From: Lachnospiraceae bacterium NK4A179
GTDB taxonomy: Bacteria; Bacillota; Clostridia; Lachnospirales; Lachnospiraceae
Reading direction: 5' to 3'
Length of the DNA stretch: 62,583 nt
NCBI GenBank assembly: GCA_000421045.1
Contig: ATWC01000014.1
Span: forward strand, 1-62,583
This document shows positions 1-62,583 of this stretch, piece by piece. Made by a program: the position numbers and the translations under genes. The notes below the pieces were generated by a model. It made no database searches. It had not been told where the DNA came from and was given only the letters and a program-made list of their open reading frames with translations. Within the stretch, counting starts at the first letter, position 1; each line of letters starts with the position of its first letter.

Positions 1-471
1 AACTGCAGTCTTCTTTGCTGCGGGCTTCTTAGCTGCAGTCTTCTTTGCTACGGGCTTCTTTGCAACTGCCTTCTTAGCTGTTGCCTTCTTTGCTACAGGC
101 TTCTTTGCAACTGTCTTCTTTGCTGTTGTCTTCTTAGCTGTAGTCTTCTTAGCTGCTGTCTTCTTTGCTACAGGCTTCTTTGCAACTGCCTTCTTTGCTG
201 TTGTCTTCTTAGCTGTAGTCTTCTTAGCTGCTGTAGTCTTCTTTGCTGCTGTAGCTTTCTTTGCTGTTGTCTTCTTAGCTGTAGTCTTCTTAGCTGCTGT
301 AGCTTTCTTTGTTGCGGGCTTCTTTGCAACTGCCTTCTTTGCTGTTGCTGCCTTCTTTGTTGTTGCTTTCTTTGCTGCCACTTTCTTTGTTGTGGTCTTC
401 TTTGCTGCTGCCTTCTTTACTGCAGGCTTCTTTGCTGCTGTCTTCTTTGCAGCGCTGTCATTCTCTGCCAT
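1..471 (-). CDS. Histone H1-like Lys/Ala-repeat protein (partial, C-terminus off window)
   Basis: The gene starts at an ATG at 471-469, preceded by a GGAGGG ribosome binding site, and stays open for 157 codons to the left edge, so the C-terminus is missing. After a short acidic head ([10 protein letters not shown]) the protein is a low-complexity array of roughly five-residue units of the type AAKKT, TTAKK and VAKKP, with Lys pairs and almost no hydrophobic, aromatic or acidic residues. This resembles the basic tails of histone H1-like bacterial DNA-binding proteins (Hc1/Hc2, AlgP, the tail of mycobacterial HupB). A role in DNA or RNA compaction is inferred from charge and repeats only. A folded domain could lie beyond the edge. 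The DNA repeats visible here are coding, not a repeat array. Confidence 0.75.
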
Positions 472-533
472 AATTACCCTCCGTTTTCAGATACGTTTTT
501 TTTAATTTTTTTTGCAGCTTTAACTACAAACGG

Positions 534-562
534 ATTTTATCGTATTATGTAAATCTTTTCAA
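534..562 (-). promoter_or_regulatory. Sigma-A-type promoter of the histone-like gene
   Basis: On the minus strand TTGAAA (562-557) and TAAAAT (539-534) are separated by exactly 17 bp. Transcription should begin near 527, leaving an A/U-rich leader of about 55 nt before the GGAGGG site. The promoter lies between hslO and the histone-like gene, so the latter need not depend on the upstream operon. Confidence 0.65.
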
Positions 563-568
563 CTGTTT

Positions 569-1447
569 TTATTGTAAATTCAAGGTTTTTTTGATGTCGA
601 TTATTTCATCGATCGTGAAAAGATAATCCTTATTACAGAAATCGCAATGAAGATTTACACTTTCTCCATCATCGATCATGCTCTGAAGCTCTTTATTTCC
701 AAGGCTTTCGAGCGCTCGTCTCACTCTGTCTCTTGAACAGTTGCAAAAATATTTTACCGGAATATCACTTTCAATCTCTGCATCCGGAATAATATTTTTT
801 ATCATCTCCAAAACAGAATTTCCGTTTTCAAAACTATTGGTAACAGAACCAAACTGTGAAAGATTTTTTTCGACAATGCTCACAGTTTCATCAGATGCAA
901 ACGGCATCATCTGTATGATAAAACCACCTGCCTGCTTCACTGAACAATCAGTATCCACGAGTACTCCAAGCGCTACCGATGTTGGTATCTGTTCACTCTC
1001 AGCAAAATAATAAGTGAGATCTTCTGCGATCTCACCTGAATGAAGAAGTGTCTGTCCTACATAAGGATCCTTCATTCCAAAATCTTTTATCACAGATAGT
1101 GTACCTTTACCGACACCTCTGCCGACATCAAGATGATTGTCTGCTCTGAGCGGAAGCTCCACATGATTGTTGTAAATGATCCCTTTTACTCCGGCATGTG
1201 AATCAGCAGTAACAGTGATGCCGCCTATAGGACCATCACCGTCTATCCTGAGTGTGATGATGTCAGTATCATTCTTTCCCATTGCACCCATCATCGCACC
1301 TGCGGTGAGAAGTCTTCCGAGTGCAGCAGTACAAAGCGGATACGTATCATGTATCCGCCTTGCTTCTTCAACAGTTTCTTTTGTAGATGCGGCAAAGAAT
1401 CTGACCTGACTGCCAAATCCCGTGCCTCGTATCATATGGTCTTTCAT
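569..1447 (-). CDS. hslO: Hsp33 redox-regulated chaperone
   Basis: A 292-residue protein of normal Hsp33 length. The N-terminal substrate-binding domain is recognisable, and the C-terminal redox switch has the four zinc cysteines as CNC followed about 31 residues later by CDFC. Hsp33 is a cytosolic holdase activated when oxidation releases the zinc. The ATG at 1447 overlaps the TGA of the upstream sulfhydrylase gene by one base, so the two are translationally coupled; a second in-frame ATG at 1435 is a possible start. It is the last gene of the LacI-glgP-metY-hslO run. Confidence 0.93.
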   Translation of the reverse strand: MKDHMIRGTGFGSQVRFFAASTKETVEEARRIHDTYPLCTAALGRLLTAGAMMGAMGKNDTDIITLRIDGDGPIGGITVTADSHAGVKGIIYNNHVELPLRADNHLDVGRGVGKGTLSVIKDFGMKDPYVGQTLLHSGEIAEDLTYYFAESEQIPTSVALGVLVDTDCSVKQAGGFIIQMMPFASDETVSIVEKNLSQFGSVTNSFENGNSVLEMIKNIIPDAEIESDIPVKYFCNCSRDRVRRALESLGNKELQSMIDDGESVNLHCDFCNKDYLFTIDEIIDIKKTLNLQ

Positions 1448-2727
1448 CAGTTAAGTGCCTGCTTAAGATCTGCGATAAGATCTTCCTTATCTTCAAGTCC
1501 ACAGCTCATACGAACCATTCCTGCAGGAATACCTGCTGCCTCAAGCTGCTCCTCTGTCATCTGTCTGTGTGTTGATGTTGCCGGGTTCAGGCAGCATGTT
1601 CTTGCATCAGCAACATGTGTTTCAATTGCAGCAAGCTTAAGTTTCTTCATGAAACTTTCAGCAGCTGATCTTCCGCCCTTGAGCACAAATGAAACAACTC
1701 CGCATCCGCCGTTTCCGAAATATTTCTCGGCACGCTCATGATACTTGTTGCTCTTAAGTCCGGGATAATTTACTGATTCGATCTTATCTGTCTGAGCCTC
1801 CAGGAACTCGGCAACTGCCTGACCATTCTCGATATGACGAGGCATGCGAACATGAAGAGACTCAAGTCCGAGATTAAGGATAAAGGCATTCTGCGGTGAC
1901 TGAATGGAACCAAAATCACGCATAAGCTGGCTGGTTGCCTTTGTAATGAATGCTCCTCCCTTTCCGAATTTTTCCGCATAAACTATTCCGTGATATGAAT
2001 CATCCGGTGTGGTAAGTCCCGGAAATCTATCCTTATGTGCCATCCAGTCAAAGTTTCCGGAATCAATTATTGCACCACCTACACCTGCACCATGTCCATC
2101 CATATACTTTGTTGTCGAATGAGTAACTATATCAGCCCCCCACTCTATAGGTCTGCAGTTTACAGGTGTGGGGAATGTATTATCTATAATAAGCGGAACT
2201 CCGTGCTTGTGTGCAACCTTTGCAAACAGTTCAATATCAAGAACAGTAAGTGCAGGATTTGCGATGGTCTCGCCAAACATTGCTCTTGTGTTCTCCTTAA
2301 ATGCAGCATCGAGTTCTGCTTCATCGGCATCAGGGGAAACGAAGGTAACATCGATTCCCATCTTCTTCATTGTTACTGCGATAAGATTGAATGTTCCACC
2401 GTATATCGAAGAGGATGCAACGATATGACTTCCGCATTCACAGATATTAAAAAGTGCATAGAAATTTGCAGCCTGTCCAGAACTTGTAAGCATAGCTGCA
2501 GTGCCGCCTTCAAGTTCTGCTATCTTTGCAGCAACATGATCATTCGTGGGATTCTGAAGTCTAGTATAGAAGTAACCGCTTGCCTCCAGATCAAACAGTT
2601 TTCCCATATCTTCACTTGTATCATACTTGAAAGTCGTCGACTGGATGATGGGAATCTGACGGGGCTCTCCATTGCCCGGCCTGTAGCCTCCCTGTACGCA
2701 TTTGGTATTTAACCTGTAGTCACTCAT
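1447..2727 (-). CDS. metY: O-acetylhomoserine sulfhydrylase (Cys/Met metabolism PLP enzyme)
   Basis: A PLP-dependent enzyme of the Cys/Met metabolism family that makes homocysteine from O-acetylhomoserine and sulfide. The start MSDYRLNTKCVQGGY, the YTRLQNPT segment and the PLP lysine in the STTKYMDGHG segment are typical of MetY. The ATG at 2727 is chosen because GGAGG lies just upstream; an in-frame TTG at 2742 overlaps that ribosome binding site and is unlikely. The gene lies 24 bp after glgP and overlaps hslO, so all three probably share a transcript. Its product feeds MetH, encoded about 32 kb away. Confidence 0.92.
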   Translation of the reverse strand: MSDYRLNTKCVQGGYRPGNGEPRQIPIIQSTTFKYDTSEDMGKLFDLEASGYFYTRLQNPTNDHVAAKIAELEGGTAAMLTSSGQAANFYALFNICECGSHIVASSSIYGGTFNLIAVTMKKMGIDVTFVSPDADEAELDAAFKENTRAMFGETIANPALTVLDIELFAKVAHKHGVPLIIDNTFPTPVNCRPIEWGADIVTHSTTKYMDGHGAGVGGAIIDSGNFDWMAHKDRFPGLTTPDDSYHGIVYAEKFGKGGAFITKATSQLMRDFGSIQSPQNAFILNLGLESLHVRMPRHIENGQAVAEFLEAQTDKIESVNYPGLKSNKYHERAEKYFGNGGCGVVSFVLKGGRSAAESFMKKLKLAAIETHVADARTCCLNPATSTHRQMTEEQLEAAGIPAGMVRMSCGLEDKEDLIADLKQALN

Positions 2728-2751
2728 TTCCTTTTCCTCCAATAAATAAGA

Positions 2752-5076
2752 TTATATACTGTCCTCATTTTTGAGTTTCCATATATCACGATTGTATTCC
2801 ATTATGGTTCTGTCAGATGAGAAGAAACCGGATTTAGCAATATTCACAAGACTCATCTGCTGCCACTTTCTTCTGTCCTCATAATCAGCAAACACTTTAT
2901 CTTTTGTCTTAATATAATCTTCCAGGTCAAGCAGCGTCATGAACCAGTCTTTTGTAAGCAGTTCCTTCTGCAGTCTTTCAAGATTCTCCTTATGTCCTGC
3001 TGCAAGAGCCTGCTTGCCTGTAATAAAATCAACCGCCTCTTTTATAACCGGACTCTTTTTGTAATACTCTTCAGACACATAATCAGCTTCTTCATAATGC
3101 TTTATAACTGTATCACTGTCTGCACCAAAAACATAGATATTATCATCACCGACAAGATCATGTATCTCAACATTTGCTCCGTCAGCAGTTCCGAGTGTCA
3201 CAGCACCGTTTAACATAAACTTCATATTACCTGTACCGGACGCTTCTTTTGAAGCAAGAGATATCTGCTCGGAAATATCGCATGCCGGAATAAGTTTTTC
3301 CGCATAGCTCACATTATAATTCTCTACCATCACAACCTTAAGATATCTGTTCACATCAGGATCATTATTAATGATCTCCTGGAGCACGAGCAACAGATGG
3401 ATGATATCCTTTGCAGTCACATAAGCGGGAGCAGCCTTTGCACCGAAGATGAAACTGATGGGACGCACAGGCTTATTTCCCTTCTTAACCTCAAGATACT
3501 TGTGGATGATATAAAGCGCATTCATCTGCTGTCTCTTATATTCATGCAGACGCTTTATCTGTATATCAAATATGGAATCCGGATCAAGCTCCACGCCTTC
3601 ATTTTTCCGTATCACATCGACAAGGACTTTTTTATTATCCTTCTTTATCTCTTCAAGTCTTCTTAAAACTCTGTCATCATTCTTAAACTGAAGAAGCTTT
3701 TCAAGTTCTGTAGCATCCTTCTTGTAATCCTCTCCTATCAATTCGGAGATAAAATCCGCAAGTTCATGATTGCAGGATAAGAGCCAGCGTCTGAATGTGA
3801 TGCCGTTTGTTTTGTTATTGAATTTGTCCGGATATATCTTATAGAAATGATTAAGTTCCGTTTTCTTGATTATATCCGTATGGATAGCAGCAACACCGTT
3901 AACAGAGAAACCGTAGTGTATGTCTATGTGTGCCATGTGAACTACGTTTTTCTCATCTATGATCTTTACGGCAGGATCGGGATACTTCGCTGCAGCCTTC
4001 TTATCAAGTTCCTTTATGATGGGCACCAGCTGTGGAACAACCTGTTCAAGATATTCGATAGGCCATGTCTCCAGCGCCTCTGCAAGTATTGTATGATTTG
4101 TATACGCACAGGTCTTGGAAACGACATCGATCGCCTCATCCATGGTAAATGCCTTATCTTCAACCAATATACGTATCAGCTCCGGTATCACCATGGTAGG
4201 ATGTGTATCATTGATCTGGATCACTGCATGATCATACATTTTTCTCAGATCATAATCATTCTCCTTCATATCACGCAGGATAAGCTGAGCCGCATTGCTC
4301 ACCATAAAATACTGCTGATATATGCGAAGAAGATTGCCGGCCTTGTCTGAGTCATCAGGATAAAGGAAAAGTGTAAGATTTTTCTTTATATCCGTCTTAT
4401 CAAAATCAATACCTTCTTTAACTATAGTCTCATCTACGGATTCCACATCAAAAAGATGCAGTTTGTTGATGCCGTTATCATAACCTATCACATCAAGATC
4501 ATAGAGTCTCGATGTGACTTCACAATCTCCGAATTTAACTTTGAACTTCACTCCTGTCTTATTGAGCCAGGAATGTTTCTCGATCCAGGGATTCTTCTCG
4601 GCGGTCTGCAGATGATCTTTAAATACCTGCTTAAAAAGTCCGAAATGATAATTGAGTCCTATACCGTCACCGGGGATGCCCAGCGTTGCAATGGAATCAA
4701 GAAAGCATGCAGCAAGTCTTCCCAGACCGCCGTTTCCAAGCGAAGGTTCAGGCTCTGACTCTTCTATCTTTGTGATGTCCTTTCCGTAAGAACTTAAGAT
4801 ATCTTTTACTTTATCGTATATGCCCAGATTGATCAGGTTGTTTGAAAGGAGCTTTCCTATAAGAAATTCGGCGGAGATATAATACAGTTTCTTTTCCCCG
4901 TTGATAACATCGCTCGTCGTCATGAAATTCTTCGTCATCTGAAGAAGGCATTCATAAGACTCACCGTCAGAACATTCCGCAAACGTCTTAGAAAAATACT
5001 TTTGCGCAAGATCTTCAAGCTGCGTATCGATCTTTGTCTCAAGCACCTGTCTCTGCATGTTTGGTAATGTATGCAT
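2752..5076 (-). CDS. glgP: Glycogen/alpha-glucan phosphorylase
   Basis: A 774-residue GT35 phosphorylase releasing glucose-1-phosphate from alpha-glucans. Visible signatures are [19 protein letters not shown] near the N-terminus, QINDTHP in the middle, the [10 protein letters not shown] segment, and the PLP-lysine segment [15 protein letters not shown] near the C-terminus. The length fits the compact bacterial forms. The ATG at 5076 follows a good AAGGAG site at normal spacing. The LacI-type regulator gene ends 23 bp upstream on the same strand, so regulator and enzyme are probably co-transcribed and the regulator is likely to respond to a sugar related to glucan breakdown. Confidence 0.95.
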
Positions 5077-5099
5077 TTCTTTTCTCCTTAAGTTTCTTT

Positions 5100-6086
5100 C
5101 TATAAAACATCAGAATACTCACGTACTCCGATGGTATACCCCGTCACTATATTGCGTCCCTCTTCACCGTCAAGGAGTGCTGCTGCCGCATCCACGGCTT
5201 TCGCTGATATCCCTGCAAAATCCTGTATCACGGTCATCATCCTCTGCGGAGTATAAGACAAAAGTCCTATACCGTCAAAACCGCATACCGGCTTCTTTAT
5301 CTTCATATCGGCAAGTGCATAGACCGCTCCGACCGCCATCAGATCGGAAGCACAGGCTATCATATCGGATTCCTTTCCGTTTTTCAGAACAGCCGCCCTT
5401 GCCTTTGCCTCACTGAAATCTCCGTAACATACAGTCAGTTCAAGCTTCCTGTCTTTGGCAAATTTCTTTATGCCCTTCAGGCGTTCCCCGGTAACAAAAC
5501 CGTTTCTCTTTCCTGCCAGGTAAAGAAGTCTTTTCCCCTTAACCGAAGAAAAAGCGGCTTCTGCAACATCATACTGTGCCTGCGCCTGATCTATCCAGAT
5601 TGATGAAGTGTCTTTATCATAGATAGGCGTGTCTACGAGCACCGACTTGAATCTGTGCATGGAATGCAGTATCTGCAGCACCGCATCATTCTTATTGTAT
5701 CCATATACGATAAAAGCGCCTATGCGCTGGGCGTCAAAATCCCTGGCTATATCCTCAGCGCTCATATCTTCTATCATTGAATAAAAATATGTTCTGAGCT
5801 CGATATCTCTTTTCTTAGCCTCCTCTATCGCACCGGAAAGATAATGCATATCGATCTCATCTATAGCCTGTGAATGTTCAAGTGAATTGATAATAAGTGC
5901 AATGCGAGCGGTATTCTTTGAAGAAAGAGCCGATGCGATAGCATTGGGAACATAGTGAAGCTCATCTATCGCCTTCTGTACCCTGCTTCTTGTCTTTTCA
6001 CTTACATTGGGATAGCCGTTCAGAACCTTGGATACGGTAGAGATCGCAACACCGGCTCTTGCGGCAACATCTTTTATCGATACCAT
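5100..6086 (-). CDS. LacI-family transcriptional regulator
   Basis: About 328 residues: an N-terminal LacI helix-turn-helix ([20 protein letters not shown], then a hinge helix near VPNAIASAL) and a periplasmic-binding-protein-like sugar domain. The start at 6086 gives the family-typical MVSIKDVA and has GGTGA upstream. An ATG two codons earlier at 6092 lies 7 nt after a TATATT box, so a leaderless start there is the alternative. The gene lies directly upstream of glgP. Its likely ligand is a glucan-derived sugar, which is inference. A TTACGTAA palindrome upstream could be its own operator. Confidence 0.9.
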
Positions 6087-6106
6087 ACACATTCACCAGA
6101 ATATAA

Positions 6107-6114
6107 TTACGTAA
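6107..6114. promoter_or_regulatory. Candidate LacI-family operator TTACGTAA
   Basis: A perfect 8-bp palindrome with the central CpG that LacI-family operators usually carry. It lies just upstream of a TATATT box (6105-6100), in front of the LacI-type gene. An 18-bp inverted repeat (CAGACT-N6-AGTCTG, 6116-6133) lies next to it and could be part of the operator or the end of the upstream radical SAM transcript. Autoregulation is inference. Confidence 0.35.
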
Positions 6115-6192
6115 ACAGACTTATTTTAGTCTGAAATACCTATTATGACAAGAGGAAATCGTTTTCCGGATATGCAAAAAAGGCGCAGACTT

Positions 6193-7446
6193 TCAAAACT
6201 TTATTTGTTTCGGGAAGGCTTCTTTACGCATAATCCCCCACATCTTATCTATGTATGAATATGTATAGAATTTTTCATAGTAATGGTAATAAAATGCACC
6301 TTTCAGAGTCATCTCATAAGTACCGTCTTTATATGTGATCAATTTAAAAAGCTGCGCCAGTTTCAATTCCATTCCGTACATTTTGGATAACTTGACGCCA
6401 AAAAATCTTTCAAAATCATCAGCGTTTACTTTTGTACTGTATGCCATCCAAAACAGGTAATAAACCATTCTCTGTCTAAGCGTAAATCGAATGGTTAAGG
6501 ATGTAGCAAGCTTGCCACTTTCTATACGCTTACAATACTCATCCACATCAAATGTATTGATCTTAAACTGCTTTTTTAAAAGAGTGGTCGCAGAACATCC
6601 AAAGCCAAGGAAATTGTCTCTCGTCATGGATGAATATTTGGCAGAAGATTCAGTTGCAAAAGTCCAAATAGAGCTTCGCTTGAAGCCTTTTTCAAGGCAA
6701 TACATGGTTATTTCGTCAAGCATGGCTCGTTTTTTCTTATTATCCAAAGCCTTTATATCTGACTTCGTAAACGAGAAATCAATAAAAGGATATATCGCCA
6801 CATAGTTGGCACCAAGTTTAAGTGCCATATCAATATCATTTTTTAAATCATCTATGGTTTGCGTAGGAAGCGCAAAAATAAAATCCATAGATACTGTTTC
6901 AAATGATACTTTGCTAAGCGCATCACGAATAGGATCAATATTTACAGATCTTCTTCCCAGAATATCCTGATATTTTTCCTGAAAAGACTGAATACCAATA
7001 CTTAGTTTCGTAATTCCGGCCTTCTTACAAGCCGTGAGTGTATCATATGTAACATTATCCGGATGTAGCTCCAGTCCGATCCCTTCAGTAATGATAAAAT
7101 GTTCTCTGACAGCATCCAGTATCTCCTCTATACGGTCAATAGCAAGAGCCGGAGTCCCACCACCAAAATAAAGACTTGTCACAGTCTTCTTGCCTTCATA
7201 TTCATTACCTGCCATATGAATTTCATGAATCAGAGAATCTATATATTTATTACATTTTTCTTCCGAATAAATAACTTTGCAATATGGGCAAAAACTGCAA
7301 ATGCTTTTACAAAAAGGTATATGAATATACAGGCCTAAATTATCACATTCCCCATAAGGCAGATGCTCATCATATTCATTATAGAATGAAAACTTCCTGG
7401 TGGATCTGGTAAGCCACATTCTCGTGATTTCTGTCAAAAAACTCAT
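6193..7446 (-). CDS. HemW/HemN-like radical SAM protein of unknown function
   Basis: A 417-residue radical SAM enzyme. The segment LYIHIPFCKSICSFCPYCK holds the cluster cysteines Cys46, Cys50 and Cys53, with an extra Cys56 as in coproporphyrinogen-oxidase-like enzymes. FGGGTP and LSIGIQSF are also shared with HemN/HemW. A canonical HemW is encoded at 26285-27451, so this paralogue probably acts elsewhere. The start has CAGGAG upstream. A second radical SAM gene ends 22 bp upstream on the same strand, so the pair is likely one operon. The DNA is more AT-rich than its surroundings. The substrate cannot be named. Confidence 0.8.
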   Translation of the reverse strand: MSFLTEITRMWLTRSTRKFSFYNEYDEHLPYGECDNLGLYIHIPFCKSICSFCPYCKVIYSEEKCNKYIDSLIHEIHMAGNEYEGKKTVTSLYFGGGTPALAIDRIEEILDAVREHFIITEGIGLELHPDNVTYDTLTACKKAGITKLSIGIQSFQEKYQDILGRRSVNIDPIRDALSKVSFETVSMDFIFALPTQTIDDLKNDIDMALKLGANYVAIYPFIDFSFTKSDIKALDNKKKRAMLDEITMYCLEKGFKRSSIWTFATESSAKYSSMTRDNFLGFGCSATTLLKKQFKINTFDVDEYCKRIESGKLATSLTIRFTLRQRMVYYLFWMAYSTKVNADDFERFFGVKLSKMYGMELKLAQLFKLITYKDGTYEMTLKGAFYYHYYEKFYTYSYIDKMWGIMRKEAFPKQIKF

Positions 7447-7468
7447 AAACCAAACTCCTGATCATAAA

Positions 7469-8371
7469 TTACACATACTTTAAGTATGTTCGTAACATTT
7501 CGAAAATAATCTTCAAATTTCCTTTAAACAGTAACGTATACTCTGCCACAAAGAAATATCCACACTGATCACAAAGTCCCGGAACATCTATACATCTTCC
7601 GCATATTGACAGCTTGCCATTTTCCATAACCACACACTGATAACAGGGTGTTGGGAAGCTATTATTTATAATATAAGGGAATGCACTCTTTAGATTAAAA
7701 ACAGGAGCGCCTTCTTTCATCATTTGCTTAATGACTTCGCAGCACTCAGTTTTTTCCTCCTTAGTCAATGCCAGTTCTTTCGTATCCGGATATGGAGTAT
7801 GGAAATTAAAAGATACCGCGCGGACATTTTTCGTATCCCTGGCTGTCTCGCACACCTCGCGAATAGCATCTTTGTTGATCTGATTAACCGCCATATAAAA
7901 GCATATATTATCCGAAGTAGCATGAGCGATATTATTCATGATCGTATCGTAAGTATCGCCTCTGACTGCATTATGCCTTTCTCTATCACCATCCAGACTA
8001 AGCAGTATCAGATCAGCCTCGGGCAGATCCAATGAGAAAGTACCATTCGTTACCACATTAACGATCAGGAAGCCCATACTCTTTGCTTCGATCACAAGAT
8101 CCCTAAGGCTTTTATCTCCATCATGCCAAATAAAAGTCTCTCCACCACAAAAAAACAAAATACGAATACCCATATCATATAGCCTGCGCATTTCATCTCT
8201 GATCTGATTATATGGATGAACTATGGCCGTAATATTATTTACAGAGCAGTGCTTGCATTTCAGATTACACTTATCTGTTAAAATAATAGTTCCCAGTATG
8301 GCATCTTTTTTCTTAAATAACACTGTCTTCATCCCAAATGAAGCCAAGTCAAAAAAAGCAGATAATTTCAT
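7469..8371 (-). CDS. Radical SAM protein with C-terminal cysteine cluster
   Basis: A 300-residue protein with the radical SAM motif TDKCNLKCKHC (Cys35, Cys39, Cys42), followed by a CGGETF segment equivalent to the GGE motif. Near the C-terminus six cysteines occur as CYQC, CGRC and CDQC, suggesting an auxiliary Fe-S cluster as in SPASM-type maturases. The last 25 residues are hydrophobic and may touch the membrane. GAGG lies upstream of the ATG. It is the first gene of a two-gene radical SAM pair. There is no peptide substrate gene or methyltransferase next door, so whether it modifies a peptide, lipid or cofactor is open. Confidence 0.8.
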   Translation of the reverse strand: MKLSAFFDLASFGMKTVLFKKKDAILGTIILTDKCNLKCKHCSVNNITAIVHPYNQIRDEMRRLYDMGIRILFFCGGETFIWHDGDKSLRDLVIEAKSMGFLIVNVVTNGTFSLDLPEADLILLSLDGDRERHNAVRGDTYDTIMNNIAHATSDNICFYMAVNQINKDAIREVCETARDTKNVRAVSFNFHTPYPDTKELALTKEEKTECCEVIKQMMKEGAPVFNLKSAFPYIINNSFPTPCYQCVVMENGKLSICGRCIDVPGLCDQCGYFFVAEYTLLFKGNLKIIFEMLRTYLKYV

Positions 8372-8499
8372 AATAAATTCCTCAACTTGTATTATTCTGA
8401 CTCAAGAACTAAAGTCATGTATATATTAACACACTCACAGATTTTTTATCTGAACCGACAACAACCACTTTCAGAGCACTCAAGTGAAAAGCATAGATA

Positions 8500-8508
8500 T
8501 GCTATAAT
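8500..8508 (+). promoter_or_regulatory. Extended -10 promoter of the membrane redox trio
   Basis: TGCTATAAT is a full extended -10 element with a perfect TATAAT (8503-8508); no good -35 is seen at 17 bp. The transcript would start near 8515, ahead of the AAAGAGGT ribosome binding site of the TlpA-like gene. The preceding stretch, 8372-8499, shows nothing else I can name. Confidence 0.6.
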
Positions 8509-8547
8509 GTTGAGTATATAAACACTTTGAAAGAGGTACTGACATTA

Positions 8548-9189
8548 ATGAAGACAAGAATTTACCATATATGCGCATGTATTGCAGCTTGCACGCTACT
8601 CACATCTTGCGGGCTCGCAGGGGCTGAACCTAACGAAAGCAAACCTGCCCCCACAGAGGAAAGCGAAACCGTGCAGGAAATCGATACAGCTGAAGCAACC
8701 GAGCTTGCAAAGGAAGCTGAGGCTACTGAAGCTGCAGATAACAACTATGTTCCTGCCGATCCCGACCTTGCATTTGAATCACAGGATATCTACGGCAATC
8801 CCGTCAGCAGCGATATCTTTTCCAAGGCAGATGTTACCGTGGTCAATATATGGGGAACCTTCTGCGATCCATGCATAGGTGAGCTCCCTCATCTTGAGGA
8901 GTGGAGACAGGATATGCCCGACAATGTTCAGATAATAGGGATCGTCTGCAACTCATACGAAGCTGATGACAGAGGAGCGCAGGATGCACAGTTCCTTGTT
9001 GAACAGGCCGGTGTGAAATATACCAACATAATCACCGGTTCCGATATGTATGATCTTATGAGCCAGTTCGAATATGTTCCGACAACAATACTCGTTGACA
9101 GGGATGGAAACCGCATAGGAGAACCTATCACCGGAGCCTATGTCGATGCCTACAAGAAAGCAGTTTCGGATTATCTGTCCAATGAATAA
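8548..9189 (+). CDS. TlpA/ResA-like thioredoxin-fold lipoprotein
   Basis: About 213 residues: a signal peptide with lipobox LTSC (lipidated Cys about residue 21), an acidic Glu/Thr/Ala linker, and a thioredoxin-fold domain with active site WGTFCDPCIGELP and the conserved cis-Pro segment YVPTTILVD. It is presumably anchored outside the membrane as a thiol-disulfide oxidoreductase. The ATG at 8548 is used because AAAGAGGT lies about 10 nt upstream; an in-frame TTG at 8527 is unlikely. It overlaps the next gene by 8 bp. Homologues in Clostridia commonly sit with a small CXXC membrane protein and a NapH-like ferredoxin, as here, implying electron transfer across the membrane. Confidence 0.9.
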   Translation: MKTRIYHICACIAACTLLTSCGLAGAEPNESKPAPTEESETVQEIDTAEATELAKEAEATEAADNNYVPADPDLAFESQDIYGNPVSSDIFSKADVTVVNIWGTFCDPCIGELPHLEEWRQDMPDNVQIIGIVCNSYEADDRGAQDAQFLVEQAGVKYTNIITGSDMYDLMSQFEYVPTTILVDRDGNRIGEPITGAYVDAYKKAVSDYLSNE

Positions 9190-9331
9190 AAAGAACATAA
9201 AAACATATCTGCCTTTTATACTGCTTGCACTGTCATTTCTGATGATAGCTGCAGGCTTTATGCGTGAAGAAAACTATGAAGTTTTCACCAAAGCTGCTCA
9301 CATCTGTCTTGAATGCATAGGGATAGGCTGA
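9182..9331 (+). CDS. Small CXXC-motif membrane protein (CD1871A-like)
   Basis: A 49-residue protein starting at MNKKNIK, with one membrane segment (about residues 9-24) and a C-terminal CLECIGIG that carries a CXXC pair. Size, the single helix and the CLECIGIG ending match the clostridial family called CD1871A-type CXXC proteins. The start overlaps the end of the TlpA-like gene by 8 bp, and the NapH-like gene starts 4 bp after its stop, so translation is probably coupled. I infer that it shuttles electrons or disulfides between the two neighbours. Confidence 0.85.
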   Translation: MNKKNIKTYLPFILLALSFLMIAAGFMREENYEVFTKAAHICLECIGIG

Positions 9332-9335
9332 GAAC

Positions 9336-10193
9336 ATGTCGGTTAAACAAGAGATCAAAAGAAAACTGATACAGGTTGTCGCCTTCGGTTTTTCTAATTT
9401 TCATATAAGCAACTTTGCAGGCGGAAAGCTTTACACAGGCAAATGGAAAAACTTCTGCAACCCCGGACTCAATTGCTACTCCTGTCCTGCGGCATCACTT
9501 GCCTGCCCCATAGGTGCACTTCAGGCAGTCACCGGTTCACGTCATTATAATTTTTCCTTTTATGTAACAGGCCTTATACTTGCTCTCGGAGTGATCTTCG
9601 GGCGTATGATATGCGGTTTCTTCTGCCCTTTCGGACTCATACAGGAACTGATCTCACTCATCCCCGTAAAAAAGTTCCGGCTTCCAGGATGGATGACTTA
9701 TATAAAATATCTGATACTACTCATCTTTGTACTTTTGATCCCGGAAGCAATGTCACTGTTATCGCAAAGCCAGACAGGCATCCCCGCCTTCTGTGAATTC
9801 ATATGTCCTGCAGGCACACTTGAAGGCGGCATACCCATGCTACTTACGCACAAAGAGCTGCGTGATGCAATAGGTCCCCTTTTTGCGCTTAAAGCACTTA
9901 TCCTTGCTATAGTGATCATCGGCTGTATATTTATACACCGCTTTTTCTGCAAAACTCTTTGTCCGCTAGGAGCGATCTACGGACTTCTCAATAAGGTCAG
10001 CATATTAAAGCTTCATGTGAATGAAAAAAGCTGCACGCATTGCAGCGCGTGCAGCCTTAAATGTCCTATGGATGTCGATCCTGTAAAGCATCCCGATTCT
10101 GCCGAATGCATCAGATGTCTTAAATGCGCGGAAGCATGTCCGACTCATTCAATAAGCATCAAAGCAATGGCGAAGCAGATCACTCAACAGTAA
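9336..10193 (+). CDS. NapH/YccM-like membrane 4Fe-4S binding protein
   Basis: 285 residues with several membrane helices and many cysteines. CGFFCPFG and CKTLCPLGA are the paired CxxxCP motifs of NapH/NosR/RdxA-type proteins. FCEFICPAG and an N-terminal CYSCPAASLACP add more, and the C-terminus holds two bacterial ferredoxin clusters (CTHCSACSLKCP and CIRCLKCAEACP). It should carry electrons from cytosolic donors through the membrane to the CXXC/TlpA partners. The last 14 bp overlap the 3' end of glmS on the opposite strand, so the two genes converge tail to tail. Confidence 0.9.
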   Translation: MSVKQEIKRKLIQVVAFGFSNFHISNFAGGKLYTGKWKNFCNPGLNCYSCPAASLACPIGALQAVTGSRHYNFSFYVTGLILALGVIFGRMICGFFCPFGLIQELISLIPVKKFRLPGWMTYIKYLILLIFVLLIPEAMSLLSQSQTGIPAFCEFICPAGTLEGGIPMLLTHKELRDAIGPLFALKALILAIVIIGCIFIHRFFCKTLCPLGAIYGLLNKVSILKLHVNEKSCTHCSACSLKCPMDVDPVKHPDSAECIRCLKCAEACPTHSISIKAMAKQITQQ

Positions 10194-12057
10194 CGCTCTT
10201 TGCAAGGTTCCTCGGCTTATCAACGTCAAGTCCCTTTGTAACAGCCATATAGTATCCAAGAAGCTGAAGCGGTATTATCGCAAGGCTTGCGGCAAATACT
10301 TCCTCGCCCTTTGGAATATATACTGCGAAATCAACCGTATCCTCAACGCTGTAGTTGCCGTAAGATGTGAGTCCGAAGAGATAAGCTCCGCGGCTCTTAA
10401 CCTCAGCCATGTTGGAGATGGTCTTCTCATAAAGATCTTTCTGCGTCATGATACCTATGACCAGTCTGTTGTGTTCTATAAGAGAAATAGTTCCGTGCTT
10501 AAGCTCACCCGCAGCATATGCCTCAGAATGGATATAGCTGATCTCTTTCATCTTGAGCGATCCTTCAAGCGCTATCGCATAATCAAGACCTCTTCCGATA
10601 AAGAATACGTCAGTTGAATTTGCATACTTGGCTGCAAACCACTGTATCCTCTCCCTGTCTTCAAGTATCTTTTCAATACCCGCAGGGATCTGGTTAAGAG
10701 CTGCAAGGAGCTCCTTGGCTCTGTTCTCATCTATGGACTTTGAAAGCTCCGCACATCTTATCGCAAGCAGGTAAAGCGTGATGAGCTGAGCGCTGTATGC
10801 TTTTGTTGTAGCCACCGCGATCTCGGGACCGGCAGCTGTATACATTACGAAATCTGCTTTTCTCGCGATCGATGATCCGAAAACATTCACTATCGCAAGT
10901 GTGGGAATTCCCCTCTCTTCCGAAAGAAGCATTGCCTCTCTGGTATCGGCAGTCTCACCGCTCTGCGAGATAACGACCACAAGAGAATTCTTCTGAAGCT
11001 TCGGATTGCAGTAACGGAATTCCGATGCAAGGCTTACCTCAACAGGTATATCCGTCAGCTGCTCTATGACTGTCTTACCCACAGCACCTGCATGGTATGC
11101 CGAGCCACAGGCTACGATATATATTCTCTCAAGATTCTTCAGCACATCATCAAGAGTAGTCTTGTCTTCCGGATTGCCTGAATTCTCAGGATTCCTTATA
11201 AGACCGGAGAAATCGATCTTTCCGTCATTCATATACATATCAAGGGTTTCCTTCACAGCCTTAGGCTGCTCATGGATCTCCTTCATCATGTAATGTTCAA
11301 AGCCGCACTTATCGGTGCTCTCTGCATCCCAGTCAATCTCAACAGGATTCTTTTCTATCTCATCACCGTCAAGGTTGTAGAAAGTAACCTTTCCGGGTGT
11401 GAGCTTACCGAGCTCCATGTCACCGATGTAATAAACATTTCTTGTATAATTAAGGATCGCAGGTACGTCCGATCCCAGAAATGCGCCTTCATCGGTCACA
11501 CCAATGATCATGGGGCTATCCTTCTTGGCAACATAGATCTCGCCGGGATACTCCTTGAACATTACGGCAAGCGCATAGCTGCCTCGTGTACGAACAAGTG
11601 CATGGTTTATAGCATCCACAGGTGTTCCCTGATACTTCTTATAGTAATAATCGATAAGCTTTATCTCCACCTCAGTATCGGTCTCGGAATAAAACTTATA
11701 ATCATGGCGCATTAACTTGGCCTTGAGTTCCTGGTAGTTCTCAATGATACCGTTATGCACGCCCACAACATTCATGTCATCACTGCAATGAGGATGCGCA
11801 TTAGTCTCGGACGGCTCACCGTGAGTTGCCCATCTTGTGTGACCGATACCGCATGTACCTAACACCGCACGTCCCTGATCAGTCTTGTGAGCAAGTGCTG
11901 AAAGTCTGCCCTTTGCCTTTACTATATCTGTTTCGCCGTCGCCGTTCCTTACAGCGATGCCTGCTGAGTCATATCCTCTGTATTCAAGCTTCTCGAGACC
12001 TGCAAGGAGGATCGGAGCCGCCTGCTTATTACCTACATAACCTACTATACCGCACAT
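10180..12057 (-). CDS. glmS: Glutamine-fructose-6-phosphate aminotransferase
   Basis: A 625-residue enzyme making glucosamine-6-phosphate, the entry to peptidoglycan precursors. The N-terminal Ntn hydrolase domain begins MCGIVGYVG with catalytic Cys2. The C-terminal half holds two SIS sugar-isomerase domains (SQSGETADTREAM segment), and the chain ends in DKPRNLAKSVTVE as usual. GAAAGGA precedes the ATG. A good promoter lies 47-75 bp upstream, leaving a leader of about 40 nt, which is too short for a glmS ribozyme. The 3' end overlaps the convergent ferredoxin gene by 14 bp. Confidence 0.97.
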   Translation of the reverse strand: MCGIVGYVGNKQAAPILLAGLEKLEYRGYDSAGIAVRNGDGETDIVKAKGRLSALAHKTDQGRAVLGTCGIGHTRWATHGEPSETNAHPHCSDDMNVVGVHNGIIENYQELKAKLMRHDYKFYSETDTEVEIKLIDYYYKKYQGTPVDAINHALVRTRGSYALAVMFKEYPGEIYVAKKDSPMIIGVTDEGAFLGSDVPAILNYTRNVYYIGDMELGKLTPGKVTFYNLDGDEIEKNPVEIDWDAESTDKCGFEHYMMKEIHEQPKAVKETLDMYMNDGKIDFSGLIRNPENSGNPEDKTTLDDVLKNLERIYIVACGSAYHAGAVGKTVIEQLTDIPVEVSLASEFRYCNPKLQKNSLVVVISQSGETADTREAMLLSEERGIPTLAIVNVFGSSIARKADFVMYTAAGPEIAVATTKAYSAQLITLYLLAIRCAELSKSIDENRAKELLAALNQIPAGIEKILEDRERIQWFAAKYANSTDVFFIGRGLDYAIALEGSLKMKEISYIHSEAYAAGELKHGTISLIEHNRLVIGIMTQKDLYEKTISNMAEVKSRGAYLFGLTSYGNYSVEDTVDFAVYIPKGEEVFAASLAIIPLQLLGYYMAVTKGLDVDKPRNLAKSVTVE

Positions 12058-12103
12058 AATAATGTCCTTTCGTGTGATAGTTAGTTGTTTACATAACCGC
12101 TAC

Positions 12104-12132
12104 ATTATACCCTAACGATCATTTATTTGCAA
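12104..12132 (-). promoter_or_regulatory. glmS promoter (TTGCAA-N17-TATAAT)
   Basis: TTGCAA at 12132-12127 and a perfect TATAAT at 12109-12104, 17 bp apart, oriented towards glmS. The predicted start is near 12097, so the leader is about 40 nt. Confidence 0.75.
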
Positions 12133-12147
12133 AAAAGGAAGGCTGTA

Positions 12148-12246
12148 TCACTTTTCGATGGTGACGGTTTCATCATAGCAGGAGAAGATGCCTTTCACTT
12201 TATCCTCGGGGAGCTTCGGTGCAACATAGCTATTTACTCCGCAAAA
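12148..12246 (-). pseudogene. Orphan C-terminal coding fragment
   Basis: Reading back from a TGA at 12150-12148, about 32 codons stay open before an in-frame stop at 12249-12247. The peptide ends YVAPKLPEDKVKGIFSCYD followed by ETVTIEK. It reads like a genuine protein C-terminus with codon use like the chromosomal genes nearby, but there is no start codon and it runs into the 3' end of the AT-rich lipoprotein gene. I take it as what is left of a gene cut by the arrival of that patch. I do not recognise the family. Confidence 0.4.
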
Positions 12247-13148
12247 TCAAAGCCTCCCCAATCACCTCCACAACCACCTTCAACTGCTTTAATCATTTTT
12301 TTGTTAACGCAATCATAAATATACAGATTATAAATAGGGCTGGGCGGATAAAAATCCGCAAGAAAACTTTTTGGTGCATTTACATCTAAAACCATTATCC
12401 AATTTCCATCATCAGAGATCCTAATTTTACCTACCGGAAACTCTAATGTTTCAATTTGTGTTTCATTTCCGCTTGATATTTCATAGATATAAATATTGTT
12501 CTCAAATATATATGTCACCTTATCTTCAGAAGCATCAACATCAAAAATATCATACTTAAAATCAGATATAAGAATGGTTTCGGTTTTATTTTGTATGTTT
12601 AATTTCACCAATTGATTCTTACGCTTAACAAAAAGATTTTCTCCTCCTTTATCAGCACTAAATCCTGCCTTGTTCCAATTAATCTTGTTATTATTATTTA
12701 TACCCTTTCCATCAACTTCACAAAGATACTCTATCTCACCGTTGCTGATTATATATACTGATGCACTCTCACTTCCATCATTCCAAAACTTTACAGCAAC
12801 ATCACCTGTCCCTCCCAATGCAACAACATTCCCAACGAAATCATATTTTTCTCTTATGATCCGAAAAGAATTTTCATCAGTCAACGAACAAATCTCATTA
12901 CTTTCTATATTCGCTTTAAATTTATTATCCGCTTTAACAAAAAATACGTTGCCATCGTTATAATCAAAATCCTCAACCCAATCTATATTACATTTGCTGC
13001 ATGATTCATCCGGGCTAATTACATAGACACAATCATCAGAATAATTATAATAACAATAATCTATTCCAACAGTAGGTTCTTTTTTCTTTCCACACCCACT
13101 CACTAAAAAAATCAACAATATTACTGCAATAATCTTGAATCTTTTCAT
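12234..13148 (-). CDS. Predicted lipoprotein A, beta-propeller-like, tandem paralogue
   Basis: About 304 residues starting at MKRFKIIAVILL, a signal peptide with lipobox LVSGC. The rest is an extracellular domain rich in repeats such as YIYEISSGNET and ISDDGNWIMVLD, suggestive of a small beta-propeller of the TolB/DUF5050 kind. It is clearly related along its whole length to the next gene (13183-14091); both end in a shared YNLYIYDCVNKKM-type segment and FAE. No good Shine-Dalgarno site is visible. The DNA is strikingly AT-rich compared with glmS and htpG, suggesting acquisition. Function unknown. Confidence 0.75.
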   Translation of the reverse strand: MKRFKIIAVILLIFLVSGCGKKKEPTVGIDYCYYNYSDDCVYVISPDESCSKCNIDWVEDFDYNDGNVFFVKADNKFKANIESNEICSLTDENSFRIIREKYDFVGNVVALGGTGDVAVKFWNDGSESASVYIISNGEIEYLCEVDGKGINNNNKINWNKAGFSADKGGENLFVKRKNQLVKLNIQNKTETILISDFKYDIFDVDASEDKVTYIFENNIYIYEISSGNETQIETLEFPVGKIRISDDGNWIMVLDVNAPKSFLADFYPPSPIYNLYIYDCVNKKMIKAVEGGCGGDWGGFDFAE

Positions 13149-13182
13149 AATCTTGTTTAATACGGTATTACTATAAATCTTA

Positions 13183-14091
13183 TTACTCTGCAAAACAAAA
13201 CGATCCAAAAATAGTTCCACCGCCTTCATCACCCACTTTATTCATTTGTTTATTCACACAATCATATATATAGAGATTATATATAGGACTAGGCGGATAA
13301 ATATCCGCTAAAAACCCCTTTGGCTCAGTAATATCTAAAACCATTATCCAATTACCGTCATTGGATAAACATATTTTTCCTACAGGAAACTCCATCTCTT
13401 CTACTAGAGTTTCCTTTCCGCTTGATATTTCATAAAGATAAATGCAGTCTCCATAGATATATGCCACTTTGTCGCCCGATCCATCAACATCAAAGATATC
13501 ATACTTGAAATCAGAAATTAAAGTTGTCCCCGTTTTACTCTGAATATTATATTTAACTAACTGATCATTTTGCTTAATAAACAGGTTTTCTCCGTCTTTA
13601 TCTGCACAGAAGGCTACCCTGTTCATATTTGTACTACTATTATGATTTATACCATCTCCATCTACTTCGCAGAGATACTCCATTACTCCATTTTCAATAA
13701 TATAGATTGACGAATTCTCTCTTTCAGCGGTATAAAACTGTAACGCCACCTTCCCCAAACCATCAAGCGAGACAATATGTCTGGCCCCCTTTAAATTATC
13801 TTTAACTTTTTTATAATCACTTTCATTAACTATAGGAGTTATCTGGTTACTACTTATATTGGCTTTGAATACGTTTTTTTCATCTGTAAAATATAAATAG
13901 CCATTATCATAATCAAAATCTTCCTGATAATCTGTATTAACGTAATACATCGAACCATCCGGATAGATTACTTTAACACCATCCCCATAAAGATAACAAT
14001 AGCCTATTCCCATCGTAGGCGGCTCTTTTTTTCCGCATCCTACCGCCAAAAATAACATCATGATAAAAACAATTAATTTGATCTTTTTCAC
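13183..14091 (-). CDS. Predicted lipoprotein B, paralogue of lipoprotein A
   Basis: About 302 residues from a GTG at 14091, chosen because GGAGA lies 9 nt upstream and the signal peptide then begins VKKIKLIVFIMM with lipobox LAVGC. An ATG ten codons earlier (14121) is possible. The mature part parallels lipoprotein A: PPTMGIGYCYLY at the start, a central YNIQSKTGTTLISDFKYDIF segment and the same C-terminus. This is a tandem duplication that has diverged. The proteins may read or bind something at the cell surface, but nothing catalytic is visible. Confidence 0.78.
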   Translation of the reverse strand: MKKIKLIVFIMMLFLAVGCGKKEPPTMGIGYCYLYGDGVKVIYPDGSMYYVNTDYQEDFDYDNGYLYFTDEKNVFKANISSNQITPIVNESDYKKVKDNLKGARHIVSLDGLGKVALQFYTAERENSSIYIIENGVMEYLCEVDGDGINHNSSTNMNRVAFCADKDGENLFIKQNDQLVKYNIQSKTGTTLISDFKYDIFDVDGSGDKVAYIYGDCIYLYEISSGKETLVEEMEFPVGKICLSNDGNWIMVLDITEPKGFLADIYPPSPIYNLYIYDCVNKQMNKVGDEGGGTIFGSFCFAE

Positions 14092-14137
14092 AGTTGCTTT
14101 TCTCCATTTATACTGAATCATTCGTAAAGGAAACTAT

Positions 14138-14419
14138 TTATTTCCTCAAGTGTGCCTTTATATGATCCAGGAAACTTTTTACATTAGCAAGCTCAAAGGT
14201 TGTATTAGGCCTCGTGAAAATAACATCCCCCAATATAACCCCCTCCGCTAAAGGCTGGCGATGTAATAACAATACTATTGCATAGACAGCGACTTCATTA
14301 CTATCGGCCGAAAACTTCTTTCCTCCGGCCTCCAGTATATCCCGCGAAACATGACCACAGTTTTTAAAAACAAAATCATAATTGCCGGGATTTTTTCTGA
14401 TCTCCAAACACAGTTTCAT
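14138..14419 (-). CDS. Short NlpC/P60- or LRAT-like cysteine-peptidase-fold fragment
   Basis: 93 residues. NYDFVFKNCGHVSRDILEAG resembles the catalytic-Cys helix of papain-like-fold domains (asparagine-cysteine then an amphipathic helix) found in LRAT-like and RHS-associated proteins. The chain is too short for a complete domain of that fold and lacks an obvious upstream His. No Shine-Dalgarno site precedes the ATG. It sits 16 bp from the end of the sequence upstream of lipoprotein B on the same strand. It may be the C-terminal remnant of a larger effector-like protein. The assignment is weak. Confidence 0.45.
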   Translation of the reverse strand: MKLCLEIRKNPGNYDFVFKNCGHVSRDILEAGGKKFSADSNEVAVYAIVLLLHRQPLAEGVILGDVIFTRPNTTFELANVKSFLDHIKAHLRK

Positions 14420-14531
14420 TCAGCTTGCAACACCTAATATACTTCAATTATTTTAATTTATTTATTGTCTGATTTCCAGGCTGTTTCAGATATATTTTCA
14501 GAACTTCAGGGATAAGAGCATGCTTACTGTT

Positions 14532-14590
14532 AGTGTAAGTGCCCGAATCTTATGATAATCAAAGGGGCCCGTGTGGGCCCCTCTTACACT
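14532..14590 (-). terminator. GC-rich hairpin, probable htpG terminator
   Basis: GGGGCCC (14564-14570), loop GTGT, GGGCCCC (14575-14581) is a perfect 7-bp GC stem. AGTGTAAG (14532-14539) and CTTACACT (14583-14590) can add an outer stem. It lies about 90 bp after the htpG stop. The T-tract is poor (CTTTGATT), so termination may be partial. The remainder of 14420-14669 shows nothing else I can name. Confidence 0.5.
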
Positions 14591-14669
14591 CTGTTATTTC
14601 TTCTTTAGCGTTACCGGTTCAATTTTTCACAAACTGTCTGTTTTTAATCAAATATCCTAATCAAATATT

Positions 14670-16769
14670 TTATGCAAGCATCCCCAGAAGTTTATTAGAC
14701 CTTGCCACAAACTTGGTCATTGCTTCCGGATCGAGCGGTTCATTCTGAAGCCTTGCCAGATCATAGAGCTGCTCAAAGAGCATCTGTGAATTCTCGCTCT
14801 CCTGCTCCTCAAGTATCTTCTGGACAAGCTTATTGGAAGTATTAAGGATGAGAGTCTGTCCTTCCTTGGGAAGGTTGCCCATATCAAGACCACGTGTGGC
14901 ATACATCTTCATCATATCCTGCATACGTCTTGATTCCTCGGAAACCGTAAGCATTGAAGAGATATCCTTGTTCTTGAGCTTCTCGGCCTTAACTGTGATA
15001 TTGTCCTTCTTTATCACTTTCTTGAAGATCTTTTCAAGCACCTTGGTCTGATTCTCAAGTTCCTCCTTGAGCTTCTTTGTTTCCTTGGCCTTAAGATCAT
15101 CTGTAACCTCAGAATCTATGCGCAGGAAATGTATTCCTTCATTCTTGCTCTCAAGCTGCTGTACAAAAGGCTGGTCGATAGTATCGGGAAGGATGATCGC
15201 GGGCTTTCCGGCCTTCTTGAACATATTGATATACTGGCTCTGCTGCTGCTCATCAGTAACATAGTAGATCTTCTTGTCCTTTTTCTCTTCGGAATTATCC
15301 TCTGCAGCATCTCCTTCTTTTACGACCTCTGATTCAACTTCATTTCCGTCTGCATCGGTCGCATTCTCGGTCTTCTCACCATCCTCGTCGGATTCTTCTG
15401 TATCTATTGGCTTTACTTCAAGACACTCGGGAAGAGTCATGAACTTCTTATCTATGTCCTTGAAGAGGATGTAGTCCGTCATCTTCTCGCAGAACTTATC
15501 ATCCTTAAGGCATCCGTATTTGATGAACGGAGAGATATCATCCCAATACTTTTCATATTCTTCTCGCTCTGTCTTGCACATTCCGGAAAGCTTGTCGGCA
15601 ACTTTCTTTGAAATGTAGTCAGATATCTTCTTTACGAAACCGTCATTCTGAAGTGCCGATCTTGAAACGTTGAGCGGCAGGTCAGGACAGTCGATGACAC
15701 CCTTTAAGAGCATCAGATATTCGGGAATGACCTCTTTGATATTATCAGCAATGAATACCTGGTTGTTATAGAGCTTTATCACGCCCTCTATAGATTCAAA
15801 TTCCATATTGATCTTAGGGAAGTAAAGGATACCCTTTAAGTTAAAAGGATAATCCATGTTCAGATGGATCCAGAACAGAGGCTCCTTGTAATCATGGAAG
15901 ACTTTTCTGTAGAAATCGAGGTATTCATCCTTTGTGCAGTCATTGGGATGCTTTGCCCAAAGAGGCGTCGTATCATTCAGTGCAACCGGACGTTTCTTTA
16001 TCTTAAGCCTATCCTCACTCTTTTCTTTTGTGGTATCCTCTTTGCCATCCTTATCCTTGGGATATTCACCGGGGATCTCCTCAAGAACCGTATCGGTATC
16101 AAGCTTCTCGGAGGCCTTTATGGTCTCGGTAAGCTCCTCGCCTTCCTTTGAAAGGAATATCTCATAAGGCATGAATGAGCAGTATTTCTTGAGCACATCC
16201 TCTGCCTCATACTTGTTGCAGTATTTCTCACAATCAGATGCAACATGAAGGATGATCTCGGTACCGATCTCGGTACGATTTCCTTCCTCCATCTCATATT
16301 CGGTTCCGCCGTTGCATGTCCAATGAACTGCCTTGGCGCCATCTTTATATGAAAGAGTATTGATCTCGACCTCTTCAGCTATCATAAATGCTGAATAAAA
16401 GCCCAGACCGAAATGTCCGATGATCTGATCTTCGTTTGCCTTATCCTTATACTTTGTGATGAAATCAGTGGCTCCGGAAAATGCGATCTGGTTGATATAC
16501 TGCTCAACCTCATCCTCTGTCATGCCCAGACCGTTATCGATAACCTTTATGAGCTTTGCCTCAGGATTAACGACCACCTCGATCTTGCCCTTATAATTCT
16601 CAGGAAGCGTGTACTCTCCCATCATGTCGAGCTTTTTTAACTTGGTGATGGCATCTGAGCCGTTACTTACAAGTTCCCTGTAAAAAATATCCTGATCGGA
16701 ATACATCCACTTCTTGATTATCGGGAATATATTCTCGCTGCTGATTGATAAACTGCCTTTTCCTGCCAT
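14670..16769 (-). CDS. htpG: Hsp90-family chaperone HtpG
   Basis: About 699 residues. The N-terminal GHKL ATPase domain shows NGSDAITKL, IDNGLGM and IGHFGLGFYS. The middle domain includes PLFWIHLNMDYPFNLKGILYFP and LPLNVSRSALQND. The start is the ATG at 16769 (MAGKGSLSIS), with AAAGGATG upstream. The protein is longer than the usual 610-650 residues mainly because of a highly acidic insertion of about 45 residues (about 455-499) inside the middle/C-terminal region, besides the usual charged linker near residue 240. It is monocistronic, with a sigma-A promoter and a CIRCE element upstream, so HrcA control is predicted. Confidence 0.96.
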   Translation of the reverse strand: MAGKGSLSISSENIFPIIKKWMYSDQDIFYRELVSNGSDAITKLKKLDMMGEYTLPENYKGKIEVVVNPEAKLIKVIDNGLGMTEDEVEQYINQIAFSGATDFITKYKDKANEDQIIGHFGLGFYSAFMIAEEVEINTLSYKDGAKAVHWTCNGGTEYEMEEGNRTEIGTEIILHVASDCEKYCNKYEAEDVLKKYCSFMPYEIFLSKEGEELTETIKASEKLDTDTVLEEIPGEYPKDKDGKEDTTKEKSEDRLKIKKRPVALNDTTPLWAKHPNDCTKDEYLDFYRKVFHDYKEPLFWIHLNMDYPFNLKGILYFPKINMEFESIEGVIKLYNNQVFIADNIKEVIPEYLMLLKGVIDCPDLPLNVSRSALQNDGFVKKISDYISKKVADKLSGMCKTEREEYEKYWDDISPFIKYGCLKDDKFCEKMTDYILFKDIDKKFMTLPECLEVKPIDTEESDEDGEKTENATDADGNEVESEVVKEGDAAEDNSEEKKDKKIYYVTDEQQQSQYINMFKKAGKPAIILPDTIDQPFVQQLESKNEGIHFLRIDSEVTDDLKAKETKKLKEELENQTKVLEKIFKKVIKKDNITVKAEKLKNKDISSMLTVSEESRRMQDMMKMYATRGLDMGNLPKEGQTLILNTSNKLVQKILEEQESENSQMLFEQLYDLARLQNEPLDPEAMTKFVARSNKLLGMLA

Positions 16770-16817
16770 AAAAAAACACATCCTTTCTATAAAAATCAGT
16801 ACTTAAAACTAAAGATT

Positions 16818-16846
16818 ATATTAGGTCTGCATTTTGCAAATGTCAA
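16818..16846 (-). promoter_or_regulatory. htpG promoter (TTGACA-N17-TAATAT)
   Basis: A consensus TTGACA at 16846-16841 with TAATAT at 16823-16818, 17 bp apart. It directs a leader of about 40 nt towards htpG. It is the only exact consensus -35 hexamer I found in the window. Confidence 0.7.
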
Positions 16847-16853
16847 TAGAAAA

Positions 16854-16880
16854 TTAGCACTCATTTAAAATGAGTGCTAA
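16854..16880. promoter_or_regulatory. CIRCE element (HrcA operator)
   Basis: TTAGCACTC (16854-16862), nine bases, GAGTGCTAA (16872-16880): an exact match to the CIRCE consensus, with a spacer that is itself nearly symmetric. It lies 7 bp upstream of the htpG -35 box and about 85 bp before the start codon. CIRCE is the operator of the heat-shock repressor HrcA, which normally controls groESL and dnaK; hrcA is not in this window. Confidence 0.93.
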
Positions 16881-16901
16881 TAAAAAAGGGTGACATTCCT
16901 G

Positions 16902-17651
16902 CTATACCCTGCTCTCTGTATCTCTGCTTTTCTTACCGCTATATGCACTGCATGTAAGGATAAATGCCCCCGCTCCTATACAAAGGTATATGATCCTTGT
17001 TAAAAGATATCCGGCACTTATCATAAAAGGCGTTTCCGTCTTTTCAAGATTTCCAAGTTTAGCCGCCATTGTGCTAAAATAGCCGGCCCCGTTTATATCT
17101 ATGGCGGAGCATTTAAGCGCAAATGCCATCACAAGGCACAGCAGCATGAAAATATATATAAACATCGGGCTTTTGCGACCAAGCAAGATTCCAACACCTG
17201 TTATCACAAAAACACATGGCAGACATATAAGCATCCAGTCCAGCAGGTAATTTCCAAGCTGAAGTTCTCTAAACAGGCTCCCTAAGAAGATACAGCCCAG
17301 CACAAGGCTCAAGGTCATGCTTAAGATAAAGAATCCCCCCATCAAAAGGCTTCGTATCGCGATCCTTTTTCCCGGCGGAAATGCCGTAACATCCGTAAGA
17401 ATCCCCGCCTTCCTTTGCCTTTCGGAAAAGCTCATTGCAATGATAAGAAGAGTTATAAGCATATTGATAAGTGCACTGTCGCCCAGATATTTGCCGAAAC
17501 TCCAACCGGAAAATGGCGCAGTATCCGCCACTCCCAGTATCGTTTCCGTTGACAACAGATACCATGAATAGATCAGAGAAGCCGCCAGCATAACCGGCAC
17601 ATATATCTTACATAGAATGATCCTGAACTCATATTTAATTATCCTGATCAA
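16902..17651 (-). CDS. ABC-2-type permease subunit
   Basis: 249 residues with about six membrane helices and no soluble domain. It starts at a TTG (17651) behind a strong GGAGGAGG site at 9 nt, inside the last codons of the permease-peptidase gene, overlapping it by 17 bp. As last gene of a set with the ATPase and the large permease it is presumably the second membrane subunit. A weak hairpin (GGGT/ACCC followed by T6 on the minus strand) overlaps the stop codon and could end the operon. Confidence 0.8.
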   Translation of the reverse strand: MIRIIKYEFRIILCKIYVPVMLAASLIYSWYLLSTETILGVADTAPFSGWSFGKYLGDSALINMLITLLIIAMSFSERQRKAGILTDVTAFPPGKRIAIRSLLMGGFFILSMTLSLVLGCIFLGSLFRELQLGNYLLDWMLICLPCVFVITGVGILLGRKSPMFIYIFMLLCLVMAFALKCSAIDINGAGYFSTMAAKLGNLEKTETPFMISAGYLLTRIIYLCIGAGAFILTCSAYSGKKSRDTESRV

Positions 17652-19851
17652 TTTTTATATCCTCCTCCGTAAGTCCTGCGATATCCAGAAAATCCTGCAG
17701 GGTCTGACCTTCACTGCCGTCCCATTGATTAACGCTGCCGTTTTCATACAGCTGCCTTAAAACCTCATCCATGGCTTCTTCTCCGCCAAGCTTTTCCTCT
17801 GCCTTAAGGAGCATCAGCGGCATTCGGCTGTATCTGTTTATGATCCCTACCGAATCCTTTAATGTTGCCTGATAGCTTTCTGGCAGGATATCGATATACT
17901 CCGGATGTCTGAAATAAAAATTCCTGTTCTGATGCTTAACTTCCTCCGTCCATTTATCAACGTAATACTTCTTTGCATAAAGCTCACCGTATTTTTCTTT
18001 TACGATCCTGTAAGTGGTATATACGTCCAGCCCCTCATCCGACCACAGCCCGTCATCCGAAACATAGCAGCCCATATCTCCCCAGTACAGATGTATTATC
18101 TCGTGCATAAATGTCTCGTTTTTATTGCCGCCTTTATTATCATCCGATAAGTTCTCCGGCGAAAGAAAATTCTCATCCATATACACATAACCTCTCCCTG
18201 CGCCACCTCCGCCGTAGTCATTACTTATCTGCTGTATACGGATACTCTCTGCTCCTTCGGTACACTTAAGTGTCCCATAATGCTCATTACAGTAATTCAT
18301 AACATCCTTTATAGACTCATCCAGCTTATTATCCCGTACGAACTTCTCATATTTTTTTGCGTACAGGAATTCAGTAGTGCTATTCACCTCGTCTGAATTA
18401 TTGATGCCTGATTCTATAATGGGCACATCATTCCTGCATTCCCAACATACGCTGCCATCTGCGTTTTTCACGATCTTTTTGAGCGTTTTGCCCCATGACG
18501 TCGGGTTATGATCAGCCGGAACATTTATGTGCACTGCAGGATCTTCATCCGCCCCCAGTCCTCGCGCCTGAGGTGCAACGCAGACATCTTCAAGTTTGAT
18601 ATAGTCGCGCCCTACAGAATCGAAGTATGTATAGCCTGCTTTTCTGTACAGGGAGTTTGATATCGCCGGATATCCTCCGTAAACGATCGTAAGCCTGCCG
18701 GTCTTTCTGTCCGGATTTTTGACGATAAGCTTTTTAACTCCCAGATTAATATTATTATTATCTTCGCTATAGTATTCGATCGAATGATCAAGCTTTTCTC
18801 CATCAAGCGTTACGCTCTTAACTTCGATCCCGCTTCTTATATCAAAGAAAAGTTCATTGCTCACAACCTCGGTAAGATCCATATTCAGTTCACCGTTAAG
18901 GATCCCAAGCAAAGTATTGAATCTCACATCAGCCACACAGTTTTTGTATTCGCCCTGGTACGGTGCATCATACCAGTTGTCATCATAAGGAACGACCGGG
19001 GAATGATCCACAAAAGGCTCATAAACAATAAGAAGTACTGCAGCACACAGACTCATCATCACAGGGATGAATGCAAGCGGCTTCTTCAGACAAAACGCAA
19101 ATGACTTAAGTGCTCCCATGCGGTACTTTCTTATAAACTTAACAGACAGAAGATAAAACGCCAGACCGCTAAAAAACAACGCTATCCTTGAATAATAAAG
19201 AAACCTTATCACCGATACCGATCCATAGCAGTCGGAAATCTCAAAAATACATGGAATACTCCACCGAAGGAAGAGATCTTTTTCGCTGATCGGAGAAAAC
19301 TGCGATATCGTAAGGAGAAGGACTATCAGCAGTGACACGCTGACATTACGTGATATATTATACAGCCCGCAGCACAGTGCTATCGTGATCCATACCCCCG
19401 GCAGTATATATGCAAAGGAATATAGGATATACCATTTAAACGTAAAAAGATAATCCATCCTTTTAATGCATAAAGGCAGAAATAGCAGCATACAGATAAG
19501 CGCCGTTATAAACGAAACTGTCAGAAAAGCGCTGAAACGGGCATGGGACATTGCTTTCTCATCCGTATATGCTCCCGTCATCTCTTCTGCGCCTTTTTTG
19601 ACCACCCTGTCAGCATCGCTTATCACATACAGCCCCCATATAAGTGCTGCGGCAAAGCCTCCGAAACCAAAGGGTATTATGACATCATTCGTAAATATAG
19701 ATGTATATTCAAAACCTTCTGCCATGAACATACCCTTTACAAAAGATGTGAAACCCAGACCGGTCATCAGGATATTCAGCATCATCACAAGATATGTTTT
19801 TTTGTTCATAAGGAGTCTTCTTAACTCGACTCCCATAAGTTTAGCCCTCAT
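17635..19851 (-). CDS. ABC permease fused to an M1-type (gluzincin) metallopeptidase domain
   Basis: About 738 residues. The N-terminal ~280 residues hold roughly six membrane helices of an ABC-2 permease. A further helix (AFIPVMMSLCAAVLLIVYE) precedes a long outside domain. This contains HEIIH (residues 583-587) and a glutamate after exactly 18 residues (606), the HExxH-18-E zinc signature of M1 aminopeptidases. The start at 19851 has GGGAGG six bases upstream; an ATG at 19857 lies too close. It overlaps the ATPase gene by 11 bp. A complex that moves or senses a peptide and cleaves it outside is inferred. The usual M1 exopeptidase GxMEN motif is not obvious, so exopeptidase activity is unproven. 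Confidence 0.85.
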   Translation of the reverse strand: MRAKLMGVELRRLLMNKKTYLVMMLNILMTGLGFTSFVKGMFMAEGFEYTSIFTNDVIIPFGFGGFAAALIWGLYVISDADRVVKKGAEEMTGAYTDEKAMSHARFSAFLTVSFITALICMLLFLPLCIKRMDYLFTFKWYILYSFAYILPGVWITIALCCGLYNISRNVSVSLLIVLLLTISQFSPISEKDLFLRWSIPCIFEISDCYGSVSVIRFLYYSRIALFFSGLAFYLLSVKFIRKYRMGALKSFAFCLKKPLAFIPVMMSLCAAVLLIVYEPFVDHSPVVPYDDNWYDAPYQGEYKNCVADVRFNTLLGILNGELNMDLTEVVSNELFFDIRSGIEVKSVTLDGEKLDHSIEYYSEDNNNINLGVKKLIVKNPDRKTGRLTIVYGGYPAISNSLYRKAGYTYFDSVGRDYIKLEDVCVAPQARGLGADEDPAVHINVPADHNPTSWGKTLKKIVKNADGSVCWECRNDVPIIESGINNSDEVNSTTEFLYAKKYEKFVRDNKLDESIKDVMNYCNEHYGTLKCTEGAESIRIQQISNDYGGGGAGRGYVYMDENFLSPENLSDDNKGGNKNETFMHEIIHLYWGDMGCYVSDDGLWSDEGLDVYTTYRIVKEKYGELYAKKYYVDKWTEEVKHQNRNFYFRHPEYIDILPESYQATLKDSVGIINRYSRMPLMLLKAEEKLGGEEAMDEVLRQLYENGSVNQWDGSEGQTLQDFLDIAGLTEEDIKIDQDN

Positions 19852-20719
19852 GCTCATCCTCCCGCTTTGCACTGTTATGTATGCAGTAAAGATAAGCGTC
19901 TTCCAGACTGGGTTCACATCTGTCCACATAGTCCGGAAGCTCTTTTGCCACGATACGTGTCAACACACCGTTTCTGGTATTTATCTTTGAAACGATCTCA
20001 CATTCTTTCGGAAGGATATCATCCACCTTACGGATGTATGAGCCCACATGATCCACGGTCTGCTCTATCAACCCGGCAGGGCTTCCGTCAAAGAGTATGC
20101 TTCCGCCGTATATCACTAACACCCTGTTGCAGACAGCCTGCACATCATCCACTATATGTGTAGAAAGAAAAACTATGCGGTCGGATGACATTTCAGAAAA
20201 GATATTTCTAAACCTCACACGCTCCTCCGGATCAAGCCCCACCGTAGGTTCATCCAGTATCATAAGTTCCGGATGTCCCATTATAGCCTGCGCTATACCT
20301 ACGCGCTGCTTCTGCCCACCGGAAAGATTCCCTACCCTTATCTTTCTTCTGTCGCTAAGGCCGGTCTGTTCCATGGCCCATTCTATCTCGGCCTTATCCT
20401 TAATACCTTTTAACGCTGCCATATAATCCAGAAACTGCCATACCGTAAGTTCATCGAAAAGTCCGAAGGTCTGCGGCAGATACCCCAGTCTGCTCTTAAG
20501 CTTATATTCCTGATCAAGCAGTTTCTTATCATCCAGAAGGATCTCTCCCTTCGTTTCCTTAAGTCCGGCTGTCATCAATTTCATCAATGTAGATTTGCCG
20601 GCACCGTTAGGCCCCAATATACCTACAAATTCCGGACTCTTTAAGCTGAAGCTGACATCCGATAAAGCCTTCTTACCGGATGAATATATCATGGTCACAT
20701 TCTTAACATCGATCTTCAT
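19841..20719 (-). CDS. ABC transporter ATP-binding protein
   Basis: 292 residues with Walker A GPNGAGKSTL, signature LSGGQKQR and Walker B LMILDEPTVGLDPEE, followed by the H-loop STHIVDD. The C-terminal extension of about 70 residues is typical of multidrug/peptide exporters of the CcmA type. AGGAGGAA precedes the ATG. It is the first of three overlapping ABC genes, located after a kinase gene, a terminator and four direct repeats. Confidence 0.95.
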   Translation of the reverse strand: MKIDVKNVTMIYSSGKKALSDVSFSLKSPEFVGILGPNGAGKSTLMKLMTAGLKETKGEILLDDKKLLDQEYKLKSRLGYLPQTFGLFDELTVWQFLDYMAALKGIKDKAEIEWAMEQTGLSDRRKIRVGNLSGGQKQRVGIAQAIMGHPELMILDEPTVGLDPEERVRFRNIFSEMSSDRIVFLSTHIVDDVQAVCNRVLVIYGGSILFDGSPAGLIEQTVDHVGSYIRKVDDILPKECEIVSKINTRNGVLTRIVAKELPDYVDRCEPSLEDAYLYCIHNSAKREDEHEG

Positions 20720-20749
20720 TTACTGATATTCCTCCTGTTAACTATCATC

Positions 20750-20775
20750 AAAAAAGCAGAGCCCTTGAGCTCTGC
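20750..20775 (-). terminator. Intrinsic terminator between kinase and ABC genes
   Basis: On the minus strand GCAGAGC (20775-20769), a six-base loop and GCTCTGC (20762-20756) are followed by six T (20755-20750). It would end the regulator-kinase transcript. It also lies directly downstream of a possible TATGAT box at 20791-20786, so it could alternatively attenuate a promoter there. Confidence 0.8.
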
Positions 20776-20797
20776 CTGTATTTTTATCATATTATGT

Positions 20798-20837
20798 ATG
20801 TAGAGTGAATGTAGCTAATGTGGAGTTTATGTGAAGT
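20798..20837 (-). promoter_or_regulatory. Four direct repeats, probable response-regulator operator
   Basis: On the plus strand ATGTAGAGT (20798), ATGTAGCTA (20809), ATGTGGAGT (20818) and ATGTGAAGT (20829) repeat with 11, 9 and 11 bp steps, that is, two pairs with one helical turn between members (minus-strand consensus ACTYYACAT). OmpR-family regulators bind such pairs. The array lies right after the kinase stop codon and before the ABC genes; a TATGAT box (20791-20786) is 17 bp from repeat 2, which would occupy the -35 position. Confidence 0.6.
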
Positions 20838-22163
20838 TTACTGTCGTAATGTGAATTCCACACCATCTCCGGTATTGCCGATCGCATATTCCGCACCGCA
20901 CATTTCAAATACCATGGCGCTGATGTACAGCCCAAGGCCGCTCCCCTCTTCCTTTCCGGGATCTGCCCTGTAAAAGGCTTCAAACAGATGCGGGATATGC
21001 TGCTCATCTATATGTGCCGGCGCATTTGTCAGCATAAGCTCTGTTTTGCCCGATCCTGTATCCTGCGGCTTATCAAGCTCTATCCTGATCCTGCCGCCTG
21101 AAGGCGTATACTTGATCGCATTACCCACCACATTGCCAAGCGCTTTTTTTAAGAGCTTCTCATCTCCTTTAAACTGCACATTATCCGGCACATCATATAT
21201 TAGTTCGATATTTTTATCACTGATCAGCGTATCATATATTGCGATCTCTTCATCAAGTATCCCGTCAATATTTACTTTTTCGTCTTTTTTATCATCTCCC
21301 ATGTCTATGTGTGACACAAGTAATATCTCATTAATAAATTCAAGCAGTTCATTAAGTGTCTCACTGCATTTATTCAGATATTTATCTCTGTCCTTATACA
21401 CGCCTATCCCGTCACGCATTCCGTCTATCTGGCCTATGACCACGGAAATGGGAGTCTTAAGTTCATGTGATACCCCGGCAAAGAAGAGCATCCTTCTCCT
21501 CTCACGCTCCTTCTCCAGATCGATCTCATTTTTCAGATATAGGTTTTTATCATTTAATCTGGACAGTGCAGCACTCAACTCGTCAGAGAGCTTGTTTAAA
21601 CTCTTTGCCAATACGCCTATCTCATCATCCCTCTCATCCGGACAGTACCATCCAAAGTCCTGCTGCGCCATACGCTCGGCGATCTTACTCATCCGGATTA
21701 TAGGTTTTTTCATGTAATACGAAAAAACTTTTGCGCCGATAAGCGAGATGATAACAGCAAGCAGCACCATTATGGGCAGGCATAAGAGAAGACTGTTTTT
21801 TAAAGCCTTTGTGCTGTAACTGACAGGCGTTACACATAATACATATTCATCACTTCTGTCAGAGAATCTGAGCGGAAAGAACAATTCTTCTTTCTCATCT
21901 TGCTGAATATAAGAAGACGCGTCCATAAGCTTAGTATTAACACCTTCATTCATGGCGAATTCGCTTATCATATCATCAGCCAGCACATAAGAAGAATTCA
22001 TGCAGCGCTGCGCCAGTTCCTCAGACCTGCTTTGTATATACTGAGAGTTTTTCTTTTCTCCCGCATAGGGTGTCAGAAAAAAGATACACAGATAAAGAGC
22101 TGCTATCATGAGCAGCGATATGAGCAAAAAAGAAAAAAACACTTTTACAGACAGATTCTTCAT
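20838..22163 (-). CDS. Sensor histidine kinase
   Basis: 441 residues. Two membrane helices (about 9-30 and 125-147) flank an outside sensor segment of about 95 residues. A HAMP-like linker follows, then a HisKA domain with FFAGVSHELKTPISVVIG (phospho-His about 233) and a HATPase_c domain with the G-box EEGSGLGLYIS. The start overlaps the response regulator gene by 4 bp, so the two are coupled. It presumably phosphorylates that regulator to control the adjacent ABC genes. Confidence 0.95.
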   Translation of the reverse strand: MKNLSVKVFFSFLLISLLMIAALYLCIFFLTPYAGEKKNSQYIQSRSEELAQRCMNSSYVLADDMISEFAMNEGVNTKLMDASSYIQQDEKEELFFPLRFSDRSDEYVLCVTPVSYSTKALKNSLLLCLPIMVLLAVIISLIGAKVFSYYMKKPIIRMSKIAERMAQQDFGWYCPDERDDEIGVLAKSLNKLSDELSAALSRLNDKNLYLKNEIDLEKERERRRMLFFAGVSHELKTPISVVIGQIDGMRDGIGVYKDRDKYLNKCSETLNELLEFINEILLVSHIDMGDDKKDEKVNIDGILDEEIAIYDTLISDKNIELIYDVPDNVQFKGDEKLLKKALGNVVGNAIKYTPSGGRIRIELDKPQDTGSGKTELMLTNAPAHIDEQHIPHLFEAFYRADPGKEEGSGLGLYISAMVFEMCGAEYAIGNTGDGVEFTLRQ

Positions 22164-22825
22164 AAGATCGCAGCCTTATAACCTATTCCGCGGACAGTGA
22201 CGATAAAATCCCTCTCCCCAAGTTTCTTTCTTATATTTTTGATATGAGTATCCACTATTCTGCTGTCATCATAGTACTCATAATCCCATAATTTTGACAG
22301 GAGTGACTTTCTGGTGACCACGGCACCTTTGGCTTTCATGATCAAACTTAATATCTCAAATTCTTTTAAAGTAAAATCCACCGCCGCACCATCAATGCTC
22401 ACTGTATGTGTATTGGAATCCAGTACTACTCCGTTAAAGGAGAGACTCTCCTCTGCCGTGGTACCGCCGCTCCTTCGCAGTATCGCTTCAACCTTGTTTA
22501 CGATGATCGGCATGGACACGGTCTTTGAGACATATTCATCAACCTTCAGTTCATAACCACGCTTCTGATCCTCCTCCGCAAACCGTGCAGTCAGCATTAC
22601 GACAGGCACGTCGCTTTTCCTGCGGATCAGTTCACACAAAGTGAAACCGTCGATCTTAGGCAGCATAATATCGAGTATGATAAGATCAAACTCCTTATAT
22701 TCCATGATATCGATCGCTTCCAGCGCGTCATCTGCCGCAACAACCGTAAAACCTGCGTTTGACAGATAGTTCTCCAAAAGCTCCTGATAATCCTTATTGT
22801 CTTCAACTATTAGTATCTGTTTCAT
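22160..22825 (-). CDS. OmpR/PhoB-family response regulator
   Basis: 221 residues: a receiver domain with the acidic pocket (IVEDN), phospho-acceptor Asp52 in LIILDIMLPKIDG and the conserved MLTA and YVSK segments, then a winged-helix DNA-binding domain ending TVRGIGYKAAIL. No clear Shine-Dalgarno site precedes the ATG, and I could not place a promoter with confidence. It is coupled to the kinase gene by a 4-bp overlap. Confidence 0.95.
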   Translation of the reverse strand: MKQILIVEDNKDYQELLENYLSNAGFTVVAADDALEAIDIMEYKEFDLIILDIMLPKIDGFTLCELIRRKSDVPVVMLTARFAEEDQKRGYELKVDEYVSKTVSMPIIVNKVEAILRRSGGTTAEESLSFNGVVLDSNTHTVSIDGAAVDFTLKEFEILSLIMKAKGAVVTRKSLLSKLWDYEYYDDSRIVDTHIKNIRKKLGERDFIVTVRGIGYKAAIL

Positions 22826-22854
22826 ATATTTTTTCTAAATACTTATCATCAAAT

Positions 22855-22910
22855 AAAAAACCACCCGGCAGCAATGTGACGACTCAACTCTTCACTCCGC
22901 CTCCGGGGGG
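22855..22910 (-). terminator. Intrinsic terminator after the PAS-GGDEF gene
   Basis: CCCCCCGG (minus, 22910-22903) and CCGGGTGG (22868-22861) pair with one mismatch across a loop of about 34 nt, followed by six T (22860-22855). It separates the GGDEF transcript from the regulator gene. Confidence 0.6.
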
Positions 22911-22937
22911 CTATGTATTCAGCGGATAAAATCTATT

Positions 22938-24512
22938 TTATTGTTCCTTTCGACCTGTATTCTTCGGATCCATCTTAGGCATCTCCTCATGATGCTTTTT
23001 CTTTATCTCATACATCTTCTGATCGGCCCCGTGAATGAAGGCATCCACGTTCTTAAGGCCTCCTTCACTCTCACTGATACCTATGCTTATGGTCACGAAC
23101 AGACCGCCGGAGCGGAAGATATGGCGCACCTGATCCTCAAGCTTTGCACACTGCGCACTCACATCTTTCCTGGCAGCTTCTCCATGAAGAAGCACTGCAT
23201 ACTCATCACCGCCAAGCCTTGCGCATATGCCGTCAGGAAAACACTCGCTGATATAATTGGCTGTCTTTTTCAGTACATCATCGCCTCGGTTGTGACCGTA
23301 ATTATCATTTATCTCCTTGAAATGATCCAGATCCATATAAAGGAGCTTTATAGGCTCACCTGCATATTCGGCAGCCTTATCATAGAAATATCTTCTGTTA
23401 AACAGACCTGTCAGGGCATCGGTATTGGCTGCCTTAAGTATGGTATTCTCATACTTGTGACTCATGGTCGTATCCATGAACATACAGTAATAACCGGATA
23501 CGGAACCGAAATGATCGATGACCTCCTGCTCTACAACCCTGAAGTATCTGACATTACCGTTCATCTCTATCGTATATTCACGGCTCCTGGAATGACTCAA
23601 TTTGTCTTCTCCAAGATCAGAAATAGGAGTCAGATACTTATCCTTCCAAACGTTATAATCAAAACTTGCCAGTGCGACCATATCAAGCCCTGTTATATCC
23701 CGGAACTTGGAATTCATCTGTATCACACGATGATTAAGACCGCAGAGAATCAAAGGAAGAGGCATGTTTTCAATAAGGATCGAAAGCTGAAGCCCCATGT
23801 TATTAAAATTGGTAACATCATGTCCTACTCCGATGGTCCCAAGTGACTGTCCAAAAACATCAAAAACAGGAGACTTATATGTGGTAAGCTGCTTCATTCC
23901 TTTTTTTGTCTGGAGCGGTTCCTCGTTAACAAGCGTGTGGCCTGCATTGATCACATCCGCTTCAGATATCACGCTGGCAGCTGCACTCGTCGCCTCAGCA
24001 TCCATGTCCCAGATATAGGCGTGTGTTTTCTTTCTGCAATCCTCTTTGGATTTCTCCACAACATCCGAAAAGACTTTATTCACTTCAAGATAAGTTCCCG
24101 CCAGGTCCTTGAACCAGACCATATCCGGGAGCGAATCCATTAATGCTATCATTGAATTTTTGTAGATATATGCATCGAATGATGCTTTCAGATTTTCTAT
24201 TCCGCGTTCTATTATCGTGCGAAACATTGCTTCAGACAGTCCGGCCGTGACAAAAGCATCCGCATTATCTGCATCGCCCTCACCACACCATACTGTATAT
24301 GAGATCCTGTTATCTTCCGCACGGCATTTTTCCAGGTCCTCTTTATTGTCGGTGACCAGAATATAATAGCTTTTTTCAGGGACAGCAAAAGAATCTTTAC
24401 CGCTTTCATCTCTGAAAGCGAGTTCCGTATCATCCGGAAGTCTGAGCATATCCGGAGCGGGCATCTTTCCATTTGTAAGTCTGCTTATAAGCAAAGGCTT
24501 AAATGTGTACAT
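22938..24512 (-). CDS. PAS-domain diguanylate cyclase (GGDEF variant GGDEY)
   Basis: 524 residues, soluble. A novel-looking N-terminal ~115 residues is followed by two PAS-like domains (about 120-235, with DMVWFKDLAGTYLEVNK, and 240-345) and a C-terminal GGDEF domain with TDALTGLFNRRYF, MDLDHFKEINDNYGH and the active-site loop ARLGGDEYAVLL. GGDEY is a conservative variant, so synthesis of c-di-GMP is plausible. The RxxD inhibitory site is not visible before the loop. AAGGGGA lies upstream of the ATG. It lies 11 bp after the PrsA-like gene and may be co-transcribed. Confidence 0.9.
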   Translation of the reverse strand: MYTFKPLLISRLTNGKMPAPDMLRLPDDTELAFRDESGKDSFAVPEKSYYILVTDNKEDLEKCRAEDNRISYTVWCGEGDADNADAFVTAGLSEAMFRTIIERGIENLKASFDAYIYKNSMIALMDSLPDMVWFKDLAGTYLEVNKVFSDVVEKSKEDCRKKTHAYIWDMDAEATSAAASVISEADVINAGHTLVNEEPLQTKKGMKQLTTYKSPVFDVFGQSLGTIGVGHDVTNFNNMGLQLSILIENMPLPLILCGLNHRVIQMNSKFRDITGLDMVALASFDYNVWKDKYLTPISDLGEDKLSHSRSREYTIEMNGNVRYFRVVEQEVIDHFGSVSGYYCMFMDTTMSHKYENTILKAANTDALTGLFNRRYFYDKAAEYAGEPIKLLYMDLDHFKEINDNYGHNRGDDVLKKTANYISECFPDGICARLGGDEYAVLLHGEAARKDVSAQCAKLEDQVRHIFRSGGLFVTISIGISESEGGLKNVDAFIHGADQKMYEIKKKHHEEMPKMDPKNTGRKEQ

Positions 24513-24523
24513 GCAATTCCCCT

Positions 24524-25519
24524 TTAGAATGATTTCTCATATACATCAAAGAAATCCGCAGTATCAACGTTTCCGCCACCTGTAAATACTATCTTTTCAT
24601 AGAGTTCCTCATTAAGATAGCACCTCTTGCCTTCGGCAAAAGAATTGTAGGAATCATTGAACGCAGCCTCCCTGCGCTCATCAGCGATCTTTTCCTTTTT
24701 AAGATCAGTCTGCTCACGGTCAAGTGTACTGAGACATGAAAAGATATAATATCCATCATTCCCTTCCACCACATTACTGAGTTCACCCTCACCAAGTGCA
24801 AAGCAGGCAGTTCTTACATTTTCATCTTCATAATCACCTGCCACGGAAAGTATCATGTCATCCGTTTCACTCTCCGACATGGCGATGGCATCAAAACTTT
24901 CACCATCCTTAAGGCGTCTTAAAATACTATCGGCCGTTCCTCTGTCAGCGGCTTTTATCTGCATGACAGTCACTGTCCTGGCTTCATCATCACTGATCTC
25001 TGCATCCACATCAGCCGTGAGCTGATCATATAACTTGCAAGCCAGCGCATATTCATTATACATGAGTGTGATGGTCTTTCTGTTCACCCCACCCATCGCC
25101 TCTATTTCTTCGGGACTAAGGGATGAATAATAGGTTTCGGCAGCTTTCTCGGCCCGTTTCTTTTCATCTGACGAGAGCTCTATATTAAGATTCTCCGCCA
25201 TACGGTTCATCATCTTGATCTTAGCAAGACGTGCCAGAACTGTCTGTCTGAGACTCTGTTCAAGAGTCATATCACCTGTATCGGCATCCCATATCTTCTT
25301 GCCAAAGGCTAGCTCATACTGGTCCTGTATATTGGTGAGATAGACCATGAACTCTGCCCTGCTGCATGAGAGTCCATCTATCCTGAAAAGTTCATCTTCA
25401 TCAAAGCCGGTAGTCAGGATTATCCTTGAATCCTTACCGCAACCCGAAAGCGAAACCACTGCCAATGAACATATGACGATAATAAAACTGATATACTTTG
25501 AAAATCTACATTTAAGCAT
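24524..25519 (-). CDS. PrsA/SurA-like peptidyl-prolyl isomerase lipoprotein
   Basis: 331 residues with a signal peptide and lipobox SLSGC, an N-terminal SurA-like helical region and a shortened parvulin-like domain (ILRRLKDGESFDAIAMSES, FALGEGELSNVVEGNDGYYI). It probably helps exported proteins fold outside the membrane. There is no Shine-Dalgarno site; instead TGGTATAAT ends 6 nt before the ATG, so the mRNA is probably leaderless. Its promoter lies inside the last codons of rsuA, 7 bp upstream. Confidence 0.85.
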   Translation of the reverse strand: MLKCRFSKYISFIIVICSLAVVSLSGCGKDSRIILTTGFDEDELFRIDGLSCSRAEFMVYLTNIQDQYELAFGKKIWDADTGDMTLEQSLRQTVLARLAKIKMMNRMAENLNIELSSDEKKRAEKAAETYYSSLSPEEIEAMGGVNRKTITLMYNEYALACKLYDQLTADVDAEISDDEARTVTVMQIKAADRGTADSILRRLKDGESFDAIAMSESETDDMILSVAGDYEDENVRTACFALGEGELSNVVEGNDGYYIFSCLSTLDREQTDLKKEKIADERREAAFNDSYNSFAEGKRCYLNEELYEKIVFTGGGNVDTADFFDVYEKSF

Positions 25520-25525
25520 CGTTTA

Positions 25526-25534
25526 ATTATACCA
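25526..25534 (-). promoter_or_regulatory. Extended -10 giving a leaderless PrsA-like mRNA
   Basis: TGGTATAAT (25534-25526, minus) is a full extended -10 element. Its last base is 6 nt from the ATG at 25519, which places the expected start on the A of the ATG. The -35 match is poor (TTTTAA at 17 bp). No Shine-Dalgarno sequence occurs in the 25 nt upstream. Confidence 0.6.
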
Positions 25535-26255
25535 TTTTTTCTACTTTTTTAAAACATCCTTCGGCAAGGTCATCCGGGAGCAAAATGCTTCCCTCTCTAA
25601 GCCTTTTAAGCTTCACAACGGTATACCCTTCGGTTAAAAACATCCTCTTAACCTGATGATATCGTCCCTCAGTAAGAATGACCCTTGCAAGTCTGCTGTC
25701 GCTTCCCGGAAATGTAAGTTTCGCAGGTCTTGCAACAAACGCATCACCGCCCTTATCTGATTCAATGACCTCCAGCCCAGAAGCAAATTCTCTTATCATC
25801 CGGGCTTTCATCTCATCAGAAACCTCCCTGTCGAGAACGGCCTCATATTCCTTCTCTATCCCCGACGCAGGACTTTCAAGCTTATGAACAAGAGCTCCGT
25901 CATTTGTAAGAAAGAGAAGTCCTTCCGTATCCATATCCAGACGTCCCACCGGAACAATATCCGTACGTATTCCCTCGCCTTTTACCAGATCGAGCACTGT
26001 TGTCCGCGTCCTGTCACTTACGGCTGTCAGGACACCTGCAGGCTTGTTCAGAAGGAAATACTGGTATTCCTCATACCGGAGTTCTCTGCCGTCAAATATG
26101 ATCACACTATCCTCGGGTATCTTTTCAGAAGGATCGCTTATCGCCCTTCTCTGTCCGTCTTTTTCGAGACTGACTCTGCCGGCTTTGATGTATTTTTTTA
26201 TATCGGACCTTGAGCCTGCGCCCATGGTTCCTAAAAATCTGTCAACACGTATCAT
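25527..26255 (-). CDS. rsuA: 16S rRNA pseudouridine synthase (RsuA family)
   Basis: 242 residues: an N-terminal S4 RNA-binding domain (MIRVDRFLGTMGAGSRSDIKKYI) and an RsuA/RluB-type pseudouridine synthase domain with GRLDMDTEGLLFLTNDG (catalytic Asp) and a C-terminal EGRYHQVKRMF segment. It isomerises one uridine of the small-subunit rRNA. There is no ribosome binding site before the ATG; TGATATCAT ends 6 nt upstream, so the mRNA is probably leaderless. Confidence 0.93.
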   Translation of the reverse strand: MIRVDRFLGTMGAGSRSDIKKYIKAGRVSLEKDGQRRAISDPSEKIPEDSVIIFDGRELRYEEYQYFLLNKPAGVLTAVSDRTRTTVLDLVKGEGIRTDIVPVGRLDMDTEGLLFLTNDGALVHKLESPASGIEKEYEAVLDREVSDEMKARMIREFASGLEVIESDKGGDAFVARPAKLTFPGSDSRLARVILTEGRYHQVKRMFLTEGYTVVKLKRLREGSILLPDDLAEGCFKKVEKMV

Positions 26256-26261
26256 GGCAAT

Positions 26262-26293
26262 ATGATATCACATCAGTCACGTTGTTATGTAAA
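26262..26293 (-). promoter_or_regulatory. rsuA promoter placed for a leaderless mRNA
   Basis: TGATATCAT (26270-26262, minus) reads as extended -10 TGn-TATCAT with 6 nt before the ATG at 26255. TTTACA (26293-26288) lies upstream, 17 bp from the overlapping TGATAT hexamer or 20 bp from TATCAT. Either reading leaves at most a few bases of leader. Confidence 0.5.
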
Positions 26294-27451
26294 TCTATTA
26301 CAAAAATCCATTATCACATGATCTGCCAGATCAAGTCCTTCATCGGTAAGTTTTATCCGTCCGTTTTCTCTCACAAGAAGCCCCAGAGAAATATTCTTTT
26401 CGATCTGCTCCCTGTAAAACTTTTCAGTCAATCCCTCTGCTCCCGAAAGCAGTTCTGATTCATCGATCCCTTCTGTGAGTCTGAGACCCAGCATAACTTT
26501 TTCAAAACGGATACCGTCATCATCAAGTTCCTCAACAGATTCCCTGATCCCCGCCAGATCGGTCAGCTCCATATACTTTCTGATATCCGACGTGTTTGTA
26601 AAGCGCACTTCATCCATGCATGAAGATGCCCCGAGACCCAATCCGATATAGTCCCCCCTGTTCCAGTAAACAAGATTGTGTCTGCATTCATAACCTGGCT
26701 TTGCATAATTTGATATCTCGTAGCGTTCGTAGCCATAGCTCTCAAGCACCTCGCGGGTGACATGGTACATTTCCCTGTCGGCCTCCTCTGAGGGGAGCCC
26801 TCCATCCTTATATCTCTCATAAAAGGCTGTGCCTTCTTCTATGATCAGACTGTATGCGGATATATGCTTAAGTATCTTAAATGACACAGCAGTGCGGAGA
26901 ACATCCTCCCAATCTTTGACGGTTTGGCCCGGAAGCGCGCTCATAAGATCTGCATTTATATTTTTAAACCCTGCCATCTCAGCCAGTTCCAGGCTTCGCA
27001 CAAAATCATCAAAAACATGTATGCGTCCTAATATTTTTAGTTCCTTATCATGCGAAGACTGAAGTCCAAAGCTTAATCTGTTTATCCCTGCATCCTTATA
27101 AACCCGAAGTTTCTCCTCATCCACGGTTCCCGGATTGGCTTCAAGCGAAACCTCTGTATCATCCGAAAAAGGGAAAAGAGCTCTTAAGGCATCCATAATG
27201 TCCGCAATATCAAAAGCGCTCATATGCGATGGCGTACCCCCGCCAAAAAAGACAGTATCAACGATCCTGTCCGGGTACTTCCGGGCAGTTAATTCAAGTT
27301 CTTTTAAAAGGGCTTTTTTATACTCTTTTCCGGTCTGTGTTAACGAATCCGGTGAGGCGTCCGGAAAAGATAAAAAATCACAATACGCACATTTGCGCAC
27401 GCAGTAAGGTATGTGGATATACACAGACATTCTTTTCATTTCAGGTTGCAA
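26285..27451 (-). CDS. hemW: HemW-type radical SAM protein
   Basis: About 388 residues. VYIHIPYCVRKCAYCDFLSF carries the CxxxCxxC cluster followed by the Phe typical of HemW rather than HemN. FFGGGTPSHM, SFGLQS and INADLMSALPGQT are also family features. HemW is a heme-binding protein thought to deliver heme; older names call it coproporphyrinogen oxidase-like. The TTG at 27451 has GAGAGG at good spacing and is preferred; ATGs at 27439 and 27430 lack one. The start region overlaps the divergent rubrerythrin promoter. Confidence 0.88.
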   Translation of the reverse strand: MQPEMKRMSVYIHIPYCVRKCAYCDFLSFPDASPDSLTQTGKEYKKALLKELELTARKYPDRIVDTVFFGGGTPSHMSAFDIADIMDALRALFPFSDDTEVSLEANPGTVDEEKLRVYKDAGINRLSFGLQSSHDKELKILGRIHVFDDFVRSLELAEMAGFKNINADLMSALPGQTVKDWEDVLRTAVSFKILKHISAYSLIIEEGTAFYERYKDGGLPSEEADREMYHVTREVLESYGYERYEISNYAKPGYECRHNLVYWNRGDYIGLGLGASSCMDEVRFTNTSDIRKYMELTDLAGIRESVEELDDDGIRFEKVMLGLRLTEGIDESELLSGAEGLTEKFYREQIEKNISLGLLVRENGRIKLTDEGLDLADHVIMDFCNRFT

Positions 27452-27476
27452 ATTATCCTCTCTGAATGATAAAATT
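27447..27476 (+). promoter_or_regulatory. Promoter of the reverse rubrerythrin gene
   Basis: TTGCAA (27447-27452), 18 bp and TAAAAT (27471-27476) preceded by TGA, giving an extended -10. GATAA-AA-TTATC at 27469-27480 is a small inverted repeat across the -10 and might bind a repressor such as PerR, which is only a guess. The leader is about 50 nt. Confidence 0.6.
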
Positions 27477-27532
27477 ATCCCGTTGAAAACGTTTTCTGTT
27501 AACGATGATTTATGATAAGGAGGTATTTAAAA

Positions 27533-28078
27533 ATGGCTAAATGGGTATGTCCGATCTGCGGTTACGTTCATGAAGGAGACACACCTCCCGAAAGCTGCCC
27601 TGTCTGCAAAGCTCCCGGCGAAAAGTTCACCAAGCAGGAAGAAGGCGAAAGAGTATGGGCTTCCGAGCACGTAGTAGGTGTTGCCAAGGGCGTAAGCGAT
27701 GATATCATTAAGGACCTTCGCGACAATTTCACAGGTGAGTGCAGCGAAGTCGGCATGTATCTTGCAATGTCAAGACAGGCATACAGGGAAGGCTATCCCG
27801 AAGTTGGCGATTACTATCGCATCGCCGCATTCGAGGAAGCTGAGCATGCCGCAAAGTTTGCCGAGCTGTTAGGCGAGGTTGTTACCGACAGCACCAAGAA
27901 GAATCTTGAGATGCGTATCGATGCCGAGCACGGTGCTACCGCAGGAAAGACAGATCTTGCAAAGCGTGCCAAGGAAGCAGGGCTTGATGCCATTCACGAT
28001 ACCGTTCATGAGATGGCACGTGACGAAGCACGCCACGGCAAAGCTTTCGAGGGTCTCTACAAACGTCTGTTTAAATAA
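27533..28078 (+). CDS. Reverse rubrerythrin (NADH peroxidase type)
   Basis: 181 residues from the ATG at 27533, which follows a perfect AAGGAGGT. A rubredoxin-like iron site comes first ([12 protein letters not shown] and CPVCKAPG), followed by a ferritin-like di-iron four-helix domain ([30 protein letters not shown]). Rubredoxin before the di-iron domain is the inverse of classical rubrerythrin and marks the clostridial reverse rubrerythrins, which reduce hydrogen peroxide and protect anaerobes against oxygen. The stop lies 3 bp from that of the convergent phosphatase gene. Confidence 0.93.
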
Positions 28079-28081
28079 ACC

Positions 28082-28816
28082 CTACAGATGACGCTCATCA
28101 GCGTTATCGAAACATTCGCAGAAACGTGCGGCAAAGGAAGGCTTTTCTCCCGCAGCATACAGATGCGAAGTATCGCCATATTCAAGGCACCGCCAATGAG
28201 CGGTGCCTTTTTTCCGCTCTTCCGTCACTATCGTTGTGACCGAACTGGGCAATGCACATAAGCCATGCCAGAGTATCATAGGCGATATATTCAGAAGATA
28301 AGACATAAACAGCGTAAGGCAGCCGAAATGACAGAAAAATACATAGCTGTCATTGTTCGGAGAAACCGCGTCATACCATCTTCCGTTCCTCACATATCCG
28401 CGTTCTTTCAAAAACTCATCAAACTTTTCCGTAACATATTTATAGCGTTCACCTATCCCGTTATCACTCATTACCGGATGATCAGCCCAGTGCTCCTTAT
28501 CATAAAACGCATCATGTGCCATCCAGTCAGACGGAAGCCAGTCCCAGCACATTCCGGGACTTCCTGCCGGCCTGTCAGGACGCTGCACTTTAATATCAAA
28601 CTCTCTGAGCCAGTCAAGCTCACAAGCCTCTGCTCCAAGTGCCTCAAGCGAAGGCTTTGCTGTTGCCTTTGCCCTTCCTAACGGGGATACAAAATACTCT
28701 TTTGCATTCATTTTCTTAACCCTGGGCACAAGAAGTTCTGCCTCCCTGGCGCCTACGGGTGTAAGTGCATCGTTTTCGTAATCGGGTTCACCATGTCTTA
28801 TAAAAATAAGTTTCAT
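28082..28816 (-). CDS. Histidine phosphatase family protein
   Basis: 244 residues of the phosphoglycerate-mutase-like superfamily: FIRHGEPDY with the catalytic RHG, SPLGRAKATA with the second phosphate-binding Arg, and VFFCHFGCLTLF with the second catalytic His. The substrate is not predictable from the sequence. GGAGGATT precedes the ATG. The coding sequence also holds the intrinsic terminator of the convergent rubrerythrin transcript (28186-28213). Confidence 0.88.
   Translation of the reverse strand: MKLIFIRHGEPDYENDALTPVGAREAELLVPRVKKMNAKEYFVSPLGRAKATAKPSLEALGAEACELDWLREFDIKVQRPDRPAGSPGMCWDWLPSDWMAHDAFYDKEHWADHPVMSDNGIGERYKYVTEKFDEFLKERGYVRNGRWYDAVSPNNDSYVFFCHFGCLTLFMSYLLNISPMILWHGLCALPSSVTTIVTEERKKGTAHWRCLEYGDTSHLYAAGEKPSFAARFCECFDNADERHL
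28186..28213 (+). terminator. Intrinsic terminator of the rubrerythrin transcript inside a convergent gene
   Basis: GGCACCGC (28186-28193), loop CAATGA, GCGGTGCC (28200-28207) and six T (28208-28213): an ideal plus-strand terminator about 108 bp beyond the rubrerythrin stop. On the other strand the same bases code for phosphatase residues EERKKGTAHWRC. Confidence 0.85.
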
Positions 28817-28872
28817 TTATCTAAATCCTCCGCAGAATATGATAAAGTATAAAGCCTCAAAAATAAAGTTAC

Positions 28873-28901
28873 TTGTGGGCATATCCAAATCGCAGTATAA
28901 T
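28873..28901 (+). promoter_or_regulatory. Promoter of the HD-domain operon
   Basis: TTGTGG (28873-28878), 17 bp, perfect TATAAT (28896-28901). The transcript should start near 28908, giving a leader of about 60 nt before the GGAGGTG site of the HD gene. Confidence 0.65.
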
Positions 28902-28967
28902 ATATATGTTTGTGATATTTGCCGCAGTTTTGGAACAGTTCCGGTTAAAGCCGGATTGGAGGTGAAA

Positions 28968-29492
28968 ATGTCAGATAAAGAAGTGAACTACCTGCTTCAT
29001 TTTTACGGCTCCTCTATCATGCATTCAGAAGAATTCAGGCAGGCAATGAAACAGACTCATCATAATAAAACCACTGTCGGAGATCACTCGATAAAGGTTG
29101 CCAGAGCAAGTATTAAAATATGCCGTGTGCTGAATAAGTTTCATATCAAGACCCGGATGGACGATGTGGTAATAGGTTCTCTCTGCCACGACCTTGGCAT
29201 ACTTGGAAGAAAGCACAGCTTTTCAAACGGACGCGAATGTCTAAAGGAACATCCTGTAAGATCACTTGATGTTGCCAGGCGCCTGATACCGGATATAAAT
29301 TACAATACAGAGAAGATAATCCGCTGTCATATGTGGCCGATCGCCCCTTTCAGGGTTCCCACATCAAGAGAGAGCATTATCGTATCGATCGCTGATAAAT
29401 ACGCTGCTATAGGCGACGGCATTATGAGAAAAACCAAAGCAGCAGAACTACACATAAAGAGTAACGCAGTCATAAGCTACGGACCTCACTGA
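28968..29492 (+). CDS. HD-domain phosphohydrolase
   Basis: 174 residues starting at MSDKEVNYLL, with GGAGGTG just upstream. The HD metal site is visible as GDHSIKVA, SLCHDLGILG (the HD pair), a later His in ECLKEHPVRS and a conserved Asp in VSIADKYAA. The family contains nucleotide phosphohydrolases and cyclic-dinucleotide or (p)ppGpp hydrolases; no subfamily can be named, and it lacks the HD-GYP signature. It opens a three-gene plus-strand cluster with a Cys-tailed membrane protein 28 bp downstream. Confidence 0.85.
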   Translation: MSDKEVNYLLHFYGSSIMHSEEFRQAMKQTHHNKTTVGDHSIKVARASIKICRVLNKFHIKTRMDDVVIGSLCHDLGILGRKHSFSNGRECLKEHPVRSLDVARRLIPDINYNTEKIIRCHMWPIAPFRVPTSRESIIVSIADKYAAIGDGIMRKTKAAELHIKSNAVISYGPH

Positions 29493-29520
29493 TGAAGGTC
29501 ACATTTACAAGGAGGCTATC

Positions 29521-29763
29521 ATGGACGAGAAATGGAATGATATTACCGAATATATCGATGCAGTTAAGACCAGAGTATTTGACGAAGCACAGAGCATGAG
29601 AAAAGAAGAGATCACCGTAACAAAAGGCAATCTGATCATTGGCTTTGTGTGTGCGTTTCTCTGCGGAGTTATTGCAGGACTGCTTATCACATCAGACAAG
29701 AGATGCTGCTCAGATAATTGCTGTGGCAAGGACAGCTGCGATTGCGGCTGCGACTGTCGCTAA
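29521..29763 (+). CDS. Small single-pass membrane protein with a Cys-rich tail
   Basis: 80 residues: a charged N-terminal helix, one membrane segment (GNLIIGFVCAFLCGVIAGLL, about residues 36-57), and a tail with eight cysteines in 18 residues, starting RCCSDNCCGKD and ending CDCGCDCR. CAAGGAGG lies at good spacing. The stop overlaps the next start (TAATG). The tail looks like a metallothionein-style or Fe-S/zinc-binding patch on a membrane anchor. With a DtxR-family metal regulator 750 bp downstream a metal-related role is possible, but this is inference. I do not recognise the family. Confidence 0.8.
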   Translation: MDEKWNDITEYIDAVKTRVFDEAQSMRKEEITVTKGNLIIGFVCAFLCGVIAGLLITSDKRCCSDNCCGKDSCDCGCDCR

Positions 29764-30440
29764 TGAGAGCGCCTTCCGTTCTCGCCGCTGCAGGACTTCT
29801 TTTTTTCAAATTCTGCAGAAAGCGTCTTAACGACAGAGAACAGGGAAAACAGTACCAGGCCAATCTGAAAGCCTGGGACAGGTATTCAAAAGAACATCCG
29901 GAGAAGTTCCTGGACAGACAGGATCTTCTCACGGATTTTTTTTACGGTTATGCTTCAAAGTTCGAATCCAAACTCTTTTTCGGAGGGGCCCCTCTGACAG
30001 CAGCATCAAATGCCTGTGAAGTGATAGCTCTCTACAATTCACTTGTTGCCCTTTCCATAAATCGTCCCTTCCCCGAACTGCTTCGTGTATTCTCAGGCAA
30101 AGGCATATGTGCTCACGGACTTTTTGGAACAGACCCTGCAAAGATCAGGGATTATGCCCTCTCCCTCGGGCTTGATGTAAAAGAATTCAAAGGTCGTCAT
30201 ATAGAAGAACTCTTAAGATCGGATGATGACAGTCCCGCATACATTTTCACATCCTTCAATAAGGGATGTTCGCCATTTTCAATGATACACACTCTGTGCG
30301 TGACACGTTCAAAAGACGGCTTCATAAGACACAATGATTATGCCGGAAGCAAAACCTACCCTACGTTGGAAGAAGCTATTTACGGTTATAATAACAGCCT
30401 CAGTCGATGTATATATGTTCTGTCATTAAACAGCCGCTAA
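29763..30440 (+). CDS. C39-like cysteine peptidase-fold protein
   Basis: 225 residues, coupled to the preceding gene by TAATG overlap. A short hydrophobic N-terminus (APSVLAAAGLLFF) is followed by a basic stretch and a domain with the C39-like pattern: NACEVIALYNSL places a cysteine at the start of a helix, GLDVKEFKG is the typical central strand, and MIHTLCVTRSKDGFIRHND supplies His and Asp candidates. Proteins of this fold cleave double-glycine leaders or are non-peptidase relatives. No ABC exporter or leader peptide gene is next to it. The small Cys-tailed neighbour is a possible partner or substrate. Confidence 0.7.
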   Translation: MRAPSVLAAAGLLFFKFCRKRLNDREQGKQYQANLKAWDRYSKEHPEKFLDRQDLLTDFFYGYASKFESKLFFGGAPLTAASNACEVIALYNSLVALSINRPFPELLRVFSGKGICAHGLFGTDPAKIRDYALSLGLDVKEFKGRHIEELLRSDDDSPAYIFTSFNKGCSPFSMIHTLCVTRSKDGFIRHNDYAGSKTYPTLEEAIYGYNNSLSRCIYVLSLNSR

Positions 30441-30477
30441 ATTGAAAAGCATACCTGTTTATGATATATTTTCAATT
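30440..30477 (+). promoter_or_regulatory. dtxR-like promoter with flanking inverted repeat
   Basis: TTGAAA (30442-30447), 17 bp, TATATT (30465-30470) with an upstream TGA. AATTGAAAA (30440-30448) and TTTTCAATT (30469-30477) form a perfect 9-bp inverted repeat across the whole promoter. It could be an operator for the encoded regulator, or a weak end of the upstream transcript. Confidence 0.5.
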
Positions 30478-30516
30478 GTCAGTTCTTATTAACTAAACTT
30501 ATATAAGGAGACTGCT

Positions 30517-30882
30517 ATGAAATCAAACGAATCATCAGAAGATTATCTCGAAACGATATTGCTTCTTTCAAAAAAACTTCCCGTGGTACGTTCAGTTGAT
30601 ATAGCCAGAGAAATGGATTTTAAAAAATCCAGCGTGAGCGTGGCCATGAAAAATCTCCGTGAAAAGGGCCATATCAAGGTTTCCGATGCCGGCTATATTT
30701 ATCTTACCGACAGCGGAAAAAGGATTGCCGACAAGATATATGAGCGTCACAGGCTCATACGTTCATGGTTTATGGACCTCGGAGTGGATGAAAAAACGGC
30801 AGACGATGACGCCTGCCGCATAGAACATGTTATCAGCGTTAAAAGCTTTAATGCGCTGAAAAAACATTTCGAGAAAAAGTGA
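30517..30882 (+). CDS. DtxR/MntR-family metal-dependent regulator
   Basis: 121 residues: N-terminal winged helix (VVRSVDIAREMDFKKSSVSVAMKNL) and dimerisation/metal domain without a C-terminal SH3 domain, so MntR-like in size. Asp9 and Glu12 in EDYLETI correspond to MntR Asp8 and Glu11, while DACRIEHVIS carries the Cys-x2-Glu-His of iron-type DtxR/IdeR instead of MntR Glu99. The metal preference is therefore not clear. AAGGAG precedes the ATG. It converges directly on the GH3 gene with no gap. Confidence 0.9.
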   Translation: MKSNESSEDYLETILLLSKKLPVVRSVDIAREMDFKKSSVSVAMKNLREKGHIKVSDAGYIYLTDSGKRIADKIYERHRLIRSWFMDLGVDEKTADDDACRIEHVISVKSFNALKKHFEKK

Positions 30883-33123
30883 TCATATTTTAACCGTCTT
30901 TGTCAGCCGCACATCATCCGATGCTGCGGCTGCATATATTTTCATACCGCCCTTCATGCAGACAAACTTCTTTTCTTCCGTGCAGTAATGAGAGAAATCT
31001 TTCTCCTTTAATTTGAATCTGACAGTCTTTTCCTCGCCGGGTTTTAAGAATACTTTTTCAAAACCTTTCAGTTCCTTAATCGGATTTTCCTTTGAAACCT
31101 TCTCCTCTCCCGTATAAAGCTGCACAACTTCAGCACCGTAAAGCTTTCCGGTATTCTTTACCTTAAGGCTCACATCAAACGATGCGCCCTTGCCTTTCTT
31201 TACAGTCATGCCGCTGTATTTAAAGGATGTGTATGAAAGTCCATGGCCAAACGCAAACTGTACAGGAGCCTTAAACTTCTCATAGTATCTGTATCCCACA
31301 AAGACGCCGTCCTTATATTCTTCCGTAAGATTGGCATTGATAATCTTACTCTCTTTATCAGTAAGTTTTCTTCCGGGATACTCGCCTATCGCAAATGCAG
31401 AACAATCATTATGCTTATAGGGGATTGTTTCCGAAAGCTTACCTGAAGGATTCACCTCGCCTGCAAGCACCTCACCTAAAGCACGTCCGCCTTCCATTCC
31501 GTTATACGCCATCCATACTATAGCCTTTGCCTTCTTTGCAAAATGCGACATATCCACAGGGCTTCCCGACATCATAACGATCACTGTATTCTTATTTGCT
31601 TTAAGAAGCGCATCTATAAGTTCATCCTGGAAATAAGGGAGCTTCATATCAAGCCTGTCCTGATCCTCCACATCATAATCATGATCAAGACCGCCAACAA
31701 AGATAACCTCATCATATTCTTTGGCAAGTTTCACCGCTTCTGCACGAAGATCCTTTATCTTCTTCTGCTCTTCTGCCGAATACGTCCTCACATCCCTAAT
31801 ATCATACTCATGGAGATCATTTATGGTAACACCTGTATCAGCCTGCCAGTTAACGAGTTCGGCGCGTTTCTTGGGCACATAGTATCCCTTCGCATAACGC
31901 ACCTCGGTATTGCCGCCGTATACTGAGCATATTCCGTTAAGAGGCGTCACTTCATGAAGAGCCTTTACTTCTGCGCTTCCTCCGCCCGGGGAATGCTTTC
32001 TGTCAGCATTGTCACCAACCACAAGTATACGTTTTGCTTTCTCCGGAAGAATGGGAAGTCTCTTATCTTCATTCTTAAGGAGCACGACTGCTTCACGTGC
32101 GGTTTCAAGGTAATTCATTGTATGCGCAGGAGTCGCAAACTCGCCTTTCTTTCTGCCGCTTACCGGAACAGCTTTTGCGATCGTCTTTCCACCCGCCATC
32201 TTTTTCACTTCGATATCTATAAGCTTTATGCGAAGCATAAGTCTTAAAATGTTCCTGATCTTCTCATCAAGGACAGCAGGATTTGCCTTGCCCGACTTAA
32301 TCAGTTTCTTCAAAGGCTTAGCCATATAGTAATCATCGAAGTTATCTGTGATGCCCATCTCCACATCCAATCCCGAATAATAAGCATCAACAGTATCGTG
32401 ATTTGCTTTCCAGTCTGATACTATGAGACCGTCATAAGCAAACTCTTTCCTGAGTATTTCTGTAAAGAGCTCTGCATTCTCACTCGCATGCATTCCTCTG
32501 AAAAGATTATAGGCACCCATAAGTCCCCATGTCTTTCCCTCTTTAACTACTGCTTCAAACCCAGGAAGATAGATTTCCCTGAACGCTCTCTCATCCACTT
32601 CCACATTTACCATGTAACGTTCATATTCCTGATTGTTACATGCAAAATGCTTAACGCAAGCAGACACATCACATTCCTGAATTCCCTTTACGAGAGGAAC
32701 AGCTATCTGTGCGATAAGATACGGATCCTCACTCATATACTCGAAATTCCTTCCGCAAAGAGGATTCCTCTTAATATTAATTCCGGGTGCCAGAAGCATG
32801 TCCTTGCCTCTTCCTCTCGCTTCTTCACCAAGTGTCCTGCCGGTCTTTGATGCAAGTTTCCTGTTCCATGTGGATGCCAGTGCCGCATTGCAAGGAGCAG
32901 CCCCCACTTCATCCTTTGAGCTGCCGATCGGAACCCATCTGTCAGGATAGAAATCGTTACGTATCCCGACCGGTCCGTCAGAGAAAGATATTTTAGGTAT
33001 TCCCAACCTCTTAACTTCTCCGTTTCTAAACAACTCGGAAGCATGTACCATAGCGATCTTTTCATCAAGCGTCAGTTCCTTGAGTAAGGCTTCGATCTTA
33101 AAAGAATCATCCTTTTTCTGCAT
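30883..33123 (-). CDS. Glycoside hydrolase family 3 beta-glucosidase-like enzyme
   Basis: 746 residues, with the GH3 N-terminal barrel (IPKISFSDGPVGIRND, KHFACNNQE and the nucleophile Asp in DGLIVSDWKANHDT), the C-terminal alpha/beta sandwich and a fibronectin III-like tail (GAEVVQLYTGEEK). No signal peptide is visible, so it acts in the cytosol on imported oligosaccharides, probably beta-glucosides. AGGAGGAA lies upstream of the ATG. Confidence 0.93.
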   Translation of the reverse strand: MQKKDDSFKIEALLKELTLDEKIAMVHASELFRNGEVKRLGIPKISFSDGPVGIRNDFYPDRWVPIGSSKDEVGAAPCNAALASTWNRKLASKTGRTLGEEARGRGKDMLLAPGINIKRNPLCGRNFEYMSEDPYLIAQIAVPLVKGIQECDVSACVKHFACNNQEYERYMVNVEVDERAFREIYLPGFEAVVKEGKTWGLMGAYNLFRGMHASENAELFTEILRKEFAYDGLIVSDWKANHDTVDAYYSGLDVEMGITDNFDDYYMAKPLKKLIKSGKANPAVLDEKIRNILRLMLRIKLIDIEVKKMAGGKTIAKAVPVSGRKKGEFATPAHTMNYLETAREAVVLLKNEDKRLPILPEKAKRILVVGDNADRKHSPGGGSAEVKALHEVTPLNGICSVYGGNTEVRYAKGYYVPKKRAELVNWQADTGVTINDLHEYDIRDVRTYSAEEQKKIKDLRAEAVKLAKEYDEVIFVGGLDHDYDVEDQDRLDMKLPYFQDELIDALLKANKNTVIVMMSGSPVDMSHFAKKAKAIVWMAYNGMEGGRALGEVLAGEVNPSGKLSETIPYKHNDCSAFAIGEYPGRKLTDKESKIINANLTEEYKDGVFVGYRYYEKFKAPVQFAFGHGLSYTSFKYSGMTVKKGKGASFDVSLKVKNTGKLYGAEVVQLYTGEEKVSKENPIKELKGFEKVFLKPGEEKTVRFKLKEKDFSHYCTEEKKFVCMKGGMKIYAAAASDDVRLTKTVKI

Positions 33124-33154
33124 TGCAGTTTCCTCCTCGTTTTATCTGTTTAGC

Positions 33155-33195
33155 AAAAGAGCCGCCTGCACAGGATAAACTGCACAGACGGCTCT
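33155..33195 (-). terminator. Terminator after glyA
   Basis: AGAGCCG-TCTGTGCAG and CTGTGCAGG-CGGCTCT (minus strand, 33195-33158) form a long stem with one internal mismatch and a six-base loop, followed by TTTT (33158-33155). It lies 15 bp after the glyA stop. Confidence 0.75.
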
Positions 33196-33209
33196 GTTAT
33201 CAATACTGA

Positions 33210-34448
33210 TTACTTAAGTGGATATTTTGTTGTAAGCTCTGTAACGATAGCGCGGGCTGCAGGGATTCCTGCTTCCTTTTCGTTAACTATCTTTGCGATA
33301 GCTTCAGCGATCTTGTCCATATCCTCTGTGTTCATTCCACGGCTTGTAACCGAAGGTGTTCCGAGACGGATACCGCTTGTAACATTGGGCTTCTGAGGAT
33401 CGTTGGGGATAGTATTCTTATTAGCTGTAAGATGAGCTTCATCCATCCAGCCCTCAACTTCCTTACCTGTAAGATTCTGTGCTGTAAGATCGATAAGCAT
33501 CAGATGATTGTCTGTACCGCCTGATACGATCTTTACGCCTCTGTTCATCAGGCCCTTTGAAAGTGCCTGTGCATTGTCAACTATACCCTGGCAATATACC
33601 TTAAATTCAGGTGAAAGAGCTTCCTTGAAGCATACAGCCTTTGCTGCGATAACATGCATAAGCGGGCCGCCCTGAATGCCGGGGAAAACAGCCTTGTTGA
33701 ACTTGAACTTCTTTGCATTCTCCTCGCTTGAAAGGATAAGACCGCCTCTGGGACCTCTTAATGTCTTATGAGTTGTTGTAGTCACAACATCTGCATAAGG
33801 AATGGGTGAAGGATGAAGGCCTGTTGCAACAAGACCTGCGATATGAGCCATATCAACCATGAGGATTGCGCCTACTGCATCAGCAACTTCCCTGAACTTC
33901 TTGAAGTCGATGGTACGTGCATATGCTGAAGCACCTGCGATGATCATCTTGGGCTTGTTCTCTTTTGCAAGCTCCATAAGCTTATCGTAATCGATAAATC
34001 CTTCATCATTAACACCGTAAGGAACGATATTGAAATATGTACCTGAAATATTGACCGGGCTTCCGTGTGTAAGATGTCCGCCGTGATCAAGGTTCATACC
34101 CATGATGGTATCACCGGGCTCGCAGATTGCAAACTGAACTGCCAGATTTGCCTGAGCGCCTGAATGAGGCTGTACATTTGCATATGTGCATCCGAAGAGT
34201 TCCTTTGCACGCTCTATGGCAAGTGTCTCAACGACATCCATATTTTCGCATCCGCCGTAGTAACGCTTTCCGGGATATCCCTCAGCATACTTGTTAGTCA
34301 TAACACTGCCCATTGCAGCCATGACTGCGTGACTTACCCAGTTTTCAGATGCGATAAGCTCGATATGATCGTTCTGTCTCGCAAACTCCTTCTCTATCGC
34401 ACTTGCGATCTCGGGATCTTCAGCGCGCAGCTCTTCCATTGAATACAT
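33210..34448 (-). CDS. glyA: Serine hydroxymethyltransferase
   Basis: 412 residues. The PLP lysine lies in [13 protein letters not shown], and [16 protein letters not shown] and [11 protein letters not shown] are family signatures. It converts serine and tetrahydrofolate to glycine and methylene-tetrahydrofolate, the substrate of MetF encoded upstream in the same direction. CAGGAGGAA precedes the ATG. It lies 63 bp after metH. Confidence 0.97.
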
Positions 34449-34511
34449 ATAAAATTCCTCCTGTTATTTGTTTCCCTTGCGGGTTTATTTTACACATTTA
34501 TAACTGTTCTT

Positions 34512-37004
34512 TCAATTAGAAAAAACGGTTTCGGCATATCTTACGGCTCCCATCGCATCACGCGAATAATTATCGGCATCTATCATCTTTGCATATTCGG
34601 GAGTCATCACCGCTCCACCCACGGTGACCAGTGTTCCGGGACATTCACGCCTAAGCTGCTTTATCGTCTCTTCCATCGAAGGCACCGTTGTTGTCATAAG
34701 CGCCGAAAGCCCGACAAGCCTGATTCCCTGTTCCTTTACAGTCTTTACCACTTCCTCCGGCGGAACATCCTTGCCAAGGTCTATCACATCATAGCCGTAA
34801 TTCTCAAGCAGCACCTTGACTATGTTTTTTCCTATATCATGGATATCGCCCTTTACCGTTGCAAGCACTATGCGGCCCTTTGGTTCGCCGCCTGCGCCTT
34901 TTTCTCTCATCACCTCACGTATGACCGCAAATGATGATGACGCCGCTTCTGCACTCATAAGGAGCTGCGGAAGGAACATTGTCCTTTTCTCAAATCCTTT
35001 TCCTACTATATCAAGGGCAGGAATAAGAGCACCGTCTATCAGATCCATCGACTCGACACCTTCATCAAGACTCTGCTTTGTGATGGCTGCAGCTCTGTCC
35101 TTTATCCCCTTTACTATCGCTTCCACAAGGGGAAGCCTTGCTTCATCCTTAATATCAGAATACAGATCAGTTTTTTTTACGGGCTGTGCAGCTTTTCCGG
35201 CTTCCGCAGGCTGCATTGCAGCCATTTCTTCCCTGTATCTTCCCGCAAAAGCTATGTAATCCGTGCAATTTGCATCATACATATTAAGAGCGCAGAATCC
35301 ATAATATGCTTTCATCATCTCGATGGAAGCCGGATTCATGATCGCTGCCTTCAGTCCGTTGTGCATAGCCTGCGTAAAAAATACTGAATTAACAAGATCT
35401 CGCTCCGGAAGACCAAAAGAAATATTTGATACGCCAAGGCTCGTGAGACCGTGCAGCTCATCTCTGATAAGTCTCAAAGCATCAAGCGTTACTTTTGCAG
35501 AATCAGGCTCAGCCGAAATACTCATCGCAAGAGGATCGATTATGATATCCTTCTTTTTAATACCATATTCCGCAGCCTTCTTATAAATCTTCTCGGCGAT
35601 GCGTACACGTCCGCGTGCATCTTTCGGAATGCCTTCTTCATCTATCGTAAGCGCAACGATAAATCCGCCGTATTTCTTTGCAAGCGGAAATACCATATTC
35701 ATTATCTCTTCCTTGCCGTTTACGGAATTGATCATAGCCTTTCCGTTATAGATACGGAGTGCCTGCTCCATCGCAACCGCATCGGTCGTATCTATCTGAA
35801 GAGGAAGGTCCGTAACAGCCTGAAGCTCCATAACCGTCTCTACCATCATTGCCGGTTCATCTATTTCAGGAAGTCCCACATTCACATCCAGGACCATGGC
35901 GCCTTTTTCCTGTTCATCAAGCCCTACCTGAATGATATGATCCATATCATGAGCACGCAGAGCTTCCTTGAAACGCTTCTTTCCCGTGGGATTAATGCGT
36001 TCACCGATAAGCACCGGTGCATTTCCAAACTCAACAGAATGAGAATAAGATGTGATAAGCGAATATTCTTTTTCACTCAAAGGAACCGGAGTAAGTTTGC
36101 TTACCTCTCTGACCATCTCTCCGATATGCGCAGGCGTTGTACCGCAGCATCCCCCGAGCACACGTGCGCCTTTCTCCGCGATCTTAATCATCGATGCCGT
36201 AAAATCATCCGGAGTCACGTCAAATACTGTCTTGCCGTTCTCGGTCCTCGGAAGACCGGCATTTGGAGATACAACAACAGGAACCGATGCATATTTCACC
36301 AGCTCATCAACTATCTCCATCATCATATCAGGCCCGAGCGAGCAATTAACTCCGATCGCATCGACACCTAAGCCTTCGGCAACGGCAACTACTGTCTTGG
36401 GATCTGCTCCGGTAAGGAGCTTATGAGTCTCATCAAAAGCCGTAGTCAGTATCACGGGCAGGCCGCTTTCCTTTGCGGCAAGCACGGCAGCTTTGGCTTC
36501 ATATATATCAGTCATTGTCTCTACAAGGATCAGATCAGCTCCGGCTTCGCAGCCCACTCTGACTGTTTCCTTATACACATCATAGGCTTCATCAAAAGAG
36601 AGGTCACCCAGAGGCTTTAAAAGATGACCGAGCGGTCCTATATCCAATGAAAGGAACACATCATCTCTTCCGGAATTCTTTATTGCCGCCCTCGCATTTT
36701 CAAAAGCGGCATTGATCACTTCATTAAGACGGTGAGTACCTATAACTTTTCTTCCCTCTGCTTCATCCTCTCTCAGAAACTTAAGGTAATTTGCACCAAA
36801 GGTATTTGACTTGAGGATATCTGCCCCTGCCTTAATATAATCCGAGTGCATTTTCTGTATCACTTCGGGATGAGAAATGTTCCATTCCTCAGGAAGTTCT
36901 CCGGGAGCAAGGCCTGCTGCCTGAAGAATGGTACCACATCCGCCCTCAAAAAAGGTAAATCCACTTTTAAGCTTTGCGTTAAGTTTGTCGATTTTTTCTT
37001 TCAT
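34512..37004 (-). CDS. metH: Cobalamin-dependent methionine synthase, without activation domain
   Basis: 830 residues: N-terminal homocysteine S-methyltransferase domain with zinc cysteines (GVNCSLGP and GGCCGTTPAHI), a pterin-binding domain, a cobalamin cap and a B12 domain with the axial-histidine motif DIHDIGKNIV. E. coli MetH has about 1227 residues; the missing C-terminal reactivation domain is encoded separately at 37164-37817. The ribosome binding site is weak (GGAATTTGAAGAA). The 159-bp gap upstream holds two inverted repeats. Confidence 0.95.
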   Translation of the reverse strand: MKEKIDKLNAKLKSGFTFFEGGCGTILQAAGLAPGELPEEWNISHPEVIQKMHSDYIKAGADILKSNTFGANYLKFLREDEAEGRKVIGTHRLNEVINAAFENARAAIKNSGRDDVFLSLDIGPLGHLLKPLGDLSFDEAYDVYKETVRVGCEAGADLILVETMTDIYEAKAAVLAAKESGLPVILTTAFDETHKLLTGADPKTVVAVAEGLGVDAIGVNCSLGPDMMMEIVDELVKYASVPVVVSPNAGLPRTENGKTVFDVTPDDFTASMIKIAEKGARVLGGCCGTTPAHIGEMVREVSKLTPVPLSEKEYSLITSYSHSVEFGNAPVLIGERINPTGKKRFKEALRAHDMDHIIQVGLDEQEKGAMVLDVNVGLPEIDEPAMMVETVMELQAVTDLPLQIDTTDAVAMEQALRIYNGKAMINSVNGKEEIMNMVFPLAKKYGGFIVALTIDEEGIPKDARGRVRIAEKIYKKAAEYGIKKKDIIIDPLAMSISAEPDSAKVTLDALRLIRDELHGLTSLGVSNISFGLPERDLVNSVFFTQAMHNGLKAAIMNPASIEMMKAYYGFCALNMYDANCTDYIAFAGRYREEMAAMQPAEAGKAAQPVKKTDLYSDIKDEARLPLVEAIVKGIKDRAAAITKQSLDEGVESMDLIDGALIPALDIVGKGFEKRTMFLPQLLMSAEAASSSFAVIREVMREKGAGGEPKGRIVLATVKGDIHDIGKNIVKVLLENYGYDVIDLGKDVPPEEVVKTVKEQGIRLVGLSALMTTTVPSMEETIKQLRRECPGTLVTVGGAVMTPEYAKMIDADNYSRDAMGAVRYAETVFSN

Positions 37005-37061
37005 TTCTTCAAATTCCGTTCACATAACAAAAATATTATGACTGATCATCTTGCATTTGCT

Positions 37062-37112
37062 GATTTATGTATCATAAATCCGTCTATTTGATGGATTAAA
37101 TCTCGATTTAAT
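37062..37112. promoter_or_regulatory. Two inverted repeats upstream of metH
   Basis: GATTTATG-TAT-CATAAATC (37062-37080) and ATTAAATC-TC-GATTTAAT (37095-37112) are two perfect 8-bp-arm palindromes sharing a GATTTA core, 14 bp apart, in the gap between the activation-domain gene and metH. They could be operators or hairpins in the transcript. No S-box, T-box or cobalamin riboswitch features were found. The rest of 37005-37163 is AT-rich and unassigned. Confidence 0.45.
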
Positions 37113-37163
37113 TATTTTATGTGTAAAAATATTATGTAAATCAGCGTTATATCAAACCGTGTT

Positions 37164-37817
37164 TTAACAATCTGTTTCATATTCCCCGGCGCCCTCACTT
37201 TCCGATATGCCTATTACGGCTGTAACGGATTTTTCGGGAGCCATGATCAATGTATCCATAAGAGTGATCCCGGCATTTTTGGCAGGGTCGAGAAGTCTGA
37301 AAAATCCCCTCTGATTCTCAAGCGCAAAATCTCCATAACCGGGACTGTATCGTAATCTGAGGTGAAGCCCCTTCTTCTCAGTCTCCTCCTCAAGTTTTGA
37401 ATTGAGGATATTGCAGACCTCTTCCACGGCTGCCGCTCCGGCTGCCTGAAGCACGGCTGTTTCCGACATGGAGATACGTCTTGTGCGCTGCAGCAGACGG
37501 TCAAATCCGGCCCCTATCGTGACTGCCATAAGATATGCCTCACTGCATCCGTCAAGATGCCTGGCAAGTATATGGCTTTCTGTCTCTCCATAGGGAAAAC
37601 TGACAATCCCGGTAGCAGTATCAGCCTTTATCTCGAAAACAGAATAGCAGCCCTTTCCTTCTGAAACTTCACGCACTTTATCAATAGCCTTATTAACAAG
37701 AGAAAGGCTATCATCTACAGGGATCTGTTTTCCATATCCAAGATACTTTGTAACTTCCCTGACAGGGATCTTAAGATCACTGCCGCTGATTGAAAAACGC
37801 TGTATAGGATTCATCAT
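37164..37817 (-). CDS. Stand-alone MetH activation-domain protein
   Basis: 217 residues matching the C-terminal S-adenosylmethionine-binding reactivation domain of MetH: LRYSPGYGDFALENQ is the hallmark R-x-SPGYGD stretch, followed by LMDTLIMAPEKSVTAVIG. In split systems this polypeptide helps re-methylate inactive cob(II)alamin on MetH. The start overlaps the metF end by 4 bp, so it is translated with MetF and expressed ahead of metH. Confidence 0.9.
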   Translation of the reverse strand: MMNPIQRFSISGSDLKIPVREVTKYLGYGKQIPVDDSLSLVNKAIDKVREVSEGKGCYSVFEIKADTATGIVSFPYGETESHILARHLDGCSEAYLMAVTIGAGFDRLLQRTRRISMSETAVLQAAGAAAVEEVCNILNSKLEEETEKKGLHLRLRYSPGYGDFALENQRGFFRLLDPAKNAGITLMDTLIMAPEKSVTAVIGISESEGAGEYETDC

Positions 37818-38692
37818 TTTCCACTGCAGGAAGGGATTATTGATGACAGATTGTGCTGAAGTGTCGCAGCCACATCTGCCTTGTTCATTGTATAGATATG
37901 AATATGTTCAATACCATTTGCAAGCAGATCTATGATCTGATCTGTGGCATAGGCTATCGCTGCCTGCTTAAGAGCCTCCGGATCATGTCCGTAACGATCC
38001 AGGATAGCAACATATCTTCTTGGAATGAACGCCTGAGAGAGCTTGATTATCCTTTCCATTTGTTTTGCTCTGGTTACAGGCATAATGCCGGCAGTAACGG
38101 GCAGTGTGACTCCGGCTTCCCTTAAACGATACATATAGTTAAAGAACAGCGAATTATCAAAAAACATCTGTGTCGTGAGAAATTCACATCCGGCTTCCTG
38201 CTTTCTCTTTATGCCCTCTATATCAGCCTTCAGATCCTCTGATTCGGGATGTCCCTCGGGATAACATGCACAGCCGATGCAGAAATCACCGTACTTCTTG
38301 ATGACAGGAATAAGCTCGCTTGCATGTCTGTATATCCATTCATCAGTGCTTACAACACCTTCCGGAAGATCCCCTCTGAGTGCAAGTATGTTCTCAACGC
38401 CTGATGCTTTCAAACTCTCAACCTGATCTTTGATCTTCTCTTCAGATGCATTAACACAAGTCAGATGAGCAAGTGCTGTTACTCCGCTCTTTTCGATATT
38501 GGCTGCGATATCAGTAGTGTATTTTCTGGTACTGCCTGCGGCGCCGTATGTAACGCTCATAAAATCAGGCTTAAGAGCAGCCACCTCATTGGTTGCCTTT
38601 ACAACACTGTCATATACATCTATGGTTTTGGGCGGAAATACTTCAAAAGAAAGTGTAGGATGTCCGTCTTTATATATATCAGAAATCTTCAT
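37814..38692 (-). CDS. metF: Methylenetetrahydrofolate reductase
   Basis: 292 residues of the MetF family: LSFEVFPPKT at the N-terminus (catalytic Glu), SVTYGAAGS, NILALRGDLP and a GCACYPEGHPES segment are typical. It makes methyl-tetrahydrofolate for MetH. AGGGAGAA precedes the ATG. The DUF1653 gene ends 18 bp upstream. Confidence 0.96.
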   Translation of the reverse strand: MKISDIYKDGHPTLSFEVFPPKTIDVYDSVVKATNEVAALKPDFMSVTYGAAGSTRKYTTDIAANIEKSGVTALAHLTCVNASEEKIKDQVESLKASGVENILALRGDLPEGVVSTDEWIYRHASELIPVIKKYGDFCIGCACYPEGHPESEDLKADIEGIKRKQEAGCEFLTTQMFFDNSLFFNYMYRLREAGVTLPVTAGIMPVTRAKQMERIIKLSQAFIPRRYVAILDRYGHDPEALKQAAIAYATDQIIDLLANGIEHIHIYTMNKADVAATLQHNLSSIIPSCSGK

Positions 38693-38710
38693 AAAAAATG
38701 ATTCTCCCTT

Positions 38711-39361
38711 TTATCTGAGTCTGTCTTTTTCAAACTGCTGTCTTGTAAGCAGGGTCTTTTTTATAAATGCAGCCCTTTCTTCAACCGAAGCATCTGACGG
38801 TTCCATTCCAATAGATAATTCCATGGGTGTAAGTATCTCGGGAGTAAGTTCCTGTCTGATCTCGTAAAGTACTTTGAGCTTATCATTAACCGAGTCGGCA
38901 TCCAGAAAACGGAGCAGTGAAGGATTGATACCTGAACCGTTTTGAGAAGCATCATCACTTTTAATTGTCTGCTCATTGTTTTCGGTACCCAAAGCCTGAA
39001 CTGAAGACTCCGGACGGGAAGACGGTCTGACCTGTGTGATCACAGGCTGTTCATCACGTACAACAGGAGATACCGTTGAATGATCGGTATTTACGGAAGG
39101 AGCGGTTGAAGCCACTTCCCCGTCTCTCCTTATGAGTGCAAAACGTTCTCTCTGAACGGCGTCGGGATACTTTCTCCTGTCAACATCGCTCATAAACTCA
39201 TCCAAGTCTCTTGCGAACATCTGATAAGGAGGATAAAGCCCCTGATAAACAACGATCATATGCCCGTCAGAAGCATCCTTTGCGAGAGTTATAATCTGAT
39301 AATCATGCCCTTTGAAATGATGATACTTTTCAAACGGCCTTGGATCCTTACGCATCTTCAT
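38711..39361 (-). CDS. DUF1653-domain protein
   Basis: About 216 residues from MKMRKDPRPF, with AAAGG just upstream; an ATG at 39355 is also possible. Residues ~6-75 form a DUF1653 domain (YHHFKGHDYQIITLAKDASD, MVVYQGLYPPYQMFAR-like segment), a small beta domain of unknown function. The rest is a low-complexity linker and a helical C-terminus (LLRFLDADSVNDKLKVLYEI). It overlaps the preceding small gene by about 14 bp and sits directly before metF. Confidence 0.8.
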   Translation of the reverse strand: MKMRKDPRPFEKYHHFKGHDYQIITLAKDASDGHMIVVYQGLYPPYQMFARDLDEFMSDVDRRKYPDAVQRERFALIRRDGEVASTAPSVNTDHSTVSPVVRDEQPVITQVRPSSRPESSVQALGTENNEQTIKSDDASQNGSGINPSLLRFLDADSVNDKLKVLYEIRQELTPEILTPMELSIGMEPSDASVEERAAFIKKTLLTRQQFEKDRLR

Positions 39362-39560
39362 CCTTTCTTCTGGTAAATTCCCCTGTCCTTCTTTCAAGAG
39401 CATGGGCCTCCCCTTCTTCGGCAACACGATCTATCCCCGAAAGTGCATCAAAGGGCGCAAACTGCGCTGCTCTCTGCGTTTCACTCATGCGAGGGTATTT
39501 GCTGCTTACCGGAGCATCCAGATCTATGATATCTTTATAATCTCTAATATTTCTGGCCAT
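39348..39560 (-). CDS. Small conserved protein with AAQFAPFDAL motif
   Basis: 70 residues from MARNIRDYKDI. KYPRMSETQRAAQFAPFDAL is a conserved signature of a small Firmicutes protein often seen near Y-family polymerase or DUF1653 genes and sometimes called YolD-like; no activity is known. There is no Shine-Dalgarno site; a TTGAAC-N17-TATAAT promoter ends 9 nt before the ATG, so the mRNA should have only about 2-3 leader bases. It heads the run leading into metF. Confidence 0.75.
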   Translation of the reverse strand: MARNIRDYKDIIDLDAPVSSKYPRMSETQRAAQFAPFDALSGIDRVAEEGEAHALERRTGEFTRRKDEDA

Positions 39561-39569
39561 ACGGGGAAT

Positions 39570-39598
39570 ATTATACAAGATATAGTCTTATTGTTCAA
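39570..39598 (-). promoter_or_regulatory. Promoter of the DUF1653-metF run (near-leaderless)
   Basis: TTGAAC (39598-39593), 17 bp, perfect TATAAT (39575-39570) on the minus strand. The ATG at 39560 follows after 9 nt, so the transcript should start about 2-3 nt before it. Confidence 0.7.
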
Positions 39599-39613
39599 CG
39601 TTAGTGCTATACC

Positions 39614-39642
39614 TTGTTTTGTACATAATGTAATGATAAAAT
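39614..39642 (+). promoter_or_regulatory. Divergent holA promoter (leaderless)
   Basis: TTGTTT (39614-39619), 17 bp, TAAAAT (39637-39642) preceded by TGA. The holA ATG at 39650 follows 7 nt after the -10 box, so transcription should begin at or one base before it. Confidence 0.65.
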
Positions 39643-39649
39643 CTGCATT

Positions 39650-40684
39650 ATGGCTTACAGGAAAGAACAAAACGATACACCTGATCTGATAACAGATGAT
39701 CTTAAAAGCGGACATTTTAAGCGTTTTTATCTGCTTACAGGAGATGAGACCTACTTAAGGGACATGGCTGCAGGAAGGCTCAAAAAGGCCCTCATGCCGG
39801 AAATGCCCGAGATGAACTATGTTTCTTTCGACGGCCGCTTCACAAAAGGAAAAGAGTTAACCGAGGCTTTGATACAGGCAGGTGACACTCTCCCCTTCTT
39901 CGCGGACAAACGTCTTATATTTGTCAACGCATCCGGTTTCTTTAAAAAAGCAAACGAAGAATTCACTGAATATATAAAAACCGCTCCTGAAACAACCGCT
40001 TTCATCTTTACCGAAAACGAAGTGGACAAAAGACTCGGGCTTTCAAAGTTCTTTGCTAAAGAAGGACGTATAGCGGAGTATGAGCGCAGTGCCGAAAATC
40101 TGAAGATACCTATTCTTACGATATTAAAAAAGAATAATAAGCAGATACGTCCGTCAACATATGAGCGCCTCATCGAAAAAACCGGCATAGATATGGAATT
40201 CATAAGCCATGAGCTGGAAAAACTCATAGCCTACACCGGCGAAAGGACCGAGATAACTATGCAGGATGTGGAATATGTTGTAAGCGACCGCACGGAGGAA
40301 GACAGCTTCGCGCTTGCCAATGCCATGTCTGAACGTGACGGGCGCAAGGCTCTGGATGCCTATTACGATATGATCCGTCTGGGCTCCAACATGATAGGTG
40401 TGATAACAATGCTCTATCATCAGTTCAATGTGCTACTTATGATCAAAGGCATGTTGAAAAAAGGCATGAATAATGAAGCCATGGGAAAGAAACTCGGCTA
40501 CAAGCCATTTGCCGTAGGCAAACGTGTTGCTGCAGCATCGCATTACACGGAAAGGGAAATTAAAAGTTTTATCAACGAATGTGCCGATACAAGAGAGAAT
40601 ATAACAAAAGGACTGGCAGATCCAAATCTGTCAGTCGAAAAACTGATAATTAAATACAGCAGCGGACTTAAAACATCACTTTGA
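39650..40684 (+). CDS. holA: DNA polymerase III delta subunit
   Basis: 344 residues. FYLLTGDETYLRDMAAGRLK is the degenerate nucleotide-binding start of the HolA family, and the C-terminal collar domain is recognisable (FALANAMSERDGRKAL, YHQFNVLLMIKGML). It opens the sliding clamp within the clamp loader. There is no Shine-Dalgarno site upstream; a leaderless mRNA is predicted. The last 9 bp overlap the convergent transglutaminase-like gene. Confidence 0.9.
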   Translation: MAYRKEQNDTPDLITDDLKSGHFKRFYLLTGDETYLRDMAAGRLKKALMPEMPEMNYVSFDGRFTKGKELTEALIQAGDTLPFFADKRLIFVNASGFFKKANEEFTEYIKTAPETTAFIFTENEVDKRLGLSKFFAKEGRIAEYERSAENLKIPILTILKKNNKQIRPSTYERLIEKTGIDMEFISHELEKLIAYTGERTEITMQDVEYVVSDRTEEDSFALANAMSERDGRKALDAYYDMIRLGSNMIGVITMLYHQFNVLLMIKGMLKKGMNNEAMGKKLGYKPFAVGKRVAAASHYTEREIKSFINECADTRENITKGLADPNLSVEKLIIKYSSGLKTSL

Positions 40685-41503
40685 ATAAACGATGCCTTTG
40701 ATAGAAGTCTGTATGTTTGAATGATACCCGTCAGAAGCAGTAGCCTTTGACATATTCAGATATTGTTTCTGCTTAGCTTTGTTATCGTTATCGTAATAGC
40801 ACACATCATAAAGATGCCACCCGTCAGCCTCCTGAATAGCAGACCAGGCATGAACATCATTTGTTACAAGCATAGTGGGAATATGCATCGGTGCGATGCA
40901 TGTATAATCAACACATCCGGTAGTAGGATCGATCGGAAGAAAGCTTATCATGGAATCAAACGCTGTTGCATAAGTCGTACATACTCCCTTACCGGTCGTG
41001 AAACAGCTCATTGCATTTTGATAAGAAATTAGCGTATTCCTGTCTATCATTGAGCGATGATCATAGGTCATTCGATCTGCAACCCAGTCAGCCGTAAGCT
41101 TTATCGCAACACTCTTTGAAGTCCCCTGTGGAACTATATTCTTCATATTAAGGGCAAGCCAGCTTTCCGTCTGTGCATGCATGCTCTGAAGAGTCTTAAC
41201 ATCAGCTGCGGAAAGGACCATTGTATATATGCCGTTTTTCTTGAGGAATTTTACATCGATATATGAGAGTCCGCCGGCTTCCTTATACACAGCGTCTATC
41301 TGGGCCAGCCCCAGCCTGTAGGACGTGTCAACATCCTGTGACTCTGTACCGGCAAGAGCATAATATCCATCCTGAACAGGAACGAACTGGAGACCGCTTT
41401 CTCCGGCCGCCATAGACTTTGAAGAAAGCGCGCAGAAAGCAATGCAGGCCACTAAAAGCCCCTGTAACATTATTATGATCAGTTTTCTTATGCTTCCTGC
41501 CAT
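40676..41503 (-). CDS. Secreted transglutaminase-like protein under c-di-GMP riboswitch control
   Basis: 275 residues with a signal peptide (IIIMLQGLLVACIAFCALSS, cleavage near SMA). The C-terminal half holds a transglutaminase-core triad: Cys in GKGVCTTYATAF, His in NDVHAWSAI and Asp in WHLYDVCYYDND. Such proteins act as cysteine proteases or cross-linkers at the cell surface. AGGAGGAA precedes the ATG. The 5' leader contains a c-di-GMP-I aptamer, so expression should follow the c-di-GMP level set by cyclases such as the one encoded just upstream. Confidence 0.88.
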   Translation of the reverse strand: MAGSIRKLIIIMLQGLLVACIAFCALSSKSMAAGESGLQFVPVQDGYYALAGTESQDVDTSYRLGLAQIDAVYKEAGGLSYIDVKFLKKNGIYTMVLSAADVKTLQSMHAQTESWLALNMKNIVPQGTSKSVAIKLTADWVADRMTYDHRSMIDRNTLISYQNAMSCFTTGKGVCTTYATAFDSMISFLPIDPTTGCVDYTCIAPMHIPTMLVTNDVHAWSAIQEADGWHLYDVCYYDNDNKAKQKQYLNMSKATASDGYHSNIQTSIKGIVYSK

Positions 41504-41562
41504 AATATGCTCTTTCCTCCTGCTTTTTACACAAAAGAAAAAACATTCCTGCGAAGAGATAC

Positions 41563-41582
41563 CGTCACAAAAATGTCCTAAT
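41563..41582 (-). promoter_or_regulatory. Anti-aptamer segment of the riboswitch expression platform
   Basis: TTTGTGACG (41571-41563, minus strand) is a perfect 9-base complement of CGTCACAAA in the aptamer core (41630-41622), extendable by a G-U pair. It can therefore pull the core out of the ligand-binding fold, making the aptamer and this pairing mutually exclusive. Confidence 0.6.
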
Positions 41583-41653
41583 AATCTGCAACTGGCTGGC
41601 TTAAAAATAAGTCCCTTTAGCTTTGTGACGCCGGATCACTCCGGTTGTACCTT
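41583..41653 (-). ncRNA. Cyclic-di-GMP-I (GEMM) riboswitch aptamer
   Basis: On the minus strand, a P2 hairpin CCGGA-GTGA-TCCGG with a GNRA tetraloop is followed by CGTCACAAAGCTA, matching the conserved GACGCAAAGCYA core, then GGGACTT paired with AAGCC across a T-rich loop, and finally GCCAGTTGC, matching the GCCAGGUUGC end. This order is that of c-di-GMP-I aptamers; a cGAMP-specific subtype cannot be excluded. The aptamer ends about 80 nt before the start codon of the transglutaminase gene. A T-rich run (TTTTTTCTTTTG) lies in the expression platform. Confidence 0.83.
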
Positions 41654-41759
41654 TGAAGTGTATGTAATTTTCTTTTTGTAACCCAAACAGTTCTGACTGT
41701 TGCCCCAGCCATGAACAATACCCCTACATAATGTATATTATCAGATTACAAAAATGATT

Positions 41760-42851
41760 TCAACTGTTTCCCTCTTTTTTCTTTAGCATATCTTTTATCC
41801 TTGCCTTATCCGCATACATGGCCTTATCCGCCAATGCATATGTTGTCTTGAAATCATCCTTCCACTCATGCATGCCGAATGCAAAGGTATACTTTCCCGT
41901 AAGCTGACAATCCTTCAGCCTTTGCGAGAATAAATTGAGCACATTTTTTGATCCCGTCATGCACAGCACGCAAAACTCATCACCTCCGACTCTGTACAGC
42001 GAACAGTGAGCCGGAAGCACATCGCTTATCTTATTGGCGATGGTCTTTATAGCCTCATCTCCGGCCTGATGGCCCATGGTATCATTTATAGTCTTTAAGT
42101 TATTCAGGTCGATACTGTAAACAGCTGATATGGAATTGTCACTCTTCGTGGCATCCGCAAAAAAGCTTGTACGGTTAAATGCCCCTGTAAGCACGTCCAT
42201 CTTGAAATAACTGATATGAATATACAGGTAATAGAAAGTGATATTCAGTGAAATGACGCCGATCAGTATCCCACGAAGGGCATAGATCAGTTCCACGCCT
42301 GTACCCAGGAGGCAGAGCAACACCTCTATTATCACTATAATGCCCTCTTCCTGCCTGCCGCGCATGATATAGCGTATCGCAAGCACAAGGCAGAAGCCGA
42401 GATAAATAAGCATCACGATATGCGGTGTAAAGGCAAGCGGTCCGCGCCTGACAGAACCGTCTTCCCCATACCAATAAACAAGTTTTGTAAAGAAGGCAAG
42501 CGAAGTGATCAGCAGATTCACTACCGCAGGAATATGCACGATCATCTTGCGATTGAAGCTCATATCGCGCATCACGACCAGTACAAGCGAAAGCAATATG
42601 AGTATCCTCAGATTGTAACCCACAAAGGCCGTGAAGACATGAAGCATGCCTGTCGACATCCTGTCAAACAGGTAGTAATCGATATTATCGAATAATACAA
42701 GTATAAGCAGGAGCAGAAGCATAGGCCAGAATTTCCTGCTCAGTTCATGCTCAAACCTGTCATTCACCACAATGAACACAAAAAGAAACAGCAGCGAAAC
42801 AAGCGGCAGAAAATTTAACTGTATCAAATTCTGCAGAACATGGTTATACAT
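41760..42851 (-). CDS. Membrane-bound diguanylate cyclase
   Basis: 363 residues: about seven membrane helices in the first ~205 residues, then a GGDEF domain with DVLTGAFNRTSFF, SIDLNNLKTINDTMGHQAGD and the intact loop YRVGGDEFCVLC. No RxxD inhibitory site is seen before the loop. The membrane part probably senses a signal. The start is 3 bp from the SDR stop, behind GGTGATC, so it belongs to the sugar cassette operon. The c-di-GMP riboswitch gene follows downstream on the same strand. Confidence 0.92.
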   Translation of the reverse strand: MYNHVLQNLIQLNFLPLVSLLFLFVFIVVNDRFEHELSRKFWPMLLLLLILVLFDNIDYYLFDRMSTGMLHVFTAFVGYNLRILILLSLVLVVMRDMSFNRKMIVHIPAVVNLLITSLAFFTKLVYWYGEDGSVRRGPLAFTPHIVMLIYLGFCLVLAIRYIMRGRQEEGIIVIIEVLLCLLGTGVELIYALRGILIGVISLNITFYYLYIHISYFKMDVLTGAFNRTSFFADATKSDNSISAVYSIDLNNLKTINDTMGHQAGDEAIKTIANKISDVLPAHCSLYRVGGDEFCVLCMTGSKNVLNLFSQRLKDCQLTGKYTFAFGMHEWKDDFKTTYALADKAMYADKARIKDMLKKKEGNS

Positions 42852-42854
42852 TGA

Positions 42855-43700
42855 TCACCAACTGGTCCTTCCACCATCACAGACAACTGTTGATCCTGTC
42901 ATATATGTTGCAGCATCCGAGATCATATAAAGAATAGTGCATACATATTCATCCGGATCGCTCATCCTTCCGAGCGGTATAAGATTGCTTATCTTGTTTA
43001 CGAATTCTTCATCCTGTCCGTTTGACAGGCTTGCCGGGCAGAGCGTATTGACCCTTATCCCTTTTTCAGCCCAGTAAATCGCCAGATACTTTGTAAGGCC
43101 AATGATGCCATGCTTCACAACGGAATACGAAACAGGTTTTACCGTCTGCTGCTCTTCAGGCAGACCTTCTTTTCTGTAAATACGCTGATCGGGAGCAATA
43201 AGACCATAGTCGGATGAGATATTAAGTACAACACCTTTCTTTTGCTTCTCCATAACTTCTCCGAAGACCTGCGCACAGAGCATGGCTCCCGTAAGTCCAA
43301 CAGCCAGATCCTGATTCCATATATCAACAGGGAAATTGGTAAAGCGCATCGCTCCCAGATTCTTGGAGCCACCTTCCACCTTAGGGTTATTGGCAGCATT
43401 GTTTATAAGCACATCTATATGTCCGTATTTTTCCAAAAGCTCATCACGGACTTTGGAAAGAGCATCTCTATCTGTGATATCAGTAACTATTGTCTCATAC
43501 TTTATATCATCACCATACTCTTCCTTAAGTGTTTTTATATTCCTGTCCATTCCCGCCTGAATTATATCAAGCAGTACCGGAATACCGCCGCCCTCTGTAA
43601 TGGCTTCGGCATGCTTTAAACCAATAAGACCGCCACCGCCGGTCACTATGCAGACTCTGCCGCTTATATCAAATCTCCTGGTATACTTATCCATTATCAT
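42855..43700 (-). CDS. Short-chain dehydrogenase/reductase (PtmA-like)
   Basis: 281 residues with Rossmann motif TGGGGLIGLKHAEA, NNAAN, catalytic Ser in LNISSDYG and YSVVKHG, and a C-terminal TGSTVVCDGG. It overlaps the oxidoreductase gene by 4 bp. The order cytidylyltransferase, Gfo/Idh oxidoreductase, SDR recalls surface-glycan and flagellin-glycosylation loci (ptm/leg-type genes), suggesting modification of a nucleotide-activated sugar. Confidence 0.88.
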   Translation of the reverse strand: MIMDKYTRRFDISGRVCIVTGGGGLIGLKHAEAITEGGGIPVLLDIIQAGMDRNIKTLKEEYGDDIKYETIVTDITDRDALSKVRDELLEKYGHIDVLINNAANNPKVEGGSKNLGAMRFTNFPVDIWNQDLAVGLTGAMLCAQVFGEVMEKQKKGVVLNISSDYGLIAPDQRIYRKEGLPEEQQTVKPVSYSVVKHGIIGLTKYLAIYWAEKGIRVNTLCPASLSNGQDEEFVNKISNLIPLGRMSDPDEYVCTILYMISDAATYMTGSTVVCDGGRTSW

Positions 43701-44752
43701 GACAGTTCAATCTCCTCTATTCTTACAGCTCTGTTTTCGGCTGATGATTTTTTTGCGGCAAGTGCCATCTTAAGTCCGGTTATCCCCGCATCAAGCGATG
43801 AAGAAGGCGTCTTCTTTTCCTTTATGCATTCCGCAAATTCCCTGAGTTCCTCAATGAACATATCATTGCGCACAAAACCTTCATGCGTGATCGTCTGCAC
43901 CGGCTCATCACCCGCATATATATTTGTTACCGCAGCATTGAAATCTGCTTCTATCCTTCCTTTCTCACAGACAACCTTCAGCCTGTGCACAGGAGGAAAC
44001 TGCAGAAAATCCGTATGAGAATATACAGTGATCATCCTGCCGTCATTTTCCTTAAAACGATAAAGCGATCCTGCTGTATCTTCCACATCAACTGAAAGCC
44101 CGCTTAATGTGCTGCATACCGAATATACATCAACAGGTGTGCCAAACAGAAGTTGCAGATAATCAAGACAGTGTATCTGCAGATTGAGCACGGGTCCGCC
44201 TCCCATATCCTTCCTTGCCATATAAGTATCTTTATAATCCTCATATCTGTGCATGGTAGTAAGACGCTCGGAAAATTCGTTATCAACGCTTATTACTTTT
44301 CCAAGTCTTTCATCCCCCAGCACAGATCTTACATCTGAAATACACGGATGGAAGCGGTTCTGATAACCCATATAAAGAACGGTACCTTTTTCATCAACAA
44401 TACGCTTCAGTTCCTTAAGTCCATCCGTACAGTCCGATACAGGCTTCTCAAGGAAAACTGCAACGCCGCTCTGCGCAGCTTTCAGCGCAGTCTCGGTATG
44501 CTTTGATGTGATGTTCGTTACAAATACCGCATCAGGCTTTTCTGAAAGAGCCTTATCAAGATCATCATAAACCTTTATCCCAAACTCCTTTTCAAGATCG
44601 ACACCATCCCTGATCTGCATATCATCGGAGAAGGTCCTGGAAAGTCGTCTTACACGATAGGCAAGTATTTCCGCTTCTTCGCCGAACAGTCGTTTAATAT
44701 TTCTTAAATGTCTCTGACCTATGCTTCCGAGGCCAACCATCAGAATCTTCAT
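43697..44752 (-). CDS. Gfo/Idh/MocA-family sugar oxidoreductase
   Basis: 351 residues: N-terminal NAD(P)-binding Rossmann fold MVGLGSIGQRHLRNIKRLFG, the family EKP motif (AVFLEKPVSDC) and a C-terminal substrate domain. It overlaps both neighbours by 4 bp, so all three cassette genes are translationally coupled. The substrate is probably a sugar or nucleotide sugar. Confidence 0.9.
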   Translation of the reverse strand: MKILMVGLGSIGQRHLRNIKRLFGEEAEILAYRVRRLSRTFSDDMQIRDGVDLEKEFGIKVYDDLDKALSEKPDAVFVTNITSKHTETALKAAQSGVAVFLEKPVSDCTDGLKELKRIVDEKGTVLYMGYQNRFHPCISDVRSVLGDERLGKVISVDNEFSERLTTMHRYEDYKDTYMARKDMGGGPVLNLQIHCLDYLQLLFGTPVDVYSVCSTLSGLSVDVEDTAGSLYRFKENDGRMITVYSHTDFLQFPPVHRLKVVCEKGRIEADFNAAVTNIYAGDEPVQTITHEGFVRNDMFIEELREFAECIKEKKTPSSSLDAGITGLKMALAAKKSSAENRAVRIEEIELS

Positions 44753-45537
44753 AAGCCCGCCTCTTCCAAAGTCTTGTAATTTGCCTCAAGATAATCCATC
44801 AGTTCATTCCTGTGATCCATTGCAAAATACTCAAGGAATTCAATATCCTTTGCGGCATCCACATCCACTCCGCCGGGAACTTCATAACCTATCATCCTGT
44901 CCCCGTGCATCAGATCATTCTCAATTATATATGAAGTACGCAGAACATCCGCATATCCGTCAGGGATATATACATCCTCAAAGGATTGTCTGGGGTTGTT
45001 CGCATCATCAAGGGTTATGCCTTCCTTTATAGGCTTGAAATATCCATCATCTTTAAGAGCAAACCACTTATAGGGAGTGTTTGATGCAAGATGAGCAGAA
45101 CGGAGACTGGTCGCGGTATCATCGTTCTTCATAAGTTCAACGGCTTTGCTCACAAGCTCTGGCTTTCTGAACGGATACGTAGGTCTGAGATGAAGAAAAA
45201 ATTCAGGGAGCTTCTTTTCATTTTCATAAAGCCATCCTATTGCATGCTCCATAAACTCTATATCTGCCGACTTGTCACCGGCAAACTGAGCAGGTCTTAA
45301 AAAAGGCACCTCTGCTCCGTAATACTTTGCGATCTTGGCATAAGATTCAGAATCCGTGCTTACGATAATGCGCGACACCCCTGATGTGAGTTTTGCCGCA
45401 GCTATCGAATACGCAAGCATCGGATAGCCCTTAAGACACCTTATATTCTTGTTTTTAACACCCTTACTTCCCGATCTGGCAGGGATTATTGCATATACAC
45501 TGTCATTCTCAATGCTTTCCAGCAGTTTTCTGTCCAT
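44749..45537 (-). CDS. Acylneuraminate cytidylyltransferase family protein
   Basis: 262 residues starting at MDRKLLESIENDS behind GGAGG. AIIPARSGSKGVKNKN is the CTP-binding motif of CMP-sugar synthetases such as NeuA, PseF and LegF, and FLHLRPTYPFR and PGGVDVDAAKDIEF are also conserved. It should activate a nonulosonic acid with CTP. No synthase, epimerase or aminotransferase for such a sugar lies in the window. A small stem (TGTGTC/GACACA) lies just before the ribosome binding site. Confidence 0.9.
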   Translation of the reverse strand: MDRKLLESIENDSVYAIIPARSGSKGVKNKNIRCLKGYPMLAYSIAAAKLTSGVSRIIVSTDSESYAKIAKYYGAEVPFLRPAQFAGDKSADIEFMEHAIGWLYENEKKLPEFFLHLRPTYPFRKPELVSKAVELMKNDDTATSLRSAHLASNTPYKWFALKDDGYFKPIKEGITLDDANNPRQSFEDVYIPDGYADVLRTSYIIENDLMHGDRMIGYEVPGGVDVDAAKDIEFLEYFAMDHRNELMDYLEANYKTLEEAGL

Positions 45538-45600
45538 TTTTCCTCCAAATGTGTCCCTTTCGACACAATCATCATAACGCACATATTATCACATTTCTGA

Positions 45601-45606
45601 TATAAT
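45601..45606 (+). promoter_or_regulatory. -10 box of the envelope gene pair
   Basis: A perfect TATAAT lies 39 bp before the ATG at 45646, in the space between the divergent sugar cassette and this gene. No good -35 is seen at 17 bp, and no strong ribosome binding site precedes the ATG. Confidence 0.4.
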
Positions 45607-45645
45607 AAAAACATCACGGTCCCTATAGTAAAAACAAACAAGAAC

Positions 45646-46146
45646 ATGAAACCTAACAGGATTTTAGCATCAGCATTTTTTCTCTGCCTTGCACTTTTGG
45701 CTGCAGCAGGGTTGATCTTCAGTCACAATTCATCATCGATCAAAAAATCATCTCTATCAGATTTTAAAGACATGACAGGAGTTTTTTCGGAAGAAGACTT
45801 CGCTTGTGCCATGAATATTTGCGCTTTTGACCTTGAAACACGCACGATATATATCGATGCGGCAGCGGTCTTCAACAACATTCCCTTTACCGAAGTGAGC
45901 GGCAGTCTTGCCCTTAAGGATCTTTCAGACGGAAGTTTTTATATGCTGCCTACAGAGAATACATCTGCAGATGCAATTCACGAAAAAGCCGGGCTGGGTG
46001 ACCCGGTGAGAGCATGCGGCCTTAGAGCCTCCTGTCCCGCATCATTCCTCGATCCCGAAAACAGGGATTATGAGATATATGGCTGCTTTTATCTGAGCGG
46101 CGATCACGAAAAAACTCTGGTTAGACTTACGGATACACTATTATGA
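45646..46146 (+). CDS. Uncharacterised exported protein
   Basis: 166 residues with an N-terminal hydrophobic segment (ILASAFFLCLALLAAAGLIF), probably a signal anchor. The outer part has cysteines in CAMNICAF, ACGLRASC and YGCFYL but no motif I recognise. Its TGA overlaps the ATG of the next gene (ATGA), so the two are coupled and probably work together at the membrane. Confidence 0.7.
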   Translation: MKPNRILASAFFLCLALLAAAGLIFSHNSSSIKKSSLSDFKDMTGVFSEEDFACAMNICAFDLETRTIYIDAAAVFNNIPFTEVSGSLALKDLSDGSFYMLPTENTSADAIHEKAGLGDPVRACGLRASCPASFLDPENRDYEIYGCFYLSGDHEKTLVRLTDTLL

Positions 46147-47480
46147 AAATTCTTCTCAAAAAATATGATCATCTGATATTTGCCATTGCAGGCTTACTGT
46201 TTGCTTTCATTCTTTCGCGAGTTCCTCTCATAGTCGATGACGAAGTGCGTCATGCCATGCTATCCGGCAGCAGCAGCTTAGGAGACATCCTGGATTACGC
46301 GCTATCCTTCTACACAGGGGCTACGGCAAATGATTCGAGGATACTGATAATAATCCCGGCTGTATTCTTTGCTGCCGGGCCCAAGATCATATGGGCTGCA
46401 TTTATGGGGCTTGATCTTTATCTGCTTTTTATCTCACTTAAGATCCTCTTTCCCGGCAGCAACCGTCTGATCTGTGCTCTCTCAATATGTGCCTGTGTGA
46501 TGCTCTACAGTTTTTCCATACTTTCATCAGCCGGATGGATAACGACAATGTCCGCATATTTTGCTCCGATCTGCTTGGCCCTTGTTTCATTCATCCCTTT
46601 TAAACTTCTGGCAGATAAGCAGTATCTCAAACCGTATATGTATGCTCTTTTCATCCCTGCTATCATCTATTCGGCAAACAGTGAACAGATACTTATTCCC
46701 GAATTTATCTGCGCCTTCTTCATAATGATCTATCTGAAAAAACGCGATGGCAGATATGCACTCTACCCTGTGATCATGATGATCCTCTGTATTGCAAGCG
46801 CAGCATTCACATTCATGACGCCTGCCAACAGCGAACGTATGAGTGAAGAAGCAGCACTCTTCCCGGAATTCATGCGCTTTAATATCCTGAACAAAGCAGA
46901 GCTCGGACTTGAGAGTGCCTGCTTCCTGCTTACCGAAAGCGGACGGCCTTTTTATATTGTCTGCTGTATTCTTATCGCAATGATGATATTCAGAAAATAC
47001 AAGTCAGCTTTTGTAAGGATACTGTCTGTTCTGCTCATACTGTCTGCAGCAGCAGGACTGCTCATATATATTCCGTCACTTCCTCATTACTCACCTGTGC
47101 CCCCCTGCGGTCTGTTTTTCCCTCCCAATTATGGTTTCAGGGTATTTGCAAAATATATGCTCCTTACCGGAAGCGCAACTCTTTTCTTCTTTGGACTGTT
47201 GATCGCACTTGATGACGGATTTGACAGGATCATATGTACCGGACTGTTTGCCGGAGGATTTTTATCAAGAATGATCATAGGTTTTGTTCCTTCTATATAT
47301 GCTTCCGGCGAGCGCACAGCAGCAGTAATGGATTTTGCAGTCATCGTTGCATGCGTCTGTCTTGCTTCAGAGTATTACGAAGGTTCCTCCTACAAAAAAA
47401 AGACAGGAACTATTCTCATTCCTGTCTTCTCATTCATGATCGTCGCCGGATTCATATCACTCTTTAACGCTGTCAGCTGA
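46143..47480 (+). CDS. Polytopic membrane protein, DUF6056/glycosyltransferase-like
   Basis: 445 residues with about ten membrane helices. Two acidic residues after the first helix (PLIVDDEVRHAML) and a following loop TGATANDSRI recall the architecture of GT-C-type membrane glycosyltransferases and the DUF6056 family. No activity can be claimed. The last 24 bp overlap the convergent trpF gene. Confidence 0.7.
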   Translation: MKILLKKYDHLIFAIAGLLFAFILSRVPLIVDDEVRHAMLSGSSSLGDILDYALSFYTGATANDSRILIIIPAVFFAAGPKIIWAAFMGLDLYLLFISLKILFPGSNRLICALSICACVMLYSFSILSSAGWITTMSAYFAPICLALVSFIPFKLLADKQYLKPYMYALFIPAIIYSANSEQILIPEFICAFFIMIYLKKRDGRYALYPVIMMILCIASAAFTFMTPANSERMSEEAALFPEFMRFNILNKAELGLESACFLLTESGRPFYIVCCILIAMMIFRKYKSAFVRILSVLLILSAAAGLLIYIPSLPHYSPVPPCGLFFPPNYGFRVFAKYMLLTGSATLFFFGLLIALDDGFDRIICTGLFAGGFLSRMIIGFVPSIYASGERTAAVMDFAVIVACVCLASEYYEGSSYKKKTGTILIPVFSFMIVAGFISLFNAVS

Positions 47481-48086
47481 TCTGACATTCATCACAAAAC
47501 GTTTAATTTTTTCCGGATCCTTTTTTCCGTCCGTCTCTGTTCCCGAACTGACATCCACAGCTGCAGGATGAAACTCTCTTACAGCTTCCGCCACATTGTC
47601 CGGGGCAAGGCCGCCGGCAAGGATATAATCTCTGCCAAAGTCCTTTATAAGTGTCCTGTCAAAGGCCCTGCCTTCTCCTGTACCGCCGTCAAGAAGCACC
47701 ATATCAGCTTCTGACAAACCGGCTGCATCAAGATCAGAAACACTTTTTATCTGAAATGCTTTTATTATCTTAAAGCCTTTGAACCCGGAACATCTCATTC
47801 TGAGCTCTTTGATAAATGCATTGTCCTCTGAACCATGAAGCTGTGCATAGTCGATCACCCCATCCCGTACAAGCCTCTCTATTCTTGATACAGGTTCATC
47901 AACAAACACACCCGTAAGAGGAATGTCAGGCGAGAGTGCCGCCTTCATTTTACGTGCGGTATCCTCATCCACATGTCTTTTAAATCTCTCGGTAAATATC
48001 ACTCCTGCAATATCAGCCTTCACTTCATTCACACAGAGTATATCCTCAACCGTCCTGAGTCCGCAAAGTTTTACTTTTGTCATCAT
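47457..48086 (-). CDS. trpF: Phosphoribosylanthranilate isomerase, solitary
   Basis: 209 residues with the TrpF barrel features: KLCGLR with catalytic Cys near residue 8, VGVFVDEP-like strand, VLLDGGTGEGRAFD with catalytic Asp and AVDVSSGTET-GKKD at the C-terminus. No other trp gene is near. It overlaps the preceding SGNH-like gene by 4 bp and so ends an O-acetylation operon. The usual KICG is KLCG here, a mild change. GGAGA precedes two adjacent ATGs (48086, 48083). Confidence 0.9.
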   Translation of the reverse strand: MMTKVKLCGLRTVEDILCVNEVKADIAGVIFTERFKRHVDEDTARKMKAALSPDIPLTGVFVDEPVSRIERLVRDGVIDYAQLHGSEDNAFIKELRMRCSGFKGFKIIKAFQIKSVSDLDAAGLSEADMVLLDGGTGEGRAFDRTLIKDFGRDYILAGGLAPDNVAEAVREFHPAAVDVSSGTETDGKKDPEKIKRFVMNVRSADSVKE

Positions 48087-49201
48087 TTGTCTCCAAGCAG
48101 TGTCTTATAGTCGTAGTTTTCGTAAAAATCCTCAACCTGATCCCAGTATGCATCCCTGTTCTCTTTTGTAAGTTCATGGCTGCCCACAGCCATCTCGGAA
48201 AGGAGCATATCGCTTATTGCCAAGCTGTAGTGACTCACATCAGAATAATTATCCAGATCCGTCACCATATCGGTCTCATCAAAGAAACAAAAGACATGTA
48301 CATTGTCATATTCATTGCACATCTCTGTCATTATGCGCATCGTTTTTATATATGCATCATACCTTCCCGCGCATATATATATCTTATACCAGTTTGCCGC
48401 ACTGTACGGTGGGAAAAAATAATAAAACTGTATTTCCGGATGTTCGGAAGGAGTCTTTAGAAAATTCTTCTCCATATTTTCCCTGAGTATCTTCTCTTCT
48501 TCATCTGTAAGAGGATAGGTTCCTTCAAGATGATAAAGCGGTCCCATATCAGCTATCACATGCTCTTTTCCGCAGGGATGATCCCCTGCATAGTTTCCAT
48601 ACAGATCAAAATTGTCCGAAGGCACGCCCTTCGCAGTCCTTACGGCAATCTCGGGAAGATATCCGAAAAGAACACTTTTATTAAAAATATAATCCTTATC
48701 ATCCAGAAGATCATCATTGCTAAGGAATGAAGCTTCCGGCGCTCCGGGACTTGGCTCATCGGGATCCATCCATGCAAAGCCCTGATCAAGTGACCTTATC
48801 ACAAGCTTAAGATCAGGATTGTAGGATACAGCTCTCTCCACCATATCACCCGTCTCCTTATGATATCCTCCTGCAAAAGCAGTCTTCACCGACTTTACTC
48901 CAAAGAGACTGTCGGCAAGCGACGTCCTGAAATTCTCACTCATTGAGCTTCCGGTGATAAGAGCATCATATTCATAATTCCTGGCTATACCATCATTCTG
49001 GTATCTCTCATCCTTCAGTATATATGAGATACCTTTAAGAGGAGCATGATAATGGAAGAACGGATCCACCGCTATAGTCATCCCTGCCGCAAGACAGATA
49101 AATACTAAAGTCAGAACAAGTGTCGTGATAATAAACGACTTCCAGCCTGACGGATCCGCAGCTTCGTTTTTTTTATTTTTTGATCTGATATCTGATCCCA
49201 T
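48083..49201 (-). CDS. SGNH/AlgJ-like membrane-anchored acyltransferase partner
   Basis: 372 residues with one N-terminal membrane helix and an outside domain. ITGSSMSENF looks like the nucleophile Ser motif of SGNH hydrolases (GxS), and DVSHYS near residue 325 supplies the Asp and His of the other end of the triad. Proteins of this build (AlgJ, AlgX, DltD-like) transfer acetyl groups delivered by a neighbouring MBOAT protein. It starts 3 bp after the MBOAT stop. Confidence 0.8.
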   Translation of the reverse strand: MGSDIRSKNKKNEAADPSGWKSFIITTLVLTLVFICLAAGMTIAVDPFFHYHAPLKGISYILKDERYQNDGIARNYEYDALITGSSMSENFRTSLADSLFGVKSVKTAFAGGYHKETGDMVERAVSYNPDLKLVIRSLDQGFAWMDPDEPSPGAPEASFLSNDDLLDDKDYIFNKSVLFGYLPEIAVRTAKGVPSDNFDLYGNYAGDHPCGKEHVIADMGPLYHLEGTYPLTDEEEKILRENMEKNFLKTPSEHPEIQFYYFFPPYSAANWYKIYICAGRYDAYIKTMRIMTEMCNEYDNVHVFCFFDETDMVTDLDNYSDVSHYSLAISDMLLSEMAVGSHELTKENRDAYWDQVEDFYENYDYKTLLGDK

Positions 49202-49204
49202 AAA

Positions 49205-50659
49205 TCAAAATCCCGAATAAATAAATGGCGTCACATTACCCGTGGCAAACACAGAGAAAGCAAGCAGCAATGCAGTCAACAATGCCGTGAGTTTCCCGGG
49301 TTTTAAATCTATAGAGTAAATATCTTTTTTTACAACCGCTGTCGTAAGGGCCACTGCTACGAAAGGAATGAAGACCGCAATATTCAGATGTGCTGATATG
49401 AAATACAGCGAATCCATTCCAAATGATGCGTAGAATTGCGGTGACAGTGCAAACACCGATGTGCCGGGAGCCGGAACAAACATACGCTTCAGCATAACAA
49501 GAGCTCCGCTTACAGAGTCCGATCTGAAAAGCACCCATCCGGCATTGACTATAAACAATGTAACCGCCCTTCTTATGATCGCAGGGATCTTTGTAAGCTT
49601 CTCCCCTGCCATTCTCTCAATAACCATAACAAGACCGTGAATAGCACCCCACAGGATAAACGTCCAGTCAGCGCCATGCCAGAACCCGCTTATGATAAAT
49701 ATGATCATAATATTCAGGCAAGTCTTTAAGCTCCCTTTCCTGCTGCCTCCAAGAGGAAAATAAATATACTTTCTAAGGAACGCCGTTAAAGATATATGCC
49801 ACCTTTTCCAGAAATCATTTATCGATACGGCTTTGTATGGCATATCAAAATTCTTTACCAGTTCTATATTGAACATTTCAGAAATTCCGTAAGCCATGTC
49901 ACAATAGCCCGAAAAATCAAGATAGAGCTGTATTGTATAAGCGGCAGAGCAAAGCCATGCTTCCGATACCGAAAGCATTGATACAGCTTCACTGTCAAAC
50001 CCGAAATCAGCAGCCCCCGCAAAAAGAGGCTCAAGTATAGTCTTCTTCGCAAGTCCTACAGCGATGAATATAAGACCTTTTCCTATGGCTTCTGCATCAG
50101 GTCTGAACTTTTTTTTATCATCAAGCTGAGGCAGCAGCTCACCATGCAGCATGATAGGGCCCATTCCGATCTTAGGGAAAAACAATACCGATACGGCATA
50201 ATCCGTAAAAGTGTACTTAACTGTCTCACCTTTAAAAGAATCGACAAGCCATGCTATCTGACTGAAAGTATAGTAGCTTATCCCTGCAGGAGCTATTATG
50301 CGGTCAAAGCCTGACAGCTTTGCTGTACCAAGAAGCGCAGCAATGTTATCTGCGAAGAAACCTGAATATTTGAAATACATGAGCAGAAGAACATTCAGAA
50401 TGATACCCGATGCGAGGAGACCTTTTTTTGTTTTATCATCCTTTGTTTTCCTTAATGCAAGCGTGAAGCCCCAATCTGTCAGCAACACAGCACAAAGTAT
50501 CACAAAAGGCTGCAGTCCGTAAAATGCATAAAAAAATGCAGAGGAGACCGCAAGCACCGCTTTTGCTGCACCGTGTTTTTCCTTTTTTCTCATATAGAAA
50601 TAAAGGAGAAGCACTGTCGGCAGGAACAGTATTAAAAATGCAAATGATACAAAACTCAT
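49205..50659 (-). CDS. MBOAT-family O-acetyltransferase (AlgI type)
   Basis: 484 residues with about 11-12 membrane helices. FWKRWHISLTAFLRKYIYFP and SGFWHGADWTFILWGAIHG are the AlgI/DltB signatures; the second His is catalytic. It takes acetyl from a cytosolic donor to a surface polymer with its SGNH partner. No Shine-Dalgarno site precedes the ATG; TAAAAT ends 7 nt upstream, so the mRNA is probably leaderless. Confidence 0.93.
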   Translation of the reverse strand: MSFVSFAFLILFLPTVLLLYFYMRKKEKHGAAKAVLAVSSAFFYAFYGLQPFVILCAVLLTDWGFTLALRKTKDDKTKKGLLASGIILNVLLLMYFKYSGFFADNIAALLGTAKLSGFDRIIAPAGISYYTFSQIAWLVDSFKGETVKYTFTDYAVSVLFFPKIGMGPIMLHGELLPQLDDKKKFRPDAEAIGKGLIFIAVGLAKKTILEPLFAGAADFGFDSEAVSMLSVSEAWLCSAAYTIQLYLDFSGYCDMAYGISEMFNIELVKNFDMPYKAVSINDFWKRWHISLTAFLRKYIYFPLGGSRKGSLKTCLNIMIIFIISGFWHGADWTFILWGAIHGLVMVIERMAGEKLTKIPAIIRRAVTLFIVNAGWVLFRSDSVSGALVMLKRMFVPAPGTSVFALSPQFYASFGMDSLYFISAHLNIAVFIPFVAVALTTAVVKKDIYSIDLKPGKLTALLTALLLAFSVFATGNVTPFIYSGF

Positions 50660-50666
50660 GATAAGG

Positions 50667-50696
50667 ATTTTACAGCATTGGTGTTATAATATACAA
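50667..50696 (-). promoter_or_regulatory. MBOAT promoter (leaderless)
   Basis: TTGTAT (50696-50691), 18 bp, TAAAAT (50672-50667) on the minus strand, 7 nt before the ATG at 50659. It overlaps the region upstream of the divergent AraC gene, where a plus-strand TATAAT lies at 50685-50690. Confidence 0.55.
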
Positions 50697-50744
50697 GCTG
50701 AGGATAAAGTCAGAAATGACATATACGATATAATCTGGAGAGCA

Positions 50745-51689
50745 ATGAAACAGGAACGCGGAGAATACTTTGAACATACAAGCACGGATTATCCCGTAGG
50801 CGTATATTATGTGGATCTGCACAGAATGTATCTGAACTGCGTTCTGCCCAATACGCACGAAGAAATGGAGATCTGTCTCATGCGTGAGGGCAGCGCTTCT
50901 TTCCTTGCCGGCGGTGAATCATTTACCCTATCCGAGGGCGAGGCTGTATGGCTCAATTCCGGACGTATCCATTCGATCACAAACACTGACGAAAAGAACC
51001 CCTGCATACTTCTTTCAATACTGTTCCATCCATCTTATCTTTTCGATAATGATACATCTTTCCTTGCAGTCAAATACCTCACGCCTATCATGGGTGACAG
51101 TTCCCTGTCCCACATCATACTCAGATCCAGTGAAGAATACGGAAGACACGGACTCGAATGCATAAATGAGATACTTGAGATAAACCTCGACAGGGCATAC
51201 GGCTATGAGTTGAAAACAAAAGGTCTGCTCTGTGCTTTATGGATGCATCTGCTGGAAAAAAGCAGCATGGACAGTTCCACCACAGAAAGAGTGAATCAGA
51301 ATCTTATGGATGAAGCAAGAGTCAGTCTGTGCCTCAATTACATCAGCAAGAATTTCAGAAAAAAACTTACGCTTGAGGATATTGCAGGAAGCATACACGT
51401 AAGCAAGAGCGAATGCTGCAGAACCTTTAAACGCTGCACGGGAATGACACCGTTTGACTGTCTGCTCCACAGAAGGATCTATGAAGCTGCCAGAAGGCTT
51501 CAGCGTCAGGAAAAAAATACCGATACCATGCAGAAGCTTTCATCATATGTTGGTTTCTCATCCGCAAGTTATTTCAACAAGGTATTCAGAAGTCATCTCG
51601 GATGCACACCCATAGAATACCGGTCAATAATAAAAAAGAGCCATCGTGACGCGCTGAACCCTTACGGGATCCCGCTTTCACGTCTGTAG
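50745..51689 (+). CDS. AraC-family transcriptional regulator with cupin sensor
   Basis: 314 residues from MKQERGEYFEH, which has GGAG upstream; a longer version from 50658 would overlap the MBOAT start. An N-terminal cupin-like domain (LMREGSASFLAGGESFTLSE) is followed by two AraC helix-turn-helix motifs (LTLEDIAGSIHVSKSECCRT and VGFSSASYFNKVFRSHLGCT-like, ending PIEYR). Divergent from the O-acetylation genes, which it may control. Confidence 0.9.
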   Translation: MKQERGEYFEHTSTDYPVGVYYVDLHRMYLNCVLPNTHEEMEICLMREGSASFLAGGESFTLSEGEAVWLNSGRIHSITNTDEKNPCILLSILFHPSYLFDNDTSFLAVKYLTPIMGDSSLSHIILRSSEEYGRHGLECINEILEINLDRAYGYELKTKGLLCALWMHLLEKSSMDSSTTERVNQNLMDEARVSLCLNYISKNFRKKLTLEDIAGSIHVSKSECCRTFKRCTGMTPFDCLLHRRIYEAARRLQRQEKNTDTMQKLSSYVGFSSASYFNKVFRSHLGCTPIEYRSIIKKSHRDALNPYGIPLSRL

Positions 51690-51691
51690 GC

Positions 51692-52570
51692 TCATTTTAC
51701 GCGCTTCGCTATGACCACAAATCTTCCGTTGTTTGTATGATAAGCACAGGTTGAAAGTGTCAGAAATTCATCTCCGTATTCGGCAGTTACACCCGTGTCA
51801 TAGATCGACAGTTCTTTTATATTCTTATAAAACTCATTGAATTCCTGTTCGGAATCAGCATTGAAGAATGCATAATACCTGAACCCTGTCTGCCCTTTGT
51901 TAAGCACCTTTGAATAGAAAGCAGATATCAGTTCGTATTCTCTTTTCTCATACAGGGAATCAAAACAGATCCTGCTGTGTGCTTCACCATACTCCTTATT
52001 ATCATACTTCTCCAGGTCGGCAAACATTTCTTTCACTATCAGATGATGTCCATGAATGATTATGTTTCCCGAAGGCTTCTCCCCGCCGGCATAAGAATAT
52101 TCCGCAGTACCTTTTCCTGCCCTGGAATCGGTATCCATTATAAGACAGCCGTTGGCATTTTTCTTTCCGTAGAAATCATGATGAAGATAAAACTCTTCAT
52201 CGCCCGGAGTCTGGAGCACCGGATAATCAATGACCGTATCATCGATATGAAGCCAGCCTACAACGTCATTGTTCATCTCATAAAGTGTCTCATATTCGGG
52301 AAGGATCACCGGAACTATATCTTCAGGATCAAAAGTATCCTCTGATACCGAAGCCGCAGCATCTTTATCGCCACCCTTAGCCTGCATTGCCTGTCTTTGA
52401 CTTGCAGATACCATTGCCCTGAGGGCGGCATTCTGATTGCTGCTCACATACGCATCATATCTGTGCTTTGCAAGGATAAGTCCTCCTCCCGCTAAACATA
52501 CTATCGATACCACGGTAAGGATATCTGCTATGATCTGAGATGTTTTCTTTTTTTTACTTCGATCCCTCAT
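51692..52570 (-). CDS. Class B sortase
   Basis: 292 residues with one N-terminal signal-anchor helix (about 14-35), a Gln/Ala-rich linker and a sortase barrel. The triad is visible as His175 in IIIHGHHL, Cys275 in LTLSTCAY and Arg283 in NNGRFVVIAKR. The TLSTC form and VVGWLHIDDTVIDYPVLQT fit class B. It attaches surface proteins or pilins to the wall; no substrate with a sorting signal is visible. It starts 2 bp after prfA. Confidence 0.92.
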   Translation of the reverse strand: MRDRSKKKKTSQIIADILTVVSIVCLAGGGLILAKHRYDAYVSSNQNAALRAMVSASQRQAMQAKGGDKDAAASVSEDTFDPEDIVPVILPEYETLYEMNNDVVGWLHIDDTVIDYPVLQTPGDEEFYLHHDFYGKKNANGCLIMDTDSRAGKGTAEYSYAGGEKPSGNIIIHGHHLIVKEMFADLEKYDNKEYGEAHSRICFDSLYEKREYELISAFYSKVLNKGQTGFRYYAFFNADSEQEFNEFYKNIKELSIYDTGVTAEYGDEFLTLSTCAYHTNNGRFVVIAKRVK

Positions 52571-52572
52571 TA

Positions 52573-53646
52573 TCAGTCTTCACCCATTTTGGCCAGTTTT
52601 GCAGCCTGGTCTGCAGTTCTTAAACTGTCTATAAGTTCGTCCAGATCGCCATCCATGATCGAATCAATACGGTAGAGCGTGAGCTTGATCCTGTGATCCG
52701 TTACTCTTCCCTGGGGGAAATTATAAGTCCTTACTTTTTCGGAACGGTCACCTGTACCTATCTGGCTTCTCCTGAGATCCGCCTCGGCATCGTGTGCCTT
52801 CTGACATTCAAGATCGTAAAGCTTTGCCCTGAGCAGTGCAAATGCCTTATCCTTATTCTGAAGCTGTGACTTCTCCGTCTGTGAATATATTACTATACCT
52901 GTAGGATAATGTGTAAGTCTTACCGCGGAATCTGTCGTATTAACGCACTGTCCGCCGTTTCCCGATGCTCTCATCACATCTATCCTTATATCCTTTTCAT
53001 CTATGTGCACATCGACTTCTTCTGCTTCGGGCATCACTGCAACGGTAGCAGTTGAAGTATGTATACGCCCGCCGCTCTCTGTCTCAGGCACTCTCTGCAC
53101 TCTGTGCACGCCGCTTTCATATTTAAGCGATGAATATGCGCCCTGTCCGGAAACCGTAAACTCAGCTTCCTTCATGCCGCCTATACCTGTCTCATCAGCA
53201 TTAACAAGTTCAGTTTTCCATCCTCTGCTCTCTGCATAATGGACATACATGCGGTAAAGTTCCGCAGCAAATAACGCAGCTTCATCTCCGCCTGCGCCGG
53301 CCCTTATCTCCACCACAACGTTTCGTCCGTCATTGGGATCCTTTGGTATCAAAAGGATGCGGAGCTTTTTTTCGAGCTCCTCAAGTCTTTCCTTTGCCTC
53401 CTGATGCTCTTCCTTAAGCATGGAACGCATCTCAGGATCCTTTTCCTCTTCAAGGAGCGCAAGTGCATCATCCATATCAGTCTTGCACTTCTTGTATTCC
53501 TTATACGCATCTGCTATGGGAGCCAGCTCACCCTGTTCCTTCATAAGTTTCTGAAGGCGTGCACTGTCACCTGCCGCAGAAGGTTCCGAAAGTTCATTTA
53601 TTATTTCTTCTGATCTGTGAAGTATTGCTTCAAGTTTATCAAACAT
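52573..53646 (-). CDS. prfA: Peptide chain release factor 1
   Basis: 357 residues. The GGQ loop lies in [20 protein letters not shown] and a PxT-type codon-recognition segment with [11 protein letters not shown] is present. It ends translation at UAA and UAG. The start abuts the prmC stop, whose product methylates the GGQ glutamine, a common pairing. Confidence 0.97.
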
Positions 53647-54476
53647 TACTGCAACCTGCCTTTAACTACCCTGTCGTTATCCGCATAATCACGGATGACT
53701 TTTATATCCTTAAATCCGTTTTCCTCAAGCAGTCGGCTCACATCATGAGCCTCATCATAACCTATCTCCAGATAGATCATTCCGTTTGCGCTTAGATGAT
53801 CTGCCGCTCCGCTTACAATGCGTCTGTAAAGATCAAGACCGTCACTCCCGCCGTCCAGCGCGATACGCGGTTCATGATCACGCACTTCCGGCATAAGCTC
53901 TGCTATTTCTGAAGTCCTTATATACGGAGGATTGCTTACTATGACATCAAAACGTCCCGTTATATTTTCATACAGATCTGACTTTATGAAATCAACATCC
54001 GCTCCGAGTTCCTTTGCATTAAGACGTGCCACTTCAAGTGCTTCTTCGGAAATATCACAGGCAAAAGCCTGAACTGCTGATAACATCTTAACTAGACTTA
54101 TGACTATGCATCCGGATCCGGTGCACATATCTAAAAGGCTTATATTGCTTAAGCCGTCATTTATCACTTCACTTACAAGAGTTTCCGTATCCGGTCTTGG
54201 AGTCAGTACATGTTCATTGACTTTAAACTCAAAACCCATGAACCCCTTGCTTCCGGTTATCTGTGAAAGCGGCTCATGTTTAAGCCTCCTGTTAAGAAGG
54301 CTTCTTATCAAAGCCTCCTCCTCATCGGAAATCAACCTGTCCGGATGAAGGAAGAGTTCATTCCTTCCGGTACGACACACATGCATAACGATCAGTTCGC
54401 CTTCAAGCTTAGCCTCGTCAAAAGACGCCTTGACAAGAGTCTTCCTGGTCAGTTCAACCGCTTCAGCGTAGATCAT
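53646..54476 (-). CDS. prmC: Release factor glutamine methyltransferase
   Basis: 276 residues: helical N-terminal domain and an AdoMet methyltransferase fold with [15 protein letters not shown] and the NPPY active site ([12 protein letters not shown]). It methylates the GGQ glutamine of PrfA/PrfB. It overlaps the yqhQ-like gene by 4 bp and abuts prfA. Confidence 0.96.
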
Positions 54477-55747
54477 TCCTCATCCCCGTTATTATCCCTG
54501 TCAGTAGCTTCAGGACGTTTCAGATCACTTTCATTGATCACGGGAAGCATATATGTATCATAGGAAACATCCTTATAATCAAGCACGGTTATCTCCTCTG
54601 TATCACCGGATACACCGCCTTCTTCATCCTCATAGTTTTCTGTTTCCTCATAAGCCGCTTCCATCTCTTCTTCGGAAACAGCACTCTGCTCTTCATATGT
54701 CATTGCCGGCATTTCCGAAGCATCGGGAAGTTCATCTGCTGACAGTATATCTGACTCATTTATCTCATTAACCTGCGCCCCCTCATCTCTTCTCTTCTTT
54801 TTGCGGGTACGTCTGAAATGTCTCTTTTCAAACTTTCTCCAGTTAAATACCGCTTCAACCGATGCGATCGCAACTTCTATCATTTCATCATCAGGCTCTT
54901 TTGTTGTGATACGCTGAAGCAGCAAGCCCGGAGCTGAAATGATATCAAGAAGAAAATTATCATGAGTGCCGGATGCTCTGAGTATCTCATATGATATACC
55001 GGCCACAACCGGGATGATGAGCAGTCTGTAGAGTATCATCAGAAGCCTGCTGTCACTCTTTATAAAGAAGCAGAGGATAATGCTTATCATGACTATGAAC
55101 AGCATAAAGCTTGTTCCGCATCTTTTATGAAAACGCGAAGACTTGCGTACATTTCTGACCGTAAGTTCTCGTCCCGTCTCGATGCAGTTGATGCACTTAT
55201 GCTCTGCTCCGTGATACTGATAAAGACGTTTTATATCCTTAGAAAGCGTGATGGCCGAAACATAAATAAGAAATACCAAAAGTCTCAGTATACCTTCTAT
55301 GACAAGCACCAGGAACTCGCTCTGCACATATTTCTCCAGCAATGCTGACAACGCATATGGCAGTACCATAAAAAATGCAGCCGCTATGATTATGGATAAA
55401 AGCACCGTGAAGCCCATCACAACCGACTCGGCATGCTTTCCGAATATCTTTTTAAGCAATCTGTCAAAAGCCGTCTCTTCCTCATCCTCAAAGAATGAAG
55501 CAGAATATGAAAGTATGTCCATTCCAAGCGAGAGTGAATCCACAAAGGAAACTATTCCTCTGATGATCGGGATCTTTCCCGCAATATTCTTTCCCTTATC
55601 CTTGAGTTTTCTGCTTTCAACCGAGATTGATCCGTCCGGCTGCCTTACAGCTACGGCATATATATTCTTATTGCGCATCATAACGCCTTCAAGTACTGCC
55701 TGTCCGCCGATGCCTGAATATACATTTTTTCTCTTTTTCCTGCTCAA
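54473..55747 (-). CDS. DUF1385 (YqhQ-like) membrane protein
   Basis: 424 residues. GIGGQAVLEGVMMR, YHGAEHKCINCIETG and FHKRCGTSFMLF are hallmarks of the DUF1385/YqhQ family, integral proteins often found beside prmC-prfA. About five membrane helices are followed by a long acidic C-terminal tail (residues ~325-424). It starts at a TTG with GAGG 9 nt upstream. Its biochemical role is not settled. Confidence 0.92.
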   Translation of the reverse strand: MSRKKRKNVYSGIGGQAVLEGVMMRNKNIYAVAVRQPDGSISVESRKLKDKGKNIAGKIPIIRGIVSFVDSLSLGMDILSYSASFFEDEEETAFDRLLKKIFGKHAESVVMGFTVLLSIIIAAAFFMVLPYALSALLEKYVQSEFLVLVIEGILRLLVFLIYVSAITLSKDIKRLYQYHGAEHKCINCIETGRELTVRNVRKSSRFHKRCGTSFMLFIVMISIILCFFIKSDSRLLMILYRLLIIPVVAGISYEILRASGTHDNFLLDIISAPGLLLQRITTKEPDDEMIEVAIASVEAVFNWRKFEKRHFRRTRKKKRRDEGAQVNEINESDILSADELPDASEMPAMTYEEQSAVSEEEMEAAYEETENYEDEEGGVSGDTEEITVLDYKDVSYDTYMLPVINESDLKRPEATDRDNNGDEE

Positions 55748-55777
55748 GCCTCTTTACCTCATCTGCCTAAATGAAAA

Positions 55778-55817
55778 GCAAGGCTGAAACAGATACATGT
55801 ATCTGCTCCAACCTTGC
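55778..55817 (-). terminator. rpmE terminator
   Basis: GCAAGG at 55817-55812 (minus) and CCTTGC at 55783-55778 pair, with an inner stem CAGATAC/GTATCTG; TTTTC follows. It lies 20 bp after the rpmE stop and separates it from the yqhQ-like operon. Confidence 0.8.
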
Positions 55818-55836
55818 CTGTCTGATTAACTATGGT

Positions 55837-56043
55837 CTAGTTTTCCTTAAGACCGTACTTCTTATTGAACTTATCAACACGGCCTCTAGCACTTACAGCC
55901 TTCTGCTGTCCTGTGAAGAAGGGATGGCACTTGGAACATATTTCCACGTGTATCTCCTGCTTTGTTGAACCTGTGACAAATGTGTTGCCGCAGTTACATG
56001 TTACTGTTGCCTGATAGTACTCAGGATGGATTCCTTCTCTCAT
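55837..56043 (-). CDS. rpmE: Ribosomal protein L31 (zinc form)
   Basis: 68 residues starting [16 protein letters not shown] behind GGAGG; an in-frame TTG at 56055 overlaps that site. Four cysteines (CNC and CSKC) mark the zinc-binding type. [11 protein letters not shown] is a family signature. It has its own promoter, a leader of about 140 nt and a terminator, so it is transcribed alone. Confidence 0.96.
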
Positions 56044-56184
56044 TTCTTCCTCCAAAAACTTCGGGATATGTTCATTTCATCTGTTAACAGATCCCGTTGC
56101 ACGTCTTACAGCCGTCTTATGAAACCTCTGTCTCTGCACCTGTATACGCGTTCCCATCGTTAACTGCCCGTCTAAAAGGACAGC
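56044..56184 (-). promoter_or_regulatory. Structured rpmE leader, candidate L31 autoregulatory element
   Basis: CGGGAT (56096-56091) and ATCCCG (56067-56062) can close a stem that contains the palindrome ATCTGTTAACAGAT (56092-56079), all ending just before the GGAGG of rpmE. AAGACG occurs twice further upstream. Ribosomal protein leaders are often autoregulatory, and L31 leaders have been proposed in other bacteria; a match to a known class is not shown. Confidence 0.5.
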
Positions 56185-56190
56185 GAATTG

Positions 56191-56219
56191 ATTTTATCAC
56201 AGGGTAATATATATTGCAA
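56191..56219 (-). promoter_or_regulatory. rpmE promoter (TTGCAA-N17-TAAAAT)
   Basis: TTGCAA (56219-56214), 17 bp, TAAAAT (56196-56191) with TGA before the -10. It lies just downstream of the rho stop codon and sets the start near 56184. Confidence 0.72.
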
Positions 56220-56231
56220 GCACATGTCCCA

Positions 56232-57734
56232 TCAGTAAAATCTGGTCTTCTGTATCATGTTCACGAGTTCCTTATTGTCCTTCGTGCGTGCAAACATATC
56301 GATAACCTTATCGACAGTCTCATCAGGATGTATGCCGTTAACGGCACGTCTGATATTTGTGATAGCCTCCTGCTCCTCGGGTGTGAGCAGCAGATCCTCG
56401 CGTCTTGTGCTCGACTTCGGTATATCGATGGCAGGGAATATACGACGCTCCGAAAGTTTTCTGTTGAGCACCAGTTCCATATTACCGGTTCCCTTGAATT
56501 CCTCGTATACTACATCATCCATCTTGCTGCCTGTCTCTACAAGAGCAGTTGCAAGTATCGTAAGGCTTCCGCCTTCTCTCATATTTCTGGCCGCACCGAA
56601 GAATCTCTTGGGCGGATGAAGTGCCGCAGGATCAAGACCGCCTGAAAGTGTACGTCCACTGGGCGGAACAACCTGGTTATATGCTCTCGTAAGTCTTGTG
56701 ATGGAATCCAGAAGGATAACCACATCCTTCCTGTATTCAACAAGACGTCTTGCACGCTCGATAACCATCTCGGCAACTCTCTTATGATGCTCGGCAGTCT
56801 CATCGAATGTGGAATAGATCACCTCCACACCGGGACCTCCTACAGTTTCCTTCATATCAGTAACTTCCTCGGGACGCTCGTCAATAAGGAGGATTATCAT
56901 GTGTATCTCAGGATTTCCTCTCTTGATCGACTTAGCCACATCCTTAAGGAGTGTAGTCTTTCCTGCCTTAGGCTGTGAAACTATAAGTCCCCTCTGTCCT
57001 TTTCCTATAGGAGAGAACAGATCCATTATACGCATGGATACCGGAGCTCCGGGACACTCAAGCCTTATCTTCTCATCCGGGAAGATCGGAGTCATATTTT
57101 CAAAATTATATCTTGCAGCTGTTGTATCAGGCGGAAGGTCATTCACCGAGCTCACATAGAGCAGCGCCTGGAACTTTTCATTCTGTGTCTTTACCCTGGT
57201 ATTTCCGGTAAGTATATCACCGGTCTTAAGAGAAAAACGTCTGATCTGACTCGGTGCTACATATATATCATTATCACCGGGAAGATAATTATCACTTCTG
57301 ATGAAACCGAAACCATCCGGCATTACTTCAAGTATTCCTCTTACAGTCGTTCCGCTGTCGAGTTCCTTTGAGGATTCTTCGCCTGCCTCATTTTCCTGAG
57401 CATTTTTCTGCGAACGGACCTGGGCGGGAGCAGCTACCTGTTCCTGATTATTCTTTGCAGCCTGTGAACGAGGCGCCTTATGTGCGGGAGCCGGCTGAGC
57501 ACCTGTCGCATCATCTGTCTTTGCAGCTGCCGCTTTTGCTGCAGCCTTTGCAGCTACCGCAGCTTTTGCGGCCATAGCCTCTTCTCTTTCGTCCTCTCTG
57601 TCCTTGATCAGCATAGCTTCAACAAGATCAGCCTTCTTCATAGAAGAAACACCTTTGATCTTTCTGTTCTTAGCCATCTCTTTAAGGTCAGTAAGCGGTA
57701 TCATCTCATACCGTTCTCTCATATTAACTGCCAT
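56232..57734 (-). CDS. rho: Transcription termination factor Rho
   Basis: 500 residues. An N-terminal Rho domain (LTDLKEMAKNRKIKGVSSMK) is followed by an Ala/Lys/Gln-rich insertion (about 55-125), the RNA-binding cold-shock-like domain (GILEVMPDGFGFIRSDNYLP) and the hexameric ATPase with Walker A SQPKAGKTTLLKDVA and VILLDSITRLTRAYN. The insertion is longer than in E. coli Rho, as is common in some Gram-positive forms. GAGGAGG precedes the ATG. Confidence 0.97.
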   Translation of the reverse strand: MAVNMRERYEMIPLTDLKEMAKNRKIKGVSSMKKADLVEAMLIKDREDEREEAMAAKAAVAAKAAAKAAAAKTDDATGAQPAPAHKAPRSQAAKNNQEQVAAPAQVRSQKNAQENEAGEESSKELDSGTTVRGILEVMPDGFGFIRSDNYLPGDNDIYVAPSQIRRFSLKTGDILTGNTRVKTQNEKFQALLYVSSVNDLPPDTTAARYNFENMTPIFPDEKIRLECPGAPVSMRIMDLFSPIGKGQRGLIVSQPKAGKTTLLKDVAKSIKRGNPEIHMIILLIDERPEEVTDMKETVGGPGVEVIYSTFDETAEHHKRVAEMVIERARRLVEYRKDVVILLDSITRLTRAYNQVVPPSGRTLSGGLDPAALHPPKRFFGAARNMREGGSLTILATALVETGSKMDDVVYEEFKGTGNMELVLNRKLSERRIFPAIDIPKSSTRREDLLLTPEEQEAITNIRRAVNGIHPDETVDKVIDMFARTKDNKELVNMIQKTRFY

Positions 57735-57835
57735 AAATCCTCCTCAAAAGAATGCAGTCAAATTCATTCTCTGATTGATTGTAATTGGGAAAAATAACAT
57801 GATCTGAAAATGAAAATCATTAATACGTCCCTATG

Positions 57836-57864
57836 ATAATACACCCATGTTTTTTCATTTGCAA
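57836..57864 (-). promoter_or_regulatory. rho promoter (TTGCAA-N17-TATTAT)
   Basis: TTGCAA (57864-57859), 17 bp, TATTAT (57841-57836) on the minus strand, giving a leader of about 95 nt. Rho often regulates itself by attenuation in its leader; no specific structure is recognised here. Confidence 0.65.
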
Positions 57865-57875
57865 GTATCTTTATC

Positions 57876-57905
57876 TTGCGATACATGTAATTAAAATGGT
57901 ATCAT
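57876..57905 (+). promoter_or_regulatory. Malic enzyme promoter
   Basis: TTGCGA (57876-57881), 18 bp, TATCAT (57900-57905). The leader is about 40 nt, ending in AAGGAG before the ATG. Confidence 0.5.
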
Positions 57906-57952
57906 ACAGCTCGTAAGTAAACCTTGAAATATAAGAAAATAAGGAGTATGCA

Positions 57953-59119
57953 ATGACAACAGCAGAAAAGGCTTTGAAGCTCCACGAGGAACTTCACGGT
58001 AAAGTTGAGACAGTATCCAAGACGGCGGTAAATTCAAGAGAAGCACTTGCGCTCGCCTACACTCCCGGTGTCGCAGAGCCCTGCCTTAAGATAAAGGAAG
58101 ATCCCGAGAATGCTTATAAATATACCATCAAGTCCAATACCATACTTGTCGTATCAGACGGCTCTGCCGTTCTCGGTCTCGGCAATATAGGTCCGAAGGC
58201 CGGAATGCCTGTTATGGAAGGAAAGGCCATACTCTTCAAAGAATTCGGCGGTGTAAATGCAGTTCCCATCTGCCTTGACACACAGGATACCGAAGAGATC
58301 ATCAAAACAGTAAAGTACCTTGCTCCCGGATACGGCGGAGTAAATCTTGAAGATATCAGCGCTCCCAGATGTTTTGAAATAGAAGAACGCTTAAAGGAAG
58401 AGCTTGATATCCCCGTATTCCATGACGACCAGCACGGTACCGCTATAGTCGTACTTGCCGCTCTCATCAACTCACTCAAGCTTACTGACAGAAAGCCTGA
58501 GGATTGCAAGGTTGTGATCAGCGGTGCAGGAAGCGCAGGCATTGCTATCTGCAAGCTTCTTTTAAACTACGGCTTCAAGAATGTGATACTCTGCAATTCA
58601 AAGGGTGTTATCTCAAAGGATGCCCCCAAGCTTAACTGGATGCAGAAAAAGATGGTAGATATCACAAATCCCGAAAACATTTCAGGTTCTACCGCAGATG
58701 CCATGAAGGGCGCCGATATCTTCATCGGTGTTTCAGCTCCCGGTGTTGTTACCGAGGATATGGTCCGCAGCATGAACAAGGATTCCATAATACTTGCAAT
58801 GGCAAATCCCGTTCCCGAGATAATGCCTGATATAGCAAAAGCCGCAGGCGCACGCATTGTCGGAACCGGACGTTCGGATTTCCCTAATCAGGTAAATAAC
58901 GTTATTGCCTTCCCCGGTATCTTCAAGGGAGCTCTTGAAGGACGTGCCCGTCAGATCACGGAGGATATGAAGATGGCTGCGGCAAAGGCGCTTGCAGATC
59001 TTATCACCGATGATGAACTTTCAGATACAAACATCATCCCCGAAGCCTTCAGAGAGGGTGTCGCTGATGTTGTTGCAGCTGCTGTCAAAGCACACATTAC
59101 GGAAACCAATATCCGATGA
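57953..59119 (+). CDS. NAD(P)-dependent malic enzyme
   Basis: 388 residues, the short prokaryotic form. AYTPGVAEPCLKI, VSDGSAVLGLGNIGP, FHDDQHGTAIVVLAAL (metal-binding Asp pair) and the Rossmann motif ISGAGSAGIAICKLL are present. It decarboxylates malate to pyruvate. AAGGAG precedes the ATG. It overlaps the following radical SAM gene by 4 bp. Confidence 0.95.
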   Translation: MTTAEKALKLHEELHGKVETVSKTAVNSREALALAYTPGVAEPCLKIKEDPENAYKYTIKSNTILVVSDGSAVLGLGNIGPKAGMPVMEGKAILFKEFGGVNAVPICLDTQDTEEIIKTVKYLAPGYGGVNLEDISAPRCFEIEERLKEELDIPVFHDDQHGTAIVVLAALINSLKLTDRKPEDCKVVISGAGSAGIAICKLLLNYGFKNVILCNSKGVISKDAPKLNWMQKKMVDITNPENISGSTADAMKGADIFIGVSAPGVVTEDMVRSMNKDSIILAMANPVPEIMPDIAKAAGARIVGTGRSDFPNQVNNVIAFPGIFKGALEGRARQITEDMKMAAAKALADLITDDELSDTNIIPEAFREGVADVVAAAVKAHITETNIR

Positions 59120-60084
59120 GAATAAAATCCGGTCCCTGTCTGTGGAGTGATAAACCTTATTACTCCCTTGACCATTATTTCAAAAGCGTATACGGGAAGA
59201 AGATCTACAAGACTGCGCTAAATGCCGGTATGACCTGTCCCGTGCGCGACGGAAGTCTCGATACCAGAGGCTGCATCTTCTGTTCCGAAGGAGGAAGCGG
59301 CGATTTTGCTGCAGGCTGCCCTTCGGGTATAGCAGATGCAGCAGAAATAAAAAAACAGCTGGCTGCGGGCAGGGAATTCATCAAAAGTAAGTATAACGGT
59401 GACAGTTTTTTAGCATATCTCCAGGCTTACACAAACACTTACGCTCCTGTCGACAAACTTGCAGAGATCTATGAGGCAGCACTTACAGACCCGCATACGA
59501 TAGGACTTTCTATCGCAACACGTCCCGACTGTCTTCCACCCGATGTGATCAAGCTTCTGAAGGAACTTAAAGAAAAGTATCCGGAGAAATGCATCTGGGT
59601 CGAACTCGGTCTCCAGACAATACACAAGAATTCCATCAATTATATACGCCGTGGCTATGACAATTCCGTTTTTGAAATGGCCGTGCATGACCTTGAGGAT
59701 GCCGGCATTCCGGTCATAGTACATGTGATACTTGGTCTTCCGGATGAAACAAAAGACATGATGCTGCAGACCATCGAATACCTGAATACCTTTTCGATCT
59801 TTGGCATAAAGCTTCAGCTCCTGCATGTACTGAATGGAACAGACCTTGCAGCGGATTATCAGGACAGAAAATTTGATCTTCCGGGTAAGGAAGAATACAC
59901 CGATATCGTAGTATCATGCATCGAGCATCTCTCCCCCGATATAGTCGTTCACCGGATAACAGGAGACGGGCCAAAGGATCTGCTTATCGCACCTCTCTGG
60001 AGTGCCGATAAGAAAAGCGTATTAAACGGCATACATGCCGAAATGAAAAGACGAGGCAGTTATCAGGGAATACATTACACATGA
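59116..60084 (+). CDS. TIGR01212-family radical SAM protein (YtqA-like)
   Basis: 322 residues. The N-terminal YYSLDHYFKSVYGKKIYK is typical of the family. The cluster cysteines occur in the spacing C-x14-C-x2-C (TCPVRDG...GCIFCSEGG), which differs from canonical CxxxCxxC and is a family trait. IWVELGLQTIHKNSIN and HVILGLPDETKDMML follow. Its reaction is unknown. Translationally coupled to the malic enzyme gene. Confidence 0.9.
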   Translation: MRIKSGPCLWSDKPYYSLDHYFKSVYGKKIYKTALNAGMTCPVRDGSLDTRGCIFCSEGGSGDFAAGCPSGIADAAEIKKQLAAGREFIKSKYNGDSFLAYLQAYTNTYAPVDKLAEIYEAALTDPHTIGLSIATRPDCLPPDVIKLLKELKEKYPEKCIWVELGLQTIHKNSINYIRRGYDNSVFEMAVHDLEDAGIPVIVHVILGLPDETKDMMLQTIEYLNTFSIFGIKLQLLHVLNGTDLAADYQDRKFDLPGKEEYTDIVVSCIEHLSPDIVVHRITGDGPKDLLIAPLWSADKKSVLNGIHAEMKRRGSYQGIHYT

Positions 60085-60124
60085 AAAAAAGATCCTTCGG
60101 GCTTCGCCCGAAGGATCTTTTTTT
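60085..60124. terminator. Bidirectional intrinsic terminator
   Basis: GATCCTTCGGGC (60091-60102), loop TTC, GCCCGAAGGATC (60106-60117), flanked by A7 and T7. It ends the malic enzyme transcript on the plus strand and the surface-protein transcript on the minus strand. Confidence 0.95.
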
Positions 60125-62583
60125 ACTTTCCTATCGTCACTACTGCCGTGCCTGTGTAATTCTTCTTACCCGTAAGCTTTACAGTGATCGTTTCGTCTGT
60201 TCCCGTCACGGGTGCTTCCATGGTATACATCTTCTTTGAAAGCTTTGTCTTTTTCGATAGACTTACATAGACCTTTTCGCCCGAAAGCAGCCCCGTCTTC
60301 TTTGCAGTCTTTACGGATCCGTCCTTCTTGAACTTTGCAATAATTTCCGGGCTGCATTCGGTTATGGGCTTCGGGTTTATGGTAAATTCGCACTTGTTTG
60401 CCTTTAGCAACTTATTTGCGGCCGAAACAAGCTTCTGTAATTTCCTGTATTCTGCCTTAGGCATCTGCTTGTTCACGCCCTTATTTATCTTTATCCTTGC
60501 ATAGAATGAAGCCTTCTTTGTTCTGCTTGCATCTTTGTTATTTGATATTTTATAGCTTACCGTGAACAGTTCTTCCTGCGTAAGCTTCACGCCCTCATTT
60601 GCACTCACCTGAGAAGTGATATCGCTCAGATCGAGCTTTGCTTTTATAAGCTCTCCATCCGGAGCTATCTTTTCTCCCGTATAGGTTACGGCATTTGTGT
60701 AATCATACTTAAGATTTAATGATACCGTCTCCCCATCCACGGTAACGCTTACGGGAGTTTCCCTTGAAACCTTTGCAGGCGTCACAAATATGTCCGCATC
60801 TTCGGGGCTGATATATACCTCTCCTTCCTTAAGTACAGGGGCAGGTGTCACATCATCTCCGCTTCCCGGCGCAGGTGTAGGCGTTACATCTTCTCCTAAG
60901 CCCGGTGTGGGTGTGGGGGTCACATCATCATCTGTTCCCGGTGTAGGTGCAGGTGTAGACGGTGTGTCGTTTCCCGCAGGTATCACTATATTCTTCGCGT
61001 TAATCTCATTCTTTCCATTCTCATCAGAGAAATATTTGTTGCATTCGATACATTCCCAATATTCAATATTTCCCGGAACGTTTCCCTTTGCCTCCACGCG
61101 AGCATGGTGTATCAATGTATGCACATGATTCACCGCGCTAATGGTCATTTCTTTTGTAAAGCTTCCTGAATAGTTCCCCATACCTGTGACGGTCAACACA
61201 TAGACTCCCACTTCCTGAGGCTTTCCATTTTCACCAAGCTTCCCGGCTTCTCCCGGCTTTACTTTGTATGATACAGTATAATCCGCCCCCCTCGTTAGGC
61301 TGCCGCCGAAAGTTGGCTCCTGCTCATCACCGGAGTATGTCTTGGAAAGACCGGATACTATGACATAGCTCTCTGTCAGCAGTATCTTTGACGTGCTTAG
61401 ATCAATGCTCTGCGCCTGGCTGTTTAAGTCCTCATCTTCGTTGGTCTTAACCACTGATATGACAGTTCCAATCAGGCTGTCAGGAAATCCCGTGATAATT
61501 CCGGATGAATCTGCCGTATATGCTGTTTCATTTATCATATAGGAAGCGCCTGCCACAAGTCCGGACAGGTACATACCATCCTCACCCGTTGCAGCCACCG
61601 CCATAGGAATAGCCTCGGTAACGGTCACCTGGCAATCTGCAGTAAATTCTCCCTGATTTGATCTTGCAGTGATCTTTGTTTTTCCGGGTGCAACTCCTGT
61701 AATGGTCGCTGTAGTCTTATTGCCATTTAAAGCAACATCTGAAACACTTGCGGTCTGTGAAGAAGCACTTGTTATTGCAGCACCTAAGACACTTGCATCA
61801 TCGGGTAATACCTTTGCCTCAATGCCGGCTGTTGCCCCCTTACTGATCGTGATATTGACAGGATCAACAGTTATTCCCGTAACCGCTTTTGTCACACCTA
61901 TCGCATCATAATTTACAGTCACTTCTGTTGTCTTTACAGGAGTGGAAGAATCCGATACAAGCACCACAAAACTTCCCGCTGAATGTATCTCAGTTGGAGT
62001 GCCCTGAATACAGCCTGTCCCGGGCTGCACATTCAGACCTGCCGGCAGTTCGCTGCCCTCTTTTAATGCATATCTATATGGCTTCTCTCCTCCGCCATAA
62101 GTAGCATTGATCAGATTAACAAGTCCATTGGTGGAATCGAAGCTATTTACCTTTGTCCCCACTTTCATGCCTGTCAGATTCCATGTGACCGGTGCAACTG
62201 TCAACGGGGTATTGGTTGATCTTACAAATGAAGCATCCGTGATCAGATTATTTGCTGCATCTACTAAATAAGTTCCATCACTACCATATGGATATATCCG
62301 GTACCCGGCGGCTGCTTTATCTGTGATCACACGTGTAGCAGGCAGTTTTTCCCATACAAGATAATTCATTTGAATACGTCCCTGCAATGTAACATTCCCT
62401 GCATCCTCTGCGATCACGAATGAATCCTCATCAACACCGTTGCCAATCACTTTTGCATTTGCCTGATCCGGTATAGACAATGAAACAGCTCCGCTTCCCA
62501 GACAATTCAAAGCATATACACACTTACTGCTTGTATTTGACTTACAATTTGTGATTGTTATATCAACATCCCCTGTCGTATTT
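60123..62583 (-). CDS. Large Ig-like-domain surface protein (partial, N-terminus off window)
   Basis: The frame stays open to the right edge, so the N-terminus is missing; about 820 codons are visible. A TTG at 62510 is internal. From the N-side there is a beta-rich segment (VDITITN...), a putative-Ig domain (SELPAGLNVQPGTG), a BIG2-type Ig domain (KAVTGITVDPVNITISKGAT), an MBG-like repeat (LSKTYSGDEQEPTFGGSLTR), a Cys-containing HTLIHHARVEAKGN segment, a TPTPTPG/APGSGDD spacer and a C-terminal beta-rich region. It ends GTAVVTIGK without a sortase signal or membrane anchor. Confidence 0.85.
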   Translation of the reverse strand, partial: NTTGDVDITITNCKSNTSSKCVYALNCLGSGAVSLSIPDQANAKVIGNGVDEDSFVIAEDAGNVTLQGRIQMNYLVWEKLPATRVITDKAAAGYRIYPYGSDGTYLVDAANNLITDASFVRSTNTPLTVAPVTWNLTGMKVGTKVNSFDSTNGLVNLINATYGGGEKPYRYALKEGSELPAGLNVQPGTGCIQGTPTEIHSAGSFVVLVSDSSTPVKTTEVTVNYDAIGVTKAVTGITVDPVNITISKGATAGIEAKVLPDDASVLGAAITSASSQTASVSDVALNGNKTTATITGVAPGKTKITARSNQGEFTADCQVTVTEAIPMAVAATGEDGMYLSGLVAGASYMINETAYTADSSGIITGFPDSLIGTVISVVKTNEDEDLNSQAQSIDLSTSKILLTESYVIVSGLSKTYSGDEQEPTFGGSLTRGADYTVSYKVKPGEAGKLGENGKPQEVGVYVLTVTGMGNYSGSFTKEMTISAVNHVHTLIHHARVEAKGNVPGNIEYWECIECNKYFSDENGKNEINAKNIVIPAGNDTPSTPAPTPGTDDDVTPTPTPGLGEDVTPTPAPGSGDDVTPAPVLKEGEVYISPEDADIFVTPAKVSRETPVSVTVDGETVSLNLKYDYTNAVTYTGEKIAPDGELIKAKLDLSDITSQVSANEGVKLTQEELFTVSYKISNNKDASRTKKASFYARIKINKGVNKQMPKAEYRKLQKLVSAANKLLKANKCEFTINPKPITECSPEIIAKFKKDGSVKTAKKTGLLSGEKVYVSLSKKTKLSKKMYTMEAPVTGTDETITVKLTGKKNYTGTAVVTIGK

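Follow-up and report, generated by a model that had tools for sequence, protein, structure and literature searches.

The closest described systems are found in Clostridioides difficile, whose functional class-I c-di-GMP riboswitches are OFF switches acting by termination, according to one report (PMC6366702); in another, all but one of 12 are of this kind (PMC3649979). Cd1/flgB and Cdi1_12/zmp1 each combine a c-di-GMP-I aptamer with terminator attenuation and repression by c-di-GMP, and Cdi1_12 precedes the gene for PPEP-1, a secreted enzyme that targets surface proteins (PMC3649979 and PMC6366702). Within the Bacillota, c-di-GMP-I arrays have been described before COG1305 transglutaminase-like genes as tandems of two or three aptamers (PMC12452182), and in the LapD/LapG system a secreted protease is held back at high c-di-GMP (PMC3032545).

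Here, we analyzed a locus within a 62,583-nucleotide stretch of contig ATWC01000014.1 of Lachnospiraceae bacterium NK4A179 (the window), in which a c-di-GMP-I aptamer precedes a gene encoding a secreted transglutaminase-like protein (TGase). The locus resembles the C. difficile examples in its aptamer class and predicted attenuation by a terminator; however, repression is predicted here, and the regulated protein is transglutaminase-like, whereas PPEP-1 is a zinc metalloprotease. With the COG1305-linked arrays it shares both the aptamer class and the kind of gene, but only one aptamer was found. LapG is sequestered by a protein receptor, whereas in the present locus control would be exerted on the gene by an RNA. 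Class-I OFF riboswitches and the link between c-di-GMP-I and transglutaminases are already in print, and the locus would add another case. Our preferred reading, with a probability of about 0.72, is a class-I c-di-GMP riboswitch that acts as a transcription-attenuation OFF switch on the TGase gene, with the general c-di-GMP pool as its ligand.

Layout of the locus and the c-di-GMP-I aptamer

All parts of the locus lie on the minus strand. A three-gene sugar cassette encodes a nonulosonate-type, PseF-like CMP-sugar cytidylyltransferase (44749..45537; CTP_transf_3, PF02348, 74.8 bits), a Gfo/Idh/MocA oxidoreductase (43697..44752; PF01408, 69.2 bits) and a short-chain dehydrogenase (SDR; 42855..43700; PF13561, 134.7 bits). 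Judged by its sequence, the cytidylyltransferase is a CMP-sugar enzyme related to PseF, although it does not reach the score of that family (TIGR03584, the best NCBIfam match, 119.9 bits against a cut-off of 205.7). The stop codon of the SDR gene is separated by exactly 3 bp from the ATG of a gene for a 363-residue membrane GGDEF protein (41760..42851), which is a putative diguanylate cyclase, its predicted activity resting at the sequence level on a GGDEF domain of 71.8 bits (PF00990) and an intact VGGDEF loop. Simple hydropathy revealed about six to seven hydrophobic segments within its first ~215 residues, which is compatible with the seven-helix protein of the original prediction. The aptamer begins 98 bp beyond the GGDEF stop codon (41584..41661) and is followed by the TGase gene (40676..41503; 275 residues). 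The profile and covariance matches thus bore out the original prediction as regards the parts, their positions and single orientation, the 3-bp coupling of the cyclase gene to the cassette, the intact active-site loop, and the placement of the aptamer between the GGDEF and TGase genes.

A covariance search of the region 41560-41660 had been proposed as a check; run with the window against all of Rfam, it placed a c-di-GMP-I (GEMM-I) aptamer at the expected position (RF01051, 46.6 bits, gathering score 35, E value of 5.7e-06) as the sole match in the window at the gathering threshold. The ligand-contact residues, which we assigned by Vc2 numbering (G20, A47, C92), are G, A and C in this aptamer, and the GNRA tetraloop is present as GUGA. 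Its outer P1 helix is weak, and the constrained fold gave no convincing one, compared with a P1 of about 7 bp in one relative (L024). It also scores lowest among the four c-di-GMP-I aptamers found in the genome. A search of the same genome for c-di-GMP-II riboswitches gave no match, but neither did its controls, so that this negative carries no information.

The expression platform and the predicted direction of the switch

A feature absent from the original prediction is a terminator-like hairpin at 41576-41538, which competes with the aptamer core. Its 5′ arm (ACAUUUUUGUG, 41566..41576) and its 3′ arm (CGCAGGAAUGU, 41538..41553), the latter followed by a U tract, form a predicted hairpin of -11.6 kcal/mol. 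A strand of the aptamer core (CGUCACAAA, 41622..41630) is a perfect 9-nt complement of an anti-aptamer strand (UUUGUGACG, 41563..41571) that overlaps the terminator 5′ arm, and would serve as one arm of an anti-terminator helix. The general terminator scan, with a loop limit of 8, did not list the hairpin of the window; a looser pattern found it and missed those of two relatives (L024 and L025), which are imperfect.

In the computed folds, each of the three TGase leaders in which an aptamer was found, namely, those of the window, L024, and L025, has an expression platform whose pairing competes with that of the aptamer. In each, the core of the aptamer and the 5′ arm of the terminator are complementary over 9 nt, a length reached in 29, 25, and 10 of 2000 dinucleotide shuffles of the downstream part, respectively. 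At one position of the anti-terminator helix, the window has a U-A pair where both relatives have C-G; this compensated pair is a single change, matched by 161 of 500 column shuffles, and hence too little alone. The hairpins of L024 and L025 (-7.7 and -7.2 kcal/mol) likewise precede U runs. Furthermore, seven additional leaders from the genus (L034, L036, L045, L046, L047, L095, and L101) show a complement of 7-8 nt between the other core strand, of the GGCAAAG type, and a predicted terminator 5′ arm. For transcripts ending shortly after the anti-aptamer strand, folding without ligand favored the anti-terminator in all three leaders (-23.4 versus -20.5 kcal/mol in the window, -34.2 versus -27.0 in L024, and -36.5 versus -29.3 in L025). 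Once the folded transcript extended through the terminator, the aptamer together with the terminator reached -28.9 kcal/mol against -27.3 for the anti-terminator in the window, a small difference, and the anti-terminator was still lower in L024 (-38.5 versus -34.5) and L025 (-41.1 versus -36.3). Switching must therefore be kinetic and ligand driven.

Given this complementarity between core and 5′ arm, binding of the ligand would be expected to release the terminator. Without c-di-GMP, the core strand at 41622-41630 would pair with 41563-41571 and occupy the terminator 5′ arm, so that RNA polymerase would read through. With c-di-GMP, the aptamer would hold its core and leave this arm free, the terminator hairpin (41576-41543) would form before the U tract, and no transglutaminase-like product would be made. 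High c-di-GMP probably shuts off the transglutaminase-like gene.

The opposite direction, an ON switch, or action on translation, has to be considered, as class-I riboswitches include both ON and OFF types (PMC6366702) and folding the entire leader without constraints also pairs the region of the ribosome site. The complement, however, links the terminator 5′ arm to the core and not to P1, which means that aptamer and terminator can coexist and that the anti-terminator excludes both; we rejected the ON switch on this ground and consider this pair of readings improbable. A degenerate aptamer that regulates nothing, leaving the gene constitutive as may hold in aptamer-less relatives, would fit the weak P1, the lowest score in the genome, and the absence of a detected aptamer before five of the eight orthologous genes. 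Against it stand the score above threshold, the retained contact residues, and an expression platform that stays matched to the core through the compensated change, and we regard degeneracy as unlikely, if slightly less so than an ON or translational switch. The c-di-GMP-I family also includes variants of the GEMM-Ib type that bind cGAMP, in which Vc2 residue 20 is A. All three TGase leaders have G at the equivalent position; cGAMP was rejected as the ligand for this reason, and sensing of cGAMP, alone or together with c-di-GMP, appears very improbable.

Gene order in relatives and the source of c-di-GMP

The original prediction had joined the sugar cassette, the cyclase, the riboswitch, and the TGase into a local circuit co-expressed with a glycan pathway, and had named conservation of the neighbors as a check. 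Clear TGase orthologues were identified in seven relatives, and in none of them was the GGDEF gene or the cassette a neighbor (0/7); in two of the seven pieces (L022 and L023), the sequence preceding the TGase gene is about 1.1 kb long. The aptamer was retained at the TGase loci of two of the seven (L024 and L025), that is, with three of eight orthologous genes including that of the window; for L009-L013 and L093-L094, a low-stringency Rfam search of flanks of up to 1.5 kb beside the TGase gene gave no c-di-GMP-I aptamer. The proposed circuit fails the check on its neighbors, and we rejected GGDEF-TGase as a conserved unit. On sequence evidence, the GGDEF and sugar genes are real, yet they form no conserved unit with the riboswitch and the TGase.

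In relatives, all three cassette genes occur in 16 of 18 loci and the order of the window in 13. Across 29 relatives, 53 flanks of the cassette were readable, and by profile 7 of these have a GGDEF gene as the immediate neighbor, in four independent placements; with ~1.3% expected per gene this is about ten times expectation. No orthology links these GGDEF proteins between groups, and five of the seven genes have the opposite orientation. The recurrence of unrelated GGDEF genes at a sugar cassette came as a mild surprise.

Could the GGDEF protein nevertheless sense a signal and make c-di-GMP near the nascent leader while being co-expressed with the cassette, and thereby coordinate the supply of glycan with the secreted enzyme? 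The spacings of 3 bp and 98 bp speak for it, and both other aptamer-bearing TGase loci, which belong to one clade, carry a gene for another c-di-GMP-type enzyme, an EAL (phosphodiesterase-type) protein, directly upstream. Outside the EAL domain this protein is weakly similar to the GGDEF protein of the window (18% over 202 columns, E value of 5e-5), and none of the other aptamers among the 45 found in the genus has a GGDEF or EAL gene directly upstream in the flanks examined by motif and profile. The GGDEF genes flanking cassettes add weak residual support. However, the gene order is unconserved, one lineage has a cyclase upstream and the other an enzyme of the phosphodiesterase type, and the sole weak match to the GGDEF query beside a TGase gene of the relatives (22%, L025) falls in the EAL-type gene. 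The GGDEF orthologues of the aptamer-bearing relatives G003 and G027 reside on other contigs with no cassette within about 5 kb, and the GGDEF genes beside cassettes are neither orthologous across groups nor mostly on the same strand. A promoter-like site (41763-41735, 9/12) also lies between the GGDEF gene and the aptamer, though shuffled sequence yields at least as many sites of this kind (13.0 versus 12 observed). Finally, about 32 GGDEF genes feed the pool. We therefore consider a local circuit unlikely, to about the same degree as a degenerate aptamer.

The predicted OFF switch would instead respond to the general c-di-GMP pool of the cell, with the upstream GGDEF gene as one possible contributor among about 32. 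Because 32 GGDEF matches exceed the cut-off in this genome, which also has 13 EAL matches and 4 c-di-GMP-I aptamers, the ligand is presumably drawn from this shared cellular pool.

The transglutaminase-like protein and its possible role

The PF01841 match of the TGase is weak (24.9 bits, cut-off 23), and all eight aligned members match this family at E values of up to 1 (best, 2e-8). Cys175, His218, and Asp233, which we take to be the catalytic triad, are invariant in 8/8 aligned orthologues. The N terminus is a hydrophobic, signal-peptide-like segment, consistent with the secretion implied by the predicted surface enzyme, but inspection by eye revealed neither a lipobox nor an LPXTG-type end that would tie the protein to the surface. 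A search of solved structures with the TGase sequence gave no usable match, and the AlphaFold model (mean pLDDT of 54) is too poor to support a mechanism. Foldseek gave no match to this model at an E value of 0.001 or better; the best, Streptococcus pyogenes TglA (9crn; E value of 9e-3, probability 1.00, 15% identity over 143 columns, TM 0.35), does not allow transfer of function.

LapG is related to the transglutaminase fold. The TGase differs from it in that no LapG-type family is among the six Pfam families matched at E values of up to 1 by any of the eight members. By analogy with LapG and PPEP-1, the enzyme would likely work when c-di-GMP is low and cells are motile or detaching, with surface or extracellular proteins as its targets. 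It is conceivable, though we hold it doubtful, that the locus is a Gram-positive, RNA-built counterpart of LapD/LapG, in which the riboswitch represses a secreted protease (or cross-linker) of the transglutaminase fold whose action frees or remodels surface proteins, and to which c-di-GMP enzymes and the glycan cassette are recurrently drawn because they serve the same surface program.

We found no literature specific to c-di-GMP control of secreted enzymes in Lachnospiraceae, and the locus offers a clear and cheap test case for such control in this family. It also cautions against taking a striking gene order in a single genome for a unit, as its surest part, the riboswitch with the TGase gene, lacks both the GGDEF gene and the cassette as neighbors in the examined relatives.

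Gene block and transglutaminase-like protein

On the minus strand, a CMP-sugar cytidylyltransferase gene (44749..45537), a Gfo/Idh oxidoreductase gene (43697..44752), an SDR gene (42855..43700), a gene encoding a membrane GGDEF protein (41760..42851), a c-di-GMP-I aptamer (41584..41661) and a gene encoding a transglutaminase-like protein (TGase; 40676..41503) follow one another in this order. This confirmed the set of six parts named by the original prediction, all on one strand, including the 3-bp spacing between the end of the SDR gene and the GGDEF start codon; a further 98 bp separate the GGDEF stop from the aptamer.

The match of the TGase to its family is modest (24.9 versus a cut-off of 23 bits), and the residues Cys175, His218 and Asp233 are invariant in all eight aligned orthologues, some of which have approximate starts. 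The N terminus consists of basic residues followed by a hydrophobic segment, and because inspection by eye revealed neither a lipobox nor a sortase-type end, the protein is likelier to be secreted than anchored. A search of solved structures with the TGase sequence gave no useful match. The structural model, built from three sequences, was poor (mean pLDDT of 54), and its best fold match was TglA of Streptococcus pyogenes (E value of 9e-3, with none at 0.001 or better), which we take to be a transglutaminase-like protein. At the level of this model, the match appears to agree with the fold family and is uninformative on the substrate.

Riboswitch and its predicted expression platform

In a covariance-model search, the aptamer scored 46.6 bits, above the gathering score of 35, as the proposed c-di-GMP-I assignment demanded, and it was the sole gathering-threshold match within the 62,583-base window. 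If the Vc2 numbering is applied as we assume, the equivalents of G20, A47 and C92 are G, A and C in all three TGase leaders, namely, that of the window and those of loci L024 and L025 from the related genomes G003 and G027. These contact residues fit c-di-GMP as the probable ligand and are at odds with a cGAMP variant.

A hairpin, ACAUUUUUGUG...CGCAGGAAUGU, followed by U residues, lies 3′ of the aptamer (at least 11 pairs, −11.6 kcal/mol). It was absent from a general terminator scan of the window, in which loops were limited to 8 bases, and was detected with a looser pattern that missed the imperfect hairpins of L024 and L025. The segment UUUGUGACG, which overlaps the 5′ arm of the terminator, is a perfect complement of the aptamer core strand CGUCACAAA. 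Shuffling of the downstream part attained this 9-nt complement in 29 of 2,000 cases, and the equivalent arrangement, present before the orthologous gene in L024 and L025, was attained in 25 and 10 of 2,000 shuffles, respectively. The third pair of the core/terminator-arm helix is U-A in the window and C-G in L024 and L025, so that both sides have changed; this compensated pair is a single event, equalled in 161 of 500 shuffles, and does not reach significance by itself.

In the pre-terminator transcript, the anti-terminator fold lies below the aptamer fold by 2.9 kcal/mol in the window and by 7.2 kcal/mol in both L024 and L025, which would make read-through the default and require ligand to hold the aptamer. 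Since the aptamer and terminator are compatible in the fold comparison, while the anti-terminator excludes both, the riboswitch is predicted to be an OFF switch. Without c-di-GMP, the core strand would pair with the terminator 5′ arm and transcription would continue; with c-di-GMP, the aptamer would be retained and the terminator could form. Three observations run counter to this simple scheme. The P1 helix of the window's aptamer is weak. At full length, the anti-terminator of L024 and L025 is still lower than the aptamer plus terminator, and therefore switching would have to be kinetic. Moreover, when the entire leader is folded without constraints, the ribosome-site region is also paired, which leaves room for a possible translational part of the riboswitch beside the predicted termination.

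Genomic neighborhood of the TGase gene and the sugar cassette

The original prediction had joined the sugar cassette, the GGDEF protein, the riboswitch and the secreted TGase into a local circuit, in which a seven-helix sensor tunes a surface enzyme. This reading was partly supported: the aptamer does precede the gene of a probably secreted TGase, but the expected conserved order failed, as neither the GGDEF gene nor the cassette lies beside the TGase gene in any of seven related loci, two of which (L022 and L023) stop about 1.1 kb upstream of it. The downstream neighbor in the window, presumably a DNA polymerase III delta-type gene, is retained in five of the seven. The GGDEF query gave a weak 22% match in L025, inside an EAL-type gene, and locus L019 has a GGDEF-EAL type frame about 6 kb from the TGase gene. 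In G003 and G027, the orthologues of the GGDEF gene (61% identical) are located on contigs other than that of the TGase, with no cassette genes in the 12 kb fetched; for G027, the one genome of the two for which preceding genes were listed, these are what we take to be a uvrA-like gene and a small gene.

The EAL gene ahead of the L024 and L025 riboswitches has a separate orthologue (61%) on contig C22 of the window's own genome, and the gene after their TGase has one (60%) on contig C10. Thus, the upstream position is held by a cyclase in the lineage of the window and by a phosphodiesterase-type protein in that of L024 and L025. Of the 45 aptamers found in the genus, only those of the three TGase leaders have GGDEF or EAL directly upstream by motif, and a profile search of the aptamer loci added none (flanks of about 1.5 to 2 kb, some shortened by contig ends). 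Three EAL-type genes are clustered just upstream of the riboswitch and TGase in both relatives (L024:2560-8501 and L025:1716-7659), and C22 carries a related EAL-type group without a TGase.

A CMP-sugar gene of this type was found in 30 of 35 genus genomes (E values up to 1e-30), and among the first 18 relatives the three cassette genes occur together in 16, with the order of the window in 13. The association of GGDEF with the cassette arose as a hypothesis in the window and was tested in 29 relatives (L110 to L138), where, with crude ORF calling and approximate denominators, GGDEF genes made up 7 of 53 readable immediate flanks. This is about 10 times the expected rate of approximately 1.3% per gene (1,336 GGDEF matches in roughly 108 Mb; P of about 3e-4, assuming 4 independent placements and about 26 independent flanks), and the same pieces held 2 GGDEF among about 210 other ORFs (Fisher 2e-4). 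The flanking genes are convergent with the cassette in L113, L115 and L116 (one protein, 90 to 98% identical), divergent in L119 and L133, and on the same strand in L122 and L134 (one protein, 80% identical). Because these proteins are not orthologous across groups (partial alignments with about 23 to 36% identity) and, in five of the seven cases, the gene lies on the opposite strand, we regard the enrichment as a lead toward a neighborhood tendency rather than an operon. A protein of L019, presumably sialate/pseudaminate-synthase-like, has 28 to 30% matches close to the cassette in five of the pieces from the first 18 relatives (L111, L112, L114, L115 and L116) and no match in the window.

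Distribution and relation to known systems

At least four c-di-GMP-I aptamers are present in the own genome (150 of 210 first-look candidates scored), together with 33 GGDEF matches in a profile search, 32 of them above the cut-off, and 13 EAL matches. Across the genus, at least 45 aptamers were found in at least 17 of 35 genomes, counts that may be low at up to 91 candidates scored per genome. In the own genome, one aptamer precedes a prepilin-like gene (N_methyl; L007:3729-4469), as in several genus loci, and in the pilin-type leaders of several relatives a terminator arm is complementary to the aptamer core. A third (L006:6076-6744) precedes a small, secreted-looking protein without a Pfam match, flanked by a DUF4015/acyltransferase-type protein before it and presumably a metallo-beta-lactamase-fold protein after it. 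Another aptamer of the own genome (L005:2425-2795) and aptamers of several relatives (L034, L037, L048, L099 and L100) lie ahead of a small helix-turn-helix protein; the proteins of L005 and L037 were compared with HTH_17, and both score below its cut-off. Upstream of the L100 aptamer, the gene, judged by its translation, resembles a conjugation coupling ATPase, a hint that c-di-GMP might control a mobile element. Tandem aptamers occur near a contig end in G017 (L102:1834-1907 and 2105-2178).

The TGase matched 9 of 60 genomes, including its own and one weak case (G010, E value of 4e-4), and the seven others with clear orthologues all belong to the same genus. Among 397 family genomes, three matched at E values up to 1e-20, namely, the own genome, G027 and G350 of another genus, whose two distant homologues (L093 and L094) each have one stop within the matched stretch and no detected c-di-GMP-I aptamer. 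The aptamer exceeded the threshold in two of the seven clear relatives (L024, 45.0 bits; L025, 46.2 bits), and a low-stringency search around the TGase of the other five found none. Mapped onto the protein tree, presence of the aptamer takes two changes, and a single origin stays compatible. Since the three leaders share the platform and, when aligned, have a mean column identity of 83%, we infer one old leader, since lost in some relatives.

Two reports describe the functional class-I c-di-GMP riboswitches of Clostridioides difficile as OFF switches acting by termination, one of which controls secreted PPEP-1, a releaser of surface proteins (PMC6366702, PMC3649979). Entries of a table in PMC12452182 show that, in Bacillota, transglutaminase-like genes of COG1305 can follow tandem c-di-GMP-I aptamers. 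Switch type and target class are thus both already known. The window shares the class-I aptamer and the predicted termination OFF mode with C. difficile, whereas it differs from the COG1305 cases in its single aptamer; a limited literature search found no single-aptamer TGase case in this genus. In Pseudomonas, the secreted protease LapG, under c-di-GMP control via LapD, frees an adhesin (PMC3032545). What stands firmly is a class-I c-di-GMP riboswitch of the ordinary kind, predicted to be OFF, on a gene for a probably secreted transglutaminase-like protein. Judging from its location, its fold family and the PPEP-1 and LapG analogies, the TGase may process extracellular or surface proteins when c-di-GMP is low.
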